Source: Ruminiclostridium herbifermentans
GTDB taxonomy: Bacteria > Bacillota > Clostridia > Acetivibrionales > DSM-1351
Direction: 5' to 3'
Assembly: GCF_005473905.2 (NCBI RefSeq)
Contig: NZ_CP061336.1
Coordinates: 1,038,501 to 1,102,500 of the forward strand
Length of the DNA: 64,000 nt
In this document: piece by piece, positions 1 to 64,000 of the stretch
Position numbering within the stretch: the first letter of the stretch is position 1
How the letters are laid out: the number at the start of each line of letters is the position of its first letter
Notes under the pieces: generated by a model
What the model was told of the DNA's origin: nothing
Databases searched by the model: none
What the model saw: only the letters and a program-made list of their open reading frames with translations
Program-made: the position numbers and the translations under genes

Positions 1-24
1 ACATTGCTTAAGTTCTTTGGCATA

Positions 25-171
25 CTACCCTCCACGCCCCAAAGAGCACAAAATATAGTAAATACATCGTGGAGGGACGCAACTGGATTAATTACTAAAA
101 TCCACTTGTTAAAGCTACCCTCCACGCCTAATTTAATGTTAAAATATAGTAATATCGTGGAGGGACGCAAC
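25..171. repeat. two direct copies of a hairpin element, 90-bp period
   Basis: Two units at 25-83 and 115-171 start with CTACCCTCCACGCC and end with CGTGGAGGGACGCAAC. The outer arms CCCTCCACG and CGTGGAGGG (28-36 with 68-76; 118-126 with 156-164) are perfect inverted repeats, so each unit can fold as a stem with a 29-31-nt loop. The array may continue left of the window. A short open frame here covers both copies and has no ribosome site, so I do not call it a gene. Confidence 0.7.
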
Positions 172-234
172 ACATTTTGTACTTACTCCACAATTTCAAA
201 AACAATTTATGGCTTTTGCCTACTTCTGACATAA

Positions 235-734
235 TAAATGGCTGAACTTCTATTAAAAAACTTTAATTACAAAAGCGTTCATTACAAAACTTATATATAT
301 AAAACTTATGTTATGTTGGCTAGTTTTTAAATGAACATTGTTCATTATAATTCATAATATAATAATTATCAAGAAGCATTTTTTGTTAAATAAAATCTAT
401 TTTAAAAAGTTTGCTGTTAATTAATAAGTTTATGGTCAGATGTATGAATTATTTCTATGGTTATCTTCGTATTTCTATGGTTATCTTCATGGTACAAGTA
501 TCAGTAATCTAATCATTGTGCTAATTTATTTTGACTAAGTTTGCAGATAACTGCTTATTACATATACTGATATGCCAGTATAATATATATAAATGGGCTA
601 CTTTGTTAAATATATTTGTTGCTAGTAACAAATATTGCAAACATATTGGGATTAGTAATTGCATTTACTTGACGCCCATTTCAACAAAAAGTATAATTAA
701 TTTTTAGAATATAAAGGTAAGGATTAAGAATGTC
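235..734 (+). promoter_or_regulatory. non-coding leader of the methyltransferase/MTHFR gene, structured
   Basis: No gene fits here. A 20-bp direct repeat, ATTTCTATGGTTATCTTC plus [GA]T, lies at 451-470 and 471-490. A TATAAT box sits at 579-584. Right after it the RNA can form an outer stem AAATGGGC/GCCCATTT (591-598 with 674-681) enclosing a 9-bp hairpin ATATTTGTT/AACAAATAT (612-620 with 627-635) and a weak GCAA/TTGC stem (637-640 with 659-662). The multibranch layout resembles a regulatory leader, but it does not match the SAM-I or tetrahydrofolate riboswitch consensus as I remember them. Confidence 0.45.
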
Positions 735-2498
735 ATGAACTTTTTTGAAGAAAAGGATTATTTTCTATTTGATGGTGCTATTGGTACATACTACTCATCA
801 AAGTTTAATAAAAATACAGCTTGCGAGTTAGCAAATCTTTTTGACAGGGATTCAATATATAATATTCATAAGGAGTACATAGAAGCTGGCGCAGATGCAA
901 TAAAGACTAATACATTTGGCGCAAATAGGTTTTCATTAGCTTGTGACCAGCAAGAAGCGGACAAAATAATAAAAATGGGTTGGGAAATAGCAAAACGTGC
1001 TGCAGAAGGAACAACGACTGCAGTTTTTGCTGATATTGGTCCTATACCTGTAACAGAAGGATTTGAAGTTTTTGAAGAATATAAAAGAATTGTTGATATA
1101 TTTTTAGAATGTGGAGCAGAGAAATTCTTGTTTGAAACCTTTGCTAGCTATGATATTCTTTTAGAATTATCTGCATATATACGTTTGAAGCTACCAAAGG
1201 CAGTTATTTTTACTTCTTTTGCAGTGTATCCTGATGGATATACAAAAGAAGGCTTATTCTATATAGATATAATTAACAAAGTAAGCGCAAGTGGATTAGT
1301 TGATGCCTACGGATTGAATTGTATAAGCGGTCCAGCTCATATGCTAAGGCTAATTAATGATTTAAACATAGAGGGCAGAAATATCATAATTATGCCTAAT
1401 TCTGGCTACCCATCTACTGAGAGAGGCAGAACAGTATATATTGATAATTCAGAGTACTTTGCAGAGAAAATACTTGATCTAAAAAAATTTGGAGTAAAAA
1501 TATTAGGAGGCTGCTGTGGGACTACTCCGCGGCATATAGCTGCTACAACTAAGCTGTTTAGTGAGAGTACAACCTGCTGCGAAAACCCAAATGAGTCAGG
1601 AAGCAGTTCAGAGCGTATTGCACCAAAGCAAAATATCCTATTTCAGCTTTTAGAAAGCAAAAAACCTATTTTGGTAGAAATAGATCCTCCATTTGATACA
1701 AAATGGGAGTATATGCTAAAGGATACTTTTCTGCTTAAGCAGGCTGGTGCAGATATGATAACCATTGCCGATTCTCCGCTGGCAAAAGCAAGGGCAGATA
1801 GTTCAATTTTAGCAGCTAAGCTATATAGAGAAGCTGGAATTCCTACTATGCCTCATATTACCTGTAGAGATAAAAATTTATTAGGTATTAAGGCAATGCT
1901 TTTAGGACTTCATATTGAAGGAATAAGAAATGTTTTAACAATAACTGGTGATTCTATAGCACATACTGAAAGAGAAAACATAAAAGGAGTGTTTAGTATC
2001 AACTCCTCAAAGCTTGCTGGATATATTTCAAGCCTCAACAGTAACGTTTTTTACGGCGAGGAATTTAAAATAGGAGGAGCTCTTAACATTAACGCTGCTA
2101 ATTTTGAAGCTGAATTAAAGCGAGCTTTTACTAAAATTCAAAATGGAATTGGATATTTTCTTACACAGGCAGTATATACTGATACTGGTATTAATAATCT
2201 CATTAAAGCTGCAAAAACCTTAAATGTTCCTATATTTGCAGGTATAATGCCACTAGTGGGATATAAAAATGCTCAATTTATAAATAATGAGGTTCCTGGT
2301 ATAGAAATAGAACAAGAAATAATAGAAATGTTCAAAGACAAAAGCCGTGAAGAATCCGAAAGGATAGGAATAAATCTATCCTTAAATAGCATCAATAAAC
2401 TTTATAACTATGTTGCGGGATTTTATTTAATGACACCCTTAAGAAGAACTCATGTAATTTGTGAACTGATAAAAGAGATTCGGAATAAATCTATATAA
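735..2498 (+). CDS. bifunctional homocysteine S-methyltransferase / 5,10-methylenetetrahydrofolate reductase
   Basis: A 587-residue fusion. Residues 1-285 form a homocysteine S-methyltransferase barrel with the N-terminal FDGAIGT motif and the zinc-binding GGCCGTTP motif near residue 258. Residues about 308-585 form a methylenetetrahydrofolate reductase domain starting at VEIDPPF. The family makes methionine from homocysteine while the second domain reduces methylene-THF to methyl-THF, so one protein couples methyl supply to use in the cytosol. The cobalamin-binding and activation modules of full MetH are absent; they would have to be separate proteins, or the methyl donor is S-methylmethionine-like. 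It stands alone behind a structured leader. The ATG at 735 is used because the ATG at 731 meets an immediate stop. Confidence 0.85.
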   Translation: MNFFEEKDYFLFDGAIGTYYSSKFNKNTACELANLFDRDSIYNIHKEYIEAGADAIKTNTFGANRFSLACDQQEADKIIKMGWEIAKRAAEGTTTAVFADIGPIPVTEGFEVFEEYKRIVDIFLECGAEKFLFETFASYDILLELSAYIRLKLPKAVIFTSFAVYPDGYTKEGLFYIDIINKVSASGLVDAYGLNCISGPAHMLRLINDLNIEGRNIIIMPNSGYPSTERGRTVYIDNSEYFAEKILDLKKFGVKILGGCCGTTPRHIAATTKLFSESTTCCENPNESGSSSERIAPKQNILFQLLESKKPILVEIDPPFDTKWEYMLKDTFLLKQAGADMITIADSPLAKARADSSILAAKLYREAGIPTMPHITCRDKNLLGIKAMLLGLHIEGIRNVLTITGDSIAHTERENIKGVFSINSSKLAGYISSLNSNVFYGEEFKIGGALNINAANFEAELKRAFTKIQNGIGYFLTQAVYTDTGINNLIKAAKTLNVPIFAGIMPLVGYKNAQFINNEVPGIEIEQEIIEMFKDKSREESERIGINLSLNSINKLYNYVAGFYLMTPLRRTHVICELIKEIRNKSI

Positions 2499-3063
2499 AA
2501 ATATATATAATGGATTAATTTATACAATAAGTATAAGTTATTAGTTCAGATTACATTCAAAAATAGATTATATCGCCAATTAATGTATATATTAAATGCT
2601 TCTATAGTGCCGAATAATTTTAAAGGTTGGCTTTTTGAGTGGTTGTAGTAAATTGGAATTTTTAAATGAATATTTGGTATAAAATGTTGAAAATAGGATG
2701 TGTAGTTTTTATAAAATATGATAGAATAATAAACGGATAATTAAATTGATATAAATATTCTAGATGTACATTTATATAACCCTACAGTAATATTACATCA
2801 ATTAATAATAACATATATACATATAAAAATGGTGTTACATTGAGGTTGTTAAATAATTGTGCCGTCGGTAAGATTGGCAATTGTGGCTATTTGTAATTTA
2901 AAGTTAAATTTATTTGAACCATTATGGTATTTATTTGAACTGTAAAAGTGTTTTTTGATAATGTAAAAGACAGCAATAATATGATGCTTGCACCTGCAAA
3001 TCACATATTAAACACAAAGTTATTAAAATTTTTTGTGCTCAGCTGTGGAGTAGGAGGTTTAAT
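2499..3063. other. 565-bp intergenic region
   Basis: AT-rich spacer with no open frame that has a ribosome site, no clear hairpin terminator and no recognised RNA. It ends in a strong AGGAGGT ribosome site for the next gene. Confidence 0.5.
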
Positions 3064-4773
3064 ATGAAAAATATACCCTTGTATGAGGTAAGAAAAATTT
3101 CAGACTTAAAAGATATGATAGAACAAAGCACCAAGCTATATGGTCCAAAGCCTGCTTTCTTAGTTAAGGAGAACGGCAATCCCAATTATATCCCTGTATC
3201 TTACAACAAGTTTAAGTCAGATATAGATGCTTTGGGTACAGCATTAATTAGCTTGGGATTGAAGGGTAAAAGGATTGCAATAATTGGTGAAAACAGATAC
3301 GAATGGTCAACGTCATATTTAGGAGTTTGTAATGGTACTGGTATTGTTGTTCCATTGGATAGAGAACTTCCGCATAATGAAATTGAAAGCTGCATACAGA
3401 GAAGCTATGCTGATGCCATAATTTTTTCTGGTTCTGTCTCATCAAAAATTGAAAATATAATTAAGAACATTGGTACTTGTAAATATTTTATTAATATGGA
3501 CTTAGAAGAGGATTCTGATGGACAGCTTTCTTACAGTAAATTGCTTAAGAAAGGCCATGAATTAGTTGCTGCAGGCAATAGAGAATTCCTTGATGCAGAA
3601 ATTGATAATGAAGCTATGAGTATCCTATTATTTACATCAGGAACAACAGAAAAATCAAAGGCAGTTATGCTTTCACATAAAAATATTACTGCTAATCTAA
3701 TGGCAATGTGCTCTATGCTGTATATAGACGAAAAGGATACCTTCCTATCCGTATTGCCTCCTCATCATACCTATGAATGTACCTGCGGTTTTCTCTGCCA
3801 AATGTACAGAGGCTGTACAATTGCTTATTGTGAAGGACTTAGACATATTGTCAAAAACCTTAGAGAATCAAAATGTACCGTTATGAATGGGGTTCCATTG
3901 ATTTTTGAATCTATTTACAAGCAGCTCATAAATAATGTGAAAAAGAGGCCAGGAGCTGAGAAAAAACTAAAGTTTGGCATTAAATTGAGCAATATTTTAA
4001 GTCTATTAAAAATTGATATAAAAAGAAAACTATTTGCTGAGATTCATGAAGCCCTGGGAGGACATTTAAGACTATTTATTAGTGGAGCAGCAGCAATTAA
4101 TCCAGTAGTGCCAAAGGGATTTAAGGATATTGGAATAAAGCTTGTACAAGGCTATGGATTAACAGAATGTGCACCGATAGTTGCATTAAATAGAGATTGC
4201 TGGTTCAAGTTTGATGCGGCAGGCCTTCCTTTGCCTGGATTAAAGGTGGCTATAGACAATCCTAACTCAGAAGGAATTGGAGAAATTAAAGTATCAGGAC
4301 CTAGTGTTATGTTAGGATATTATGAGAATCAGGAAGCAACAGATGCCGTTATTAGGGACGGATGGTTTTATACTGGTGATATGGGTTATTTTGATGAGGA
4401 TGGATTTATTCATATCACAGGAAGAATGAAAAATATGATTTTAACTAAGAACGGCAAAAATGTATATCCTGAAGAAATAGAAACTCTTTTAGGCCGAAGT
4501 GATTATATTAAAGAGTCTTTGGTATATGGGCAGGAGGGCAAGGATGATGTGGTTGTCTGTGCTAAAATAGTTCCTGACAAAGAAAAGATTGCTGAAGATA
4601 TTAAGGATGGAATAATTCCAGAGCAAGATATATATGATATTATCAATTCTGAAATTAAAAGAATAAATAAAGAATTGGTTAACTATAAGGCTGTAAAGGA
4701 ATTTACGCTAAGAGATGAAGAGTTTGAAAAAACAACAACAAAGAAAATTAAGAGGTATCAAGAATTAAAATGA
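3064..4773 (+). CDS. AMP-forming acyl-CoA synthetase (long-chain type)
   Basis: A 569-residue adenylate-forming enzyme of the FadD/ACSL type: it activates a carboxylate with ATP to an acyl-AMP and transfers it to CoA or another thiol. The phosphate-binding loop lies at about residues 191-199, the GYGLTE motif near 363, and the C-terminal swivel domain has TGD and GRMKNMI motifs with a conserved lysine context near the end (TTKKIKR). One oddity is that the loop reads TSGTTEKSK, with Glu where the family has the second Gly. The gene overlaps the following monophosphatase gene by four bases (ATGA), so they form one operon. The natural substrate cannot be told from sequence. Confidence 0.85.
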   Translation: MKNIPLYEVRKISDLKDMIEQSTKLYGPKPAFLVKENGNPNYIPVSYNKFKSDIDALGTALISLGLKGKRIAIIGENRYEWSTSYLGVCNGTGIVVPLDRELPHNEIESCIQRSYADAIIFSGSVSSKIENIIKNIGTCKYFINMDLEEDSDGQLSYSKLLKKGHELVAAGNREFLDAEIDNEAMSILLFTSGTTEKSKAVMLSHKNITANLMAMCSMLYIDEKDTFLSVLPPHHTYECTCGFLCQMYRGCTIAYCEGLRHIVKNLRESKCTVMNGVPLIFESIYKQLINNVKKRPGAEKKLKFGIKLSNILSLLKIDIKRKLFAEIHEALGGHLRLFISGAAAINPVVPKGFKDIGIKLVQGYGLTECAPIVALNRDCWFKFDAAGLPLPGLKVAIDNPNSEGIGEIKVSGPSVMLGYYENQEATDAVIRDGWFYTGDMGYFDEDGFIHITGRMKNMILTKNGKNVYPEEIETLLGRSDYIKESLVYGQEGKDDVVVCAKIVPDKEKIAEDIKDGIIPEQDIYDIINSEIKRINKELVNYKAVKEFTLRDEEFEKTTTKKIKRYQELK

Positions 4774-5552
4774 AAACAATAGAGACAGTAATAGAGCAAG
4801 CGGTAAATTTAGTAATAGATGCCGGAGAAATGCTATTATACAATGTAGATGATAAAAAAGTTATTTCAAAATCTGGCACGGCAAATTTTGTAACAGAGAT
4901 AGATATAGGAGTTCAAGATAAAATTGTAAAAGGCTTGAAAGAAATACTTCCAGAAAGTAATATAATTGCAGAAGAAACTGCTGAAAATGAATTTTTATTA
5001 GGCAAGTATACTTGGATTCTTGACCCTGTTGATGGTACAACAAATCTAATGTATGGCTATAAATATTCTGCTATTGCACTAGCTCTTTTTTTAGAAGGTA
5101 TACCATATGCTGGAATAGTATATAATCCATATTTAAATGAAATTTTTACAGCCCAGAAGAGCAAGGGTGCTTTTATAAATAATAAACCAATAAAGGTGAC
5201 AGAGAACAAATTGCTAAAGGATAGTTTAGTGACTTTTGGAACATCCCCATACAATAGAGCAAAAGCAGATGAAACCTTTAGAATAACCAAAAATGTATTC
5301 TTGAAATGTCGAGATGTCAGGCGTACAGGCTCAGCTGCTTTAGATATTTGTAATGTTGCAGCCGGACGTACAGATGGCTTCTACGAAATGGAACTTCAGC
5401 CTTGGGATTATGCGGGAGCTTCTATAATACTTGAAGAAGCAGGTGGAAAAATAACAGATTGGCAGGGCAAAAAGCTTGACTACATCAATAAGACAGCTGC
5501 CATTGCTACAAATAGCTATGTCCATGACGAGTTAATGGAGGCAATTAAATAG
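4770..5552 (+). CDS. inositol monophosphatase family protein (SuhB-like)
   Basis: A 260-residue member of the Mg2+-dependent inositol monophosphatase family. Metal ligands are visible: EE of the AEE motif near residue 68, DPVDGTTN at about 85-92 and WDYAGA near 212. Family members dephosphorylate myo-inositol phosphates, and some act on NADP, fructose bisphosphate or histidinol phosphate. Translation is coupled to the acyl-CoA synthetase through an ATGA overlap, which is unusual company and hints at a lipid-linked role, although this is inference. Confidence 0.85.
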   Translation: MKTIETVIEQAVNLVIDAGEMLLYNVDDKKVISKSGTANFVTEIDIGVQDKIVKGLKEILPESNIIAEETAENEFLLGKYTWILDPVDGTTNLMYGYKYSAIALALFLEGIPYAGIVYNPYLNEIFTAQKSKGAFINNKPIKVTENKLLKDSLVTFGTSPYNRAKADETFRITKNVFLKCRDVRRTGSAALDICNVAAGRTDGFYEMELQPWDYAGASIILEEAGGKITDWQGKKLDYINKTAAIATNSYVHDELMEAIK

Positions 5553-6131
5553 CTATTAATATTTAGAAAGTGGTTATGTCAGATTTTTTACATAGTAAGA
5601 ATTGGCTTTCTGCAATGGGGCAATTAGTATAAAATAAGGTACAACTCTGTTCAGTCTTTTGAAGATATAAGTGCCTTCTAGTGTTCTATAATAGATTAAT
5701 AATATATTTTAGTTTTCATTAATGTTGCTTAGCAAATAAGTGGTTAATTTATTTGAAGAGCAACATTTTCTGTATACCGCTGTCTTATTGCAAGAAATAT
5801 TACGCGAGTGCAAATAAAGCAGTTTGCTGTTTCTGTGTATTTTTATTGTAAAAGCTGAATAGTAATGATTTTATTGTTTTTCGAGTTTATAACATTATTA
5901 TTTTAAAATGCTTTTGATTGCATTATTAAATGCTAATCTACTATATAAAGAAAATGTTAACAAATATTTATAAATTTAACATAGTCTTTTGAGGATAAGA
6001 TTGGTATTATTAACATAAGTGATATTTGGTAAAAAATAAAAGTATAGCTGAAGTTACACATCTTAAGTTCCTGTTGAGCTATTGGAGAAATAATACCTAC
6101 TTTATAGTAAAAAATTATTGGAGGAAAATTA
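5553..6131. other. 579-bp intergenic region with one inverted repeat
   Basis: No gene. AATGTTGCT at 5721-5729 pairs perfectly with AGCAACATT at 5759-5767 across a 29-nt loop and is followed by TTTTC, so it may be a weak terminator for the monophosphatase operon. The rest is featureless AT-rich DNA up to the GGAGG of the next gene. Confidence 0.4.
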
Positions 6132-8033
6132 ATGACAACACCTGAGAAAAAATATCAAAAGAGAGTAGAGGCTTATTCAGCAAAATTGGATTTATACACC
6201 AAAAAAAGCAGTACTTTTGGCAATTATAAGCTGCTAGTGTTTTTTATTGGAATTGGGTTAGCGGTGGTACTCTATATATTTAATCAACTTATTTTTATGT
6301 CTGCTCAGATAATATTATTTTTATCTGCTTTTATATATCTTTCTATTGTTCAAAATCACATTATTAAAAGAAAAAATTATTCTTATGCAATGTATCAAAT
6401 TAATAAAATGTGCTTGAAAAGGATAAATGGTGAATGGTCAAAGTTTTCTGATGTAGGTGAGGAATTTGAAAACCAGGAGCACAATTACACATATGATTTG
6501 GACATATTTGGCAGAAATTCATTATTTCAAATGATAAATATGACCTCAACATATTCAGGAAGACATAAGTTGGCCGAAATATTTCTTAATCCCCTAGAAA
6601 AGAAAGAGGATATTTTAGAAAGACAAGAGGCTATTTCGGAACTGTCAAGAAAACTAATGTTCAGGCAAAGAATGCTTTCTAATGCTATAATATCCAATAA
6701 AAATTTAGCCTTAATTGATGATGAAGAAATAAACTCAGGTTATCATTCAAGTAGTGCATATTCCAGCAAAAAGAAAAGAAAAACCTTACTAGACACGATG
6801 AACAAGCTAGAAGAAATATATTTATGGGCTAAGCAAGAAAACAAGCTTTACAGTTCAAATGGATTTATATTATTAATAACGGGGCTTCCTGTGCTGACAT
6901 TGATTTTACTTGTGCTTTCCATATTCGGTGTAGTGTCTCCTTACCTACCTATTTTGGGGTTTTCTATACAATTTTTAATGCTAGCATATAAAGCAAATTT
7001 TAGAAGCAAAAACTTCGAAATAGTAGAAAAATATGCAAATACATTAAAAGTGTACAGTGGTATTATAAAACAGTTTGAGTCAGAAAAGTTCGAAAGTGAT
7101 TATATTAATGAATTAAAAAAGGAATTAAAAGGTAAATCACAGGATCCTGCTTGGAAGCAGATAGAGAAACTCTCGAAATTATGGGAATTAATAGCTAATA
7201 GATACAATTTATTCCATGCGATTGTAAATGTGGCTACACTATGGGATTATCATTGCTTAGTGAGATTGGAAAAATGGAAAATAAGAAGCGGGAAATATGT
7301 GCAAAAATGGTTTGATATAATTGGGGAAGTTGAGGCATTAAGCAGTATGTCAATTCTTAGACATGATAATCCTGAATTTATTATGCCGCAAATAACAGAA
7401 GATTTGAAAGCAGGAATAACAGCAGAGCAGCTTGGACACCCGCTGCTAGGCAAAGATAGAAAATGCAATGACATAAGTTTTGATAGTAATCAGCCTATAC
7501 TTCTTATTACAGGCTCAAATATGTCTGGCAAAAGTACTTTTTTGAGAACAGTAGGTATTAGTTTACTGTTGGCAACCCTTGGGATGCCAGTATGCGCAAA
7601 GTTTTTTAAATGTCCTATACTTAAGATTTATGCTTGTATGAGAACTAGTGATAATTTAGGACAGAATGTGTCTTCCTTTTATGCAGAATTGCTTAGGGTT
7701 AAAATGATTGTAGAGGCTGTTGACAGAAATGAAAGAGTTTTTTTTCTGTTAGACGAAATATTTAAAGGAACTAATTCGGCAGATAGGCACATGGGAGCAA
7801 AAATGCTTATAAGACAATTAGATAAAAAAGCAACTTGGGGTATGGTATCAACCCATGATCTTGAGTTAGCTGATTTAGAGAAAGAAAGCAATAGTCATAT
7901 AAGAAATTATCATTTTAAAGAGTATTATAAAGACAATAAAATATATTTTGACTATCGGCTTAGAAAGGGAGTATCTGATACACGAAATGCTATTTACTTA
8001 ATGAGAATGGCTGGAGTTAGTGTTGAGGATTAA
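6132..8033 (+). CDS. membrane-anchored MutS-family ATPase
   Basis: A 633-residue protein with the MutS domain V ATPase at its C-terminus: Walker A GSNMSGKST near residues 461-469, Walker B with LLDEI near 539-543, and a STHD signature. The N-terminal half lacks the mismatch-recognition domains and has hydrophobic segments at about 33-75 and 244-285 that look like membrane spans, with charged helical stretches between. It is related to MutS2-like ATPases but lacks the Smr nuclease tail. Homologues are usually annotated as DNA mismatch repair MutS domain proteins of unknown role; a function in mismatch repair itself is doubtful. Start is set by TTGGAGG 8 nt upstream. Confidence 0.8.
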   Translation: MTTPEKKYQKRVEAYSAKLDLYTKKSSTFGNYKLLVFFIGIGLAVVLYIFNQLIFMSAQIILFLSAFIYLSIVQNHIIKRKNYSYAMYQINKMCLKRINGEWSKFSDVGEEFENQEHNYTYDLDIFGRNSLFQMINMTSTYSGRHKLAEIFLNPLEKKEDILERQEAISELSRKLMFRQRMLSNAIISNKNLALIDDEEINSGYHSSSAYSSKKKRKTLLDTMNKLEEIYLWAKQENKLYSSNGFILLITGLPVLTLILLVLSIFGVVSPYLPILGFSIQFLMLAYKANFRSKNFEIVEKYANTLKVYSGIIKQFESEKFESDYINELKKELKGKSQDPAWKQIEKLSKLWELIANRYNLFHAIVNVATLWDYHCLVRLEKWKIRSGKYVQKWFDIIGEVEALSSMSILRHDNPEFIMPQITEDLKAGITAEQLGHPLLGKDRKCNDISFDSNQPILLITGSNMSGKSTFLRTVGISLLLATLGMPVCAKFFKCPILKIYACMRTSDNLGQNVSSFYAELLRVKMIVEAVDRNERVFFLLDEIFKGTNSADRHMGAKMLIRQLDKKATWGMVSTHDLELADLEKESNSHIRNYHFKEYYKDNKIYFDYRLRKGVSDTRNAIYLMRMAGVSVED

Positions 8034-8107
8034 TTATATAAGATTTATATTAAATGTGATAACAAATGATTTTAATATACAAGTTAATTAAAGAAATTAT
8101 ATGATGC

Positions 8108-8155
8108 AAAATATTAAACTATGAATACTTAAGCTTATTCATAGTTTAATATTTT
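8108..8155. terminator. bidirectional terminator-like inverted repeat
   Basis: A perfect 20-bp stem (AAAATATTAAAC... with its complement) with an 8-nt loop, located between the MutS-like gene and the convergent 42-residue minus-strand gene. The arms end in A and T runs, so it can stop transcription in both directions. Confidence 0.65.
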
Positions 8156-8205
8156 GATCTAAATTTCTAATAATGTGTGATTACTATGACAGCACTATCT
8201 AAATA

Positions 8206-8334
8206 CTATTTTTTCTGTGTGGTGGGATTTCCAGCAGCCCTTGCCCCACGAGATATACGTTTTTGCTCACTTAAATCCTGTGTGTTGGTATAGTTTTCAA
8301 TGCCATCTGATTTCGTACTTTTGTTTTTTCCCAT
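8206..8334 (-). CDS. small basic 42-residue protein
   Basis: Begins with ATG at 8334 preceded by GGAGG at 8340-8344 (5-nt gap) and ends at TAG 8208-8206. The peptide starts MGKNKSTKSDG and ends NPTTQKK; it is rich in Lys, Arg, Ser and Thr, has no hydrophobic segment and contains an SRGARAAGNP stretch. The composition recalls the tiny spore-associated or nucleic-acid-binding proteins of spore formers, but I do not recognise the family. The strong ribosome site and the convergent terminator next to it support a real gene. Confidence 0.65.
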   Translation of the reverse strand: MGKNKSTKSDGIENYTNTQDLSEQKRISRGARAAGNPTTQKK

Positions 8335-8696
8335 AGTGTCCTCCAATGAAAAGTCTAGCGGCATTCAAACTTATTTCATACGACTAATTAAGGCAATTAT
8401 TTTTAACCAAACTTTTTATTTGATAAGTTTGAATACCTATATTTTTATTTTGTAAGGTCTAGTAGTTTGCTATAATTCATAAGCATAAATTTCAAACAAA
8501 AAAATTGAGTTTATTTTCTTTAATGTACTGCACCATTAGTATTAGTCAATTAAAAAAGATTATTCAAACTTATAATATTAGTTTTTTTGGCAATTCAATA
8601 TAAATATTTATTTCATTCTGATATAATATGTTAAGTAATTAATTAAAAATCTATATTACGGTCAAAAATAGTAATAAATAAATTGGAGAATCAAAG
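8335..8696. other. divergent intergenic region
   Basis: 362 bp between the small minus-strand gene and the first beta-propeller gene. It must hold two divergent promoters; I see no hairpin or repeat strong enough to list. Confidence 0.4.
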
Positions 8697-10520
8697 ATGA
8701 GATCAAAAAGAACAAATAAAAATAGTTTGCTACCTGCATTGGTAGTATTTACTGCAATTTTAGTTATTGCATTTACAGCATTGGTACTTATGTATTTTGG
8801 GAAAATACCAGGAATAAATGTCAATGGTACAAGGCAGCCTTTGGAAACTTCTTTAACGATATCTGCGTCTGATATAAGTAGTATTGCTGATGCTACAGAT
8901 ACACAGCAGCTAGATGAGATAACTGAGCCAGTTGAGGAACCAGCTGAAAGTACAAATCCAGATGAGCTTATTATTTCATGGCAAAATCCTGATAGCTTTG
9001 TTTCAAAAAAAATCATGGGTGACGGTTCAGCAAAGAAGTCATACAAGGACGGCGGAAGTATACAGTTTTGGGCACTTGTGAATAACAAGACTGTAAAAGA
9101 CTACAAAGCTCCTTACAATATAGCTTTTGGTTCCCCAGAAATGTATTCCGAACTTGAAGGTGTAACTACATTCAGGGGAAATAATTATAGAACAGGTCCA
9201 GCTTGGGGAAGTACAAGTGTAAAAGAAAAGAAGCTGGAAATAGTATGGACTCATGATATTGGTGCTGTATCCGGTGTGGGCAGCTACTGGCCTGGTGCAG
9301 GATGGACAGGACAACCTCTTATAGTTCATTGGTCTGAAGAGGTTAGAAAAATAATGAATATAAATGAAGACTTGAAGTCAAAAGACTTAGTTGAGGTTAT
9401 TTATCCTGTATTTGATGGGAATGTATACTTCCTTGACTTGGAAACGGGAAAAGCATCAAGGCCAAAGATGAACATTGGATTTTCTACAAAGGGTACAGGA
9501 ATGGTAGACTCAAGAGGATATCCTCTTTTCTATTCAGGACAAGGGTTGAATGAGAACAATGGCAAAAAGGGTGCTTTTAAATATAGAATATTTGATTTGA
9601 TAAATCAAAAGGAGATATTTTCACTCCCGGGAAATGATCCTGTGGCTTTCAGAACATGGGGTGCCAATGATTCTTCAGCGCTTTTAAACAGATATACTGA
9701 TACACTAATTAATTGCGGTGAAAATGGATTAATATATAAGGTGAAGCTAAATACAAACTTTGATAAAGAAGCTGGCACTATTTCAATTGACCCAGAAGTT
9801 ACCAAATATAGATATAAGAGCAGCTATAGTTCTAATCAAGGAATAGAAAACTCTCCTGCATTTTATAGGAATCTAATGTATTTTGCTGATAACGGTGGAA
9901 CAGTACAGTGCCTCGATATAAACACTCTTGAGCCAGTCTGGATATACAATACAGGTGATGATACAGATAGCACCATTACAATTGAAGAAACAGATGAAGG
10001 TGTGTTCTTGTATACAGCCAACGAAATCGATAAGAGGGGAAAGGCAGGTTCAAGAGCAAATTGTAACATTCGTAAGCTCAATGCACTTACTGGTGAACTG
10101 ATTTGGCAGCGGGATTATTCCTGTGCTTATCAGGATTATATAAACGGTGGTGCTTTAGCAACACCTGTGGTTGGAAAGAACGACATAAGTGATATAGTTA
10201 TATTTAATGTAGCATTAACGGGAACAAGTAATGATGGCACCCTTGTTGCTATAGATAAAAAGACTGGTGAAGAGGTATGGAATAGACATCTCATTGCATA
10301 TAGCTGGAGTTCACCTGTTGATTTTATTTCTGATGATGGCAAAACTTATTTGATTTTATGTGACTTTTTAGGTGATATGCATTTAATTGATCCCAAGACA
10401 GGAGAAGATTTGGATAAAATCTCTGTAGGCGGAAATGTTGAGGCATCACCAGCAATATATAATGATATGGCAGTAGTAGGAACTTATGCAAAAAAAATAT
10501 ATGGTGTAAAAATTAAATAG
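8697..10520 (+). CDS. membrane-anchored PQQ-type beta-propeller protein, copy 1
   Basis: A 607-residue protein. Residues 1-10 are basic and about 12-35 form one membrane-spanning or uncleaved signal segment; an acidic, Thr/Ser/Glu-rich linker follows to about 90. The remainder carries repeated W/Y-containing blades of the PQQ-like (quinoprotein dehydrogenase-like) propeller, with phrases such as LNALTGELIW and VAIDKKTGEEVW. No quinone ligands or catalytic residues of true dehydrogenases were recognised, so an extracytoplasmic scaffold or sensor, like BamB-type propellers, is more likely. It is followed by a paralogue that matches over nearly its whole length. Confidence 0.8.
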   Translation: MRSKRTNKNSLLPALVVFTAILVIAFTALVLMYFGKIPGINVNGTRQPLETSLTISASDISSIADATDTQQLDEITEPVEEPAESTNPDELIISWQNPDSFVSKKIMGDGSAKKSYKDGGSIQFWALVNNKTVKDYKAPYNIAFGSPEMYSELEGVTTFRGNNYRTGPAWGSTSVKEKKLEIVWTHDIGAVSGVGSYWPGAGWTGQPLIVHWSEEVRKIMNINEDLKSKDLVEVIYPVFDGNVYFLDLETGKASRPKMNIGFSTKGTGMVDSRGYPLFYSGQGLNENNGKKGAFKYRIFDLINQKEIFSLPGNDPVAFRTWGANDSSALLNRYTDTLINCGENGLIYKVKLNTNFDKEAGTISIDPEVTKYRYKSSYSSNQGIENSPAFYRNLMYFADNGGTVQCLDINTLEPVWIYNTGDDTDSTITIEETDEGVFLYTANEIDKRGKAGSRANCNIRKLNALTGELIWQRDYSCAYQDYINGGALATPVVGKNDISDIVIFNVALTGTSNDGTLVAIDKKTGEEVWNRHLIAYSWSSPVDFISDDGKTYLILCDFLGDMHLIDPKTGEDLDKISVGGNVEASPAIYNDMAVVGTYAKKIYGVKIK

Positions 10521-10777
10521 CCAACTTTCACATAAGCTCCATTGGTACAATAAATTATCAATGATTTGCAGCAAAAATAACTGGAAAGGATAGCTGGCTC
10601 TTATATGGTGAGTTTTCTAGCCCCAAAACGCTAGGTTTTTTCATCGCAGGTGGTATTTAATTAAATAATGTGCTTTTGAGTTTATCAATGTTATAGTTTT
10701 AGAAATTATAAAAAGGAGGTTATATTCCATGCATGTGCTTTAAATTATGAAGCAGAATTAAAGGCGTGGAAATACTT
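10521..10777 (+). promoter_or_regulatory. intergenic region with a displaced Shine-Dalgarno and minimal ORF
   Basis: AAAAGGAGGT at 10711-10720 is a near-perfect ribosome site, but the ATG at the right spacing (10729) opens a four-codon frame (M-H-V-L-stop, ending 10743) that is out of frame with the propeller gene starting at 10778. It may be a leader peptide or translational buffer. Confidence 0.4.
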
Positions 10778-12583
10778 ATGAGAAGACGTAAACGTAAAGT
10801 AACAAATAGATTAAAGGTATTATTAACAGTTTTATGCCTAGCAGTAATAGCTGTAGGGCTTTGGATGGCATTTGGCAACAAGCTTGAATCTGAAAAAAAC
10901 AGTATCCAAACTTCTAATGTATCTGATGCCTCAGATTCTACAGAAGAAGTAGAAGAACCTGAGCCAGAACCAGTTGCAGACCCTATTCCTGAGGAATTGA
11001 CAGACCCTGAAAAGTTAAAGAGTTCATGGACAGAAGATGCTACCTTTGACGGTGAAAAAGCATTTTCTGAATATGCAATAGAAAATAAGCTATTAAATGG
11101 TACAAGCATGATATCTTGGATTTTTAGGAATAACACTCCTCAAACTTCGTTTTCAGTTAAGAAAAAAAACATGATTGAATTTGGAGCAGCCGACCAATAT
11201 TCAGATGTTGAGGGTATAACTGCATTCAGAGGCAATAATTATAGAGATAATGCTTCTTTTGGAACAAGAACTGTTTCACAGAAAAAGTTAGAAATAGTAT
11301 GGAAAAAAGAGGGGCTTGGAGAAATTTCAGCTCACAATAGTATTTGGCCTGGAACAGGATGGACAGGTCAACCCCTCATAGTTCATTGGTCAGAAACAGT
11401 TAAAAATATGATGAATATAAATTCTGAAATGAAGGCAAAGGATTTAGTGGAAGTAATATATCCTGCCCTTGATGGTAATATATATTTTTTAGACTTAGAA
11501 ACAGGTAAGGATACACGAAATAAAATAGAGATTGGATATCCTATAAAAGGAACAGCAATGGTTGATCCAAGAGGATATCCAGTATTGTATACCGGCATGG
11601 GTATAAATGAGAATAATGGTAAGTTTGCAGAGTATAAATATAGGTTTATTAACCTCATAGACCAAAAGGAAATATACACCATATTTGGAAGGGACGAGGT
11701 TGCTTTTAGAGGATGGGGTGCAAATGACAGTTCTGCACTATTGGATAAAAAGACAGATACCTTACTCAATTGTGGTGAAAATGGATTGGTTTATAGAGTA
11801 AAGCTGAATACAAAATTTGATGAAGCTTCAGGAAGCTTGTCTATGGCTCCTCAAATAACAAAGTACCGTTATAGAAGTCCGTATAATGACGAGCAGGGTA
11901 TAGAAAGTTCACCTGCAATTTACAAGAATTTAATGTACTTTAACGATAATGGTGGTACAATGCAGTGCCTAGATTTAAATACCTTAAAGCCAGTTTGGAT
12001 TTATGAAACTGGTGATGATACTGATGCTACAACAGTAATAGAGGAAACGGAAAAGGGTGTATTTCTCTATACTGCAAATCAAGTAGATAAGCGTGGGGAA
12101 GGTGGAAAAAATCCAAAGGCAGACTGCAATATTAGAAAATTTAATGCCTTAACCGGAGAGTTAATATGGCAAAAAGACTACGAATGTGTATATAATTATT
12201 ATATAAATGGTGGTGCTCTTGGGACTCCTGTTCTAGGCAAGGATGACATAAGCAATATGGTTATTTTTAATATATGCTTTACAGGTTCAAATACTGATGG
12301 AACAATGGTTGCACTTGATAAAAATACTGGTGATGAAATTTGGAAGAAGAAGCTTACAGCTTATAGCTGGTGTTCTCCAGTTGATTTCAAAAGTTCTGAT
12401 GGAAAGACATATATGGTTTATACTGATTTTGCAGGAAACATGCATTTAGTAGATCCAATGACAGGTAATACATTAGATTCTGTATCACTTGGAAGAAATG
12501 TAGAGTCATCGCCTGCTATTTACAATGACACCATTGTTGTAGGCAGTTATGCAAAAAAAATATTCGGAATTAAGGTACGCTAA
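10778..12583 (+). CDS. membrane-anchored PQQ-type beta-propeller protein, copy 2
   Basis: Paralogue of the gene just upstream, about 601 residues from ATG 10778. The N-terminus (MRRRKRKVTNR) matches the MRSKRTNK start of copy 1, which is why I prefer 10778 to the in-frame GTG at 10766 that lies on top of its only possible ribosome site. One membrane segment (about residues 10-32), an acidic Glu/Pro linker, then propeller blades with VALDKNTGDEIW and FNALTGELIW. The two copies diverge most in the linker and are conserved in the blades. Role unknown; extracytoplasmic scaffolding or carbohydrate/ligand binding are possibilities. Confidence 0.8.
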   Translation: MRRRKRKVTNRLKVLLTVLCLAVIAVGLWMAFGNKLESEKNSIQTSNVSDASDSTEEVEEPEPEPVADPIPEELTDPEKLKSSWTEDATFDGEKAFSEYAIENKLLNGTSMISWIFRNNTPQTSFSVKKKNMIEFGAADQYSDVEGITAFRGNNYRDNASFGTRTVSQKKLEIVWKKEGLGEISAHNSIWPGTGWTGQPLIVHWSETVKNMMNINSEMKAKDLVEVIYPALDGNIYFLDLETGKDTRNKIEIGYPIKGTAMVDPRGYPVLYTGMGINENNGKFAEYKYRFINLIDQKEIYTIFGRDEVAFRGWGANDSSALLDKKTDTLLNCGENGLVYRVKLNTKFDEASGSLSMAPQITKYRYRSPYNDEQGIESSPAIYKNLMYFNDNGGTMQCLDLNTLKPVWIYETGDDTDATTVIEETEKGVFLYTANQVDKRGEGGKNPKADCNIRKFNALTGELIWQKDYECVYNYYINGGALGTPVLGKDDISNMVIFNICFTGSNTDGTMVALDKNTGDEIWKKKLTAYSWCSPVDFKSSDGKTYMVYTDFAGNMHLVDPMTGNTLDSVSLGRNVESSPAIYNDTIVVGSYAKKIFGIKVR

Positions 12584-12717
12584 ATATAAATTCTGTTATT
12601 ATTCAGACAAATTTATTACTGATTTAGTAATATAGGTATAGTGAATGTAGTATTTTGGCATTGTTAAGGTGTCACTCAGACTATACTAGTGCTCAAAAAA
12701 GATGAGGAGAGAGGTAA

Positions 12718-13290
12718 ATGAAGATTTTAAAAGGAGTATTAAGTTGGTTTGGAACAGTTTTGATCTCAGTAGTTGTTGCATTATTTATTATTATTTTTCT
12801 GTTTCAGCCAACAAGCGTAAGCGGATCTTCAATGGAGAATACTCTGCATGACAGAAATAAAATAATAATAAATAAAACTCGAAATATATTCCATGGTGAA
12901 CCAGATTATGAAGATATAGTCATAATAGACAGTAGAGTGGACCGTAAAAGAACATTTTGGGACAATGTTATAGAGCCACTTAAATACAATGTTTTTGTTA
13001 CAAAGTTTACAGGAAATGTTGATGAAATATTTTGGGTTAAAAGAGTAATTGGAAAAGCTGGAGATGTACTTGAGTTTAAAAATGGAAAAGTAATTAGAAA
13101 TGGTGTTGAATTAGAAGAAAACTATATCAAGGAACCAATGCTATATGAATCAACAGATAAGGTAATTGTACCAGAAAAAAGTGTATTTGTTATGGGGGAC
13201 AACAGAAATAATAGTTCAGATAGTAGATATATAGGATGTATACCCTTAGATCATGTGATAGGTACATATTTATTTAAAATAGGATTCTAA
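12718..13290 (+). CDS. lepB: signal peptidase I
   Basis: A 190-residue type I signal peptidase with one N-terminal membrane segment (residues 9-30), SGSSM with the nucleophile Ser38, the general base Lys108 in WVKRVIG, and the MGDNRNNSSDSR box near residues 160-171. It cleaves secretory signal peptides on the outer face of the membrane. Its place directly after two exported propeller proteins suggests it may serve them, but such genes also occur alone. Start ATG 12718 has GAGAGG just upstream. Confidence 0.92.
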   Translation: MKILKGVLSWFGTVLISVVVALFIIIFLFQPTSVSGSSMENTLHDRNKIIINKTRNIFHGEPDYEDIVIIDSRVDRKRTFWDNVIEPLKYNVFVTKFTGNVDEIFWVKRVIGKAGDVLEFKNGKVIRNGVELEENYIKEPMLYESTDKVIVPEKSVFVMGDNRNNSSDSRYIGCIPLDHVIGTYLFKIGF

Positions 13291-13373
13291 TAACTTGATT
13301 GAAGGTATTACATATATTCACAAAGGAGGTGCAAATTCCTATTTCAGTTATTTGTTGAGAAATAGATATAGTT

Positions 13374-14135
13374 ATGGAACCATTATATGTATTTGAAAAA
13401 AATTATAACGTTACGTATGGAGATTCAGATTATTATAAAAGATTAAAGATTAGTTCACTTTTTAACTTTATTCAGGATGTTGCAGGTCTTCATACAAAGC
13501 ACATGGGAATTGGAATTGACGATATTAGCAAGGAACATGGTCTCGCATGGGTAATTGTCCGTATTATGGTTGATATTATCAGAATACCCATATGGAACGA
13601 AGAAATTTGTATTGAAACCTGGCCAGCTACTCAAAAAAAAGTGGAATTTGAAAGAGACTTCTGTGTTAAAGACAAGAATGGAAATATATTGATAAATGTA
13701 ATATCAAGCTGGGTTCTTATGGATATTGCGAAACGTGAAATAATTAAGACTGATTCAACCAATATCAAACATCCACCTTTAATCAAGGAAAGAGCTATAA
13801 ACAGGCGAATGACTAAGTTAAGGCCTAATGGAGAATTAATATTTGTATACAACAAAAAAATAAGTTATAGTGATATTGATATTAACGGTCATATGAATAA
13901 TTCAAAATATATAGATTTTATCGCAGATTGCTTTACTATGGAAAAACATTGTGAGTACAAAGTGGAAAATTTGCAGGTAAATTATATTTGTGAAGCACTT
14001 GCCGGAGATGTAATTAATTTCTATAAGGACGTTTCTCAGCTTGAGTCTGGAATTGTTTATGTTGAAGGTGCTAATACGGAAAAGGATAAGGTATATTTTA
14101 AAGCCTGCATTAAGGTTAGGAGGAACAATGAATAA
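13374..14135 (+). CDS. acyl-ACP thioesterase family protein
   Basis: A 253-residue double hot-dog protein of the bacterial FatA/FatB-like acyl-ACP thioesterase family, which releases free fatty acids from acyl-ACP. The N-terminal hot-dog (DSDYYKRLKISSLFNFIQD) and the second one with DINGHMNNSKYIDF, holding the family's Asp/Asn/His cluster, are visible. Its last eight bases overlap the start of the GerMN gene. A strong AAAGGAGGTG at 13322-13331 lies about 43 nt before the ATG, too far for normal use, and an in-frame stop rules out an earlier start. Confidence 0.85.
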   Translation: MEPLYVFEKNYNVTYGDSDYYKRLKISSLFNFIQDVAGLHTKHMGIGIDDISKEHGLAWVIVRIMVDIIRIPIWNEEICIETWPATQKKVEFERDFCVKDKNGNILINVISSWVLMDIAKREIIKTDSTNIKHPPLIKERAINRRMTKLRPNGELIFVYNKKISYSDIDINGHMNNSKYIDFIADCFTMEKHCEYKVENLQVNYICEALAGDVINFYKDVSQLESGIVYVEGANTEKDKVYFKACIKVRRNNE

Positions 14136-14775
14136 GGATAAAAAACTAATAGTTATTGTAGGGGTTCTGTTTGTCTTTATTATTATTTTAGTAGCTTTAC
14201 TTATATATGCTACAAACCTATATAATAAAGATGATACAACAGCAGTTAATACTACTATTTCGACAAACTCTAATTTGAATCAGACATCAGATTCTACTTT
14301 GGTAGAATCCCAGCAAAGTGCAAGTGAAACCAGTTCAGTTGATGAAAAAGTTGATTTACAGTTATATTTTTATGACGCAGATGATTATAAAAAGCCAAAA
14401 GAGATAATTATAGTTTCAGTAGATAAAAAGCTATATCAAGACAATATTACAGAGGCTATTAACAAGGTATTTGAATTAACACCATTGAAAATAAATAAGG
14501 CTGAGGTAGATGGAAATCTAATTACAGTTGACCTTCCTAAGGAAGTAGCACTTATGTTTAATAGTGGAAGTGCTGGGGGTATAACATATACTAACACTTT
14601 AGCTATGACTTTATTAAATTTGCCTGGTATTGAGGAATTGGAAGTTACTGTTGATGGAGTAAAGGGTGTTGAAGCTGACCATTTTGACTTTAACGGAAAA
14701 TTTGTGAAGGACGAAAGTGAATTTGGATTTAAGTTTAACAAGTCAGATATGCTAAGCAAAGAACTGGAATTTTAG
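14128..14775 (+). CDS. GerMN domain protein
   Basis: From the ATG at 14128, preceded by TAGGAGG, a 215-residue protein. Residues 8-30 form a single membrane anchor, followed by a Ser/Thr-rich linker and, from about residue 80, a GerMN (sporulation/spore germination) domain with the typical FYDADDY start. The domain is found in GerM and LpqB and is thought to act outside the membrane in spore-coat or cell-wall processes. The start overlaps the thioesterase stop, so the two are translationally coupled. Confidence 0.75.
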   Translation: MNKDKKLIVIVGVLFVFIIILVALLIYATNLYNKDDTTAVNTTISTNSNLNQTSDSTLVESQQSASETSSVDEKVDLQLYFYDADDYKKPKEIIIVSVDKKLYQDNITEAINKVFELTPLKINKAEVDGNLITVDLPKEVALMFNSGSAGGITYTNTLAMTLLNLPGIEELEVTVDGVKGVEADHFDFNGKFVKDESEFGFKFNKSDMLSKELEF

Positions 14776-14825
14776 TTTATATTGGATTTATTTAAAACAG
14801 GTGCAAATACTTATAGTATATATAA

Positions 14826-14874
14826 AATAGCTCGAAAACAGACTATGCGCAGCATGGTGAAATTTCGGGCTATT
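14826..14874 (+). terminator. terminator after the GerMN gene
   Basis: AATAGCTCGAAA pairs with TTTCGGGCTATT (one G-U) across a 25-nt loop; the 3' side is AT-rich. It separates the thioesterase/GerMN pair from the YdcF-like gene. Confidence 0.5.
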
Positions 14875-14961
14875 ATATTATAAAGCAATTAATGACAAAG
14901 CATGGTAGAAATATCTGATGAAATACAAGTCTCATACTATTGTTAAAAGAAAGGGATGCTG

Positions 14962-15732
14962 ATGAAAACAAAATTAATAAAAATTATACTTATATGTATT
15001 GCTATTGCAGGTATTATTGATACCATTATTTTGGCAATAAGAAGCGGCAACGTAGATACTGGTATTTTATCTCCTTCAATTGGAGGAGTTTTTATAATAT
15101 TTTTACTGTTATTTATTAGAACAGAGCATTATAAGAAAAAACTCAAATTATATAATAAGATTGGAAAAGTACTGTTGGGGTTATTTATTGTTTGGTTTAT
15201 TTCCTTTGCAGCGCTGACAATTGTGATTCTTACATCTGCTGTTTCACAGTCAGATGAGAAGGTTGACAGCGTAATCGTACTTGGGGCAGGATTAAAGGGT
15301 GACAAGCCCACATTAGTACTTCAAGAAAGGCTTAATTACACTATTGAGTACCTGAATAAGAACACAGATGCTATAGCTGTTGTATCTGGAGGACAGGGAA
15401 TTGGAGAGATAATTACTGAGGCTGAAGGTATGAAAAGGTATTTAATAGCCCACGGCATTTCTGAAAATAGAATAATAAAAGAAGAGAAATCCACAAGTAC
15501 ATATGAAAACATGATTTTTTCAAAAAAAGTATATGAAGAGACCACAGGTAAAGAACTTGATAAAGTAATGATTATTACAAATGATTTTCATATGTTCAGA
15601 TCTAAGCATCTTGCAAAGAGGGTGGGCCTTGAACCATACGGTATTAGTTCAGGCACACCCTGGTATATATATCCAAATGTACTGTTGAGAGAATATCTTG
15701 CAGTTATTAAGTCATTTATTTTTGATAGGTAG
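14962..15732 (+). CDS. YdcF/ElyC-like (DUF218) membrane protein
   Basis: About 256 residues from ATG 14962; the ATG at 14956 directly abuts the GGG of the ribosome site and is less likely. Three hydrophobic segments (about 5-25, 32-52 and 70-95) precede a DUF218 domain with VIVLGAG, VVSGGQG, a conserved EA pair (TEAEGM) and the STSTYEN motif. Members such as SanA and ElyC act in envelope integrity and peptidoglycan precursor handling, but their chemistry is not settled. It converges on the FAD reductase gene with little space between. Confidence 0.8.
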   Translation: MKTKLIKIILICIAIAGIIDTIILAIRSGNVDTGILSPSIGGVFIIFLLLFIRTEHYKKKLKLYNKIGKVLLGLFIVWFISFAALTIVILTSAVSQSDEKVDSVIVLGAGLKGDKPTLVLQERLNYTIEYLNKNTDAIAVVSGGQGIGEIITEAEGMKRYLIAHGISENRIIKEEKSTSTYENMIFSKKVYEETTGKELDKVMIITNDFHMFRSKHLAKRVGLEPYGISSGTPWYIYPNVLLREYLAVIKSFIFDR

Positions 15733-15763
15733 AAACTTTGCACTAATATATGTGTTTATTTTA

Positions 15764-17047
15764 TTATGCACTAAGGTTAAGGCTATATAACTTACTTATC
15801 TTATCAAATAGAACAGGTTGTTCACTTTGAATTTGCTCCTTATGCTCTAAGATAGAGCGCCATACTATTTTAGGCGTTTCAAATTGACTAAAGATACCGC
15901 AGAGTGTCTTACCTTGAAGTAAAGAGAACATATAGTCAAGTTCAGCATCAGTATATTTTGGCCTCATTGCTAAGCTGCCATATAGGCTTATAAAATTGTT
16001 GAACTCAGTCCTATTAAAGTCAAATGCATCATTCCACCAGCTTGTATATTGCTCAAAACCATTTCTTTCATTTAGTTCTTCATAAACTGCTTTAGCAGCA
16101 TGATATCCACACATAATGGCACCCTGAACAATTACCTCAATGTGAGCTGCACTATCGCCTATAGAAATTACATTACCTAAGTAAGGTTTTCTAAGTGATG
16201 AATAAGATTTTAGAGAACAGCCTTTCTTATCAATAATTTGTGAATGTTTAAAATTATTTTTCAACGGGCTGTTCTTTATAATGTTTTCAAAAAATGTTTC
16301 TGGCAAAATATTTTTGTTTCCCATGATAGTTAATTCTATTGTGTCGGTTCCTTCTAAGGTTGGGCCTACTATTATTTCAGCGAAAGGATGATATACACTT
16401 CCATAATACTGAATCCAGCTTTCGGGTTCAAAATCACAAGTCTTTTCAATTGTATAAAGCAATACGAAAGGCGTACCAAATAAACTTCTTCCATTATTAA
16501 GACCAAATATATCAGTAAGTTTTGCATTAACACCTTCTGCTATTATTAACTTTTTTGCCTCAATTGTTGAAGTTTTTTCTTTAGATTTTAGTTCTAACTT
16601 AACAGAATTTCCTAGATCTGTACCACCATAAGCTAGGGTTTCTGTTCTAAATTCAACTCCCAGCTTTTCACATTCCTCCATTATGTTTTGAAGTAACTGT
16701 CCTTTGTCAAACTTAATTGCTAAAGGTCTACCATCTGAATGAGCAATATGTATTTTATGTCCACTAGGTGAGTAATAGAAAGAGTTTTTAACATTTACTA
16801 AACGACCAGTATAAGGCACACTGAAGTTATTTCTAGTAAACATTATTTTTCCGTCCTGTATTTGCAGGAACTCATTTTCATATCCATTATCCATAACAAA
16901 CTGAGCGCAGCAAGCTCTTCTAATTTTGCTGATTTCTTTCTTTTTTTCTATAACTGTTACTTTTAAGCCCATTTCTGCTGCAGTTTTGGCAGCCATAAGT
17001 CCTGCTGGTCCAGCCCCTACTATTACCAAATCTGTTAAGTTTCTCAT
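15764..17047 (-). CDS. geranylgeranyl-reductase-like FAD-dependent oxidoreductase, copy 1
   Basis: About 427 residues starting MRNLTDL at 17047, where GGGTGA lies about 9 nt upstream; an in-frame GTG at 17059 is the longer alternative. The Rossmann FAD motif GAGPAG is near residue 12, and IGDSAAHIEVIVQGAIMCG near the C-terminal third is the second FAD motif of the geranylgeranyl reductase/p-hydroxybenzoate hydroxylase superfamily. Family members saturate isoprenoid chains or hydroxylate aromatic substrates. A close paralogue is 226 bp upstream. Substrate unknown. Confidence 0.75.
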   Translation of the reverse strand: MRNLTDLVIVGAGPAGLMAAKTAAEMGLKVTVIEKKKEISKIRRACCAQFVMDNGYENEFLQIQDGKIMFTRNNFSVPYTGRLVNVKNSFYYSPSGHKIHIAHSDGRPLAIKFDKGQLLQNIMEECEKLGVEFRTETLAYGGTDLGNSVKLELKSKEKTSTIEAKKLIIAEGVNAKLTDIFGLNNGRSLFGTPFVLLYTIEKTCDFEPESWIQYYGSVYHPFAEIIVGPTLEGTDTIELTIMGNKNILPETFFENIIKNSPLKNNFKHSQIIDKKGCSLKSYSSLRKPYLGNVISIGDSAAHIEVIVQGAIMCGYHAAKAVYEELNERNGFEQYTSWWNDAFDFNRTEFNNFISLYGSLAMRPKYTDAELDYMFSLLQGKTLCGIFSQFETPKIVWRSILEHKEQIQSEQPVLFDKISKLYSLNLSA

Positions 17048-17272
17048 GTTATAAATCACCCTTTTTTTTTTATTATATTAAAACTCAACTATACAAAGAT
17101 CAAAACTTATAGGTGTTTATAATTTAACTTTGGACAGCTGAGTTAATTAATATTTTTATTTATTTAAATGATATTATACTTTCAAAACTAAACATACTAG
17201 GCTATTCACAATAACAATATATTACATTATATAATTCACACTTTAGTAAAGCACAAATTTAGATAAAACTAA

Positions 17273-18553
17273 CTAAAATGAACTCGCTAATGTTAGCTTG
17301 TTCATATTACTTATTTTAACATAAATATCAGGATTTTCAAGTTTAATTTTTTCTTTTTTTGATAAAATGGAGTCCCAAATCAATTTTGGTGTTTTATATT
17401 GGCTATATGTACCTTCAAGTATTTTTCCATCGAGAAGTGAGAATAAGTAATCAAGATCATCATCTGAGTATGTTGGAACAAGTGCATAACCCTGGGAAAC
17501 TTGAAGGTATTCGTCTCGATTAAACTCAAAAGAATCAATCCACCAATCAGAATACATCTCAAAACCATTTTTGCCATTAAGTTCATCACTTACTGCTTTA
17601 GCTGCACGATACCCACACATCAAGGCTCCCTGTACTTCTACTTCTACAAAAGCAGCACTATCGCCAATAGCAAGAACATTACCTATATAAGGTTTTTTTA
17701 ATGACATATAGGCCTTAACTGCACAACCGTGTATATCAATAATTTGAGCATTTTCAAAAATATGTTTTAGTGGACTATTGCCAATAAGTTTTTGATAAAT
17801 TAATTTTGGTCTTATATTAGCACTACCGGAAAGTGTCAATTCAATTATATTGTCCCCATATATACTAGGCCCTATTATTACTGCTGCATTAGAGTGATAT
17901 GCTTTTCCATAGTATAAATTCCAACTGTTAGGTTCATATGAATTTACTCCCTCAAGAATATATTTTACAACATGGGCTGTCGTAAACAGTTTTCTGTTTT
18001 CATTGAGTCCGAATACCCCTGTTATATTCGCATTAACGCCTTCAGCTATAATTGCTTTTTTTGCTTTAAGTGAATAATGTTTATTTTTAGATTTGAGGTC
18101 TATTTCAACATGATCTCCAATGTCTTTTCCTCCGCATGCAAGTGTTGACATTCTTATATCTACTCCTAATTTTTCACATTCCTTTAGTAAATCATTAAGG
18201 AGTATATTCTTGTCAAATTTTACGGCGAATGGCTTTCTGTTAGGATGTGCAAAGTGTATTTTATGTCCATTAGGAGAGTGATAAAATTTGTTAATAACAT
18301 CAACTAAAGGACCAGAGTATTTTACTTTGAAATTATTTTTTTGGAATTCCAGCATTCCTTGAGATACCTGAACGAACTCATTTTCATAGCCATCATCAAG
18401 AATTATTTGAGCAGAGCAAGCGCGTTTAAGATGATTAAAGCTTTTGTTTTTTTCAAAAATTACAACCTTAAGTCCCATTTCAGCTGCAGTTTTTGCAGCC
18501 ATAAGTCCTGCGGGTCCAGCACCCACAATAACTAAATCAACTATATTATTCAT
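17273..18553 (-). CDS. geranylgeranyl-reductase-like FAD-dependent oxidoreductase, copy 2
   Basis: About 426 residues from the ATG at 18553, fixed by GAAAGGAG just upstream (a longer frame lacks a site). GAGPAG near residue 11 and the IGDSAAFVEVEVQGALMCG motif show the same FAD fold as the neighbouring paralogue, and the two align end to end, including CCAQ/CSAQ near residue 46 and the C-terminal YSQYKTPK/FSQFETPK segment. Separate promoters are likely because a 226-bp AT-rich gap lies between them. Tandem duplication followed by substrate divergence is the simplest reading. Confidence 0.75.
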   Translation of the reverse strand: MNNIVDLVIVGAGPAGLMAAKTAAEMGLKVVIFEKNKSFNHLKRACSAQIILDDGYENEFVQVSQGMLEFQKNNFKVKYSGPLVDVINKFYHSPNGHKIHFAHPNRKPFAVKFDKNILLNDLLKECEKLGVDIRMSTLACGGKDIGDHVEIDLKSKNKHYSLKAKKAIIAEGVNANITGVFGLNENRKLFTTAHVVKYILEGVNSYEPNSWNLYYGKAYHSNAAVIIGPSIYGDNIIELTLSGSANIRPKLIYQKLIGNSPLKHIFENAQIIDIHGCAVKAYMSLKKPYIGNVLAIGDSAAFVEVEVQGALMCGYRAAKAVSDELNGKNGFEMYSDWWIDSFEFNRDEYLQVSQGYALVPTYSDDDLDYLFSLLDGKILEGTYSQYKTPKLIWDSILSKKEKIKLENPDIYVKISNMNKLTLASSF

Positions 18554-18821
18554 ATTTTCTTCTCCTTTCATAATACAAAATAATAGTTTATAAGGGGCAT
18601 AATGACAATTTAAAAGAATTATATAAAAATTGCAAGAAAAATACAATAATAGTAAATTATTAAATGATAAAATATGTATAAAACTACAATAAAATGTAAA
18701 TGATTATATGGATTAAAAGACTATTAAAACAAAGTTTTATAATGTAAAATAAATAATAGTATTACATAAATGGATTTATATAGGGGATGAAAAAATTTTA
18801 GTTCGGAAGGATGGGGTATAG

Positions 18822-19547
18822 ATGGATACTAATGAAGTTTTTATCAGCAACATAAAAGCAATTGATACAGAAATTAATGATGGTTTTAATATATTGAATA
18901 AAAACTATAAGCTGGTGGAATTAGACTGTGGATGTTTTTCCAATCTCAAGATACAAAATATTGTGTATGATATAAAACAATATAATATAGTCGGAGTTGG
19001 TAATTTGCTAATGATGGTGTCGAAGGAATCAACGGAACTACAAATGCTTTCATTTGTAATTACACCTTATTATAAAAATCTACCACTTTTCTCAAATGAC
19101 TATTTGTTTATGAAGGAAAAGAGGAGTTTCATAATAGAGTATTATGATTTGGTTAAGGATAAGGATTCACAGTATAATGCTTATATTAATAAGCTTAAGG
19201 TAATAAAGGATAAGTATGCAGATTTGCCAGATATGAAACAGAAAGAATGCTGGAATGATTCATTGAAGTCTGTATGTATAGCAAAAAGAACTTCGTTAGA
19301 TCACGATAATGATATGTTTTCAATATTTAATGAAAACTTACATAACTTTATTGAGGCAGAACAGAATTCCAGTATTCTTTCAGAATACAATAGGAAGATT
19401 AAATGGCAGATTACCAAGGATTATGTTGATAAACTAATTGACATTGATGGGGTTTCTACAAATGTATTTAAAAATACTTTAGGTGCAGAAACCACAAGGA
19501 AGTTCTTCCATGATGTATTCTTTGGAATAGAAAAGTTTAAAATTTAA
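18822..19547 (+). CDS. hypothetical protein, 241 residues
   Basis: I do not recognise this family. The protein is soluble, acidic-to-neutral and mixed alpha/beta, with no signal peptide or membrane segment, and Cys residues near 36-38 (DCGCF). The first half (to about residue 95) is beta-like and ends with ITPYYKNLPLFSNDYLF; the second half is helical. It starts at ATG 18822 with GGAAGG about 12 nt upstream, is transcribed away from the FAD reductases, and ends at a shared bidirectional terminator. Confidence 0.7.
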   Translation: MDTNEVFISNIKAIDTEINDGFNILNKNYKLVELDCGCFSNLKIQNIVYDIKQYNIVGVGNLLMMVSKESTELQMLSFVITPYYKNLPLFSNDYLFMKEKRSFIIEYYDLVKDKDSQYNAYINKLKVIKDKYADLPDMKQKECWNDSLKSVCIAKRTSLDHDNDMFSIFNENLHNFIEAEQNSSILSEYNRKIKWQITKDYVDKLIDIDGVSTNVFKNTLGAETTRKFFHDVFFGIEKFKI

Positions 19548-19564
19548 TGATAAGCTTTTATAAT

Positions 19565-19600
19565 AGCAAAAGACCCTCTTTTACAAGAAGGTCTTTTGCT
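19565..19600. terminator. bidirectional terminator
   Basis: AGCAAAAGACC pairs with GGTCTTTTGCT (11 bp, 14-nt loop) between the convergent hypothetical gene and MFS gene; T- and A-rich flanks suit both strands. Confidence 0.85.
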
Positions 19601-19627
19601 CACATATTTATAATCAATTTAAGGGGG

Positions 19628-20947
19628 CTATCTGCTAAATATACTGAATTTCTTTTCTTCCTTATCATATATCTTTGGCAGTACAAAAATTATTGAACAT
19701 ATCATTAGAATAGATGAAATAGCAAATAAAACATGAAAGTTGCTAATAACTTGACTGCCAAATAAGGCATTATTAATTTTATAAATTATTCCTTTAGAGG
19801 ATTCCATAAAAGCTCCTGCACAAACATAAGAAATACCGCTAGAAGTAGTTGTAATGATTGAATAATTAGCTAAAAACATAGATCTGTTTTTCTCTGGAGC
19901 AAGCCATATGGAAAAGTTATTTGATAATATCATAATTCCTTGGCTGAACAGTCCAAAAATCAGAAAGCTTATTGACATTACAATAATATATCTAGATGGA
20001 GTAGCAATACACCACAAAAGTGGAAGAATGCAAACAAAGCAGCAGCATAAACGCAGGATTGGTTTAGTACCATATTTGTCAGAGAGCAAACCAACTTTGT
20101 TAATAAATAATACTGTTGTAATACCAGCTAGAAATTGTTGAAATATTGATATTGTAAAATAATCAATTTTTAGCTGCTCAATCATATAAATATTTAAAAA
20201 TGGAATTGCAAAATTAAACCCAAAATTCCAACATGAAATAAATACTATTAATTTTAAGTAATTTTTATCCTTAAATGGTTCAACCAGCATAGAAATAAAA
20301 GAAGAATTTTTTTCTGCCGGAGTCATTGCTGGTTCTTTAACTCCTATAAAACAAGTTGCATCTAATGAACCAAATATTGCTGCTATTGTAAATACAATTG
20401 CAAAACCAATAAGTGTGCTAAAACTATCCAAATACTTACCAAAGGCTACTCCTGCAATAATACCTGTTACTGCAGATATTGCTGTTCTTTTACCAAAGAA
20501 GCTGCCTTTTTGACTTGCAGGTACAATATCTCCCATCCATGAATTATAACTTATATTTACTACTGAATTTGCAATAGAATAAATGATAATAAGTGCAGTA
20601 ATTATTATTAAAGCAAGCTGCTTGTTTTCTTTTGAAATAAGTATAGGTATTAGGACAATTGGTATCCAAATCAGTCTATGTACATAAGCCGATATAAGAA
20701 ACATTTTCTTACGTTTACCTGTTTTTTCTAAGATATATGATGCGAAAATTTGTAAAACGCCACCAAGATATGGGGCAGCGGCTATGATGCTGTACAATAA
20801 GTCGTTTGCGCCTAATGCACGCAGAAATCCAGTAAGGGGTGCGCCATTAATGACTACAAAATAAACCCTGCCAAAAATAACAGCAGCTGTAATTAAAAAT
20901 AAGCTTCTTTTGATTTCTTGTTCCGTAAATTTCTCAGTTTTGTTCAT
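19628..20947 (-). CDS. MFS transporter
   Basis: A 439-residue major facilitator with about 12 hydrophobic segments. A basic loop KTGKRKK after the second segment and a GLLSDKYGTK motif in the second half match the MFS loop 2-3 signatures. Substrate is not evident; the overall pattern is like the small-molecule or drug efflux MFS proteins common in Clostridia. The ribosome site AGAGGA lies before ATG 20947. It is monocistronic and converges on the hypothetical gene. Confidence 0.85.
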   Translation of the reverse strand: MNKTEKFTEQEIKRSLFLITAAVIFGRVYFVVINGAPLTGFLRALGANDLLYSIIAAAPYLGGVLQIFASYILEKTGKRKKMFLISAYVHRLIWIPIVLIPILISKENKQLALIIITALIIIYSIANSVVNISYNSWMGDIVPASQKGSFFGKRTAISAVTGIIAGVAFGKYLDSFSTLIGFAIVFTIAAIFGSLDATCFIGVKEPAMTPAEKNSSFISMLVEPFKDKNYLKLIVFISCWNFGFNFAIPFLNIYMIEQLKIDYFTISIFQQFLAGITTVLFINKVGLLSDKYGTKPILRLCCCFVCILPLLWCIATPSRYIIVMSISFLIFGLFSQGIMILSNNFSIWLAPEKNRSMFLANYSIITTTSSGISYVCAGAFMESSKGIIYKINNALFGSQVISNFHVLFAISSILMICSIIFVLPKIYDKEEKKFSIFSR

Positions 20948-21385
20948 ATTAGTATCCTCTATTGTGTATAAGTAAGTATAGTAAATATGTCAAATGACAT
21001 AATCTTTGATATTTAGTAAAATTTCTAATATTTATCTGCAATGAAGAGCAATTTATGGTATAGGTTTAAAAAAATATCCATGTGTTGATTATATGTTCAA
21101 CCGATAGTGTTGGTTGTAGGTTAACATAAAATCTAAAACAAATAAAATATTAAAACATATAACCATTGCTATTAAAACATCAAAACTGCAAATATATAGC
21201 AAGGGCTTTCGTAAACAACTGATTTGCAGATATCTATTGCTTATCAATTTTGGATGAACACTGATAGATTGAGTTCGCAAATTAACTATTTATTTTATTC
21301 TATAAGAAATAATACATTTTGGCTTGTCTACTTTTGCGATTTATTACTCAAATTTTGCCGAAAAATAAATAGGCATATAACTAAA
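20948..21385. other. intergenic region between MFS and TrpB-like genes
   Basis: 438 bp of AT-rich DNA. Small frames here lack ribosome sites. Nothing else recognised apart from the terminator listed next. Confidence 0.4.
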
Positions 21386-21420
21386 AAGGCTTTGTTCCAC
21401 TATTAATGGAACAAAGCCTT
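21386..21420 (-). terminator. terminator of the TrpB-like gene
   Basis: A 14-bp perfect stem (AAGGCTTTGTTCCA with its complement) and 7-nt loop, followed on the minus strand by TTTTTAG, 80 bp after the TrpB-like stop codon. Confidence 0.9.
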
Positions 21421-21500
21421 AAGCTAAACTTAATAAACATAAAATTTCTATGGTTAGTATAGAATATGTAAGTGCATATATCATTCTTAATGCTACTTGC

Positions 21501-22865
21501 TTATTTAATATCAGGTAAACATTCTAAATTAAAAACTGATGATTCAGAGGAGTACTCAATATCATCAAGTACGCCATTAAAGTAGTTTTCATACGCGGTA
21601 AAATCAAAATAACCATGGCCGCTTAAGCAGAATAAAATAACTTTTTCTTCGCCAGCCTCTTTTGCTAATAATGCCTCATCCATGGCAGCACGAATAGCGT
21701 GAGCAGATTCTGGAGCTGGGACTATTCCTTCAGCTTTTGCAAAAGCTACTGCAGCATCAAATACTGCTTTTTGACCATATGCTTTAGCCTCTATAATGCC
21801 ATCGTGATACAGTTGACTAACAGTAGCTGAATCTCCATGATATCTTAATCCCCCTGCATGAATACCAGATGGTACAAAATCGTGACCAAGAGTATACATT
21901 CTCGCGATTGGTGCCATTTTTGCAACATCACCATAATCATATGCAAATATACCTTTTGTAAGTGTAGGACATGCAGTCGGCTCTACAGCTACTGCTCGAA
22001 CTTTCTTTCCATTAAATTTATCTTGCAAAAATGGGAATGAAATTCCTGCAAAATTTGTTCCACCGCCACAGCAAGCAAAAATCATATCAGGATATTCATC
22101 AATCATTTCCATTTGCTTTTTAGCTTCTATTCCTATAATTGATTGATGTAAGCATACATGATTTAAAACACTGCCTAATGCATAGTTTGTATCTGCATGG
22201 GTTGCAGCATCCTCAACAGCTTCACTTATTGCAATTCCAAGACTGCCAGTACAATCAGGATCCTTTTCTAAAATGCTCCTACCGCTATTGGTTAGATTAC
22301 TAGGACTTGCTACAACATTTGCTCCAAAAGTTTTCATAAAGGAACGTCTATATGGTTTTTGCTGATAACTTACTTTTACCATGTATACAGAACATTCAAG
22401 ACCAAATTGGCTGGTAGCGAGACTTAATGCACTACCCCATTGTCCGGCTCCTGTTTCTGTTGCCAGCCTCTTAATACCAGCAATTTTATTATAATATGCT
22501 TGCGGAATAGCTGAATTTAGCTTATGACTCCCTGTGGCATTTGTTCCTTCATATTTGTAATAAATACGTGCAGGAGTATCAAGCTGCTTTTCAAGATTTT
22601 TTGCGCGGTAAAGAGGGCTTGGGCGAAATTGACGATACATTTCGCGAACTTCTTTTGGTATATCAATATAACGTTCAGTAGACATTTCTTGTTTAATTAA
22701 TTCGTCAGGGAAAATAGCTCTCATATCGTCGGCTTGAATGACTTCATGTGTTACTGGATTACGATATGCAGCTGGTTTGTTTGGCATATCTGCAATGATA
22801 TTGTACCATTGCTTTGGAATTTCACTTTCAGGCAGAATTACCTTTGTAATCTCATCTCGTCTCAT
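21501..22865 (-). CDS. TrpB-like pyridoxal-phosphate-dependent enzyme (TrpB2 type)
   Basis: About 454 residues from ATG 22865; an ATG three codons earlier lies directly against GAGGAGAG, so 22865 has better spacing. The PLP lysine is in GSHK (Lys115), the phosphate-binding GGGTNF motif is present, and a Ser-Gly-His-Gly-Tyr segment lies near the end. The N-terminal LPESEIPKQWYN start is typical of the TrpB2 branch, which condenses indole and serine without needing a TrpA partner. No other trp gene is near, consistent with a stand-alone indole-scavenging role. Confidence 0.85.
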   Translation of the reverse strand: MRRDEITKVILPESEIPKQWYNIIADMPNKPAAYRNPVTHEVIQADDMRAIFPDELIKQEMSTERYIDIPKEVREMYRQFRPSPLYRAKNLEKQLDTPARIYYKYEGTNATGSHKLNSAIPQAYYNKIAGIKRLATETGAGQWGSALSLATSQFGLECSVYMVKVSYQQKPYRRSFMKTFGANVVASPSNLTNSGRSILEKDPDCTGSLGIAISEAVEDAATHADTNYALGSVLNHVCLHQSIIGIEAKKQMEMIDEYPDMIFACCGGGTNFAGISFPFLQDKFNGKKVRAVAVEPTACPTLTKGIFAYDYGDVAKMAPIARMYTLGHDFVPSGIHAGGLRYHGDSATVSQLYHDGIIEAKAYGQKAVFDAAVAFAKAEGIVPAPESAHAIRAAMDEALLAKEAGEEKVILFCLSGHGYFDFTAYENYFNGVLDDIEYSSESSVFNLECLPDIK

Positions 22866-23551
22866 ACGAATCATCTCTCCTCATCTATAAACTGTGTTAG
22901 CTATCAAAATTATAATCCAGTTTTTTAGGATAATTTCATTTCTAGTCATCTATTTACATATATTACGCAATTATAAACTTAGAATAAATTTTTGAAATAT
23001 TTATTGCTTTAATAAAATTGTAGGCAATAAACTAAAAACTCAACTGATAGCTAATAAAATAGACCTTAATATTATTTTATTAGAAATACAAATAAAGTCA
23101 ACTAATATTTATTTTATTGTGTATTAATATAATCTTTGCGGCATAATTAACTATTTTTCGCCAACAAATTTAAACAAATATCTTTAGCCAAGTAACCTGT
23201 TTATCTAAGTTGTACTCGTGTACCAGTAAAAGCTAAGTGTAATATAATAGCGCTGGCTTACTGGTACTTCCGAACCAGCTAATCTAAATATACTTACTCA
23301 CAAGATATCTGTTGATGTCAGTGTCTATTTCATGAACGAGCCATAGATATATATTGCACGGAAGTACTATTTAAGCACTTTACTATATATATATTTTTTT
23401 TTGCAACAGCCTCCCTATAGAATCAACTATCCACACCAGCAAATTTTTACGTGAAAACTTGATTCTTATAAGTATAAAATGGAATCTCACATAATATAGA
23501 TTATATAAATTTGACTTTATTAAAGTTCAAAATATAATGGGGGAAGTAGCA
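22866..23551. other. divergent intergenic region with mutually exclusive hairpins
   Basis: Nearly 700 bp without a gene. GTACCAGTAA (23220-23229) pairs perfectly with TTACTGGTAC (23258-23267). The 3' arm can instead pair within CTGGTACTTCCGAACCAG just downstream, so the two hairpins exclude each other. No uridine run follows directly; a T10 run occurs at about 23394-23403, after AT-rich DNA. The remainder is featureless. Confidence 0.45.
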
Positions 23552-24346
23552 TTGAAAAATTACTTTTTTTCTTACATAGATGATATCCCAAAAGAATTGC
23601 ATAGTGAACTTTTCACAGTTCAGCATTTTTTATCAATTGGTATGATAATGTGTGCATGGATAATTTTAATTTTGATTTACAAAGATAAAAGTGTTAAGGC
23701 AAAGTGGAGGCTTATGGCAATAACTAGCCTATTGCTGCCATTGCTTGAAGTATCTATGATGATATGGTACAAGAGTGTTGGACAGTTCTCATTTGGCTAT
23801 TCGCTTCCATTACATTTATGCAGCTTAATGTGCATAATTATGCCTATCACAGTTTTTACTAAAAATAATTTGCTTATGGAATACTCATATGCAATGGGAT
23901 TAGCGCCATCTCTAATAACTCTTTTCACTCCAGACGTATATTATTATCCAACCTTTTCGTTTTTATATATTCAAACAATGCTTGTACACGGAGTTATCTG
24001 TTTTATTCCTATATTTTTTATATTTTGCTTAGGGTTTAAGCCTAATATCCGCAATCTGCCAAAGGCAATAGCTATGCTTTTTTGTCTAGCAGTAATGATA
24101 ATTCCTGTAAATTACATAACAAATGGCAATTACTTTTTCTTAAGGTATCCAGCAAAAGGTTCAATTATGGAATACTTCTCGAGCATATTTGGTAGTCCAG
24201 GATACCTTATTCCTGTATTTTTTGTAGGTTGTATTCTTTGGCTGCTAATGTATTTGCCATTTGCTTTAATTGAACAAAAAAGGAAATTTAAAAAGCCTGC
24301 TTTTTTGACTCAGAAAAACATTAATAACAGAAAATTCAGCATTTAG
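23552..24346 (+). CDS. YwaF-like integral membrane protein (TIGR02206 type)
   Basis: About 264 residues. I prefer the TTG at 23552 because GGGGGAAG lies 7 nt before it; that site falls inside the codons that follow the in-frame ATG at 23537. Seven hydrophobic segments, with LPLHLCSL in the third and a YWxxF-type pattern, match the YwaF/TIGR02206 family of polytopic membrane proteins of unknown function. It is monocistronic. Confidence 0.7.
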   Translation: MKNYFFSYIDDIPKELHSELFTVQHFLSIGMIMCAWIILILIYKDKSVKAKWRLMAITSLLLPLLEVSMMIWYKSVGQFSFGYSLPLHLCSLMCIIMPITVFTKNNLLMEYSYAMGLAPSLITLFTPDVYYYPTFSFLYIQTMLVHGVICFIPIFFIFCLGFKPNIRNLPKAIAMLFCLAVMIIPVNYITNGNYFFLRYPAKGSIMEYFSSIFGSPGYLIPVFFVGCILWLLMYLPFALIEQKRKFKKPAFLTQKNINNRKFSI

Positions 24347-24508
24347 ATATAATAAAACCAACATTCATAATTAAAGCTTGGAATTGAAATATATATCTAA
24401 TTTAATTTTTTATTAATCAGATATTAATAAGCATGTAACAAAGATCTGATATAATAAGTTTAAATAAAAAATAAATTATTAATCTTAGTTGATGAAAGGA
24501 GGGGGTAC

Positions 24509-24667
24509 ATGTATAAGTTTAAAACAATTAGATGTAAAAACTGCGATTCTGTTGTATATAATCTACCAGTAAACGAAATTAATAAATTGAAGGTTACTAA
24601 TATAAGATGTGAAGATTGTATAGAACATAGTGCTAGTGAAAAATCTAAAATTAAAAAAGTAGTCTAG
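24509..24667 (+). CDS. small zinc-ribbon-like protein, 52 residues
   Basis: Starts at ATG 24509 behind GGAGGGGG. It has two CxxC pairs, CKNC near residues 9-12 and CEDC near 34-37, spaced as in a rubredoxin-type zinc ribbon, with no membrane segment. It ends in a Lys-rich tail. An adjoining frame without a start codon (about 24666-24764) continues with charged, helical-looking sequence (KQDEEAERYK) up to a stop just before a terminator, so the gene may have lost a longer C-terminus to a frameshift, or the frame is chance. Confidence 0.6.
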   Translation: MYKFKTIRCKNCDSVVYNLPVNEINKLKVTNIRCEDCIEHSASEKSKIKKVV

Positions 24668-24765
24668 AATAAAAAATACTAGAATAATTAAAGTTGCTAA
24701 ACAATTAAAGCAAGATGAAGAAGCTGAAAGATACAAGTTAACATTTGATGTCCAGAAGTAAATAA

Positions 24766-24792
24766 TCGCTTATTATAGGCGCTTTTTTTATA
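24766..24792 (+). terminator. terminator after the small zinc-ribbon gene
   Basis: CGCTTATTATAGGCG folds into a short stem and is followed by a run of seven T. It closes the unit containing the 52-residue gene. Confidence 0.65.
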
Positions 24793-24883
24793 GTCTTTTT
24801 TGGATTATTAATCTGATGATTAATTGTACTTTTATTTATAATGACTAATATTAGCTAAGAAAATGCTAAAGAGAATTAAGCAT

Positions 24884-26413
24884 TTACCTAATTCTCTTTA
24901 AAGGTTTTATAGCAGGACCTTCGATAACATTGCCTTTAAAATCAAACCTTGATGCATGGCATGGACAGTCCCATGTTTTTTCGGCGGAATTCCAACGCAG
25001 TTCACAGCCTAGATGGGTACAGGTTGTATCAACAACGTAGATACAGCCATCTATGTCACGATATGCACCAGCTTTTTCTCCGTCCATTTTAACAGGTTTT
25101 CCTTCTTCCAAATCCAAGCTAAATTTTTCTGGTAAAGATTTAGTCTTTCCCTCAATTAGATTTTCCACAACATTCAAATTTTGAACATAAAAGTTTTTAG
25201 AAAAAACAGGCTTAAGTCTATTTGGCGCAAAAATATACTCATAAGGACTGCTCCCTGATATGATTAAATCTCTGATAATCATAGCTGCCGAGGTGCTGCT
25301 GGTCATACCCCATTTTGCAAAGCCTGTGGCAACAAATATATCCTTTTTTGAAGAAGTAATATTTCCTATATAGGGGATATCATCCATGACAGTATAGTCC
25401 TGTGCTGACCAACGATAAGGAATATCAGCAGCAGAAAATGTATTTTTTGCATACAAAATTAAATTTTTGTAGTGTTCATTTTCTTTATCATCTTGCCCAG
25501 TTTTATGATGTTCTCCACCAATTAAAATTAGTTGTTCATCGTTTTCAATTGGCTGATATCTCAACGATCTGGTAGGCTGCTCATAAGATATATACATTCC
25601 TCCTGGGAATTTATTGGGGGATTTTGCAGCAACCACATAGGAACGTTCACCATACATTTTTGTTGCATATAGTCCCCATCCATCATAAAATGGGAATTGC
25701 GTTGTTATAATTACTTTATTTGATGAGATACTGAAGCCGCCTTTTATTGAGGTTACACAATTATCACCATGATGTATATCTAAAGCAGTTGTATTTTCAA
25801 ATATTTGTCCGCCTTTTTTTGTGAATATATCGGCTAATGCAAGCAGATATTTTCTTGGATGAAATTGAGCTTGATTATCAAAGCAAATGGCACCTTTAAT
25901 TTCTAATGGAAGTGGTAAGCTGGATTTATAGGATGCAGGCAAGCCCAAAGAAATAGCTGCATTAACTTCTTCTTCAATTTTTGAAATATATTGTTCGTCT
26001 TGAGTAAATACATAGTTAGGTTGTCTGCTGAAATCACATTTTATATTATTTTCAGAGATTATTTTATCTATTACAGAAATTGCTTTTTCGTTTATTTGAC
26101 CATAGATGAGAGCACCCTCGTTGCCAATTTGTTTTATTAGTTTCGCATATTTTAAATCATGTAAAGAAGTGATTTTAGCAGTAGTATGTCCGGTAGCTGC
26201 TGCTGCAATTCTATTAGTATCAATAAGAACAACATCGAACCCTTCCTTTTGAAGGATATAAGCCGTAGTTATACCTGTAATACCACCGCCAATTATCAGG
26301 ATATTAGTTTTTATATTACTTCCAAGTTGAGGATAGTTCGTTTGTGGTGTAGAAGCTATCCAATAAGATTCTGGGGCTTTAATAAAAGTCTTTTCTACTA
26401 AATTTTGTGGCAT
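24884..26413 (-). CDS. FAD-dependent oxidoreductase with C-terminal Rieske domain
   Basis: A 509-residue protein. The N-terminal two-thirds is a DAO/DadA-type FAD domain with GGGITG near residue 41 and a later ATGFAKWGM segment for the flavin. The last 80 residues are a Rieske [2Fe-2S] domain with CTHLGC and CPCHAS cluster motifs. In this family electrons probably pass from an amine or similar donor through FAD to the Rieske centre, but the substrate is not known. It is monocistronic behind GGAGACAAT. Confidence 0.85.
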   Translation of the reverse strand: MPQNLVEKTFIKAPESYWIASTPQTNYPQLGSNIKTNILIIGGGITGITTAYILQKEGFDVVLIDTNRIAAAATGHTTAKITSLHDLKYAKLIKQIGNEGALIYGQINEKAISVIDKIISENNIKCDFSRQPNYVFTQDEQYISKIEEEVNAAISLGLPASYKSSLPLPLEIKGAICFDNQAQFHPRKYLLALADIFTKKGGQIFENTTALDIHHGDNCVTSIKGGFSISSNKVIITTQFPFYDGWGLYATKMYGERSYVVAAKSPNKFPGGMYISYEQPTRSLRYQPIENDEQLILIGGEHHKTGQDDKENEHYKNLILYAKNTFSAADIPYRWSAQDYTVMDDIPYIGNITSSKKDIFVATGFAKWGMTSSTSAAMIIRDLIISGSSPYEYIFAPNRLKPVFSKNFYVQNLNVVENLIEGKTKSLPEKFSLDLEEGKPVKMDGEKAGAYRDIDGCIYVVDTTCTHLGCELRWNSAEKTWDCPCHASRFDFKGNVIEGPAIKPLKRIR

Positions 26414-26684
26414 AGATTGTCTCCTTTTGAGTATATGCTATTTAACTCAACTTTTCCAGTTGAATGTAGACGTTAAACTTATCAATGGGAATTTTAGTTT
26501 TTAAATTTAACTTTCCTATTTAAAAATCGCAGATGTTAAATTATCGATGGAAAGTTGAATTATTTAATAAATAAACTTTCACTGCTAAGTATGACACTTA
26601 CAATTTTTTTACTGGATAAGTTTTGTTAGACTATTATTATATCCAGAAAATAAAAAAATATTTCTATAAACGTATATAAAAAAA
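26414..26684. other. intergenic region with an imperfect direct repeat
   Basis: About 270 bp between the oxidoreductase promoter side and the maturase terminator. GA[CT]GTTAAA followed by TTATC[AG]ATGG[GA]A appears at about 26470 and 26532, a possible paired operator for the oxidoreductase gene. No coding sequence. Confidence 0.3.
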
Positions 26685-26725
26685 AGGCTATCTTCAATAT
26701 GCTTTTAACATATTAAAGATAGCCT
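26685..26725. terminator. terminator of the peptide/maturase operon
   Basis: AGGCTATCTT pairs with AAGATAGCCT, with a further AATATG/CATATT stem inside. T-rich DNA follows on the minus strand, 20 bp past the maturase stop; A/T runs on both sides allow bidirectional use. Confidence 0.9.
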
Positions 26726-26744
26726 ATTTTTATATATTTAATAT

Positions 26745-28271
26745 TTATGCTTTTAGCATCTGATAAAAGGCTTCGCTTTGCTTTTTGAATTCATCTGAAA
26801 TTGAACGACCTTCTTCAAGAACAGATAAGGCTTCTTCATTTCTTCCATTTTCACATAAAATAACAGCTAGATCATGGAAAGGATCAGTGTATTTTCTGTC
26901 AGATAAATCAATAGCCTTTTTTAAGTATAAAATACCATTTTCAACATCGCCAAGCTTTGCGATAGATAGCCCATAACCCTTGTTTATATATGGATCTGAC
27001 GGATACTTTTCAATTAGTTTTTTATTGGCTTCGTAAGACTGTTTATAGTTTTCAAGCATAAAAGAAACATATCCATATAATTTTAATGCTTCTTCATTAT
27101 CAGGTTCTGCCAAGAGTACTTTAGATAATAGAAGTTCTGCCAGTTGATTGCTGTTGTTATCAGCAAATTTCTGGGCCTTTTCAAGCATAGTTTGAACATC
27201 AGTAAGCCTTTCAAATTGGGCTTCTGCTTTTTTTATAGCATAATTATATGAACAATAAGTATTTTCGGCATAAACAGATTTTCCGAGTGTTAACTTTGTA
27301 TTTCCGCAGCCCCCTAGACATCTGTTACCAAATAGACATTTTTGACAGATACCTGATAGCTTATCCTTTGTCATTTCACGGTTCCAAGAGAAGCTTGTTG
27401 GATCATTCCATATATCTATCAAAGATTTTTCACGAATATTTCCTTCAATGAACTCTCTGTTTCTGATAGAAGTACACCCAACAACATCGCCATTATGTAA
27501 TATACCTAGCCCATATTTACCTGCAGCACAACCGTTCCATGAATATACATCGCCTTCACGGGCTTTTCTTCTGATTTCAATTTCTTTTTTGTTAAAGTAA
27601 CCTATACAATCAGCAAGCTGAATTTCGACACCGCCTTTAATCATAGCATTGTAGGCGAAATCGATTAATTGGTCAACATGATGAGGTTGAGTTACCAATT
27701 CTGAATTTTTAGACATATTACCCATAGGAAGACCAAGCTGTAGCTGCCATCCGAAAATATGTTTTTGAGAAAGGATATTGTGTATTTCATTGAGTTCATT
27801 TAAGTTAATATTATTAATAGTGGTTATAACTGAGCAGTTTAAGCCGTTTGCAGTCAAAATATCAATTGCACTCATAATTCTATCATAAGAGCCTTCTTTT
27901 CTAATAAAATCATGTGTGCTTTTGAGACCATCCAAGCTAAGCGCAACAGTATTTACACCTGCTGCTTTGGCTCTTTTTGCAATGTCATCATTCATAAGCC
28001 AGCCATTAGTAATCATATTGGGTATTACACCATTATCATTTAATCTTTTTGCAATGAGATCCCAGTCTTTTCTAGTGGTTGGTTCTCCACCAGATAGTGT
28101 AATCCATCGAAACCCAAGCTTTCCTATATCGTCGCACAGTCTTAAGGCTTCATCTGTAGTAAGCTCTCCATCAAGCGGATTTTCACAGGATGAACCACAA
28201 TGCTTGCATCTTAAGTTACATCCCATTGTTATTTCCCATACTCCTGTAATGGGTCTATACTCTACACTCAT
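26745..28271 (-). CDS. radical SAM/SPASM peptide maturase with TPR tail
   Basis: A 508-residue protein. The radical SAM cluster motif CxxxCxxC is at Cys18, Cys22 and Cys25, followed by a GGEP motif near residue 61. A SPASM-type region with Cys near 248 and a cluster around 310-350 (CQKC, CLGGC) would bind auxiliary Fe-S clusters. Residues about 375-505 are TPR helices, which may bind the precursor. Such enzymes make C-C or thioether crosslinks or epimerise residues in ribosomal peptides. It sits 108 bp downstream of a double-glycine precursor gene, from which a strong hairpin separates it, and ends the minus-strand operon. The bond it forms is unknown. Confidence 0.85.
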   Translation of the reverse strand: MSVEYRPITGVWEITMGCNLRCKHCGSSCENPLDGELTTDEALRLCDDIGKLGFRWITLSGGEPTTRKDWDLIAKRLNDNGVIPNMITNGWLMNDDIAKRAKAAGVNTVALSLDGLKSTHDFIRKEGSYDRIMSAIDILTANGLNCSVITTINNINLNELNEIHNILSQKHIFGWQLQLGLPMGNMSKNSELVTQPHHVDQLIDFAYNAMIKGGVEIQLADCIGYFNKKEIEIRRKAREGDVYSWNGCAAGKYGLGILHNGDVVGCTSIRNREFIEGNIREKSLIDIWNDPTSFSWNREMTKDKLSGICQKCLFGNRCLGGCGNTKLTLGKSVYAENTYCSYNYAIKKAEAQFERLTDVQTMLEKAQKFADNNSNQLAELLLSKVLLAEPDNEEALKLYGYVSFMLENYKQSYEANKKLIEKYPSDPYINKGYGLSIAKLGDVENGILYLKKAIDLSDRKYTDPFHDLAVILCENGRNEEALSVLEEGRSISDEFKKQSEAFYQMLKA

Positions 28272-28293
28272 TTTATCCTCCCTATTTAATGGG

Positions 28294-28316
28294 GGATGCG
28301 GATAAACTCCGCATCC
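28294..28316 (-). other. hairpin between precursor 1 and its maturase
   Basis: GGATGCGGA pairs with TCCGCATCC (9 bp, 5-nt loop). In the transcript it precedes the maturase ribosome site by about 15 nt and lacks a T run, so it may be a partial terminator or a processing/stability element lowering maturase relative to precursor. An almost identical hairpin is at 28908-28930. Confidence 0.65.
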
Positions 28317-28327
28317 TAAGTTTTCAT

Positions 28328-28343
28328 AATACCTATAGGAATA
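28328..28343. promoter_or_regulatory. CCTATAGG box 1
   Basis: CCTATAGG at 28332-28339 within an imperfect palindrome AATACCTATAGGAATATT. The octamer occurs four times in this locus: here and at 28628, 28946 and 29264. Operator function is inference. Confidence 0.35.
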
Positions 28344-28379
28344 TTATGTACTTGATACTAAATATAATCAGTTTGAGAA

Positions 28380-28601
28380 TTACTCGATTTCTGGTTTAAT
28401 TCCATATAATGGTATAATTGGACCTGGTTCAATACCATATAGTGGTTTTACATCAATAGGAGGAATTTTAATTCCGTAAAATAATCTAATTGGTGGTTCG
28501 ATTTTTGCAGATGATGAAAGGGAGTCAGATACATAACCTCCTACCATATCTAATAATTCCTCATCACTCAATTCAATCATTTTTTTGATTTCATTTTCCA
28601 T
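28380..28601 (-). CDS. RiPP precursor peptide with double-glycine leader and YGI-repeat core
   Basis: 73 residues from ATG 28601, with AAAGAGG just upstream (a longer frame starts within the ribosome site). Residues 1-22 form a leader MENEIKKMIELSDEELLDMV ending GG, the class II bacteriocin/C39-peptidase cleavage type. The core from Tyr23 is rich in Pro and Ile and repeats F/L-Y-G-I-K/E at residues 41-45, 54-58 and 65-69 with PP, PGP and KPE spacers. It has no Cys. Cleavage after Gly22 by the C39 exporter at 31667 and modification by the adjacent radical SAM enzyme are inferred. I do not recognise a named precursor family. Confidence 0.8.
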   Translation of the reverse strand: MENEIKKMIELSDEELLDMVGGYVSDSLSSSAKIEPPIRLFYGIKIPPIDVKPLYGIEPGPIIPLYGIKPEIE

Positions 28602-28623
28602 ACTATACACCTCTTTCAATAAA

Positions 28624-28639
28624 TTTACCTATAGGTATT
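28624..28639. promoter_or_regulatory. CCTATAGG box 2
   Basis: TACCTATAGGTA (12-bp palindrome; octamer 28628-28635) in the 5' region of the YGI-repeat precursor gene, between a TATAAT-like stretch and its ribosome site. Confidence 0.35.
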
Positions 28640-28769
28640 ATGAGTCCCTTTATTATTATATTATGGAAATTATACTTTATAAACATATTTTGTTAAATAT
28701 TAAAATAATTTTAATTTATTTTACAAAATTTTGTGGGAAATATACAAAACAATTAGAAAAAAGTCATTA

Positions 28770-28886
28770 AAAATCTGAATGAGTCTGAGGGTATTCTAAT
28801 TTTTATGCAATTGAAAATATAACTCTTAAATTACATTCCATTATTATTTTCAATATACCTGTAATAGGTCTATATTGAAAAGACAT
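28770..28886 (-). pseudogene. decayed radical SAM maturase: start and end fragments fused
   Basis: On the minus strand a frame starts at ATG 28886 and stops at 28803. Its first ten residues, MSFQYRPITG, match the MSVEYRPITG start of the intact maturase at 28271, and the match continues as a degraded MxCNLR segment. Directly after it, 28770-28800 resembles the last codons and stop region of the PqqD-type maturase gene at 29390-29420 (TGAGT-TGA-GGTAT pattern in common). The fragment lies after precursor 2 exactly where the intact maturase lies after precursor 1, preceded by the same hairpin. It reads as a duplicated maturase gene that lost its middle. Confidence 0.7.
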
Positions 28887-28907
28887 TTTATATTGCTTAT
28901 TTAATTG

Positions 28908-28930
28908 GGATGCGGATAAATTCCGCATCC
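28908..28930 (-). other. hairpin between precursor 2 and maturase remnant
   Basis: Same 9-bp stem as 28294-28316 (GGATGCGGA/TCCGCATCC, loop TAAAT). The flanks are also copied, including the CCTATAGG box at 28946-28953, which proves duplication of the whole intergenic unit. Confidence 0.7.
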
Positions 28931-28941
28931 TAAGAATTTAT

Positions 28942-28957
28942 AATACCTATAGGAATA
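28942..28957. promoter_or_regulatory. CCTATAGG box 3
   Basis: AATACCTATAGGAATATT, identical to box 1 and in the matching position after the precursor 2 coding region (octamer 28946-28953). Confidence 0.35.
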
Positions 28958-28995
28958 TTATGTATTAAATAATTTAAAATATTACTGAGTTTGTA

Positions 28996-29166
28996 TTACT
29001 TTATAATATTTATAATGTCCTTAATAATTGAAATTGAAGGCTTAACTCCGTATAACAATACTGGTAAACTTGAAGCTATTGGAACTAAGTTTGAAGAATA
29101 ACCACCTACCATATCTAGTAATTCTTCATCACTTAGTTCAACCATCTTATTGTTTTCTATCTGCAT
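28996..29166 (-). CDS. RiPP precursor peptide 2 with double-glycine leader
   Basis: 56 residues from ATG 29166, fixed by GAAAGGAG upstream. The leader (residues 1-22, ending ELSDEELLDMVGG) is almost the same as in the other precursor, and Tyr23 again starts the core. The core is shorter, hydrophobic and holds one L-Y-G-V-K-P motif (residues 38-43), followed by Ile/Lys-rich sequence. Leader conserved and core diverged is the usual pattern for RiPP paralogues sharing a maturase and exporter. It is followed by the remnant maturase rather than a working one, so modification in trans would be needed. Confidence 0.78.
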   Translation of the reverse strand: MQIENNKMVELSDEELLDMVGGYSSNLVPIASSLPVLLYGVKPSISIIKDIINIIK

Positions 29167-29208
29167 GATATTCACTCCTTTCAATTAAATTTTTTTAATA
29201 AAATTATC

Positions 29209-29264
29209 TTAAATAAAACTTCTTAAATAAAACTTCTTAAATAAAACTTCTTAAATAAAACTTC
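29209..29264 (-). repeat. four tandem copies of a 14-bp unit in the precursor 2 leader
   Basis: TTAAATAAAACTTC is repeated four times without change at 29209-29222, 29223-29236, 29237-29250 and 29251-29264. The array lies between the CCTATAGG box at 29264 and the ribosome site of precursor 2. The corresponding region of precursor 1 lacks it. Copy number could vary by slippage and alter the 5' UTR. Confidence 0.9.
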
Positions 29265-29389
29265 CTATAGGCATTAGAAGTTACAATTCTATTATATTAT
29301 GGAATGTTGTAATTAAAATACATATATTTCTAAAAAACTATAAATATTGTTAATTAACCATTTTATGCTAAAAATAAACAAAAAATTAA

Positions 29390-30856
29390 TCAAATATCTA
29401 ACTGAGTTTGAAGGTATAATTTTTGTATATTAATTTGCTTGCAATTTGTTTTATCCCTATCTTTATTATGTGCACATGGGCCTAATTTGTTTGTACATAA
29501 AAATCTGAATTCGCATTTTGTACAGGATTTATCATCCATTTGATTTATTGGCAGTTTTGCTCTGATATTTTTAAAAACATCATTTTCAAACATCTTTGCC
29601 AATGAATCAGTTTGTATATTACCAAGCTTATAATCATCGTTTTCAAAGCATTGGCATGGGAATACATCTCCATTGCTGGTTACGAAAAAGGATGGATAGC
29701 ATGCAAGAAGATTAGGTGTTTTAGGAGGTATAAATCTGCCGCCATGGCCAAAAGAAAAGATATTAATTGTTCTAGATATTTTATTATTCTTACCTTCTAT
29801 TTGGGCTTCATCTAAATATGTTTTACGCAAACTGTGAGCCACTTTGGTTATATAATCTTTTTCATTAACAGAAAGAAAATTATCTACTTCAGGATCATCT
29901 ATCTTACCATATTGGGTCATTGACCAAGAAAGAGTACAATTACATAATCTTTTACTTATTTCTGAAACGAGAATATCAAGGGAATTTATGTTTATTGCAG
30001 AAACTATAGGCTTTATAGTTATACTTAGTTTTTTAGTTTTTAGTGAGAATTCATTTATTCTTTCAAATGCTTCAAATATTTTATTTTTTACATCAGAATT
30101 TGGATTTCCCCATAATGCATCTAGTTCTTTGTCTACTATACTATCTAAGCTTATTGTAAAACCATCAACGCATTCGGAGAGCTCTTCAATATTCATAGAA
30201 TTCAAAAGCGTGCCATTAGTTATAAAATGGGTTTCTAAACCTATTCTTTTGGCTTCATTGCAAAGGTCTGTCAAGTCAGTATTTAATGTAGGTTCACCAC
30301 CAGTAAAAATGACTTTTTTACCACCCATATCCTTAAATTCTCTTAACAAATTGATAAATTTATCTTTTGATACTATTGAATTTGATTTTTTATTTATTCT
30401 CTTATGTCTTTCGTTTTTATTAAAGCAATAGATACAGTTTAAATTACACTTATCTGTTAAGCTTATATAAATATCATTAAAAGGGTATTTTTCTATTGCA
30501 TTGATATCATAAATTTCATTCATCCAGTCAGCCTCTGGAGGGGTATGGTTATATGACAAGAAACCATTTTGTATTAAAGCCTCAATAAAAGGAATAACAT
30601 CTTCATTAAATATTGAGTCATTAATTTGATATTGATTAATTAACTTTTCTTTGACAATTCCTAGATTATTACTATTATGAATTGCATTATATATTGATGC
30701 TCCTATTTCATCCATTGCAATCCAATAATGTATTGATGGATTAAATAATATATATGTATTTTGATCATTTTCAATAATAGACTCATAATTATCAACTTTG
30801 TATAAATAATTAGTGTAATTATCAAATAATGCAATATTTTCGTTTATGTTTTGCAT
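29390..30856 (-). CDS. radical SAM/SPASM peptide maturase with PqqD-like N-terminal domain
   Basis: A 488-residue protein. Residues about 25-110 resemble a PqqD-like RiPP recognition element (ILFNPSIHYWIAMDEIG then helices). The radical SAM motif CNLNCIYC is near residues 138-145, followed by a GGEP motif near 180. A C-terminal SPASM region has CYPSFF, CQCFEN and CTKCEFRFLC cysteines for auxiliary clusters. It lies 99 bp after the 67-residue peptide gene and 220 bp before precursor 2, so it belongs to the same operon. A recognition domain plus SPASM is typical for maturases that bind a leader and crosslink the core. Confidence 0.85.
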   Translation of the reverse strand: MQNINENIALFDNYTNYLYKVDNYESIIENDQNTYILFNPSIHYWIAMDEIGASIYNAIHNSNNLGIVKEKLINQYQINDSIFNEDVIPFIEALIQNGFLSYNHTPPEADWMNEIYDINAIEKYPFNDIYISLTDKCNLNCIYCFNKNERHKRINKKSNSIVSKDKFINLLREFKDMGGKKVIFTGGEPTLNTDLTDLCNEAKRIGLETHFITNGTLLNSMNIEELSECVDGFTISLDSIVDKELDALWGNPNSDVKNKIFEAFERINEFSLKTKKLSITIKPIVSAININSLDILVSEISKRLCNCTLSWSMTQYGKIDDPEVDNFLSVNEKDYITKVAHSLRKTYLDEAQIEGKNNKISRTINIFSFGHGGRFIPPKTPNLLACYPSFFVTSNGDVFPCQCFENDDYKLGNIQTDSLAKMFENDVFKNIRAKLPINQMDDKSCTKCEFRFLCTNKLGPCAHNKDRDKTNCKQINIQKLYLQTQLDI

Positions 30857-30955
30857 AAGATATCCCCTTTTACCTAAATTTTATAAGCAGGCCTATTCAA
30901 GTAATTAAAATATCAAAGTAACTAATAATCCTATATAGAAATACTTATGTATAAA

Positions 30956-31159
30956 TTATTTTTTTGTTAATATGTCTATTTCATCTTTAAAGTCGAATGG
31001 GTTTGCAATTATACCACTTAGTGGCGGAAAAATTTTAATATCAATTGGCAATTTAATGGATGTTATTCCTCCGTTTGTTTCAAGGGATTCTTTTTCTGAT
31101 ATTTCATTTAGGTTTAATTTATTAAAATTAGGCTTTTGTATTGATGGCTTTTTCCACAT
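30956..31159 (-). CDS. putative third precursor peptide, 67 residues
   Basis: Starts at ATG 31159 behind TAGGAGGT. The N-terminus is Lys/Asn-rich, then a helical acidic stretch NLNEISEKESLETN ends in GG at residues 30-31, resembling a leader, and the rest is Pro/Ile-rich (KLPIDIKIFPPLSG). It lacks the ELSDEELLDMVGG sequence and the YGI repeats, so it is a different class from precursors 1 and 2. It is the first gene of the minus-strand operon, directly before the PqqD-type maturase, which is the normal place for a substrate. An alternative is a small accessory protein. Confidence 0.65.
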   Translation of the reverse strand: MWKKPSIQKPNFNKLNLNEISEKESLETNGGITSIKLPIDIKIFPPLSGIIANPFDFKDEIDILTKK

Positions 31160-31581
31160 AATAAAAATACCTCCTAAAATATTTTTTGTAAGATAATACC
31201 TGAAATGGCCTGCATATACAAATTATACCATAAATCTAAATTAATGTAAAACATTGATTGTAAACTTATCGATATATTAGTCGGAATTACTCTTTTCTTA
31301 TAATATTTGATGAAATAATGGACACTATTTTCTTTAATTTCACTTGTCGAGTCTGTTAAGATTGAAGGTGTATTTGTACTAAATCCTGCAAATACACTTA
31401 CAATTTACAGTAGTGCCAATTTTGCTTCCTTTAATATTTTTGGATTTTAAAATTAATGCTTGATTTTTAATAGGATAAAAAGATGCTTTTAATCATTTTA
31501 GTCCAATTTTTGTCGAATAAAGAATGTTTAGGTAGTGTTTACAAAATTAATATTCAATAGTAACATTATTATTAGAAAGAC
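31160..31581. promoter_or_regulatory. divergent control region of the peptide locus
   Basis: About 420 bp between the peptide/maturase operon (minus) and the exporter operon (plus). It must hold both promoters. No coding frame with a ribosome site is present; the plus-strand leader ends in the terminator listed next. Confidence 0.5.
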
Positions 31582-31622
31582 GGTGTGAATAGCTGAAAAT
31601 ATTAGTAGTTCACATCTTTTTT
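31582..31622 (+). terminator. terminator in the exporter leader
   Basis: GGTGTGAA pairs with TTCACATC (8 bp, one G-U) and a CTTTTTT run follows, only 45 nt before the exporter ATG. No plus-strand gene lies upstream, so it looks like an attenuator controlling the exporter operon. Confidence 0.7.
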
Positions 31623-31666
31623 AGCAGGGTTCACAAAATAATGCAGATACAAATGGAGATTTACAT

Positions 31667-33982
31667 ATGCAAAATCCGTTTAAACGATATTATTGTATCA
31701 AACAGCATGATATTACCGACTGCGGTGCGGCATGTCTTGCGACGATAAGCAAGCAATATGGGTTTAAAACATCAATAACCAAAATAAGAGAAGTTGCGGG
31801 AACAGATAAACAGGGAACTAATGCATATGGAGTAATTAAAGCAGCAGAAGTCCTTGGTTTTACTGCAAAAGGAGTAAAGGGCGATAAGGAAGCCTTTTTT
31901 TCCGAATTTCCTCTGCCCTGTATCGCACATGTCGTTGTAGAAGGTACTCTTTTGCACTATGTAGTTATACATAAAATTACAAAAAAGCAGGTGCTAGTTG
32001 CTGATCCAGGTAAAGGTATTATAAAATATTCGCCTGAGGATTTCTTTAAAATCTGGACAGGCGTGCTTATACTGATGGTTCCCAATGCAACATTTAAAAA
32101 GGGTGATGAGACAAAGGGGCTTTTTTCGCGTTTCTTCAATTTAATGTTGCCGCAAAAAAGACTATTAATTAATATATTCTTTACTTCTCTTATATACACC
32201 ATGTTAGGTATTACAGCATCCTTTTATTTTACATTTCTTTTAGATGACATACTTCAATATAATCTTGAAAAAACCTTACATGTAATATCAATAGGGATTA
32301 TTTTGCTATATTTGTTTCAAACCTTGCTTGGGGCATTCCGTTCCCATATGGTGTTATATCTTTCACAAAAGATAGATATACCGCTTATATTAGGGTATTA
32401 TCAGCATGTTCTTGGACTTCCGATGAATTTCTTCGGAACAAGGAAAGTGGGAGAGATAATTTCTCGTTTCATGGATGCTTCAAAGGTTCGTGATGCAATT
32501 TCAGGTGCAACGCTTACTATAATGATAGATACGCTAATGGCTGTTGCTGGAGCCATAATTCTATATACTCAAAATTCCATGCTTTTTGCAATAACAGTAA
32601 TAATAGCGATAGTGTACGGGGTAATTGTATTTTCATTTAATAAACCCATCAAAAATGTTAATAAGGAGCAAATGGAACATAATGCCCAATTAACTTCTTA
32701 TCTGGTGGAGTCATTAAATGGAATTGAAACTGTAAAAACCTTTAATGCAGAGTGGGAGGCGTCAATAAAGACAGAAGGCAAGTTTATAAAGCTTCTCAAA
32801 GCAATTTTCAAGGGAGGAATTATAAATAATCTTCAAAGTTCCATAACAAGTTTTACGGCACTTGTAGGGGGTGTTGTTATCCTTTGGGTTGGTGCTTGGA
32901 ATGTTATTAAAGGTAATATGACTGCTGGTCAGTTGCTATCCTATAATGCACTTTTGGGATATTTTCTTGAACCAATAAAAAATCTGATAAATCTTCAGCC
33001 AATGTTGCAAACTGCTATTGTAGCTTCTGACAGGTTAGGTGAAATATTTGATCTTGAACTGGAAAAAGGGGAAAATGAAGATAAGAAAATAAAACCTTCA
33101 GATATAAAAGGAGATATTTGCTTTCAAAACGTGGATTTCAGATATGGTACTCGTGCAATGGTATTAAATAACATAAATCTGACCATAAAGTATGGGGAAA
33201 AGATTGCCTTTGTCGGCGAGAGTGGTTCTGGTAAAACCACTTTGGTAAAGCTGCTTATGAATCTTTACCCTTGGGAAAAGGGCGAAATAACCATAAAGGG
33301 GTACAATGTCAAAGACATAAATTATGATGTATTGAGAGAAAAAATTGCATATATATCTCAAGACATTTTTATGTTCAGTGGTACTATACGAGAAAATTTA
33401 TGCCTGGGAAATAAAAATCTTGAAATGGAAGAGATAATCGAAGCATGCAAAATGGCTCAGGCTCACGATTTTATTAATAAATTTCCTCTACGATATGAAA
33501 CTAATTTAGAAGAAAACGGTGCAAATTTATCTGGAGGTCAAAAACAGAGACTTGCCATAGCTAGAGCTATTCTAAAAAAACCAGATATATTCATAATGGA
33601 CGAAGCTACTAGTAATTTAGATTCAATTGCAGAAAAGGCTATCGAAAAAACAATTGAAACAGTATGCAAAGGAGTTACAACAATAATAATTGCTCATAGG
33701 CTAAGCACTATTAAGCGTTGTGACAGAATATATGTTATGGAAGAAGGCAAGATAATTGAAATAGGCAGTCACTTTGAACTTATGAGCAAAGGTGGCAGAT
33801 ATTATGAGCTTTGGAAGGAACAACTGCCTGACAACATAGAGGACAATAGTGTTAAAAGTACAAATGATAATGTATCCAAAAATGAAAATACATGCTATGA
33901 TGTTAACTCAAAAAAAGAAAACACACTTAATAGGGATATGCTTTCTAATGTAGCAGTGTCATCTGCTCAGACTGGAGAATAA
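31667..33982 (+). CDS. peptidase-containing ABC exporter (C39, bacteriocin type)
   Basis: A 771-residue fusion. Residues 1-130 are a C39 cysteine peptidase with catalytic Cys19 (DCGAAC), His97 and Asp113, which cleaves double-glycine leaders. About 155-430 is the membrane domain, and 460-720 is the ATPase with Walker A GESGSGKTT near 517, LSGGQ near 621 and IMDEAT. The last 50 residues are a polar tail. It should process and export the GG-leader peptides encoded divergently. It starts an exporter operon with the HlyD-type gene. Confidence 0.93.
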   Translation: MQNPFKRYYCIKQHDITDCGAACLATISKQYGFKTSITKIREVAGTDKQGTNAYGVIKAAEVLGFTAKGVKGDKEAFFSEFPLPCIAHVVVEGTLLHYVVIHKITKKQVLVADPGKGIIKYSPEDFFKIWTGVLILMVPNATFKKGDETKGLFSRFFNLMLPQKRLLINIFFTSLIYTMLGITASFYFTFLLDDILQYNLEKTLHVISIGIILLYLFQTLLGAFRSHMVLYLSQKIDIPLILGYYQHVLGLPMNFFGTRKVGEIISRFMDASKVRDAISGATLTIMIDTLMAVAGAIILYTQNSMLFAITVIIAIVYGVIVFSFNKPIKNVNKEQMEHNAQLTSYLVESLNGIETVKTFNAEWEASIKTEGKFIKLLKAIFKGGIINNLQSSITSFTALVGGVVILWVGAWNVIKGNMTAGQLLSYNALLGYFLEPIKNLINLQPMLQTAIVASDRLGEIFDLELEKGENEDKKIKPSDIKGDICFQNVDFRYGTRAMVLNNINLTIKYGEKIAFVGESGSGKTTLVKLLMNLYPWEKGEITIKGYNVKDINYDVLREKIAYISQDIFMFSGTIRENLCLGNKNLEMEEIIEACKMAQAHDFINKFPLRYETNLEENGANLSGGQKQRLAIARAILKKPDIFIMDEATSNLDSIAEKAIEKTIETVCKGVTTIIIAHRLSTIKRCDRIYVMEEGKIIEIGSHFELMSKGGRYYELWKEQLPDNIEDNSVKSTNDNVSKNENTCYDVNSKKENTLNRDMLSNVAVSSAQTGE

Positions 33983-34142
33983 ATGTGTATTGCTCCCTAA
34001 GTTAGAAAAATAGGGTGATTAGTATAAAAATGCGAAAGTTACATTTTAATTAAAAATATTTTAGGTGTTTTAGCCATAAAGCAATGAATATACACTTTTT
34101 TATATTTATGTCGCTATTGGTGCCAGCGAAATGGAGGGTAAC

Positions 34143-36017
34143 ATGAAAGATATAATAATAGATATAGACGACCTTACAGACAGTCGTGAAATGTATCGTT
34201 CAAAACCGCATTCCTTTGTATGGGTATTTACATATATTATTATTGGTTTGGTAATAGCAGCTATATTATGGGCAAGCTTTGGAAAAAAGGAAATTGTAAT
34301 TAAAGCAAGTGGACAAGTAAGACCTGAAGTAGGTATAGGTACAGTTAATAATAATATCGCAGGAGAAATTGAAAGTATAAATTATAAGCAGGGCATGACT
34401 GTAAAAGCTGGTGATATATTATACATAATCAAGCATGATAATCTCTTGGTGGAGAAAGAGGCTTATGATACTCAGCTTACTGACCTTCGTAAAGAATTAG
34501 CAAATCTTAATATGTACAGAAAATCAATTGTTTCTGGTACAAATGCATTTGACAAAGACAGTGAGCCAATGTACTTCGAAAAGGTTAGGAAGCTGATGAT
34601 GGATATCCACTACACTCAGACAGATACAAATTATAAAATTACAAAGCTAAAAGAGGAGCGCCGTATCAATAGCAGTCAGCTTTCCGATTATCAGACTGAG
34701 CTAGCTTGTTTAAAAAACTATATAAGGTCCTTAGATGAAAGTAAGAATTACTTAGCTAGTAACAGTGAAATTGAAAAACGATACATCAAAAAGTATGAAA
34801 ATTATATATTTTCCCAGAAGGATATTGAGCGTAAATTTGACCAACAGTCGGATGAAATTAATAAAAATAGCTTTGAGGCTTTAAAGCAAGCTCTAGAAGA
34901 AGAAAGAAAATTATTAGATGCTTATGAAACTCTCAAAAAAAGTGTTAACGTGGGAGAAAACTATTTTTCTGTAAATGACAGTTACAAGACACTTTATACG
35001 GATTATATATATGAACTCAATACCCTTAAAAACACATATGATGAGCTAAAACGTGTGTATGAGTCTTATGAAGCGTTAAGTGGAGCAGCGATATCATATT
35101 CTGAGCTTGAAAATGCCAAAATTCAGATGCAGAAGGCAGAAGGAGAATATACCGTATTTAAAAGTAACTTTTTATCTGATTTAGATAAAACCATTACTCA
35201 AAAAAAGGTAAGAGTTGCTGAACTAGAAAGCAGTGTTTCAGGGACTCTGGATAAAGACAGACTTTTAGAGTTAAATGAAAAAGATAAAGAAAATGCCTTA
35301 AAAAGGCTTTATATTAATGAGAGACAGGTTGCTTCTGATTTAATGGATAGTTTGACAAACAAAATAAATTTGCTCAGACTCAATATAGAATTAGGAGAAG
35401 CTGAATTAAATACAATTTTAGACGCTACTGGTAAAAATAATATCAATTTTTCACTGGTAGAAAGGTTAAAGTCTCAAGAGATTATAGCAACTGATGAAAA
35501 AATTAAAAATACTTCTGATAAAATAGCGTCAATAGAACAGAACATAAAAAGACTGCAATTAGATATTGATAGAGCTATAGTGAGAGCTAATATTGACGGA
35601 GTTGTAAACGTAATATCGCAAATATATAAAGGTGATTTCGTACCAAGCGGAAGAGAGATTTTGACAGTAATACCAGACAATAATTCTAGTTTTATAATGC
35701 AAATCAATATTAACAACCAGGATATTGGAGAAATAAATATAGGAGATGCCGTTAAGTATAGTTTTGCTGCACTTCCATATCGGGAATACGGTCAGATAAC
35801 GGGAAGGATAATCAGCATATCGCAGGATTCAATAATTGACAAGAACTCAGGACAAAGTTTTTATATTGTTGAGGCTACTGTTCCGAATACTAAGCTTTAT
35901 ACTAAAGCAGGAAAACAGGGAGATATTAAAGTAGGTATGCTGTGTGAAGCAAATATCGTAACTAAGCAAAAAAGTTATTTAGAGTACTTTCTGGAAAAGA
36001 TAAATTTTTTGGAGTAA
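34143..36017 (+). CDS. HlyD-family secretion adaptor
   Basis: About 624 residues from ATG 34143, with GGAGGG just before it; an in-frame ATG at 34131 lies upstream of that site. One membrane span (about residues 18-38), a split biotinyl-lipoyl-like domain (AGEIESINYKQGMTVKAGD and its partner AIVRANIDGVVNVI), and a long coiled coil between about 95 and 465. Such adaptors work with C39 exporters in Gram-positive bacteriocin systems. The coiled coil is long for the family. The gap of 160 bp to the exporter suggests one operon. Confidence 0.88.
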   Translation: MKDIIIDIDDLTDSREMYRSKPHSFVWVFTYIIIGLVIAAILWASFGKKEIVIKASGQVRPEVGIGTVNNNIAGEIESINYKQGMTVKAGDILYIIKHDNLLVEKEAYDTQLTDLRKELANLNMYRKSIVSGTNAFDKDSEPMYFEKVRKLMMDIHYTQTDTNYKITKLKEERRINSSQLSDYQTELACLKNYIRSLDESKNYLASNSEIEKRYIKKYENYIFSQKDIERKFDQQSDEINKNSFEALKQALEEERKLLDAYETLKKSVNVGENYFSVNDSYKTLYTDYIYELNTLKNTYDELKRVYESYEALSGAAISYSELENAKIQMQKAEGEYTVFKSNFLSDLDKTITQKKVRVAELESSVSGTLDKDRLLELNEKDKENALKRLYINERQVASDLMDSLTNKINLLRLNIELGEAELNTILDATGKNNINFSLVERLKSQEIIATDEKIKNTSDKIASIEQNIKRLQLDIDRAIVRANIDGVVNVISQIYKGDFVPSGREILTVIPDNNSSFIMQININNQDIGEINIGDAVKYSFAALPYREYGQITGRIISISQDSIIDKNSGQSFYIVEATVPNTKLYTKAGKQGDIKVGMLCEANIVTKQKSYLEYFLEKINFLE

Positions 36018-36286
36018 ATGGATATATATTCATGAATATATTGAAATGAATAATGATAGTTCAGTTTAATGTTTGATTGTATTACGATACTAGTATTTCA
36101 TTAAACCCACTTCCGAAGATGGGATGGGTGTTTTCAGGATTAAAAGTAATACAATTAGATACTATAATTATTCAAACACAGTCATGTTTAGCATGAAAAA
36201 ATAGGTGAAAAGATTCTATATTATTTAAAGTAAAGACATGGTCATTAAAATAACATTTAAAATATCTGAATAATACTTGTGTTAAT
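36018..36286. other. intergenic region after the HlyD-type gene
   Basis: Contains a weak ACCCA/TGGGT stem (36105-36109 with 36125-36129) followed by GTTTTC, a possible terminator of the exporter operon. Otherwise featureless. Confidence 0.35.
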
Positions 36287-36314
36287 TTGACACAGTATAT
36301 CCTCTTGATATGCT
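36287..36314 (+). promoter_or_regulatory. putative sigma-A promoter
   Basis: TTGACA at 36287 and TATGCT at 36309 with a 16-bp spacer, upstream of the secreted protein gene. Confidence 0.4.
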
Positions 36315-36458
36315 AAGGAATAATACCTAAGTAAATGTATCAAATTTTCTGTAATTACAATATCTGCTGTAGAATAAAAATGGAGGTTACAAGTTAATTT
36401 AACATATATAGCATAAAATTTTAGTTTATTTCATTAATTTTCAGATATATTAAAAATA

Positions 36459-36487
36459 TTGACATATTATTGAAAACATGTTAAATT
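36459..36487 (+). promoter_or_regulatory. putative sigma-A promoter of the secreted protein gene
   Basis: TTGACA at 36459-36464, 17-bp spacer, TAAATT at 36482-36487, giving a 5' UTR of about 95 nt before the ATG at 36591. Confidence 0.55.
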
Positions 36488-36590
36488 TGTAACAATAAGA
36501 TGTTAATATATGTAAAGTTTGTTTTTATATACATGTGTATTGGGCACATATTACATCTTGGTTAAAACATAAAATTGGAGGTACTCAAAA

Positions 36591-36968
36591 ATGAAGAAAA
36601 TAAGATTATCTATGTTATTAGTAATTGCTCTGTTTATAGCTTCGAGCATTTCAGCTTTCGCCTGCACTTATACTGTATCTGTATATCGCAGTAACACGGC
36701 GACAACTTATTATTATAAAGATGGCACAACCTCGACCACATATAGTTGGGACAATTCAAACTATCATCCTAACATCTATTATTCGGAAACCCGTTATGGG
36801 TATACACATAGTGGTGTACTACCAAGTTATGCTACATCATCAGGTCCTGTAAGTACTTACTACCCTACAAATCCAGACGCTGTTAATTGGATTAAATATA
36901 CGGTTAAAACATATACTACAAATTATAGAGGCAGTATAAGTAACTCTGTATGTAGTACAGCAAGGTAG
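36591..36968 (+). CDS. small secreted Tyr/Ser/Thr-rich protein
   Basis: 125 residues behind TTGGAGG. Residues 1-24 are a Sec signal peptide (MKKIRLSMLL..., cut likely after AFA). The mature chain of about 101 residues begins with Cys25, ends with a second Cys near 121 and is dense in Tyr, Ser and Thr, suggesting one disulfide and a beta structure. It has no double-glycine leader, so it is not a C39 substrate. Candidate roles are a secreted bacteriocin of the lactococcin 972 kind, an immunity or binding protein, or a cell-wall protein; I cannot assign it. It sits between the exporter and the lipoprotein genes. Confidence 0.7.
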   Translation: MKKIRLSMLLVIALFIASSISAFACTYTVSVYRSNTATTYYYKDGTTSTTYSWDNSNYHPNIYYSETRYGYTHSGVLPSYATSSGPVSTYYPTNPDAVNWIKYTVKTYTTNYRGSISNSVCSTAR

Positions 36969-37028
36969 AAAAATAAACCATGGACCTAATACATATGTGT
37001 ATTTTTTGATAGAGGAGTGCTTGAAGAA

Positions 37029-39218
37029 ATGCGAAAGAAAATATGTTTGATTTTTTTAGCTATGCTTCTGGTTTTTACTTGTGGATGCAATGAAAAGTCA
37101 CAAGATACTATATTAGATTCACAGTCAAATACTTCTGTAAAGCAATTTACTGAAACCCAGCTGAAAAATCAAATCCCAGAAGGTTATACTATTGAAAAAA
37201 TTCTCAAGGAGACCTCTGATGGATTTTATACTCTTTGTTTCAACTTTAATAAACCTAATGAGCTACATGATCATAAAGATGAAACTCAGAATAATCATAA
37301 TGATGAAATTCACAAGCGAAACGGAATTTTCTTTATAAGCAAGGATAAAAACAAGACCATCTGGACAGGGAATTGTGAAGCAGCAGCTATGGATTCAAAT
37401 AATCAGTTTTATATACTTAGAGAGGAAGAAAGAGAGAATGCTAAAGAGTTTATTTTATATAAATATGACGAACATCTAAATGTAGATGATACATTGATGC
37501 TGAAATCACCTCCTAAAGAACATTCTGTGCGGGTTAACGATATTTTTGTATATTCCGACCGTATTGCTATTATAAGAACAGGAGGGCTACAAATTTTTAA
37601 CTTAACAGGTAAGCTTCTTTTTGAAAAAAGTTATAAAAACATAAATAATTATACTTCTGATGATAGTAACCTGTATCTAACTGAATGGCCTGTTTATGGA
37701 GGCGATACTAACAGACTTTTTCAATTTGATGTTTTTGAACTTAAGGAGAAATGGTCTGCCGATATACAGCTAATTCAGGATCAAATTAAGGGCCTATCCT
37801 ACAATACATATGACTCAAGCCTGTATCTTATTTTGAATAATCAATTGATGAGCTGTAATAAAGGCAAACTATCAAAGGTTTGCAATTTTTTAGATTACAA
37901 GAGCGGCAAGCTTATATCAAATGCTATAGTTTCAAATGATGAAGCTCATTTCACAAGCTATCAGCAATTGTTGTTCCAAAATAAGGATAGCTTTTTACTA
38001 CTTTTATATTCTATTGAAAATAATCTAATGTTTTCATATTCACCTGCTAGCAAACAAGAAGTCACTCAACCAGAGAACTTAGTAAAAGTACTACTGCCCA
38101 CGCGTAATAATACGCTTGAGATGGTAGCAGCCAGATTTGAAGACAAAAATGCTGATACAAAAATTCGCTTTGACTATTTTAAAGAAATCGGTGATTTAAG
38201 TCAGCCAGATTTCATACAATTTATGAATCTGAAAGTCTTATCTGGAGAACAGAACTGGGATATAGTACCCATTATTTTTCTGCCTTACTGGCAATATATC
38301 CAAAAGGGTGTTCTTGCAGATCTAGATTCGCTTGATAAAAACCACGAACTCAGTAATTCTGATAAGTACTATGTTAACTTGATTGATGGTTGTAGAATAA
38401 ATAATAAGCTTTATTATTTACCAATATGCATAACATTTCCATCATTTATACTTGACACAACAAATAAAAACGCAGACATGATTATACAGAAATCAAAAGC
38501 TTGGACATGGGCAGAGCTGGAACGAGAAATATCTTCTTGGCAGAAAGACAGCAAACCATTTATAAAGAATCCATTGTATAATGATACTGTAATTTCAACA
38601 ATGATTTATCAACCATACATATCTGCTTTTTTTACTGGAGAAAAAAAGGAACTGGATGTGAAGCTATTTGAAGAATGTATGACATTCTTATCGAGTTTTG
38701 AAAAAGCTGGATTGTATGCTGAAAAAAATCAGGTTGGAGAACTAATGCCTTCGCTGGAAACTCATTGGTCTATGTTTCGTGATGGTCTTATTCCATTTTC
38801 GGAAAATATTAGAGTAATTCCAGTGCCTACTTTAGAGGCAAGTAAACGACAAGCATTTAATATTCAGGAAGCTTATGCCATTAATTCCCATAGTTCTAAT
38901 CCCACCGAAGCCTTTGAGTTTCTAAAATTTTTAGCACAAGACAGTTCATGGGGTTATCCAGGAGCTATTGTAAAATCAGATAGAGAGTATATTATTGATA
39001 GTTTGGCTAATCAATTACAAACTTCATCTGAAAAAATAATCCCATTTGTAGATTCATTCCTAGCTGCTAAATCATCTTTGAATCATGCCAACTACTTTGA
39101 CCAGCAAGCGGCTAGAATAGTATCTGAAATTGTTGAACAGTTTAAAAAGGGTTTGATTTCTAAAGAAGAAGCTGCTAATGATATTTCACAAAGGGTTTGG
39201 CTCTATGCAAATGAATAA
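37029..39218 (+). CDS. lipoprotein: propeller-like region fused to an extracellular solute-binding domain
   Basis: About 729 residues from ATG 37029 (GAGGAG upstream; a GTG at 37017 is inside that site). The signal sequence ends in FTCGC, a lipobox, so the mature protein is lipid-anchored. Residues about 40-350 have repeated strand-rich blocks like a beta-propeller; about 355-700 resemble the type 1 ABC solute-binding fold (VKVLLPTRNNTLEMVAARFEDKN start, then a WDIVPI segment). It is followed directly by two sugar-type permeases. A solute-binding protein with an N-terminal propeller is unusual. No ATPase gene is linked. Confidence 0.75.
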   Translation: MRKKICLIFLAMLLVFTCGCNEKSQDTILDSQSNTSVKQFTETQLKNQIPEGYTIEKILKETSDGFYTLCFNFNKPNELHDHKDETQNNHNDEIHKRNGIFFISKDKNKTIWTGNCEAAAMDSNNQFYILREEERENAKEFILYKYDEHLNVDDTLMLKSPPKEHSVRVNDIFVYSDRIAIIRTGGLQIFNLTGKLLFEKSYKNINNYTSDDSNLYLTEWPVYGGDTNRLFQFDVFELKEKWSADIQLIQDQIKGLSYNTYDSSLYLILNNQLMSCNKGKLSKVCNFLDYKSGKLISNAIVSNDEAHFTSYQQLLFQNKDSFLLLLYSIENNLMFSYSPASKQEVTQPENLVKVLLPTRNNTLEMVAARFEDKNADTKIRFDYFKEIGDLSQPDFIQFMNLKVLSGEQNWDIVPIIFLPYWQYIQKGVLADLDSLDKNHELSNSDKYYVNLIDGCRINNKLYYLPICITFPSFILDTTNKNADMIIQKSKAWTWAELEREISSWQKDSKPFIKNPLYNDTVISTMIYQPYISAFFTGEKKELDVKLFEECMTFLSSFEKAGLYAEKNQVGELMPSLETHWSMFRDGLIPFSENIRVIPVPTLEASKRQAFNIQEAYAINSHSSNPTEAFEFLKFLAQDSSWGYPGAIVKSDREYIIDSLANQLQTSSEKIIPFVDSFLAAKSSLNHANYFDQQAARIVSEIVEQFKKGLISKEEAANDISQRVWLYANE

Positions 39219-39256
39219 AAACTTAATTTGCACAAAAAACTATTGGAGGAAAATTC

Positions 39257-40105
39257 ATGATACATAGCCGTAAATGGTTGATGCTATTACTTTTTCCAGG
39301 ACTAACAGGGTTTATCTTTTTTTGGGTATACCCTGTTTTGTCTGGTATTTATATAAGTATGACTAGTTATTTAGACGGAGGAAAGTTTGTTTTTTTACAT
39401 AATTACATTAAATTATTTGAAAATAAAGTATTTATAAAGGCGCTTTTAAATACATTTACCATTACTTTTATTGGAGTCGCACTTATTATGGTAAGTTCAT
39501 TTATAATTGCGTATTATATATATGAAATATTTAAACTTCGACGATTGCTTAAGGTCGTTCTCTTACCCCTTGCAGTTGCCACTGTAGCCATATCATTTGT
39601 ATGGGAAACACTATTTAACGTAAATGGTAACATAAATAAACTTTTGACTGATGTCCTTGGATTGTCAGCGATAAATTGGCAGTCAGGCGCTTGGGCTTTT
39701 GTACCCATATTACTTCTGTATATTTGGAGGTATATTGGAATTAATATAATTGTATTTGTTGCGGCACTAAATACTATACCTTCAGAAATGAGCCAGGTTT
39801 TTTTACTGGATAGTAAAAGCAATTTAAAACGAATATATTATGTAATTATCCCAAGCGTTATACCTCAAGCCATATTTGCTTTTTTCATATCCCTTATGTA
39901 TTGTCTATGGTTGTCACAAGATATTTTTACATTATGGAAGGATTATCCGCCTGAACAGCTGTACTTACTACAACATTTTATTACAAACAGCTTCCGAAAA
40001 CTGAATTATGAAAATGCTGCAGCGGCTTCGACAGTGCTTATTGTTATTGTAGGTGTTATATTAGCGCTATTGAGAAAGTTGGAGAGGAGGTATGATATTC
40101 AGTGA
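39257..40105 (+). CDS. ABC transporter permease 1 (carbohydrate-uptake type)
   Basis: A 282-residue MalF/UgpA-like permease with six predicted membrane segments and a start (WLMLLLFPGLTGFIFFWVYP) typical of the family. The EAA loop is degenerate: it contains NTIPSEMSQVFLLD, where functional importers normally have E-AA---G. It overlaps the next permease by four bases. No ATPase subunit lies nearby; a shared MsmK-type ATPase would be needed if this is a real importer. Confidence 0.8.
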   Translation: MIHSRKWLMLLLFPGLTGFIFFWVYPVLSGIYISMTSYLDGGKFVFLHNYIKLFENKVFIKALLNTFTITFIGVALIMVSSFIIAYYIYEIFKLRRLLKVVLLPLAVATVAISFVWETLFNVNGNINKLLTDVLGLSAINWQSGAWAFVPILLLYIWRYIGINIIVFVAALNTIPSEMSQVFLLDSKSNLKRIYYVIIPSVIPQAIFAFFISLMYCLWLSQDIFTLWKDYPPEQLYLLQHFITNSFRKLNYENAAAASTVLIVIVGVILALLRKLERRYDIQ

Positions 40106-40941
40106 AGAAGGTTAGTAAACGTATTGTGAGTTATATATTGTGTATTATATTATGTTCAATAATAATATATCCAATAGTATTCATTGTGTCATGTTCTTTT
40201 CGTAGCAGCCAGGAACTAAATAATTTGACAAACTTATTAAGTTTATTTCCAAAGAAATTTTCATTTGAAGCATATGAAGTAATACTATATAGCTTTCGCT
40301 TTCAGTCTGGATTAGCATTTTCTCTACTGTATGCTATAAGTATTACATTCATGCAATACTTGTTTGGAATTTCAGGTGGATTTGTATTGGCAAAATTCAG
40401 ATTTAAATTTAAAGACGTTCTTTATTATATTATTATCTTGTGTATGATAATACCCTTTAGTGTAATAGTTTTACCCCAGTATATGCTATTTAAAAACTTG
40501 GGGATTTTTGATAGTGTGTTGGCAATTATCTTACCAGGAGGTTACGGAGCTATGGGGTTTTTTTTCTATTGTCAGTTTATAAAGCAAATACCGAATGATA
40601 TACTTGAAGCTGGTCAAATTGACGGGGCTTCCCCCTTGGTACTGCTTAAGAAGATATTGGCTCCAATGCTGAAGGATTGTTCGCTAGCATATTTGGTAAT
40701 TTGTTTTTGCACAAACTGGAATGCAATAGATCCTGCTATTGCATTCATTCGTACAACTGACATCCAACCTCTTTCTATTGCTCTAAAAGAAGCTTTTATT
40801 AATGCTCCAGAAGTATTTTTTGCTCCAGCTGTATTGTACATGATTCCCCCAGTGTTAGTATATCTTTTCTTTTCAGAGGAGCTTGTTAGAGGGTTATCGT
40901 TTGAAATTTCAATAATGAAAGGTGCTTCCAATGAAACATAA
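40102..40941 (+). CDS. ABC transporter permease 2 (carbohydrate-uptake type)
   Basis: A 279-residue MalG/UgpE-like permease beginning at GTG 40102, overlapping the stop of permease 1. Six membrane segments and a good EAA loop (DILEAGQIDGASP) are present. With the upstream lipoprotein and permease it makes a sugar- or glycan-type importer, encoded in the peptide locus rather than next to glycosidases. Its end overlaps the start of the small membrane protein gene. Confidence 0.82.
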   Translation: MKKVSKRIVSYILCIILCSIIIYPIVFIVSCSFRSSQELNNLTNLLSLFPKKFSFEAYEVILYSFRFQSGLAFSLLYAISITFMQYLFGISGGFVLAKFRFKFKDVLYYIIILCMIIPFSVIVLPQYMLFKNLGIFDSVLAIILPGGYGAMGFFFYCQFIKQIPNDILEAGQIDGASPLVLLKKILAPMLKDCSLAYLVICFCTNWNAIDPAIAFIRTTDIQPLSIALKEAFINAPEVFFAPAVLYMIPPVLVYLFFSEELVRGLSFEISIMKGASNET

Positions 40942-41299
40942 AAAGGTATTATATATTACCCTATCAATACTGCTTATGCTAACTATTTTAATTATGCCTA
41001 CAGTAGTATGGCAATTCATGTTAAAGGTAGAGACACGTACAGTTATTTCCTTGACAAAGGAAGGCTCCTTACTTCCGAAGTCGGTAGTCCAGCAGGGAGA
41101 TAATCCTTGCGTATTTCAATTGGTTTCTAATCAGAGCTTTTGGACTGACGGGTTTATAGCCAAGCGCACTGAAGTAAAAGTAATAAAAGTCGATGAGGAT
41201 TCCGTTATGGTAGCTGAAAAGTTTCATCCTTCACAAGAATTAGTTGTTTTGGGAAAGTATGATCTATATGATGGAATTCATGTTAGAAGATCTAAATAA
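40931..41299 (+). CDS. small membrane-anchored protein resembling an adaptor C-terminal tail
   Basis: 122 residues from ATG 40931 (GAAAGG upstream), overlapping the permease 2 stop. One membrane segment at residues 5-27. The rest is beta-rich and reads like the membrane-proximal end of periplasmic adaptor proteins: LPKSVVQQGD, a VFQLVSN strand, then TEVKVIKVDEDSVMV and YDLYDGIHV. It lacks the barrel-sandwich and hairpin domains. It may bridge the permeases to the HlyD-type protein, which is inference. Confidence 0.6.
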   Translation: MKHKKVLYITLSILLMLTILIMPTVVWQFMLKVETRTVISLTKEGSLLPKSVVQQGDNPCVFQLVSNQSFWTDGFIAKRTEVKVIKVDEDSVMVAEKFHPSQELVVLGKYDLYDGIHVRRSK

Positions 41300-41339
41300 A
41301 TGGTATGCTAAATATCAACCTTTCTAGCTATTATTTTTA

Positions 41340-43220
41340 TTATACTATCCTCACATTATACTTCCTGAACCAATAATCTAGCTGAATTAGCCAAGCAATA
41401 AGCTGCGGTCTGCCCATTAACTGTCCATACCAAGTAATGTTGCTGCTAGACTGCAGTATAGTGAGAGTATCTGAGTGAATTATATCTCTCAAAATGGATT
41501 TTGGATTAGAAATGGTTTCTTGAAACATTTTTATTATAATAGATTCATATAAAGGATTATGAGTTTTTGGATACGGACTCTTTTTCCTGTGTAATATTTT
41601 TTCTGGAAGGTATTGACTCATTGCTGCTCTTAAAAGTGACTTTTCAACTCGGTTTTTATATTTAATACTCCAAGGTACATTGAAAACATACTCAAGAATT
41701 CTGTGGTCTGAGAAGGGAACTCGAACCTCTAATCCGTTAGCCATAGACATGCGGTCTTTACGCTCTAATAGTGAAGTCATGAACCACTTAACAGAAAGCC
41801 AGGTTGCTATTCTGCTAGTTTTCATACTTTCTTCTTCATTTTTGACTAAAGGACATTCGTTTTTACTATCAAGATACATTTGTTTTATATAGTCAAGACC
41901 CTCTTTTGGCTTTGCAAAGTCCGAATTAAAGAAAAACACTCTTGATTCAGGATCATGAATCCAAGGGAAAAAATCTCTATTGAGCATCTCTGATTTATAG
42001 AACCAAGGATATCCTCCAAACACTTCATCGGAACATTCACCACTTAAAGCGACAGTATGGCGTTTTTTAACCTCACCACAATAGTATAACAAAGAGGAGT
42101 CTATATCGGCCATACCTGGAAGGTCTCTGGAAATTACTGCGGTTTGCAAGAGGTCTGCTATTTTCTGTTGGCTTACAGACAGCACTTTATGATCTGTACC
42201 AAGATAATTAGCTAGCCATACTGCGTATTCATCATCGCTGTCAGGCTGGAAACTAGTTTTTGTGAAATGCTTTTTATTTCCTTCATATTCAAAGGAATAT
42301 GATGAAAGTGGCGCTTTAGCTTTTTCGTTACAACTAAGAGTTATGTTATCTGCGTTATAAAAATCTGATTTTTGATTACAAGACATTGCTACAGAAGTAA
42401 TAATAGAAGAATCCAAGCCGCCTGATAGAAATGTACATAAGGGAACATCAGAAACTAACTGCCTGTTGATAGCATCGGTTAAAAGGAATCTTGTTTTTTC
42501 TATAATAGTGTCTTCGCTATCCTCTAGAGTATAGGCTTCTAAGTCCCAATATTTATATAGATTTAAGCCGTCTTTATTAAATATTCCATGGTATCCTGGA
42601 GATATCTCAAGTATATTTTTAAAAATTCCATTATTTGTAGGGCGCATTGGGGATAAATAAAGGAGCTGCCATATACCTTCGCTGTCAATTTCTGCTTTAA
42701 CTTGAGGATGCTTTAAGATAGCCTTAATCTCAGAGGCAAAAATAAGGCTATTTCCTAATAAAGTATAGAAGAATGGTTTGACACCCATTCTGTCTCTAGA
42801 CAAATAAACCTGCTCGTTTGCACTGTCGTATACAGCAAAGGCATAAATACCATTTAGTTTTTCTGAACAGTTCTTACCCCAAACAGCATAAGAGTACAGT
42901 ACAACTTCTGTATCACAGTGGGTTTTGAACACAACGCCACAGTTTATAAGTTCCTGCCTGAGTTCATCCGCATTATATATTTCTCCATTATAAATTATTG
43001 TATACATCTTACCTTCAAAGGTAACAGTCATAGGTTGTAATCCATTTTCAACATCAATTATTGATAATCTGTTATGTGAGAAGCATACAAAATTATTCCT
43101 AAAATAACCATTTTGATCAGGCCCTCTGTGAGCCATGGTTTTGTTCATCTCATTTAGTACTTCTTGAGCAACATCTATTGTAGAGTCTTTAAAATTAATA
43201 ATTCCTAAAATAGAACACAT
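41340..43220 (-). CDS. asnB: asparagine synthase, glutamine-hydrolysing
   Basis: A 626-residue class B asparagine synthetase. Cys2 after the initiator Met is the N-terminal glutaminase nucleophile (MCSILGI), with RHGP-like MAHRGPDQNG; the synthetase domain has the ATP-binding SGGLDSS motif near residue 268 and a GECSDEVFGG motif. It makes Asn from Asp, Gln and ATP. It is monocistronic behind an ANTAR-type leader with a terminator. Family members also act in natural-product or cell-wall amidation, but the leader ties this one to nitrogen control. Confidence 0.9.
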   Translation of the reverse strand: MCSILGIINFKDSTIDVAQEVLNEMNKTMAHRGPDQNGYFRNNFVCFSHNRLSIIDVENGLQPMTVTFEGKMYTIIYNGEIYNADELRQELINCGVVFKTHCDTEVVLYSYAVWGKNCSEKLNGIYAFAVYDSANEQVYLSRDRMGVKPFFYTLLGNSLIFASEIKAILKHPQVKAEIDSEGIWQLLYLSPMRPTNNGIFKNILEISPGYHGIFNKDGLNLYKYWDLEAYTLEDSEDTIIEKTRFLLTDAINRQLVSDVPLCTFLSGGLDSSIITSVAMSCNQKSDFYNADNITLSCNEKAKAPLSSYSFEYEGNKKHFTKTSFQPDSDDEYAVWLANYLGTDHKVLSVSQQKIADLLQTAVISRDLPGMADIDSSLLYYCGEVKKRHTVALSGECSDEVFGGYPWFYKSEMLNRDFFPWIHDPESRVFFFNSDFAKPKEGLDYIKQMYLDSKNECPLVKNEEESMKTSRIATWLSVKWFMTSLLERKDRMSMANGLEVRVPFSDHRILEYVFNVPWSIKYKNRVEKSLLRAAMSQYLPEKILHRKKSPYPKTHNPLYESIIIKMFQETISNPKSILRDIIHSDTLTILQSSSNITWYGQLMGRPQLIAWLIQLDYWFRKYNVRIV

Positions 43221-43250
43221 GAAAATTCCCCCAGAAAAATACTTGTCTGT

Positions 43251-43295
43251 TAAATAAAAGAGACAATAAACATCAATGACGCCATTGTCTCTTTT
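43251..43295 (-). terminator. regulated terminator in the asnB leader
   Basis: In the minus-strand RNA, AAAAGAGACAAT (43295-43284) pairs with ATTGTCTCTTTT (43267-43256), followed by TATTTA. Its 5' arm overlaps the small hairpin GAC-AATGGC-GTC (43289-43278), so only one can form. Confidence 0.75.
43278..43289 (-). promoter_or_regulatory. ANTAR-type hexaloop hairpin, asnB leader
   Basis: GAC-AATGGC-GTC on the minus strand: hexaloop with A at position 1 and G at position 4, the pair conserved in ANTAR-protein RNA targets. It overlaps the terminator 5' arm. The stem is only 3 bp here. Confidence 0.6.
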
Positions 43296-43391
43296 ATGTA
43301 CTATAAATTATATGTGGATTGCAGGAGATTTGTGCACATTTAAGAAAAGTTTTATAATGCCTAACATAAAAATGGAATATTTGCTGTTTAA

Positions 43392-43432
43392 CCAAAAAGG
43401 GCTATCTGACCATTATCAGACAGCCTTTTTGG
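43392..43432 (-). terminator. terminator of glnN
   Basis: CCAAAAAGG-CT-TCTGA type stem (about 16 bp with one bulge and one mismatch), with TTTTTGG arm ends, 64 bp after the glnN stop on the minus strand. Confidence 0.85.
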
Positions 43433-43495
43433 CAATTTTTTATTAAGCATTTAAGGGAGAGAACTTTTTACTAATTTGTATTAAAACAAATAGTA

Positions 43496-45589
43496 TTATA
43501 TATTAAACAAAAGTTCTGCATATGTTGGGAATGGATAAATAATTCTAGGAATGATTGCTTCTAGTTTGTCGGCATCAGTCCTTAGATTTTCCATTGCTGC
43601 AACTACTGATTTTGAATACTGCTCTGCTTGACTTAAAAGGTCTGATGAATCATCAGCTGCTTTATTCAAAGCCTTTTTAAGTGCTGCAATATTTGAAGTA
43701 AAGGAACTTAACACTGATGAAAGTTCTTTAAGAGCAGTGGATTGAGCAGAAATTTCAACTGGCATACCTGTTGTTTTTACGGAATTAATAGTATCTGCCA
43801 ACTCCTTGCTATATTTAAATGCAGAAGGAAGAATCTCAGTTTTAGCCATAGAAAGCATAGTCAACGCTTCAATGTTAATAGTCTTGATATAGTTCTCAAG
43901 AAGTATTTCATATCTGGATTCAATTTCTGATTTACTCAATACTCCATGCTTAACAAATACTGCTACATTTTTATCCTTTATAAATGTTGGAATACATTCA
44001 ACCGTTGACTTGAGGTTCAATAATCCTCTGCGTTCTGCCTCTTCAACCCATTCCTGTGAATAGTTATTTCCGTTGAAAATGATACGTTTGTGATTCTTTA
44101 CAGTATCTGAGATTAGAGCACATATTTCAGCTGAAAGATCACTAGCAGATTCAAGTCTTTCTGCAAATTGCTGCAGAACTTCAGCAACAATAGTATTTAA
44201 TACGAAGTTGCAGCCTGCAATTGAAGAAGAAGAACCTAGCATTCTAAATTCAAACTTGTTACCAGTAAATGCAAAAGGTGATGTTCTGTTACGGTCTGTA
44301 CTATCCTTTGGTAGATTTGGCAGGGAAGCTACCCCTGTTTCAAGCATACAAGAATAGTTCTTTTCCTTTGCTTTTCCGTTTTCCATTTGAAGAAGAATAT
44401 CTGTCAGCTGATCTCCTAAAAATATAGAAACGATAGCAGGAGGTGCTTCATTTGCACCAAGTCTATGGTCATTTCCTGCTGAGGCTACTGACAAACGTAG
44501 TAAATCCTGATAATCATCAACTGCTTTGATAACAGCACAAAGGAAAATTAAGAATTGAGTGTTATCATGTGGTGTTGAGCCTGGTTCTAGCAGATTTTGA
44601 CCCTCATTTGTGGACATAGACCAGTTGTTGTGCTTTCCTGAACCATTAACGCCTGCAAATGGTTTTTCGTGTAACAAGCAAGTCAGATTATGCTTGATAG
44701 CTACCTTTTTCATTATTTCCATAGTTAATTGATTATGATCAGTTGCAATATTTGAAGTTGTAAAAATAGGAGCAAGCTCATGCTGTGCAGGTGCAACTTC
44801 ATTGTGCTTAGTTTTTGCTGCAATACCAAGCTTCCACAACTCGGTATCTAAATCTTTCATATAGTTAGATATTCTTTCCTTGATGTTTCCAAAATAGTGG
44901 TCCTCTAATTCTTGACCCTTTGGTGGTTTAGCACCGAATAAAGTTCTGCCTGTAAAAATTAAGTCTTTGCGTTTACTCCACAAATCCTTGTCAACTAGGA
45001 AGTACTCTTGTTCAGGTCCTACAGTAGTAGTTACTCTTGTAGCAGAACTTCCAAATAGCTTCAATATTCTTAAAGCTTGCTTGTTTAATGCCTCCATTGA
45101 ACGTAGTAACGGAGTTTTCTTATCAAGAACTTCGCCTGTGTAGGAACAGAATACAGTTGGAATATACAGAGTTCCGTCCTTAACAAAAGCTGGTGAAGTA
45201 CAATCCCATGCTGTATATCCTCTTGCTTCAAAAGTAGCTCTTAAGCCGCCTGATGGGAAAGAAGAGGCATCAGGTTCACCCTTAACTAAGTCTTTACCTG
45301 TAAACTCCATAATTACTTTTCCATCATCAGTAGGTGAAATAAAGGAATCGTGTTTTTCAGCAGTAATACCTGTCATTGGCTGGAACCAATGTGTAAAGTG
45401 TGTTGCTCCTTTTTCAATTGCCCAATCTTTCATAGCACTAGCAACGATTTCTGCAACAGACTCATCAAGAGCTAAACCCTCATCAATTGTTTTCTTAAGT
45501 GATTTGTAAGTAATCTTTGGTAAACGAGCTCGCATTGTTGCAAAGTTAAATACATTGCATCCATAAAAATCAGTAACATGTTTTTCCAT
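43496..45589 (-). CDS. glnN: glutamine synthetase type III
   Basis: A 697-residue GSIII. Length (about 700) and motifs distinguish it from type [30 protein letters not shown] and [16 protein letters not shown] segments of the active site. It makes Gln from Glu, ammonium and ATP and forms a double-ring dodecamer in studied relatives. It lies between asnB and the tRNA-amidation operon and has its own ANTAR-type leader. The ribosome site AAGGAGGGG precedes ATG 45589. The window also has a type I enzyme at 57.2 kb. Confidence 0.95.
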
Positions 45590-45678
45590 AATAACCCCTC
45601 CTTATTTGTTAAAAAAAGTTTGCTAAAAAGTATCAGACTAAATATTGTCTGTAATTAATATTTCCAAATTTTAGTATT

Positions 45679-45725
45679 AAAAAAAGACATTCTGCTCCCA
45701 TATTTATTTTGGGGAGTGAAACGCC
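45679..45725 (-). terminator. regulated terminator in the glnN leader
   Basis: GGCGTTTCACTCCC (45725-45712) pairs with GGGAGCAGAATGTC (45699-45686), 12 of 14 pairs including G-U, followed by seven T on the minus strand. Its 5' arm overlaps the hexaloop hairpin at 45733-45718. Confidence 0.8.
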
Positions 45726-45733
45726 TTTGTTTC
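45718..45733 (-). promoter_or_regulatory. ANTAR-type hexaloop hairpin, glnN leader
   Basis: GAAAC-AAAGGC-GTTTC on the minus strand: a perfect 5-bp stem and hexaloop with A1 and G4. Forming it breaks the terminator stem. Confidence 0.75.
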
Positions 45734-45799
45734 AAAAAATATATTTTATTATACACACTAACTTTCACCAACAAGCAGTATAGGTTAGTAGCAGTATAT

Positions 45800-47113
45800 T
45801 TAAGGTGCCAGCCTTGACAAGTCTCTTGGGAATAATGATGCTTCTCGGACATTTTGTTGATTGAGAAGTTTCATCAACAACCTTTCTAGTCCTATTCCAA
45901 GACCACCATGAGGCGGCATTCCATACTTATGAATCATTAAATAGGATTCAAATTCATCTGGATCTAAATCTTTATCCTTCATTTTTTGAACCTGCTCTTC
46001 ATATCTGTGTATTCTTTGACCTCCAGTAGTGATTTCAAGCCCTCTGAAAAATAAGTCAAAGCTTAGTGCATAGTCAGGCTCTTCTTTATCATCCATTGCA
46101 TAGAAAGGACGTTTTGAAGAAGGAAAGTGGGTGATAAATACAAATTCGCTATTGTATTCTTTTTTTATATACTCGCTAATAGCAAGTTCTTCATCAGGTT
46201 CAAAGTCATAGAAATTTTTAATTTTGTGACCTGATTCCTTTAATATTGATTTGGCTTCCATAAATGTGAGAGCAGGAATAACATCAATTTTTGGCAAATC
46301 TACGTTTAATAGTTTTAGTTCTGGGCTATAATTGGTTTCTAGTTCGTTCATAACTGCACGAAGCATGCTTGTTTCCATTGCCATTACATCATACATATCA
46401 TTAATATATGCCATTTCAAAGTCCAAGCTTATATATTCATTTAAATGCCTTGATGTATTATGCTTTTCTGCTCTGTAAACGGGAGCTATTTCAAAAACTC
46501 TGTCAAATACACCTACCATAGTTTGCTTATAAAATTGGGGACTTTGGGCTAAATAAGCCTTGTTGCCAAAATAGTCCATTTTAAAAATATTAGCGCCGCC
46601 TTCAGCTCCTGTTTTTACAATTTTTGGAGAGTGTATTTCTGTAAAGCCGTTAGCAAGCATATGGTTTCTAAAGCCTGAGACAATTCCTTCTTGAAGCTTG
46701 AAAACAGCTCTTTGCCTATGATTTCTCAATACATAGGGGCGATTTTCAAGATTAGTTTCCAAAGAAATGTTCAATCCTTTTTTATTAATGCAAATAGGCA
46801 TTTGAGCATATGGGGTGGACAGAACTGTAATATAATTTATATGCAGTTCAAAACCGTTTTCAGCCCTTGCATCTAGTTTGACAATTCCAGTGACTCTAAC
46901 AGTAGAATTTTCTTGAATAGAACTTAATTCAAAATCACATTTTAGGGGATCGAAAACACATTGAACTAAATGCCTAGCAGTTCTAAGAATAATAAATGCA
47001 AAGCTTCCCATATCGCGGATTCGGTAAACAGAGCCGCTTAGTGTAAGTTCAGAGCCATTTTGTACACTATCAGGACTAAATGGTTTCGATGTGGAACTTT
47101 GTATTGATATCAT
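45800..47113 (-). CDS. aspS: aspartyl-tRNA synthetase, archaeal type, probably non-discriminating
   Basis: A 437-residue class II synthetase of the short archaeal/AspS2 kind: N-terminal OB-fold (about 20-110), then motifs 1-3 including FEIAPVYRAE and GIGLERL near the end, with no bacterial GAD insertion (bacterial AspRS is about 590 residues). Charging of both tRNA-Asp and tRNA-Asn is inferred from the family and from the gatB gene 3 bp upstream; GatCAB would then amidate Asp-tRNA-Asn. It is the last gene of the gatC-gatA-gatB-aspS operon. Confidence 0.85.
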   Translation of the reverse strand: MISIQSSTSKPFSPDSVQNGSELTLSGSVYRIRDMGSFAFIILRTARHLVQCVFDPLKCDFELSSIQENSTVRVTGIVKLDARAENGFELHINYITVLSTPYAQMPICINKKGLNISLETNLENRPYVLRNHRQRAVFKLQEGIVSGFRNHMLANGFTEIHSPKIVKTGAEGGANIFKMDYFGNKAYLAQSPQFYKQTMVGVFDRVFEIAPVYRAEKHNTSRHLNEYISLDFEMAYINDMYDVMAMETSMLRAVMNELETNYSPELKLLNVDLPKIDVIPALTFMEAKSILKESGHKIKNFYDFEPDEELAISEYIKKEYNSEFVFITHFPSSKRPFYAMDDKEEPDYALSFDLFFRGLEITTGGQRIHRYEEQVQKMKDKDLDPDEFESYLMIHKYGMPPHGGLGIGLERLLMKLLNQQNVREASLFPRDLSRLAP

Positions 47114-47116
47114 AGA

Positions 47117-48562
47117 CTATATACCTCCTTTACGTTTGTCTAATTCCTTTTGAAGGATTTCCTTTATTAATTTTGGGTTTCCTCTACCAGCTAAGGCTCT
47201 TGAACATTGACCCATTAAGAAGGCAAAGGTCTTTTCCTTACCACCGATAAATTCTTCCACTGCCTTTTCATTTTTTGATAATATTTCTCTTATTGTTTCT
47301 TCAACTTCACTACTGTCATTTATAACTTTATAACCCTTTTCAGATACGATGACCTCAGGAGTTTTGCCTGTATCAAACATTTCTGATAAAACTTTTTTAG
47401 AATTAGCGGAGGTTACTTCCTCATTTTCAATCATTTTTATAAGCCTGCCCAAAACATTTCCACTAAAGGGAATATCCTCTGGTGATAATTTACGGTCATT
47501 TAATATGCGAAGTACTTCAACAATTATAAAATTAGAGGCAGACTTGGGGTTTCCGCATTCATCAGCTGCACTTTCAAAAAAGTTAGAAAGATTAACCGAT
47601 GTAAGAAGAAGTGAAGCATCTGTTTCATTTAAACCAAAATCAACAGTATATCTTTGAAATTTTTTGTCTGGAAGTTCAGGCATTGAATTTCTAATTGCTT
47701 CGATTTCTTCCTTTGTAAATGTTATAGGTACAATGTCAGGTTCTGGGAAGTACCTGTAATCATGAGCATCCTCCTTGCTTCTAAGAGATTTGCTCTCGCC
47801 TTTATTGTCATCCCATCTTCTGGTTTCCTGTGTTATTAATATTCCTTCCTCAAGAAGTTCGATTTGTCTTTGGATTTCGCTATCAATAGATCTTGCAATA
47901 GCTTTCAAAGAGTTTATGTTTTTCATTTCAGTTCTTGTGCCAAGTTCATCTGTTCCATAAGGTCTAACCGATACATTAACATCAGCTCTAAGTGAACCCT
48001 CTTCCATACGGCAATCGGATATACCCGAGTACAGCAGCATCAAACGAACCTTTTCCACAAATTCTTTTGCTTCTTCAGATGAGGATAAATCCGGTTTAGT
48101 AACAATTTCAATAAGTGGAACTCCACATCTATTGTAGTCTGCAAGACTGTACTTACCAAACCCATCGTGAAGTAGTTTCCCAGCATCTTCCTCTAAATGA
48201 ATTCTCTCAATTCTTATAAATTTTTCACCATCAGGTGTATTTATTGTAAGACCACCGTCCTTACATATAGGCAAATCAAATTGCGATATTTGATAAGCTT
48301 TTGGTAAATCAGGATAAAAATAATTTTTTCTATCCAGCTTAGAAAATTCATTTATTTGGCAATTAAGCGCTAACCCAGCTTTAATGGTGTATTCTACAGC
48401 CTTTTTATTAAGCACTGGAAGAGTTCCAGGCATTCCTGTACATACGGGACAGCATCTTGTGTTTGGTTCTCCGCCAAAGCTTACTGGACAGTCGCAAAAT
48501 ATTTTTGATTTTGTAGATAATTCACAATGTATTTCAAGACCTATAGTAGGTATATATTTCAT
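47117..48562 (-). CDS. gatB: Asp/Glu-tRNA amidotransferase subunit B
   Basis: About 481 residues from ATG 48562 (MKYIPTIGLE matches the family start); the in-frame ATG at 48577 adds five residues. The GatB kinase-like domain has HCELSTKSK and NRCGVPLIEIVTKPD motifs, and the C-terminal YqeY-like tail is complete. GatB activates the carboxylate on misacylated tRNA and receives ammonia from GatA. A strong AAAGGAGGG at about 48619-48625 lies 45 nt or more before the start and points instead at an out-of-frame ATG at 48611. Confidence 0.93.
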   Translation of the reverse strand: MKYIPTIGLEIHCELSTKSKIFCDCPVSFGGEPNTRCCPVCTGMPGTLPVLNKKAVEYTIKAGLALNCQINEFSKLDRKNYFYPDLPKAYQISQFDLPICKDGGLTINTPDGEKFIRIERIHLEEDAGKLLHDGFGKYSLADYNRCGVPLIEIVTKPDLSSSEEAKEFVEKVRLMLLYSGISDCRMEEGSLRADVNVSVRPYGTDELGTRTEMKNINSLKAIARSIDSEIQRQIELLEEGILITQETRRWDDNKGESKSLRSKEDAHDYRYFPEPDIVPITFTKEEIEAIRNSMPELPDKKFQRYTVDFGLNETDASLLLTSVNLSNFFESAADECGNPKSASNFIIVEVLRILNDRKLSPEDIPFSGNVLGRLIKMIENEEVTSANSKKVLSEMFDTGKTPEVIVSEKGYKVINDSSEVEETIREILSKNEKAVEEFIGGKEKTFAFLMGQCSRALAGRGNPKLIKEILQKELDKRKGGI

Positions 48563-48720
48563 GATAGTTGTGTTCATGCTTTTTATTTAAAATATTATTT
48601 AAATATGGCATGAACTCGGCCCTCCTTTTCTACTTATTATGCTTCTGCAAGCCACGATACTTAAACTTGGTGTTGAAATTTGCTTTTACATATAAGAACT
48701 CAACAAATATAATATTTATG

Positions 48721-50187
48721 CTATATAGCCGGTACTCGTAAATTTATTTTAAAATCAGCCTCAAAAGCTGCTGCAGCTTTAAATATTTCATGTTCTCCAA
48801 GGGGTTTACCTGTAAAGGATAGGCCTATTGGCAGTCCATTGGTGTCATAGCCGCTTGGAACAGATATTGATGGCAATCCTGCTATATTTACAGCAACAGT
48901 ATAAATATCAGCCAAGTACATGGTTAGTGGGTCATTTGTATTTTGACCAAGCTTGAAAGCAGTTTCTGGAGCAGTAGGATGCAGAATAATATCGTATTTA
49001 GTAAAAGCATCCTCAAAGCCTTTGCTTATTAAGGTTCTAAGTTTTAGTGCTTTCTTATAGTATGCGTCATAGTATCCAGAGGCAAGAGCGTAAGTTCCTA
49101 ATAATATACGCCTCTTGACTTCTTTTCCAAAGCCCTCTGCTCTTGAGCGACCTAATAAGTCTTGATAGTTTTTGCATTTATCAGCTCTATAACCATATTT
49201 TACGCCGTCATATCTTGATAAATTTGAACTTGCCTCAGCAGAAGACATTAGGTAATATGCTTGAATAGCATATTTTAGTGAGGGCATTGAGAATTCTTCA
49301 ATTTTTGCACCCAGCTTTTCTAAAGAAGCTATTGAATTATATAAAGATGCTCTTACTTCGCTATTTAAACCATCTGTCAGATATTCCTTGGGTAAACCGA
49401 TTTTTAAATTCTTAATATCAATATCTTCTGAAACAGAAGAACTATATGACGAAGGGTTTTTATAGCTTAAGGATGTTCCATCTTTTGAATCATATCCTGC
49501 AATACTGTCTAATATTATTGCACAATCCTCCACAGTCTTCGCAATAGGGCCGATTTGATCAAAGGAGGAAGCAAAGGCAATTAAACCGTATCTTGAAACC
49601 AATCCATAGGTTGGCTTCATACCAACTACGCCGCAAAATGATGCTGGCTGCCTTACTGAGCCTCCTGTATCTGAGCCCAATGAACCAAGAGCTAGAGATG
49701 CTGCTACTGAAGCAGCAGAGCCACCCGAAGAGCCACCTGGAACTCTATCTAAATCAAAAGGATTTTTTGTTATTTTGAAAGCTGAATTTTCAGTTGATCC
49801 ACCCATAGCAAATTCATCTAAATTGGTTTTGCCTAAAATAACAGCATTATGGGCGATAAGTTTATCAACAGCAGTGGCCGTATACGGAGCAGTAAAATCC
49901 TCTAACATTTTGGAGGCACAGGTTGTTTTTGTACCTTCAATGCATATATTATCCTTTATGCTAAGTGGAATTCCGCAAAGAGCGGAACTGTTACCACTAT
50001 CAATTAACTTTTGTGCTTCTTGCGCCTGTAAAATAGCATTATCCTCGCATATGGAAAGGTAAGAACCAATTTGGTCATCTAGTTGTTTGATTCTATCTAG
50101 ATACATATTTGTAAGTTCTACAGCACTTATTTGCTTAGTGTCAAGAAGCTTTCTACTATTGCTTATAGTAAGTTTAGTAATATCCAT
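48721..50187 (-). CDS. gatA: Asp/Glu-tRNA amidotransferase subunit A
   Basis: About 488 residues from ATG 50187 (MDITKLTIS, fits the family start). Amidase-signature motifs are present: the catalytic lysine region PLSIKDN and the GGSSGGSAASVAAS serine loop. GatA is the glutaminase that feeds ammonia to GatB. The frame is open further upstream to GTG 50247, but the only strong ribosome site (GGAGGAGG, 50247-50254) lies against that GTG and points at an out-of-frame ATG-TAA at 50237. Start is therefore uncertain by up to 20 codons. Confidence 0.92.
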   Translation of the reverse strand: MDITKLTISNSRKLLDTKQISAVELTNMYLDRIKQLDDQIGSYLSICEDNAILQAQEAQKLIDSGNSSALCGIPLSIKDNICIEGTKTTCASKMLEDFTAPYTATAVDKLIAHNAVILGKTNLDEFAMGGSTENSAFKITKNPFDLDRVPGGSSGGSAASVAASLALGSLGSDTGGSVRQPASFCGVVGMKPTYGLVSRYGLIAFASSFDQIGPIAKTVEDCAIILDSIAGYDSKDGTSLSYKNPSSYSSSVSEDIDIKNLKIGLPKEYLTDGLNSEVRASLYNSIASLEKLGAKIEEFSMPSLKYAIQAYYLMSSAEASSNLSRYDGVKYGYRADKCKNYQDLLGRSRAEGFGKEVKRRILLGTYALASGYYDAYYKKALKLRTLISKGFEDAFTKYDIILHPTAPETAFKLGQNTNDPLTMYLADIYTVAVNIAGLPSISVPSGYDTNGLPIGLSFTGKPLGEHEIFKAAAAFEADFKINLRVPAI

Positions 50188-50278
50188 TGCTATATCCATG
50201 TCATACATTTCAAACAATACACCGATTGAAATTACATGGACTGGCACCTCCTCCGTATAAATTTAAACTTTCAAATAA

Positions 50279-50569
50279 TTAATCAATCATTTTAGGTATT
50301 GCAAAGCAATTGTCAATTCTATGTTTAGAGTTAGATAGAATTTTATTGCAATCTGAAGGTGTTCCGGGAATATCTTCTCTCATATTATTTGTCATATGAG
50401 AGATATGCTCAGTAGCATCTATATTATCAGTATCAATATCTTTAATGGTATCCATCAAACCAATGATATTCTCCATATCCTTTGCAAGCGATTGCATCTC
50501 GTCGTTATCAAGTGAGAGTTTTGCTAGTGACGATATATATTTAATGTAGTCATTATTAGAATTTGTCAT
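50279..50569 (-). CDS. gatC: Asp/Glu-tRNA amidotransferase subunit C
   Basis: A 96-residue GatC with the usual helical N-terminus (YIKYISSLAKLSLDNDEM) and C-terminal REDIPG region. It stabilises the GatA-GatB interface. First gene of the operon, behind AAGGAGG, about 310 nt downstream of an ANTAR-type terminator leader. Confidence 0.92.
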   Translation of the reverse strand: MTNSNNDYIKYISSLAKLSLDNDEMQSLAKDMENIIGLMDTIKDIDTDNIDATEHISHMTNNMREDIPGTPSDCNKILSNSKHRIDNCFAIPKMID

Positions 50570-50883
50570 ATGAACCTCCTTAGCTTACTTTGTGTATAAA
50601 AATAATGGTAAAGCTATTTTGTGGAGAAAATCTCCGTGTTATTAGGAATAGTTATTATTTTTTTCATCAAACAACATTATTTAATGTAGCAAGATAAGAA
50701 AATGTCCTCTATTTCTTTATGTAGTGTATACCCATGTGGCTTTCAGTTGTTGAGAATATCTTATTCCTTGCTAACTCGCCTCTTATATAATGAAATTTAT
50801 CTACAATCTTATTTGTAATTTTTATTTACAATTCTTATTTATAATTGTATAATTTCATTTTTTAATAAAGATCAAGGGTGTTT
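50570..50883 (-). promoter_or_regulatory. gatC upstream region with a nitrogen-locus motif
   Basis: Between the leader terminator and gatC. AAGAAAATGTCCT at 50697-50709 (plus strand) is a divergent copy of the 18-bp motif found at 57115, 58673 and 62901. No gene. Confidence 0.45.
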
Positions 50884-50934
50884 AAAATAAAAAAGCTGTA
50901 CCAATAAAACATATATAATGTTTATTGACACAGC
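50884..50934 (-). terminator. regulated terminator in the gatCAB-aspS leader
   Basis: GCTGTGTCAATAAACAT (50934-50918) pairs with ATGTTTTATTGGTACAGC (50912-50895), then TTTTTTATTTTA on the minus strand. Its 5' arm overlaps the hexaloop hairpin at 50945-50930. Confidence 0.85.
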
Positions 50935-50945
50935 GCCTTTGCTGC
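50930..50945 (-). promoter_or_regulatory. ANTAR-type hexaloop hairpin, gatCAB-aspS leader
   Basis: GCAGC-AAAGGC-GCTGT: 5-bp stem (one G-U), hexaloop with A1 and G4. Upstream, CTTGC-AAATTT-GCAAG (50994-50979) is a candidate first hairpin: it has A1 but not G4. Confidence 0.72.
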
Positions 50946-51260
50946 AAATCTTTAATTTACAATTATTATATTATACATCTTGCAAATTTGCAAGAGTTTT
51001 TTTACATAAATTCATAAATTTTTTTTCGATAATAGATATACAATTGAATTTATAAGGCTTAATTGATATTTGTATTATAATACTACTAATATGCAGTAAC
51101 AATAAAATGCAGGATTTTAAAATTAAAATTGCAAAAAACTCTTGACGAATTAAAAGATTCTTAGTAGAATAGTAAATGAACATAGTTGCTGTTTGAAAAA
51201 ACAGTTAGTATTGATTAGATAACCAGTTATTATTGCTGGTGCATAAAAAAATAATATCAA

Positions 51261-51276
51261 AGAACAATGGCGTTCT
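51261..51276 (+). promoter_or_regulatory. ANTAR-type hexaloop hairpin, glutamate synthase leader
   Basis: AGAAC-AATGGC-GTTCT: perfect 5-bp stem with hexaloop A1/G4, overlapping the 5' arm of the terminator that follows. Other hairpins upstream (CTGTTT/AAACAG at about 51190; ACCAG/CTGGT at about 51223) could supply the first element. Confidence 0.75.
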
Positions 51277-51324
51277 CAAGATCAAAATAAAAAATATTAT
51301 GTTTGGTCTAGAGTGCGCTTTTTT
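51270..51324 (+). terminator. regulated terminator in the glutamate synthase leader
   Basis: GCGTTCTCAAGATCAAA (51270-51286) pairs with TTTGGTCTAGAGTGCGC (51302-51318), 15 of 17 pairs with G-U, followed by TTTTTT. It lies about 140 nt before the first gene of the operon. Confidence 0.85.
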
Positions 51325-51461
51325 GTATTAAAAATTATCCTATGCCTACTTTACAAAAATTAATTGTACCACCTTAGAGAGCAGATATAAATAGGTAATG
51401 GATAAATCAAATTATTTAATTTTATATGATATTTAATTCGAATGTAAAGGAAGTGAACGAT

Positions 51462-52556
51462 ATGTTATTGAAAGAGGGGCAAGTAAGGATACCGTCAGGT
51501 TGTGCTATATCAGGGATATTCAGCAAGAGCGGGGGGAGTATCACAGGTGAAAGCATTGTTAAATCAATAGCCGTAATGCATGATCGCTCAAATGGTTTAG
51601 GTGGAGGTTTCGCTGGATATGGTATCTACCCTGAATATAAAGATGCATATGCATTCCATGTTTTCTTTGAGAGTAATGAAGCTAGGGAGGATGCTGAAAG
51701 GTTTATAAATAGGCACTTTGATGTTGTTAATTTAAGCAGGATTCCAACAAGAAAGCATCCTAGAATAACAGATGCACCGCTAATATGGAGGTATTTTGTT
51801 ACTCCGCTGCATGGAAGACTTGAGGAAAGTCAACTAGATGAAAAGGAATACGTAGCTAGATGTGTTTTGAAAATCAATACAAGAATTAGAGGAGCATATG
51901 TTTTTTCTAGCGGTAAGAATATGGGAGTATTCAAAGCAGTTGGTTTTCCTGAGGATGTAGGAGAGTTTTATAAACTTGAAGGTTATTCAGGCTATTGCTG
52001 GACAGCTCATGGCAGATATCCAACTAATACTCCTGGATGGTGGGGTGGAGCTCATCCGTTTTCACTTCTTGACTATACAGTAGTACATAATGGTGAAATA
52101 TCTTCTTATGATGCAAATAGACGGTTTATGGAAATGTTCGGATATAAGTGCTCATTGCTTACAGATACAGAGGTCATTACTTATATATTCGATTATCTTA
52201 ATAGAAGGCAGGGAATTTCGTTACAGGATTGTGCATCAATTATTGCTGCTCCTTTCTGGAGTGAAATAGACAAAATGCCTGAGGATATGAGGAAGAAATT
52301 TACAGCAATCAGAGACGTTTATGCAAGCCTTTTAATTACTGGACCCTTCTCAATTATCTTAGGATTTGAGGGCGGCATGATGGCGTTAAATGATAGATTA
52401 AAACTTCGTTCAATGGTTGCAGCAGAGAAAGATGATTTACTTTTAGTAGCTAGTGAAGAAAGTGCAATTAGGGTTATTTATCCTGAAGTGGACAGAATAT
52501 GGAGCCCTAAAGGTGGAGAACCAGTAATTGCAACACTTGCAGGGGGTGAGGGCTAA
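51462..52556 (+). CDS. glutamate synthase glutaminase-domain protein
   Basis: About 364 residues from ATG 51462, where AAAGGAAGTG is correctly spaced (a frame from 51426 has no site). The N-terminal nucleophile Cys is at residue 14 (PSG-CAISG), so the protein probably loses a 13-residue propeptide. The domain is the class II amidotransferase part of glutamate synthase (GltB), here a separate polypeptide, as in archaeal-type systems. It hydrolyses Gln and passes ammonia to the FMN subunit encoded next, whose start overlaps this stop. Confidence 0.88.
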   Translation: MLLKEGQVRIPSGCAISGIFSKSGGSITGESIVKSIAVMHDRSNGLGGGFAGYGIYPEYKDAYAFHVFFESNEAREDAERFINRHFDVVNLSRIPTRKHPRITDAPLIWRYFVTPLHGRLEESQLDEKEYVARCVLKINTRIRGAYVFSSGKNMGVFKAVGFPEDVGEFYKLEGYSGYCWTAHGRYPTNTPGWWGGAHPFSLLDYTVVHNGEISSYDANRRFMEMFGYKCSLLTDTEVITYIFDYLNRRQGISLQDCASIIAAPFWSEIDKMPEDMRKKFTAIRDVYASLLITGPFSIILGFEGGMMALNDRLKLRSMVAAEKDDLLLVASEESAIRVIYPEVDRIWSPKGGEPVIATLAGGEG

Positions 52557-54061
52557 TGGGAATTAATTTATATGCACCTCAATATGAGGTTAATAGAGAT
52601 CAAAATAGATGTATTAAATGTAAAGTATGTATGCGCCAGTGTGCAAATGAAGTGCACAGCTATGATGAGGAATTAAATGTAATGGTAGCTGATGAAAGCA
52701 AATGTGTTGATTGTCAAAGATGTGTGACATTATGTCCAACAAGGGCACTGCGTATAACTAAGTTTAGAAATGAGTTTAAAGAGAACGCAAATTGGACTGA
52801 TAAGACTATTACGGAAATTTATAAGCAAGCAGAAACAGGTGGTGTGCTTTTATCATCGATGGGTAATCCTGTTCCATATCCTATTTATTGGGATAAACTG
52901 CTTATAAATGCTAGCCAAGTAACAAATCCATCCATTGATCCACTAAGAGAACCAATGGAAACTAGAGTTCAATTAGGAGCAAAGCCTGAAAAACTTGAAT
53001 TCGATAGTGAAGGAAAGCTAAAGACTAAATTGCCTCCTAGACTAAAGCTGAATGTGCCAATAATGTTTTCAGCAATGTCCTATGGCTCTATAAGCAGAAA
53101 TGCACATGAGAGTTTAGCTAGAGCAGCTGAAGAACTGGGTACTTTTTATAACACTGGTGAGGGTGGATTAAATGAAGAATTCTATAAATATGGTAATAAC
53201 ACGATAGTTCAGGTTGCTTCAGGTAGATTTGGAGTTCATACAGGTTATCTAAATGCCGGAGCAGCAATTGAAATTAAAATGGGGCAAGGAGCAAAACCTG
53301 GTATTGGAGGACATTTACCGGGAGAAAAGGTTGGAGAAGATGTTTCAAAAACAAGAATGATTCCTATCGGAAGTGATGCTATTTCACCAGCACCTCACCA
53401 TGATATCTATTCTATTGAAGATTTAAGACAGCTTGTTTTTTCATTGAAAGAGGCAACAGCGTATACAAAGCCAATAATAGTCAAGATAGCTGCTGTACAT
53501 AATGTTGCAGCTATAGCTTCAGGTATTGCACGTTCAGGAGCAGACATTATTGCTATTGACGGCTATAGAGGTGGTACAGGTGCTGCACCTACAAGAATAA
53601 GAGACAATGTTGGTATTCCAATTGAATTAGCACTGGCATCTGTAGATCAAAGGCTTAGAGATGAAGGAATAAGAAATAATATTTCGTTAGTAGTAGCTGG
53701 AAGTATACGAAATAGTGGAGATATTGTAAAAGCCATAGCACTTGGAGCAGATGCGGTATATATTGGAACTTCAGCATTAATTGCACTTGGCTGTCATGTT
53801 TGCAGATCCTGTCATGGCGGTAAATGCAATTGGGGTATAGCTACTCAAAGACCTGATTTAGTTAAGAGATTAAACCCAGATATAGGCTATAAGCGTTTAG
53901 TAAACCTTATTCATGCTTGGGATCATGAAATAAAGGAAATGCTTGGAGGCATGGGAATTAATGCTATTGAGAGCTTGAAGGGCAACCGTTTGATGCTAAG
54001 AGGCATTGGTCTAAGCCAAAAGGAACTTGATATATTGGGTGTTATGCACGCTGGCGAATAA
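52556..54061 (+). CDS. glutamate synthase FMN-domain protein with ferredoxin N-terminus
   Basis: A 501-residue protein. Residues about 18-60 hold two [4Fe-4S] motifs (CIKCKVCMRQC and CVDCQRCVTLC). The remaining barrel is the FMN-binding glutamate synthase core (MFSAMSYGSISRNAHESLA, then TGEGGLNEEF), and CHVCRSCHGGKC near 415 binds the 3Fe-4S cluster. It reductively aminates 2-oxoglutarate with ammonia from the preceding subunit. Electrons probably arrive by way of the Fe-S protein and NAD(P)H enzyme encoded downstream. Confidence 0.9.
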   Translation: MGINLYAPQYEVNRDQNRCIKCKVCMRQCANEVHSYDEELNVMVADESKCVDCQRCVTLCPTRALRITKFRNEFKENANWTDKTITEIYKQAETGGVLLSSMGNPVPYPIYWDKLLINASQVTNPSIDPLREPMETRVQLGAKPEKLEFDSEGKLKTKLPPRLKLNVPIMFSAMSYGSISRNAHESLARAAEELGTFYNTGEGGLNEEFYKYGNNTIVQVASGRFGVHTGYLNAGAAIEIKMGQGAKPGIGGHLPGEKVGEDVSKTRMIPIGSDAISPAPHHDIYSIEDLRQLVFSLKEATAYTKPIIVKIAAVHNVAAIASGIARSGADIIAIDGYRGGTGAAPTRIRDNVGIPIELALASVDQRLRDEGIRNNISLVVAGSIRNSGDIVKAIALGADAVYIGTSALIALGCHVCRSCHGGKCNWGIATQRPDLVKRLNPDIGYKRLVNLIHAWDHEIKEMLGGMGINAIESLKGNRLMLRGIGLSQKELDILGVMHAGE

Positions 54062-54151
54062 AGTGGGACTGTTGCGGAATTCCGAAAAATAACTATATGT
54101 TATACATGTACTATATAGTGTGGCTAAGAGAGATTTTTGTTACAGTCCCAC
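54062..54151 (+). other. hairpin after the FMN-domain gene
   Basis: GTGGGACTGT (54063-54072) pairs perfectly with ACAGTCCCAC (54142-54151) around a 69-nt loop. It opens the structured stretch within the operon; no T run follows, so it is not a terminator. Confidence 0.55.
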
Positions 54152-54487
54152 TCTGGGAAAAGCCACAAGTGTCTTTTCCGTAGGATAGAGATATGCTAAC
54201 ATTGTACATTTTGGAGCCGCAAAACCCACAAGTAGTTTTTGAAAATAAGAATTGCATTTTCGCTCAGGGAAAAGCCACAAGTGTATTTTCCATAGGATAG
54301 AGAAGTGCGAATAGAGTACATATTCGAGTGGCAAAACCCTCTAGTGGTTTTTGAAAGTAAGAATTGCATTTTCACTCAGGGAGAGGTTAAAAGTGTCTTT
54401 TCTCAGGATAGATGTGCTAATAGCAGGGTGCTTATTCAAGTCCCAAAAATCAAAAGCGTATTTTGTAATAGTGATGCAAATTTGAAT
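54152..54487 (+). repeat. three tandem 112-bp structured repeats
   Basis: Units start at about 54152, 54264 and 54376, exactly 112 bp apart. Each holds GGGAAAAG...CTTTTCC (unit 3: GAGAGG...CTTTTCTC, so base changes keep the pairing), a middle stem such as CGAATA/TATTCG in unit 2, and CAAAACC...GGTTTTTG in units 1 and 2. Unit 3 is the most decayed. Co-varying stems suggest conserved RNA structure. They are in the operon, between the FMN-domain gene and the ferredoxin-like gene. Short open frames across them have no ribosome site. Confidence 0.75.
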
Positions 54488-54528
54488 TGTTCATAAATAT
54501 TTGCCCAAGTGGGGCGTGGGAGGTTAGT

Positions 54529-54960
54529 ATGAAGAAGATATACGTTAATGAGGATAGATGTTTAGGCTGCCATCTTTGTGAGTATTATTGTGCTTTTGCT
54601 CATAGTGGTGCAAAGGATATGGTAAAAGCATTTTCTGGGGAAGTAAAGCCGCAGCCGAGATTAACAATAGAAGAAGGAGACAGTATTAATTTTGCAGTTT
54701 CCTGTAGACATTGTGAAGTGCCTCTTTGTGTGAAATCCTGTATTACAGGTGCAATGCAAAAGGATGAAAACGGAAGAGTTTTTGTGGATGAATCAAGGTG
54801 TGTAGGCTGCTATACTTGTATTCTGGTTTGCCCATATGGTGCTGTACTGCCAGGTAAGGAAAAGGCAATTAAAAAATGTGATCTTTGTATAGAAAACGGA
54901 AAGCCTGCATGTGCAGATAATTGTCCAAATTTAGCTATTGTCTATGAGGAAAGGGAGTGA
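54529..54960 (+). CDS. 4Fe-4S ferredoxin-type electron transfer protein
   Basis: 143 residues from ATG 54529 behind GGGAGG. Four Cys clusters (CLGCHLCEYYC; CRHCEVPLCVKSC; CVGCYTCILVCP; CDLCIENGKPACADNCP) mark a HycB/DmsB-type polyferredoxin. In this operon it would pass electrons between the flavoprotein downstream and the FMN subunit of glutamate synthase. A longer frame starts in the repeat region and is not used. Its end overlaps the flavoprotein reading frame. Confidence 0.88.
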   Translation: MKKIYVNEDRCLGCHLCEYYCAFAHSGAKDMVKAFSGEVKPQPRLTIEEGDSINFAVSCRHCEVPLCVKSCITGAMQKDENGRVFVDESRCVGCYTCILVCPYGAVLPGKEKAIKKCDLCIENGKPACADNCPNLAIVYEERE

Positions 54961-54965
54961 TTGTA

Positions 54966-56186
54966 GTGAATTATGTTATTATTGGAAATTCAGCTGCCGC
55001 TATTGGCTGTGTTAGTGGTATTCGAACTATTGATAAAGAATCTCCGATTACTTTAATTTCAGATGAACCGCACTTTACTTACTCACGACCACTTATATCC
55101 TATTGGCTAAAAGGTAAAGTAGACGATGAAAAAATGTATTATCGAAATAGCGATTTCTACGAGAAAAATAATTGTAATGTCATACTTGGCAAAAAGGTAA
55201 TAAAAATAGAATCAGACTCAAAACTTGTAGTTTTAGAGGATGACAGCAATATAAAATATGATAAGCTATTGGTTGCAACTGGCTCATCTCCATTTGTTCC
55301 ACCTGTTGAAGGCTTAAATGAAGCGAAAAATACATTTACTTTTATGAAATGGGATAGCGTAAAGGATGTTAAATCAGCTGTAAAAACTGATTCAAAGGTT
55401 GTAATAATGGGAGCTGGTTTGATAGGTCTAAAAGCAGCAGAAGGCCTTCATGAGATATGTGAAGATATTACAGTTGTTGATATGGCTGATAGAATACTTC
55501 CAAGCATTCTTGATAAAAAAGGCGCGGATTTTGTTCAAAGACATATCGAAAAGCATAATATAAAATTCATATTAAATGATGCGGCTCAATCTGTTTACAA
55601 TAATTCTATTACTTTAAAGTCTGGTCAAACAATAGATTATGATGTGTTAATTATTGCAGTTGGTGTAAGACCTAATACTGAACTCGTTAAAAATGCAGGT
55701 GGAAATGTTAACAGGGGAATTGTGACTGATAAAAAACAAGAAACCTCGTTAAAGGATATTTATGCTGCAGGTGACTGTACTGAAAGCTTTGACATATGCT
55801 CAGAACAAAATAAGATACTTGCACTTTTGCCAAATGCATACATGCAGGGCGAAATTGCTGGAATAAATATGGCTGGCGGAGATAAGGTATTTGATACAGC
55901 AATGCCAATGAATGCAATAGGATTCTTTGGACTTCATATGCTAACAGCTGGCAGTATGGAAGGCGAATGCGTTGAAGTAATTGATGAGAATAATTATAAA
56001 AAAATGTTCTTTGCTGATAATTTACTAAAAGGATATATCTTAATTGGTGAAATAAATAGAGCAGGAATATACACTTCACTTATAAGAGAAAAAATACATT
56101 TGCAAGAGTTAGACATTAATCTGCTAAAAAATAGTCCACAACTTTTAGTGTTTAACAAGAATACACGAAAGGCAAAGTTGGGATAG
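54966..56186 (+). CDS. NAD(P)H-dependent FAD oxidoreductase, glutamate synthase-associated
   Basis: About 406 residues. I prefer GTG 54966 (AAGGGAG 8 nt upstream) to the in-frame GTG at 54957. Two dinucleotide-binding domains: FAD motif IGNSAAAIG at the start and GAGLIGLKAA near residue 150 for NAD(P)H; YAAGDC near 270 closes the FAD site. It belongs to the nitrite reductase/NADH oxidase-like pyridine nucleotide oxidoreductases and substitutes for the GltD subunit here. It starts at the ferredoxin gene stop. Confidence 0.87.
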   Translation: MNYVIIGNSAAAIGCVSGIRTIDKESPITLISDEPHFTYSRPLISYWLKGKVDDEKMYYRNSDFYEKNNCNVILGKKVIKIESDSKLVVLEDDSNIKYDKLLVATGSSPFVPPVEGLNEAKNTFTFMKWDSVKDVKSAVKTDSKVVIMGAGLIGLKAAEGLHEICEDITVVDMADRILPSILDKKGADFVQRHIEKHNIKFILNDAAQSVYNNSITLKSGQTIDYDVLIIAVGVRPNTELVKNAGGNVNRGIVTDKKQETSLKDIYAAGDCTESFDICSEQNKILALLPNAYMQGEIAGINMAGGDKVFDTAMPMNAIGFFGLHMLTAGSMEGECVEVIDENNYKKMFFADNLLKGYILIGEINRAGIYTSLIREKIHLQELDINLLKNSPQLLVFNKNTRKAKLG

Positions 56187-56243
56187 TTAAGTTATAATTT
56201 TTTGGCAAATTTGTGTTTAAATCACGCAGATAGGAGGTATAAA

Positions 56244-56963
56244 ATGAGAATAACTGTTGGAAACACATACTATACTGAAATAAATGAGCAGATTAGGAAT
56301 ACTGCTGATACTGATATAATTTTAGATGAAGTTTATGGTCAAAGATATATAGGGTGCGGTGTTGGTGGCAAAAAAATAACAGTTAACGGAACTCCTGGAA
56401 ATGCTTTAGGAGCATATATGAATGGTGCAAATATCATAGTGAACGGAAATGCTCAGGATGCTACTGGAGACACTATGAACGATGGTTCAATTATTATTCA
56501 CGGTAATTGTGGTGATACTACTGGATACGGTATGAGAGGCGGAAAAATACTTGTTAAAGGTAATGCAGGTTACCGAGTTGGAATACACATAAAAGAATAT
56601 AGAGATCAAAAACCAGTAGTTGTAGTTGGAGGTAAGACTGGCGATTTCCTTGGGGAGTATCAAGCGGGTGGCATAATAATTGTGCTTGGTATTGGAGTTG
56701 ATGGAGTTCCTGTTGGGAACTTCTGCGGAACAGGTATGCACGGAGGGGTTATTTACTTAAGATGTGATGAGGTTCCAGATGGATTACCACCTCAGGTTAG
56801 TGTTGAAACTGCTACAGAAGCAGATAAAAAGACCATTGAAGACCATATTGCAGAATTTTGTGATAATTTTGGATACGAAAAGGCTGAATTAATAAAAAGT
56901 AATTTTATTAAACTAACTGCCAATACCAAAAATCCATATAAGCAATTGTATACACATAACTAA
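56244..56963 (+). CDS. glutamate synthase GXGXG-domain protein
   Basis: About 239 residues from ATG 56244 behind TAGGAGG. It matches the C-terminal beta-helical GXGXG domain of GltB (repeats such as GNCGDTTGYGMRGG and GGKTGDFLGEYQAGG). In this split enzyme it is the third structural part, with the glutaminase and FMN subunits. Last gene of the glutamate synthase operon; glnA follows after 227 bp with its own motif. Confidence 0.9.
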   Translation: MRITVGNTYYTEINEQIRNTADTDIILDEVYGQRYIGCGVGGKKITVNGTPGNALGAYMNGANIIVNGNAQDATGDTMNDGSIIIHGNCGDTTGYGMRGGKILVKGNAGYRVGIHIKEYRDQKPVVVVGGKTGDFLGEYQAGGIIIVLGIGVDGVPVGNFCGTGMHGGVIYLRCDEVPDGLPPQVSVETATEADKKTIEDHIAEFCDNFGYEKAELIKSNFIKLTANTKNPYKQLYTHN

Positions 56964-57017
56964 AATTAGTATAAAATTGTAATTAAGTAAATATTGGTGT
57001 GTTATAATTCTTAGGTT

Positions 57018-57046
57018 ATTAAACTAATAAGCCGGAGTTATTAGCT
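57018..57046 (+). other. hairpin upstream of glnA
   Basis: CTAATAA pairs with TTATTAG around GCCGGAG. No T run follows and the loop has seven bases, so it is not a good ANTAR target; a role in glnA control is possible. Confidence 0.35.
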
Positions 57047-57114
57047 GCTTAACTGTAACTAATTTAGTTTTACGTTAAATAGCAATAAAAATGAGAAAGG
57101 TTAGTATAATTAGC

Positions 57115-57132
57115 ATGAGGCAAGAAAATGTC
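57115..57132. promoter_or_regulatory. 18-bp nitrogen-locus motif, glnA copy
   Basis: ATGAGGCAAGAAAATGTC, 59 bp before the glnA start codon. Near-identical copies occur at 58673-58690 and 62901-62918, and a divergent one at 50690-50707. On the plus strand it can form GGCA-AGAAAA-TGTC. Its function is unknown to me. Confidence 0.55.
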
Positions 57133-57190
57133 CTTTAAACATAAACAGGTTCTATTCATAAACACATAAAAGACAGGAAGGGTGAGAAGG

Positions 57191-58516
57191 ATGGCTTCGA
57201 AAAATGATATTTTGAAATTTATTGAACAAAATGATGTAAAATTTGTAAGATTACAATTTACAGATATTTTGGGCAGATTAAAAAATATTGCAATAACTGA
57301 ACGTCAGGTTGAGCGAGCTCTTGAGGAAGGAATTATCTTTGATGCATCTGCAATAGCTGGATTTTCTGAAGTTGAATCATCGGATATGCTTCTGCTTCCA
57401 GATATTAATACATTTACAATTATTCCATGGAGACCTCAGCATGGAAAAGTTGCAAGATTTATTTGTGATATAAAAAACTATGATGGAACTCAATTTATAG
57501 GTGACCCTAGATATGTTTTGAAAAAATCTGTGGAAAAGGCTGAAAAACTTGGATATACATTTAATGTAGGTCCTGAGTGTGAATTTTTCTTGTTTCATAC
57601 TGATTCAGAGGGAAGACCTACCGCGAAAACTCATGATTATGCAAGCTATTGTGATCTTGCACCTATGGATTTAGGTGAAAATTGCAGAAGAGAAATATGT
57701 ATGGTGCTTGAAGAAATGGGCTTTGAAATTGAGGCATTGCACCATGAGAATGCTGCTGGTCAGCATGAAATTGATTTTAAATATAGTGATGTTCTTACTG
57801 CGGCAGATAGAATAATGACCTTTAGAATGGTAGTAAAAACTATTGCTCAAAGGAATGGATTGCACGCAACATTTATGCCAAAACCAATTTTCAATGCCTT
57901 TGGATCAGGAATGCACATCAATATGTCCCTTTCAAAAGAAGGAAAAAATTTATTTAATGCTGGTAATGGCAGTATGGATATTTCTGATGTGGCAAAAATG
58001 TTTGGCGCAGGAATTCTCAACCATATAAATGGTATTACTGCTGTTGCTAATCCTTTAGTAAATTCTTACAAGAGATTTGTTCCTGGATTTGAAGCTCCTG
58101 TTCACATTGCTTGGTCACACATGAATAGAAGTCCATTGCTAAGAGTGCCTGCACCTAAGGGTGAGGCCACAAGGCTTGAGCTACGGAGTCCAGATTCTTC
58201 ATGTAATCCATATCTTACATTAGCACTTGTATTAGAGGCTGGCTTAGATGGTTTACAAAAGGAGATGCAAATACCTTTGCCTGTTGATATAAATACCTAT
58301 AGTCTTACAGCTGAAAAAGAAAAAGAACTTGGTATTCAGAGATTACCTTCCAATCTTTTATTGGCAATAGAAGAAATGAAAAAGGACCCATATATTAAAG
58401 AAGTATTAGGAGAACATATTTATAGCAAATATATTGCGGCAAAAGAAGCAGAATGGGCTGCGTATAATAATTATGTTCATCAATGGGAAATAGACAATTA
58501 TCTTACTGCATTTTAA
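57191..58516 (+). CDS. glnA: glutamine synthetase type I
   Basis: About 441 residues from ATG 57191 (GGAAGGG upstream). GSI motifs are visible: NVGPECEFFLF, the GSGMHINMSL and NRSPLLRVP segments, and RLELRSPDSSCNPYL near 330. The short length and lack of the adenylylation-site insertion fit the clostridial GSI-alpha type that is controlled by feedback and transcription rather than adenylylation. It makes Gln from Glu and ammonium. Second glutamine synthetase in the window. Confidence 0.95.
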   Translation: MASKNDILKFIEQNDVKFVRLQFTDILGRLKNIAITERQVERALEEGIIFDASAIAGFSEVESSDMLLLPDINTFTIIPWRPQHGKVARFICDIKNYDGTQFIGDPRYVLKKSVEKAEKLGYTFNVGPECEFFLFHTDSEGRPTAKTHDYASYCDLAPMDLGENCRREICMVLEEMGFEIEALHHENAAGQHEIDFKYSDVLTAADRIMTFRMVVKTIAQRNGLHATFMPKPIFNAFGSGMHINMSLSKEGKNLFNAGNGSMDISDVAKMFGAGILNHINGITAVANPLVNSYKRFVPGFEAPVHIAWSHMNRSPLLRVPAPKGEATRLELRSPDSSCNPYLTLALVLEAGLDGLQKEMQIPLPVDINTYSLTAEKEKELGIQRLPSNLLLAIEEMKKDPYIKEVLGEHIYSKYIAAKEAEWAAYNNYVHQWEIDNYLTAF

Positions 58517-58672
58517 TTTTAAACTATTTGTATCAAAAAGAGTATGAATATTTGTAATTCAGCTTTTCAGAGGGTAGACAGCTATATATCACTTTACAGA
58601 TAATTATTGTCGTACTACAATATATCAATTCAACTTTGGTTAAACTGTTCGGATTGGATTATTTGGATTATA

Positions 58673-58708
58673 ATGAGGCAACAAAATGTTTACCACTTAT
58701 ATAAGTGG
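58673..58708. promoter_or_regulatory. nitrogen-locus motif plus palindrome before nitR
   Basis: ATGAGGCAACAAAATGTT at 58673-58690 (variant of the motif at 57115) abuts a 16-bp perfect palindrome CCACTTATATAAGTGG at 58693-58708, about 190 bp before the ANTAR gene. The arrangement looks like an operator, possibly two proteins. Confidence 0.5.
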
Positions 58709-58894
58709 CCAGTAATGCTTTTGTTTTAGACATTGAGAATATCTCTGGCATCATTAAAAACCGCCAGGTATAACATATTTTTCTAAAATAGAAAAATTTT
58801 AAATCTGGGCATTATAAACTCCACCTGAAACAAAGAACTCTGTTTATAGCTGATTTACTTCAACATGTTTGTGCTCAAATGGAGGTGATTGCCA

Positions 58895-59464
58895 GTGGAT
58901 GCTAGGGGGGTTTTTATAGTATGCAGTAAGCCAGAAATGATAAAAGAGCTAAGGGCATTAATGTTGAAGCAGGGTTGCTCATCTGTTGAGTATGCATTAT
59001 CTGCAAATGAGGCAAGGCGTAAGCTTGACTTTTTTGAACCTGGGCTTATACTGGTAAATGCACCATTGCAGGACGAATTAGGCATTCAACTGATTATAGA
59101 TATAGCTGATAAAACTGATGCTGGTATAATAGTTCTTTCTAGGCATGAGCATTTGACAGAAATGCAGTATAGTCTTGAAAAGGTAGGTGCATTAGTGCTT
59201 CCAAAGCCTATTAGCAGAACTATATTAATTCAGACAGCTAGATTTGCATCTCAGTCAAGAAAATCTATAAAAGGTTTAAAACTTCAAAATGATGATTTAG
59301 AAAAGCGCATACAAGATAGAAAAATTATTGAGAAAGCAAAATGGATTCTCGTTGATAAGATGAATATGTCCGAACCGCAAGCACATAGATATATACAAAA
59401 GAGAGCAATGGATTTACGAGTACCTCAAATAAAGGTAGCTGAGGATATACTTAATAACTTTTAG
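58895..59464 (+). CDS. nitR: ANTAR-domain RNA-binding antiterminator (NitR-like)
   Basis: About 189 residues. GTG 58895 is preferred because GGAGGTG lies 7 nt upstream; the TTG at 58889 is too close to that site. Residues about 5-112 form a receiver-like fold, but the phospho-acceptor Asp is replaced by Asn55 (LILVN) and the acidic pair is missing, while the Lys104 (LPKP) remains. Residues about 130-188 form an ANTAR domain (RKIIEKAKWILVDKMNMSEPQAH). ANTAR proteins bind two-hairpin RNA targets and prevent termination; NitR of solventogenic clostridia regulates glnA and gltAB. Five candidate target leaders are in this window. Confidence 0.85.
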   Translation: MDARGVFIVCSKPEMIKELRALMLKQGCSSVEYALSANEARRKLDFFEPGLILVNAPLQDELGIQLIIDIADKTDAGIIVLSRHEHLTEMQYSLEKVGALVLPKPISRTILIQTARFASQSRKSIKGLKLQNDDLEKRIQDRKIIEKAKWILVDKMNMSEPQAHRYIQKRAMDLRVPQIKVAEDILNNF

Positions 59465-59581
59465 TTTGCTTACTCAAGTTTATTGATATACTTGGAAATT
59501 ATATTAAAATTTGAAAAAATATTTTGGATTAAATTAAGTAATCAGATTTGTATAATTATTGGTTCTTGTAATAATTAAATA

Positions 59582-59630
59582 ACGACAAAACAGTTGTATA
59601 ACAACATGTTTTTATATTCACAATGGCGTG
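59582..59630 (+). promoter_or_regulatory. ANTAR-type hexaloop hairpins, amt leader
   Basis: First hairpin ACGAC-AAAACA-GTTGT (59582-59597; A1 but not G4) and second CAC-AATGGC-GTG (59619-59630; A1 and G4) separated by 21 nt. The second overlaps the terminator 5' arm. The ACAATGGCGT block is identical to that in the glutamate synthase leader. Confidence 0.65.
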
Positions 59631-59671
59631 TTTAAGAGAAATATTTTCTGTTAAACACGCTTTTTATTTTT
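59626..59671 (+). terminator. regulated terminator in the amt leader
   Basis: GCGTGTTTAA (59626-59635) pairs perfectly with TTAAACACGC (59651-59660) and TTTTTATTTTT follows. It could also terminate nitR transcripts, 160 bp after that gene; the overlap with the hexaloop hairpin argues for regulated read-through into amt. Confidence 0.85.
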
Positions 59672-60032
59672 GCATGTAATTTAGGGTATATACATTCAAA
59701 CCTAAATAGCATATTAAAGCATAGTTATCGCATACTCCAGGATTAACAAACTAAACTTCTATTCTAGATGTGTAAGCTTTAGGTGAAGTTAATTATGGAA
59801 ACCTATTTTAATCTAAGCGTTATGTAAAGCTGAACCACTGCTGCTACAACTAGTACAAAATTGGTTAAAAAGATTCAATTAAATTGATAATAACGTTTCA
59901 GCTTATATATAGAGCAAATTTGATTGAAATAAAGCTGACGTAATTGCAGCAGACATAATTTATTAAGGCTATGCCTGAAAATTATTCTAAAAAATTAAAT
60001 GATATTTTAAATATTCGAACGGGGGTTTTTTT

Positions 60033-61286
60033 ATGGGAACAATTAACACAGGTGATACAGCGTTTATTATTTTTTCGGCAGCGCTTGTATTTTTAATGAC
60101 GCCAGGTCTTGCATTATTCTATGGAGGAATGGTAAAACGAAAGAATGTACTAAGTACTATTATGTCATCATTTTTTGTATGTGGATTGGCTTCTGTTCTT
60201 TGGGTAGCAGTGGGGTATTCACTTTCCTTTGGCGCAGACACAGGAGGAGTTATTGGAAACTTAGAGTGGGCTTTTTTTAATGGTGTTTCTGGTGTGCCAA
60301 ATGAAAGTTACGCAGCAACTATACCACACGCTTTATTTGCGGCTTTTCAGATGATGTTTGCAATAATAACACCTGCATTAATCACAGGTGCTTTAGTAGA
60401 AAGAATGAAATTTTCATCATTATTTATTTTTATTGGTTTGTGGTCACTAATTGTATATTACCCAATGGTTCATATGGTTTGGGCAGAGGGAGGCTTATTG
60501 AGAGATATTGGAGCTATTGACTTTGCTGGAGGTAATGTTGTTCATATAAGTTCTGGTGTATCTGCTGTTGTAGCAGCAATTATTCTCGGAAAGAGAAAGG
60601 GGTATGGGATTACTTCAAGTCAGCCACATAATATACCATTAGTATTTATTGGTGCATCATTATTGTGGTTTGGATGGTTTGGATTTAATGGAGGTAGTGC
60701 ATTAGGAAGCGGAGAGTTAGCAGTTCATGCTCTATTAACAACTAATACATCTGCAGCAACAGCTTTACTATCGTGGATGTTGGTTGAAAAAATTACAAGA
60801 GGTAAACCAACTATGCTAGGTGCAGCGACAGGAGCAGTGGTTGGATTGGTTGCAATTACTCCAGGTGCAGGCTTTGTTCCAATATGGGCAGCTTTAATTA
60901 TAGGTTTTGTTGTAAGTCCAATTTGTTATTTTGCAATGAGTGTTATTAAACCAAAGTTTGGATATGATGACTCCTTAGATGCTTTTGGATGTCATGGCAT
61001 TGGTGGTATATGGGGAGGAGTTGCAACAGGTATATTTGCAAAAACCTCTATTAACCCTGTAGCACAGTGGGATGGATTAATATATGGAGAGACAAGATTG
61101 TTTATAGCGCAGTTGATAAGTATTGCAGTAACTATAGTTTTTGCTGCAATAGGAACCGCAGTTATCATGTTTGTTGTCAAACTTGTATCTAAGGAAATTA
61201 GAGTATCAGCAAGAGAAGAATCAGAAGGGCTTGATATTTCACAGCATGGAGAGTCTGCATATCCTTCTTTTACAGGAATGGATTAA
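60033..61286 (+). CDS. amt: ammonium transporter
   Basis: A 417-residue Amt/MEP protein with 11 predicted membrane segments. The first, LVFLMTPGLALFYGGMVKRKN, and the FAGGNVVHISSGVSA and HGIGGIWGG segments are typical of the family, including the pore histidines. It imports ammonium. The pair amt-glnK, with GlnK as its gatekeeper, is standard. GGGGG before the ATG is the ribosome site. It has an ANTAR-type leader with a terminator. Confidence 0.95.
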   Translation: MGTINTGDTAFIIFSAALVFLMTPGLALFYGGMVKRKNVLSTIMSSFFVCGLASVLWVAVGYSLSFGADTGGVIGNLEWAFFNGVSGVPNESYAATIPHALFAAFQMMFAIITPALITGALVERMKFSSLFIFIGLWSLIVYYPMVHMVWAEGGLLRDIGAIDFAGGNVVHISSGVSAVVAAIILGKRKGYGITSSQPHNIPLVFIGASLLWFGWFGFNGGSALGSGELAVHALLTTNTSAATALLSWMLVEKITRGKPTMLGAATGAVVGLVAITPGAGFVPIWAALIIGFVVSPICYFAMSVIKPKFGYDDSLDAFGCHGIGGIWGGVATGIFAKTSINPVAQWDGLIYGETRLFIAQLISIAVTIVFAAIGTAVIMFVVKLVSKEIRVSAREESEGLDISQHGESAYPSFTGMD

Positions 61287-61404
61287 GAATACTGTTATCT
61301 AAGCTAAATATATATTTTGCAAAAGTTTATTATATAATTTATAACTGAAAAATTGGTATATTTATTACAACTGCTACTATAGCAGATAGAGGAGGTTTTT
61401 CAAT

Positions 61405-61743
61405 ATGAAGAAAATTGAGGCAATTGTAAGACCATGCAAGCTTGAGGAGTTAAAAGAAGCTTTGCTTGCAATTGATTTAGACGGTATAACTATAAGTCAG
61501 GTTATGGGTGCCGGAAAACAGCTAGGTTGGAAGGAATTTTACAGGGGAAATGAAATTACCCTAAATGTACTTCCAAAAGTAAAATTGGAATTGGTATCAA
61601 CAGATGATAAGGTTGAACTAATTATTGATACAATTATGAAATATTCTCAAACAGGAGAACTGGGTGACGGTAAGATATTTATTTATGATTTACAGGATTG
61701 CATACGTATACGTACTGGTGAAAGAGGAGATGCAGCAATTTAA
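61405..61743 (+). CDS. glnK: PII nitrogen regulatory protein
   Basis: A 112-residue PII protein. The T-loop spans about residues 37-55 with Tyr (EFYRGNE) near the uridylylation position, and TGELGDGKIFI with the C-terminal CIRIRTGERGDAAI are the other PII signatures. It senses ATP/ADP and 2-oxoglutarate and blocks the Amt channel. Located 118 bp after amt in the same operon. Confidence 0.95.
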   Translation: MKKIEAIVRPCKLEELKEALLAIDLDGITISQVMGAGKQLGWKEFYRGNEITLNVLPKVKLELVSTDDKVELIIDTIMKYSQTGELGDGKIFIYDLQDCIRIRTGERGDAAI

Positions 61744-61927
61744 TGAGGTTATGCTCATTTAGCAACTGTATAGTAAATGTTTATGATAGGATTGTTTATT
61801 AATATGGTAATTTACTTACGATGTTTTGTGCTCTTAGTGTTGTAGGAGAAACGGCAGAGATTGTGTAATGGCAATAATTGTGAGATATGAAAATTAAAAA
61901 TTATTATACGCATTATGAAATTTCACT

Positions 61928-61963
61928 AGTTGAAACCTTCACCTTAGGATGAAGGTTTCAACT
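61928..61963. terminator. bidirectional terminator between glnK and the agmatinase gene
   Basis: A 14-bp perfect stem (AGTTGAAACCTTCA and its complement) with an 8-nt loop, between convergent genes; A/T flanks. Confidence 0.9.
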
Positions 61964-61975
61964 AAAATGCTTTTA

Positions 61976-62836
61976 TTATGAATTTTTCATTGTAAGAATT
62001 AATTCTCTAAGAATCTTACAAGCTACTGCGGTTGAAGAACCACTTTGATCATAATGAGGTGAAAGTTCAACAATATCTGCTCCGATAATGTTTAATTTCG
62101 ATACAGCTTTTAAAGCATTAACAAGATCGAGGAAACTTACACCGCCTGCTTCTGGAGTTCCTGTGCCTGGGAATATTGACGGGTCTAAAACATCTAGATC
62201 AATTGTAAGGTAGACCGGCAGGGTACCGATAGTATTAATTGCATTATTTAAAGTATCAAAATTGTGCAAGCACATGTTGGTATGACCTTCCTTTGACCAA
62301 TAGAATTCTTCTCTAGTACCGCTTCTAATTCCATATTGCCATATACGATTATCACCAAGTATATCCCAAGCACGTCTTATAACTGAAGAATGGGATAGTG
62401 GTTCACCTAAGTAATCCTCGCGAAGATCTGTATGAGCATCAAAATGCAGAATATGAAGGTTTGGATATTTTTTAGCTGCTTGCTCAATTACTGGCAAGGA
62501 AACAAGATGCTCTCCGCCAATCATTAACGGCATTTTACAACTGTCAAAGATATGCTGAGAAGTTTCTGATATCATTTCTAGGGCACGTGTTGGTGAGCCA
62601 AAGGGCAAATCCAAATCACCATAATCATGTATTGAATAATCTGTTATATCGGCATCAAAATAAGGGCTATATGCTTCAATGCCAATGGAATCCATTCTCA
62701 TAATGGAAGGTGCAAATCTTGTTCCTGGTCTAAAGGTAGTGGTCCCATCATATGGAGCACCAAAGATTACAATATCGGATGATTTAAAGTCACTATCACA
62801 GCCTAAAAACTTGGCTGACAAAATATTTTTGTTCAT
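61976..62836 (-). CDS. speB: agmatinase / ureohydrolase family protein
   Basis: A 286-residue ureohydrolase. Mn-binding motifs are present: GGEH near residue 106, HFDAHTDLRED near 128 and the second DLDVLDPSIFPGTGTPE segment near 209. The family includes agmatinase, arginase, guanidinobutyrase and formiminoglutamase; agmatinase (agmatine to putrescine and urea) is the closest by length and start. No speA or speE gene is next to it. GAGGAG precedes ATG 62836, and a copy of the 18-bp motif lies 65 bp upstream. Confidence 0.85.
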   Translation of the reverse strand: MNKNILSAKFLGCDSDFKSSDIVIFGAPYDGTTTFRPGTRFAPSIMRMDSIGIEAYSPYFDADITDYSIHDYGDLDLPFGSPTRALEMISETSQHIFDSCKMPLMIGGEHLVSLPVIEQAAKKYPNLHILHFDAHTDLREDYLGEPLSHSSVIRRAWDILGDNRIWQYGIRSGTREEFYWSKEGHTNMCLHNFDTLNNAINTIGTLPVYLTIDLDVLDPSIFPGTGTPEAGGVSFLDLVNALKAVSKLNIIGADIVELSPHYDQSGSSTAVACKILRELILTMKNS

Positions 62837-62900
62837 TTACAAATCTCCTCTGAAGAGATAGCAGACTTAATGCCTGTATCTCAGTATTTTTATTTTAATA

Positions 62901-62918
62901 ATGAGGCAAGAAAATGTC
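62901..62918. promoter_or_regulatory. 18-bp nitrogen-locus motif, agmatinase copy
   Basis: ATGAGGCAAGAAAATGTC, same 18 bases as at 57115, here 65 bp before the agmatinase start but in the opposite orientation relative to its gene. Confidence 0.5.
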
Positions 62919-63420
62919 ACCAACTTATATTGCAGTGAGTAGTATTTTGTTTTTCAAGTGGTTAAAATATCTACAACCTCAATTACATGCCGCTAATGTA
63001 ATAAAATTTTTTTGCAATGTTCCTAGACATACAGATGTTCAGACTATTGCTGGAAAAATTTCATTTATATTATAGGCGTAATAATTTTATCATATATAAC
63101 TAAAATTTCAATGCTGAGACTATTTATTCTGGTGGATAACGACGAACTGTTTTATATAAAAGATATGCAAAATCTTTAGAAAATCTGATTTTTAGCATGT
63201 TAAAATAGGTTAATTTATGATATAATAATAAATGTGTTTAGGAATAGTTTATCTGTAGCAAATCTTAATTAAAATCTAAGAGTTAAGGATGTTTTTATAT
63301 ACATAAACGGTATTCTAAAGTACTTTTATTGTGTATAGTTTGCTTGTAGACTTGAAAGCAGTGTAGAATATTTATCAATTTTATTTTATTCCATTATTTG
63401 ATGTGAGAGAAATATTGGTT
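62919..63420. other. intergenic region, left part
   Basis: About 500 bp of AT-rich DNA with no gene, terminator or recognised RNA. Confidence 0.4.
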
Positions 63421-63424
63421 CTAC

Positions 63425-63895
63425 AAATAGGTTTGTGCAAGTATGTGAGTTATGAACTTCAATGAATAAGCTTGCCAAATCATATGATTTTATGGACCTC
63501 ATAAAAATAAGTTTTTGCAAGTTTAAGAGATGCAAGATTCAAAATATAGGTTTTAGAAAGCCTATATTTTTGCGAACCTAAAAAAATAAGTTTCTGCAAG
63601 TTTGCGAGTTGAGAGATTCAAAATATAGGTTTTAGAAAGCCTATATTTTTATGAACCTCAAAAAATAAGTTTTTGCAAGTTTGTGAGTCATTCTATTAAA
63701 AAATGCCAGTGAAAAGCTTGTGAAATTTTGATCTTTAAAAATGATTTCTTAAGCATTTGAGTTAACCAGCATCAAAAAAGGCTTGCGAAAAGTATATGAT
63801 TTAACAGCTTCAAAAGATAGGCTTGTGTAATCATTTGAGTTTACTAGCATCAAGAAATACGTTTTTACAAGCCTATGAGTTTTTGAGTCAATATT
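63425..63895 (+). repeat. tandem array of about twelve degenerate 39-bp repeats
   Basis: A unit of 38-42 bp, roughly AATAGGCTTGTGCAAG then a TGAGTT-like block ending in CATCAAA, recurs from about 63425 to 63895. Two units (63541-63570, 63620-63649) are drawn into a perfect stem AAAATATAGG/CCTATATTTT, and those two longer blocks repeat at 79 bp. Irregular spacing and stops in every frame argue against coding. There are no unique spacers, so it is not CRISPR. Confidence 0.7.
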
Positions 63896-63954
63896 AAATT
63901 TATTCTTAATTAATTTATTATATTTTGTTACCTTAGTGGTTGTAGGAGGTTAGT

Positions 63955-64000
63955 ATGAAATTTACAAAAATGCAGGGATTAGGAAATGATTATATTTATG
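63955..64000 (+). CDS. dapF: diaminopimelate epimerase, N-terminal fragment cut by the window edge
   Basis: The first 15 codons, MKFTKMQGLGNDYIY, match the strongly conserved DapF start, behind TAGGAGG. The enzyme makes meso-diaminopimelate for peptidoglycan and lysine. The rest lies outside the window. Confidence 0.85.
   Translation, partial: MKFTKMQGLGNDYIY

Follow-up and report, generated by a model that had tools for sequence, protein, structure and literature searches.

What do the small peptide genes at positions 26685–36017 of a 64,000-nt stretch of Ruminiclostridium herbifermentans DNA (the window) encode, and which of the two radical SAM enzymes beside them acts on which peptide? 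A preliminary description treated the region as a single system with two maturases, whose precursors could be assigned to no family. It is rather two peptide systems side by side, each with its own precursor/maturase pairing; an assignment is possible for the main one.

Genes of the locus

All of the genes named in that description were found where it had placed them, including the third small Pro-rich peptide, here P0003:

26745–28271, − strand: P0004, proposed splicease: radical SAM/SPASM enzyme ending in TPR repeats (Pfam Radical_SAM, SPASM, TPR_19)
28380–28601, − strand: P0001, 73-aa precursor with three XYG sites (FYG, LYG, LYG) in its core
28996–29166, − strand: P0002, 56-aa precursor with a single XYG site (LYG) in its core
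29390–30856, − strand: P0005, radical SAM/SPASM enzyme with a weak PqqD-like N-terminus; second, separate maturase
30956–31159, − strand: P0003, Pro-rich precursor that goes with P0005; leader ends ETNGG
31667–33982, + strand: P0006, C39 peptidase/ABC exporter (TIGR01193 above cut-off; Peptidase_C39)
34131–36017, + strand: P0007, HlyD-type adaptor (Pfam HlyD_3 above cut-off, TIGR01843 below)

The general picture of a RiPP locus with Gly-Gly leaders, radical SAM maturation and a C39 exporter is supported, with the exporter and the HlyD-like adaptor divergent from the maturases. P0006 scores 705 bits against TIGR01193 (cut-off 523.85); P0007 scores 62.1 bits against Pfam HlyD_3 (cut-off 22.2) and 167.5 against TIGR01843, below its cut-off of 208.65. 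Both maturases are radical SAM/SPASM enzymes, as proposed; of the additional domains attributed to them, the TPR tail of P0004 holds (31.6 bits in Pfam, cut-off 25), while the PqqD-like domain of P0005 is visible only as a 17.7-bit match, short of the 23.4 cut-off.

Precursors and their cores

P0001 and P0002 do share the leader end ELSDEELLDMVGG, with Gly-Gly at residues 21–22. The rule for C39 leaders, as given in a passage of PMC10885120, calls for hydrophobic residues at −4, −7, and −12; both leaders have M, L, and L there and fit it, and P0003, with T, S, and I, conforms in part. Precursor family searches, one of the checks suggested earlier, yielded only sub-cut-off matches in NCBIfam and Pfam, those in NCBIfam falling on the leader ends. 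Neither database gave a nif11 or NHLP match for P0001 or P0002, whose leaders are short and of Gly-Gly type; Pfam gave no DUF1843 match for P0001–P0003, and NCBIfam no match to a known class for P0003.

It is by their cores that P0001 and P0002 can be placed. Among 49 cores chosen by leader alone, 33 contain YG, for a total of 100 copies (shuffled cores: mean 12.5, maximum 26, in 5000 shuffles), and the next residue is Ile or Val in 98 of the 100. The core motif also resembles the PlpA2-derived tags PIRPLYGLPI and PIRPGYGLPI that appear in passages of PMC10533398. Each YGI or YGV is an X-Tyr-Gly (XYG) site, a point absent from the preliminary description. None of the three cores contains Cys, which rules out thioether chemistry of the sactionine (sactipeptide) or ranthipeptide kind, as had been argued.

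Relationships of the P0004 enzyme

XYG sites point to PlpX, as passages in the literature bear out. The InterPro entry IPR026482 is taken here to correspond to TIGR04103. PlpX belongs to IPR026482, according to a passage in PMC11002830. In NCBIfam, P0004 scores 220 bits against TIGR04103, far below the cut-off of 725, with TIGR04133 (168) and AhbD (167) trailing by just ~50 bits; against the GDL family TIGR03913 it scores 211, below the cut-off of 591.75. By these cut-offs it is a member of neither. A control, P0011, scores 853 bits against TIGR04103, and the precursor adjoining it ends SIALYGLPPELF, an LYG end.

A tree of 42 of the 91 kept rows and nine further proteins groups P0004 with P0011 and the GDL enzymes at a support of 92/97, a fork under the tool's own 95/80 mark in a tree that has long outgroup branches and does not include PlpX, AhbD, or MftC. 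The motif WQ[ILVM]Q...[MA]GN is present in P0004, P0011, P0014, P0016, and 56 of 80 named relatives; it is absent from P0005 and from six further radical SAM ORFs examined in the R. herbifermentans genome.

Conservation in relatives

Homologues of P0004 (E 1e-60) occur in 14 of 119 genomes, the R. herbifermentans genome included, and in all 14 a P0001-like match lies at most 2.4 kb away on the same contig, so that the suggested check for conserved pairing of peptide and maturase comes out in its favor and the arrangement goes beyond coincidence. Counted by enzyme places, the pairing is found at 16 of 17, the exception being contig 19 of genome G035. The R. sufflavum counterpart of P0004 is 83% identical to it.

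In 28 of the 80 named loci the enzyme has nearby a small ORF carrying at least two XYG-type motifs; five control motifs gave counts of 2, 2, 3, 4, and 12. Some XYG-type ORF is nearby in 55, several of these being incidental, and is missing in 25; eight of nine Myxococcales/Proteobacteria-type loci (within L126–L148) have none. A C39 exporter adjoins the enzyme in 9 of 15 fetched relative loci. The adaptor was considered as a fixed part of the system and rejected as such: besides the window, matches above the bit limit were found in 3 of 96 loci (L081, L105, L114), in a tally that includes some genomes twice (under a G handle and as a named record) and leaves out matches below 200 bits for P0006, 120 for P0004 and P0005, and 60 for P0007. 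The entire arrangement of both pairs recurs only in R. sufflavum, where the stretch compared ends just past the exporter, short of where an adaptor gene would lie.

Proposed reaction and alternatives

P0001, P0002, and P0004 are, in all likelihood, a splicease (spliceotide) system, a reading drawn from the genes themselves, the XYG cores conserved beside P0004-type enzymes, and the relation of P0004 to TIGR04103 and GDL enzymes. P0004 would excise the tyramine part of Tyr at each XYG and rejoin the chain, with a predicted loss of C8H9NO (−135.07 Da) per site that would leave an alpha-keto-beta-amino residue. Calculated monoisotopic core masses after Gly-Gly cleavage are 5621.109 for P0001, which one, two, and three such losses would lower to 5486.041, 5350.972, and 5215.904, and 3667.158 for P0002, which its one loss would lower to 3532.089. 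This favored chemistry was missing from the earlier list, which ran to C-C links, C-O links, and epimerization (−2 or 0 Da). A single spliceotide precursor can carry several sites, according to a passage in PMC10373908. The TPR tail, predicted as helical repeats at residues 341–507 (mean pLDDT of the model 81), probably holds the substrate, PlpY's job in the cyanobacterial prototype. A C39 exporter, most simply P0006, would cleave after Gly22 and export the cores, whose ketoamides would make them protease inhibitors.

Because P0004 falls under the TIGR04103 cut-off, the leaders are not of nif11 type, and no ORF for a PlpY-like gene lies in the usual place, the system would be a variant, characterized by a TPR tail, a short Gly-Gly leader, and repeated sites. 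A tblastn search of 97 sequences with a 71-aa Nostoc protein, a small and divergent query that is PlpY by position only, gave no match under E 2. One published result counts against the reading: at the FtsZ sites tried, the LYG variant of the tag was not accepted (Table 1 of PMC10533398).

P0004 might instead join the Tyr of YGI or YGV to a neighboring residue as a cyclophane or ether, at −2 Da per site. Several other SPASM RiPP enzymes do so, an aromatic residue is conserved at fixed spacing to Ile or Val and often to Lys, Glu, or Pro, and SuiB, which makes a C-C link, is with PqqE and SkfB among the best solved Foldseek matches to the P0004 model. The constant pair is nonetheless Tyr-Gly, the splicease motif, and the best relatives among the 25 NCBIfam matches listed are TIGR04103 and TIGR03913 rather than cross-linking families (WgkB 116.5 bits, DynA 73.9, PapB absent from those 25); cross-linking is thus considered improbable. 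Radical SAM chemistry without mass change is common in RiPPs, and P0004 could also be an epimerase, or another enzyme sparing mass or Tyr; a strict Tyr-Gly pair would then have no reason, no epimerase family is among the 25 matches listed, and very little probability is given to this possibility. Tyramine excision remains the preferred reaction.

A second precursor/maturase pair

P0003 and P0005 make up another pair, independent of the first and rare, found in three genomes. The best of the 25 NCBIfam matches listed for P0005 reaches 101 of 625 bits, which places it in no known class, and its predicted structure has a mean pLDDT of 45. With the R. herbifermentans genome counted, P0005 matches were found in 3 of 119 genomes at E 1e-40, 2 of 391 at 1e-50, and 1 of 398 at 1e-45; a plasmid collection held none at 1e-15.

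Both maturases could conceivably serve one product, with P0005 also modifying P0001 and P0002, or P0004 also modifying P0003, and indeed the window and R. sufflavum both have the two pairs adjacent, in identical order. However, no P0005 match (E 1e-40) turns up in 11 of the 14 P0004-bearing genomes; a twelfth, G035, has P0005 with two P0003-like genes on a different contig from P0004; P0003 has no Tyr; and in Anaerobacterium the P0003/P0005 pair stands alone, which in itself makes a shared product unlikely. The two pairs may still share the exporter. That P0003/P0005 exists as a separate pair in other genomes is not mentioned in the preliminary description.

Tandem duplication, hairpins, and palindromes

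The units containing P0001 and P0002 are a tandem duplication, likewise unremarked before. The noncoding features are:

26685–26725, − strand: terminator-like hairpin after P0004 (19 pairs, then a T run)
28293–28317, − strand: strong hairpin between P0001 and P0004, duplicated at 28905–28930 (z-score −4.78 for the stretch 28272–28380)
28624–28641, no strand: palindrome around ACCTATAGGT, upstream of P0001
28803–28886, − strand: leftover start (first codons) of another P0004-like gene, following P0002 (from ORF and DNA alignment)
28905–28930, − strand: duplicate of that hairpin, following P0002 (inverted pair I4; direct repeat D3, 65 nt, 89%)

The truncated enzyme start after P0002 is what a decaying locus that makes no product might contain, but P0004 is full length and 83% identical to its R. 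sufflavum counterpart, and both precursors are open; decay is considered extremely improbable.

Palindrome-like sites also occur at 28331 and 28945, with a partial one at 29264, and in R. sufflavum (L058) the palindrome is likewise present upstream of the precursor. As the mark of a wide regulon it was rejected: it occurs six times genome-wide, including three times at this locus, and the reversed pattern gave two.

Comparison with known systems

Tyramine excision is a known, unusual chemistry, reported to yield protease inhibitors. According to a 2022 review (PMC8868522), no spliceotide had yet been obtained as a natural product and none had a known role. Both points would become directly testable with a locus this compact, which has Gly-Gly leaders of its own beside a C39 exporter and belongs to a genus that includes cultured anaerobes. 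The P0003/P0005 pair, for its part, offers enzyme discovery a new target. Among the papers listed in literature searches, the primary splicease papers lying outside their scope, none was seen to describe a TPR-tailed or clostridial splicease; this does not imply absence from print, and clostridial members may already be listed in those papers. A more tentative proposal, on balance doubtful, is that there is a TPR-fused splicease branch in Clostridia, Spirochaetes, and Bacteroidales, with the tail in place of PlpY, multi-ketoamide repeat peptides, and varied leaders, and that P0003/P0005 represents a so far undescribed class of RiPP, in which a novel radical SAM reaction acts on a Pro/Ile-rich core with a conserved L[ST]G..A motif.

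The Plp system of Pleurocapsa PCC 7319 (PlpX, PlpY, PlpA) has a related radical SAM/SPASM enzyme and XYG sites, LYG among them, but a nif11/nitrile-hydratase leader where P0001 and P0002 have a short Gly-Gly one; P0004 in turn has a TPR tail and scores under the TIGR04103 cut-off, and no PlpY gene was found by position or by the tblastn search. The nif11-class maturase 3 locus on a plasmid of Nostoc sp. C057 (L162) encodes an enzyme 33% identical to P0004 over 347 residues, with WQIQLTVPMGN in its sequence and a neighboring LYG precursor; it differs in its nif11 leader, its one XYG site, the 71-aa protein directly after the enzyme, and the other RiPP genes nearby. GDL maturases (TIGR03913) are 34–36% identical to P0004 and fall in the same tree group, but have a Cys-rich C-terminal tail instead of TPR repeats, and the DUF1843 peptides are built otherwise: GDL enzymes have six DUF1843 genes as neighbors, three of which were translated, one with YG and the others with YM and YA. 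Loci of Acetivibrio, Pseudobacteroides, Herbivorax, and others have the same TPR-tailed enzyme build and XYG-repeat precursors with no P0003/P0005 adjoining. The comparison suggests a radical SAM core that has been combined with a TPR tail at this locus, with a Cys-rich one in the GDL group, and with a small protein encoded apart in the cyanobacterial systems, the XYG site staying constant throughout.

Locus organization

The genes all lie where the preliminary description had placed them. Those on the minus strand are, in transcription order:

31159-30956, minus strand, first: P0003, Pro-rich precursor paired with P0005
30856-29390, minus strand, second: P0005, second radical SAM/SPASM maturase
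29166-28996, minus strand, third: P0002, Gly-Gly-leader precursor (56 aa)
28601-28380, minus strand, fourth: P0001, Gly-Gly-leader precursor (73 aa)
28271-26745, minus strand, fifth: P0004, TPR-tailed radical SAM/SPASM enzyme, proposed splicease
26725-26685, minus strand: terminator-like hairpin downstream of P0004

The C39 peptidase/ABC exporter P0006 and the HlyD-like adaptor P0007 are divergent from these. The locus is best read as belonging to a TPR-tailed branch of splicease systems, its splicing predicted from sequence, with an orphan RiPP pair beside it.

The segments around P0001 and P0002 repeat each other directly (65 nt at 89%, 122 nt at 73%, 64 nt at 73%), the similarity extending across the leader, a hairpin, and the opening codons of the enzyme gene, and downstream of P0002 is a P0004-like gene reduced to its start. 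Duplication of a unit of precursor and enzyme was followed by decay of one of the two enzyme copies. Both the hairpin that separates precursor from enzyme and the palindrome ACCTATAGGT are possible control elements. A 14-bp unit array (4.8 copies, 96% match) lies upstream of P0002 at 29197-29264. Downstream of P0004, an oxidoreductase-like gene (24884-26413) has a counterpart in Ruminiclostridium sufflavum DSM 19573 (L058 5649-7178), of the same genus as the window's genome, so this flank is conserved. Directly after the adaptor gene, 36591-36968 encodes a small protein whose start is signal-like and whose body is rich in Tyr, Ser, and Thr; it matched no NCBIfam or Pfam family over cut-off.

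Precursors and XYG cores

A P0004 homologue (E 1e-60) is present in 14 of 119 genomes, this one included, and in all 14 a P0001-like match lies no more than 2.4 kb from the enzyme on its contig; counted by enzyme places, 16 of 17 have one. Taken alone, some matches are weak (E up to 0.08), although the leader and the XYG core are plain in them. Fourteen further genomes have a P0001 match, in every case weak (E > 0.012), without a P0004 homologue at E 1e-60. The cores are built from successive units resembling PLYGIKP or KYGIxP.

To avoid selection by motif, precursors were also chosen by leader pattern alone from 101 stretches (part of the window, 96 loci, and four plasmid loci), with identical cores merged. 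The 49 resulting cores contain 100 YG, whereas 5000 shuffles gave 12.5 on average and never more than 26; 33 of the cores have at least one, and the following residue is Ile or Val in 98 of the 100. Twelve of the 16 cores without YG are from Syntrophomonadaceae loci.

Among 80 named loci (the best 80 of 93 relatives), a small ORF carrying one or more XYG-type motifs lies near the enzyme in 55, some of these being incidental matches inside other genes, and one carrying at least two in 28; the ranges for five control motifs are 22-37 and 2-12, respectively. No XYG-type ORF was found near the enzyme in the other 25, which include eight loci of Myxococcales/Proteobacteria type with none within 3 kb (L126, L128, L138, L140, L141, L144, L145, L148; enzymes 35-38% identical). 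Precursors with leaders of quite different kinds occur in Bacteroidales (GGIGLIPLYGIKPLYGITPLYGIKE, L109), Spirochaetales (RTLYGIIQAARPLYGIIQPARPLYGIA, L108), and Methanosarcina (RPVPLYGIVRPLYGVPLK, L150).

Repeated KYGYP, LKYGI, or LYGI motifs are also found in longer proteins beside related enzymes (L116 1350-2072; L117 5980-6639; L111 8167-8940; L112 831-1382, the last with a dockerin-like end by eye), and whole proteins may therefore be spliced there.

Affiliation of the enzyme

The top NCBIfam matches of P0004 are TIGR04103 (220 bits, cut-off 725) and TIGR03913 (211 bits, cut-off 591.75), followed by TIGR04133 (168) and AhbD (167). The control, the Nostoc sp. C057 enzyme P0011, scored 853 bits, over the TIGR04103 cut-off; it is flanked by a nif11 precursor ending SIALYGLPPELF and a 71-aa protein in the usual place of PlpY. 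P0004 and P0011 share 33% identity across 347 residues. In a 51-row tree with long outgroup branches, from which AhbD, MftC, and PlpX are absent, P0004, P0011, and the GDL enzymes (TIGR03913, with DUF1843 peptides) form one group, at a support (92/97) below the tree tool's 95/80 mark; six other radical SAM proteins of the same genome, P0005, NirJ, and two Bacteroidales proteins fall outside. The motif WQ[ILVM]Q...[MA]GN is carried by P0004, P0011, P0014, P0016, and 56 of the 80 named relatives, and by none of the six own-genome ORFs inspected.

An AlphaFold model of P0004 (mean pLDDT 81, weak at ~18-28 and 301-319) has helical repeats at residues 341-507; its top solved Foldseek matches are PqqE, SuiB, and SkfB, with consensus TPR chains at ranks 48 and 50. 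Near-identical enzyme cores (branch length 0.005) without the TPR tail occur in Blautia caecimuris (L124) and on an Agathobacter rectalis plasmid (L165), likely through recent transfer between these gut genera.

Predicted splicing, recognition, and export

PMC10533398 describes tyramine excision at XYG by PlpXY, the Pleurocapsa prototype, with MYG and LYG as natural sites and no leader requirement, as well as 27 other characterized and 939 predicted systems. The loss per splicing is printed there as 135.0757 Da; the mass computed here for C8H9NO is 135.0684. More than one splicing event is possible per precursor, and the products are protease inhibitors, according to PMC10373908 and PMC11117315. 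The PlpA2-derived tag PIRP-L/G-YGLPI (PMC10533398) is strikingly similar to PIRPLYGIEPP of R. sufflavum and to PPIRLFYGIKIPP of P0001. From this literature and this likeness, P0004 would be expected to splice P0001 at three sites and P0002 at one. Two points count against splicing: the LYG form of the tag was rejected at the FtsZ sites tried (Table 1 of PMC10533398), and only one of three translated DUF1843 peptides beside GDL enzymes (six are annotated) contains YG.

No ORF occupies the usual place of PlpY at this locus, and the Nostoc 71-aa protein as query had no match under E 2 in the window and 96 loci. In an alignment of 16 enzymes, conserved positions continue through the tail; the TPR tail of P0004 probably holds the substrate. 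Judged by length, there are relatives without it in cultured gut Clostridia, so it is dispensable for some members.

The leaders of P0001 and P0002 fit the C39 rule, that of P0003 in part only, and spliceotides are named among the peptides served by C39 exporters in PMC10885120. A P0006 homologue is present in 10 of 15 fetched relative loci holding P0004, adjoining the enzyme in nine. In R. sufflavum it is 7.8 kb away, where its neighbours, judged by eye, include further Gly-Gly peptides and a pair of regulators; P0006 may thus handle more than one peptide. Extra small Gly-Gly-type peptides lie between the RiPP genes and exporter there (L058 14640-16478) and are not found in the window.

The second pair and comparison with known systems

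The P0003/P0005 pair (29390-31159) was found in three of 119 genomes: this one, R. sufflavum, and Anaerobacterium chartisolvens, where two P0003-like genes accompany P0005 on a contig separate from the splicease loci. Two additional sets, of 391 and 398 genomes, yielded it only in the window's genus. In all four P0003-like precursors MWKKP...NGG is conserved, as is L[ST]G..A within the core; the P0003 core has neither Tyr nor Cys, and P0005 is below every cut-off among the NCBIfam matches listed.

Splicease chemistry as such is already known, and the TPR-tailed form, whose splicing is predicted, is best read as a variant of that known kind.
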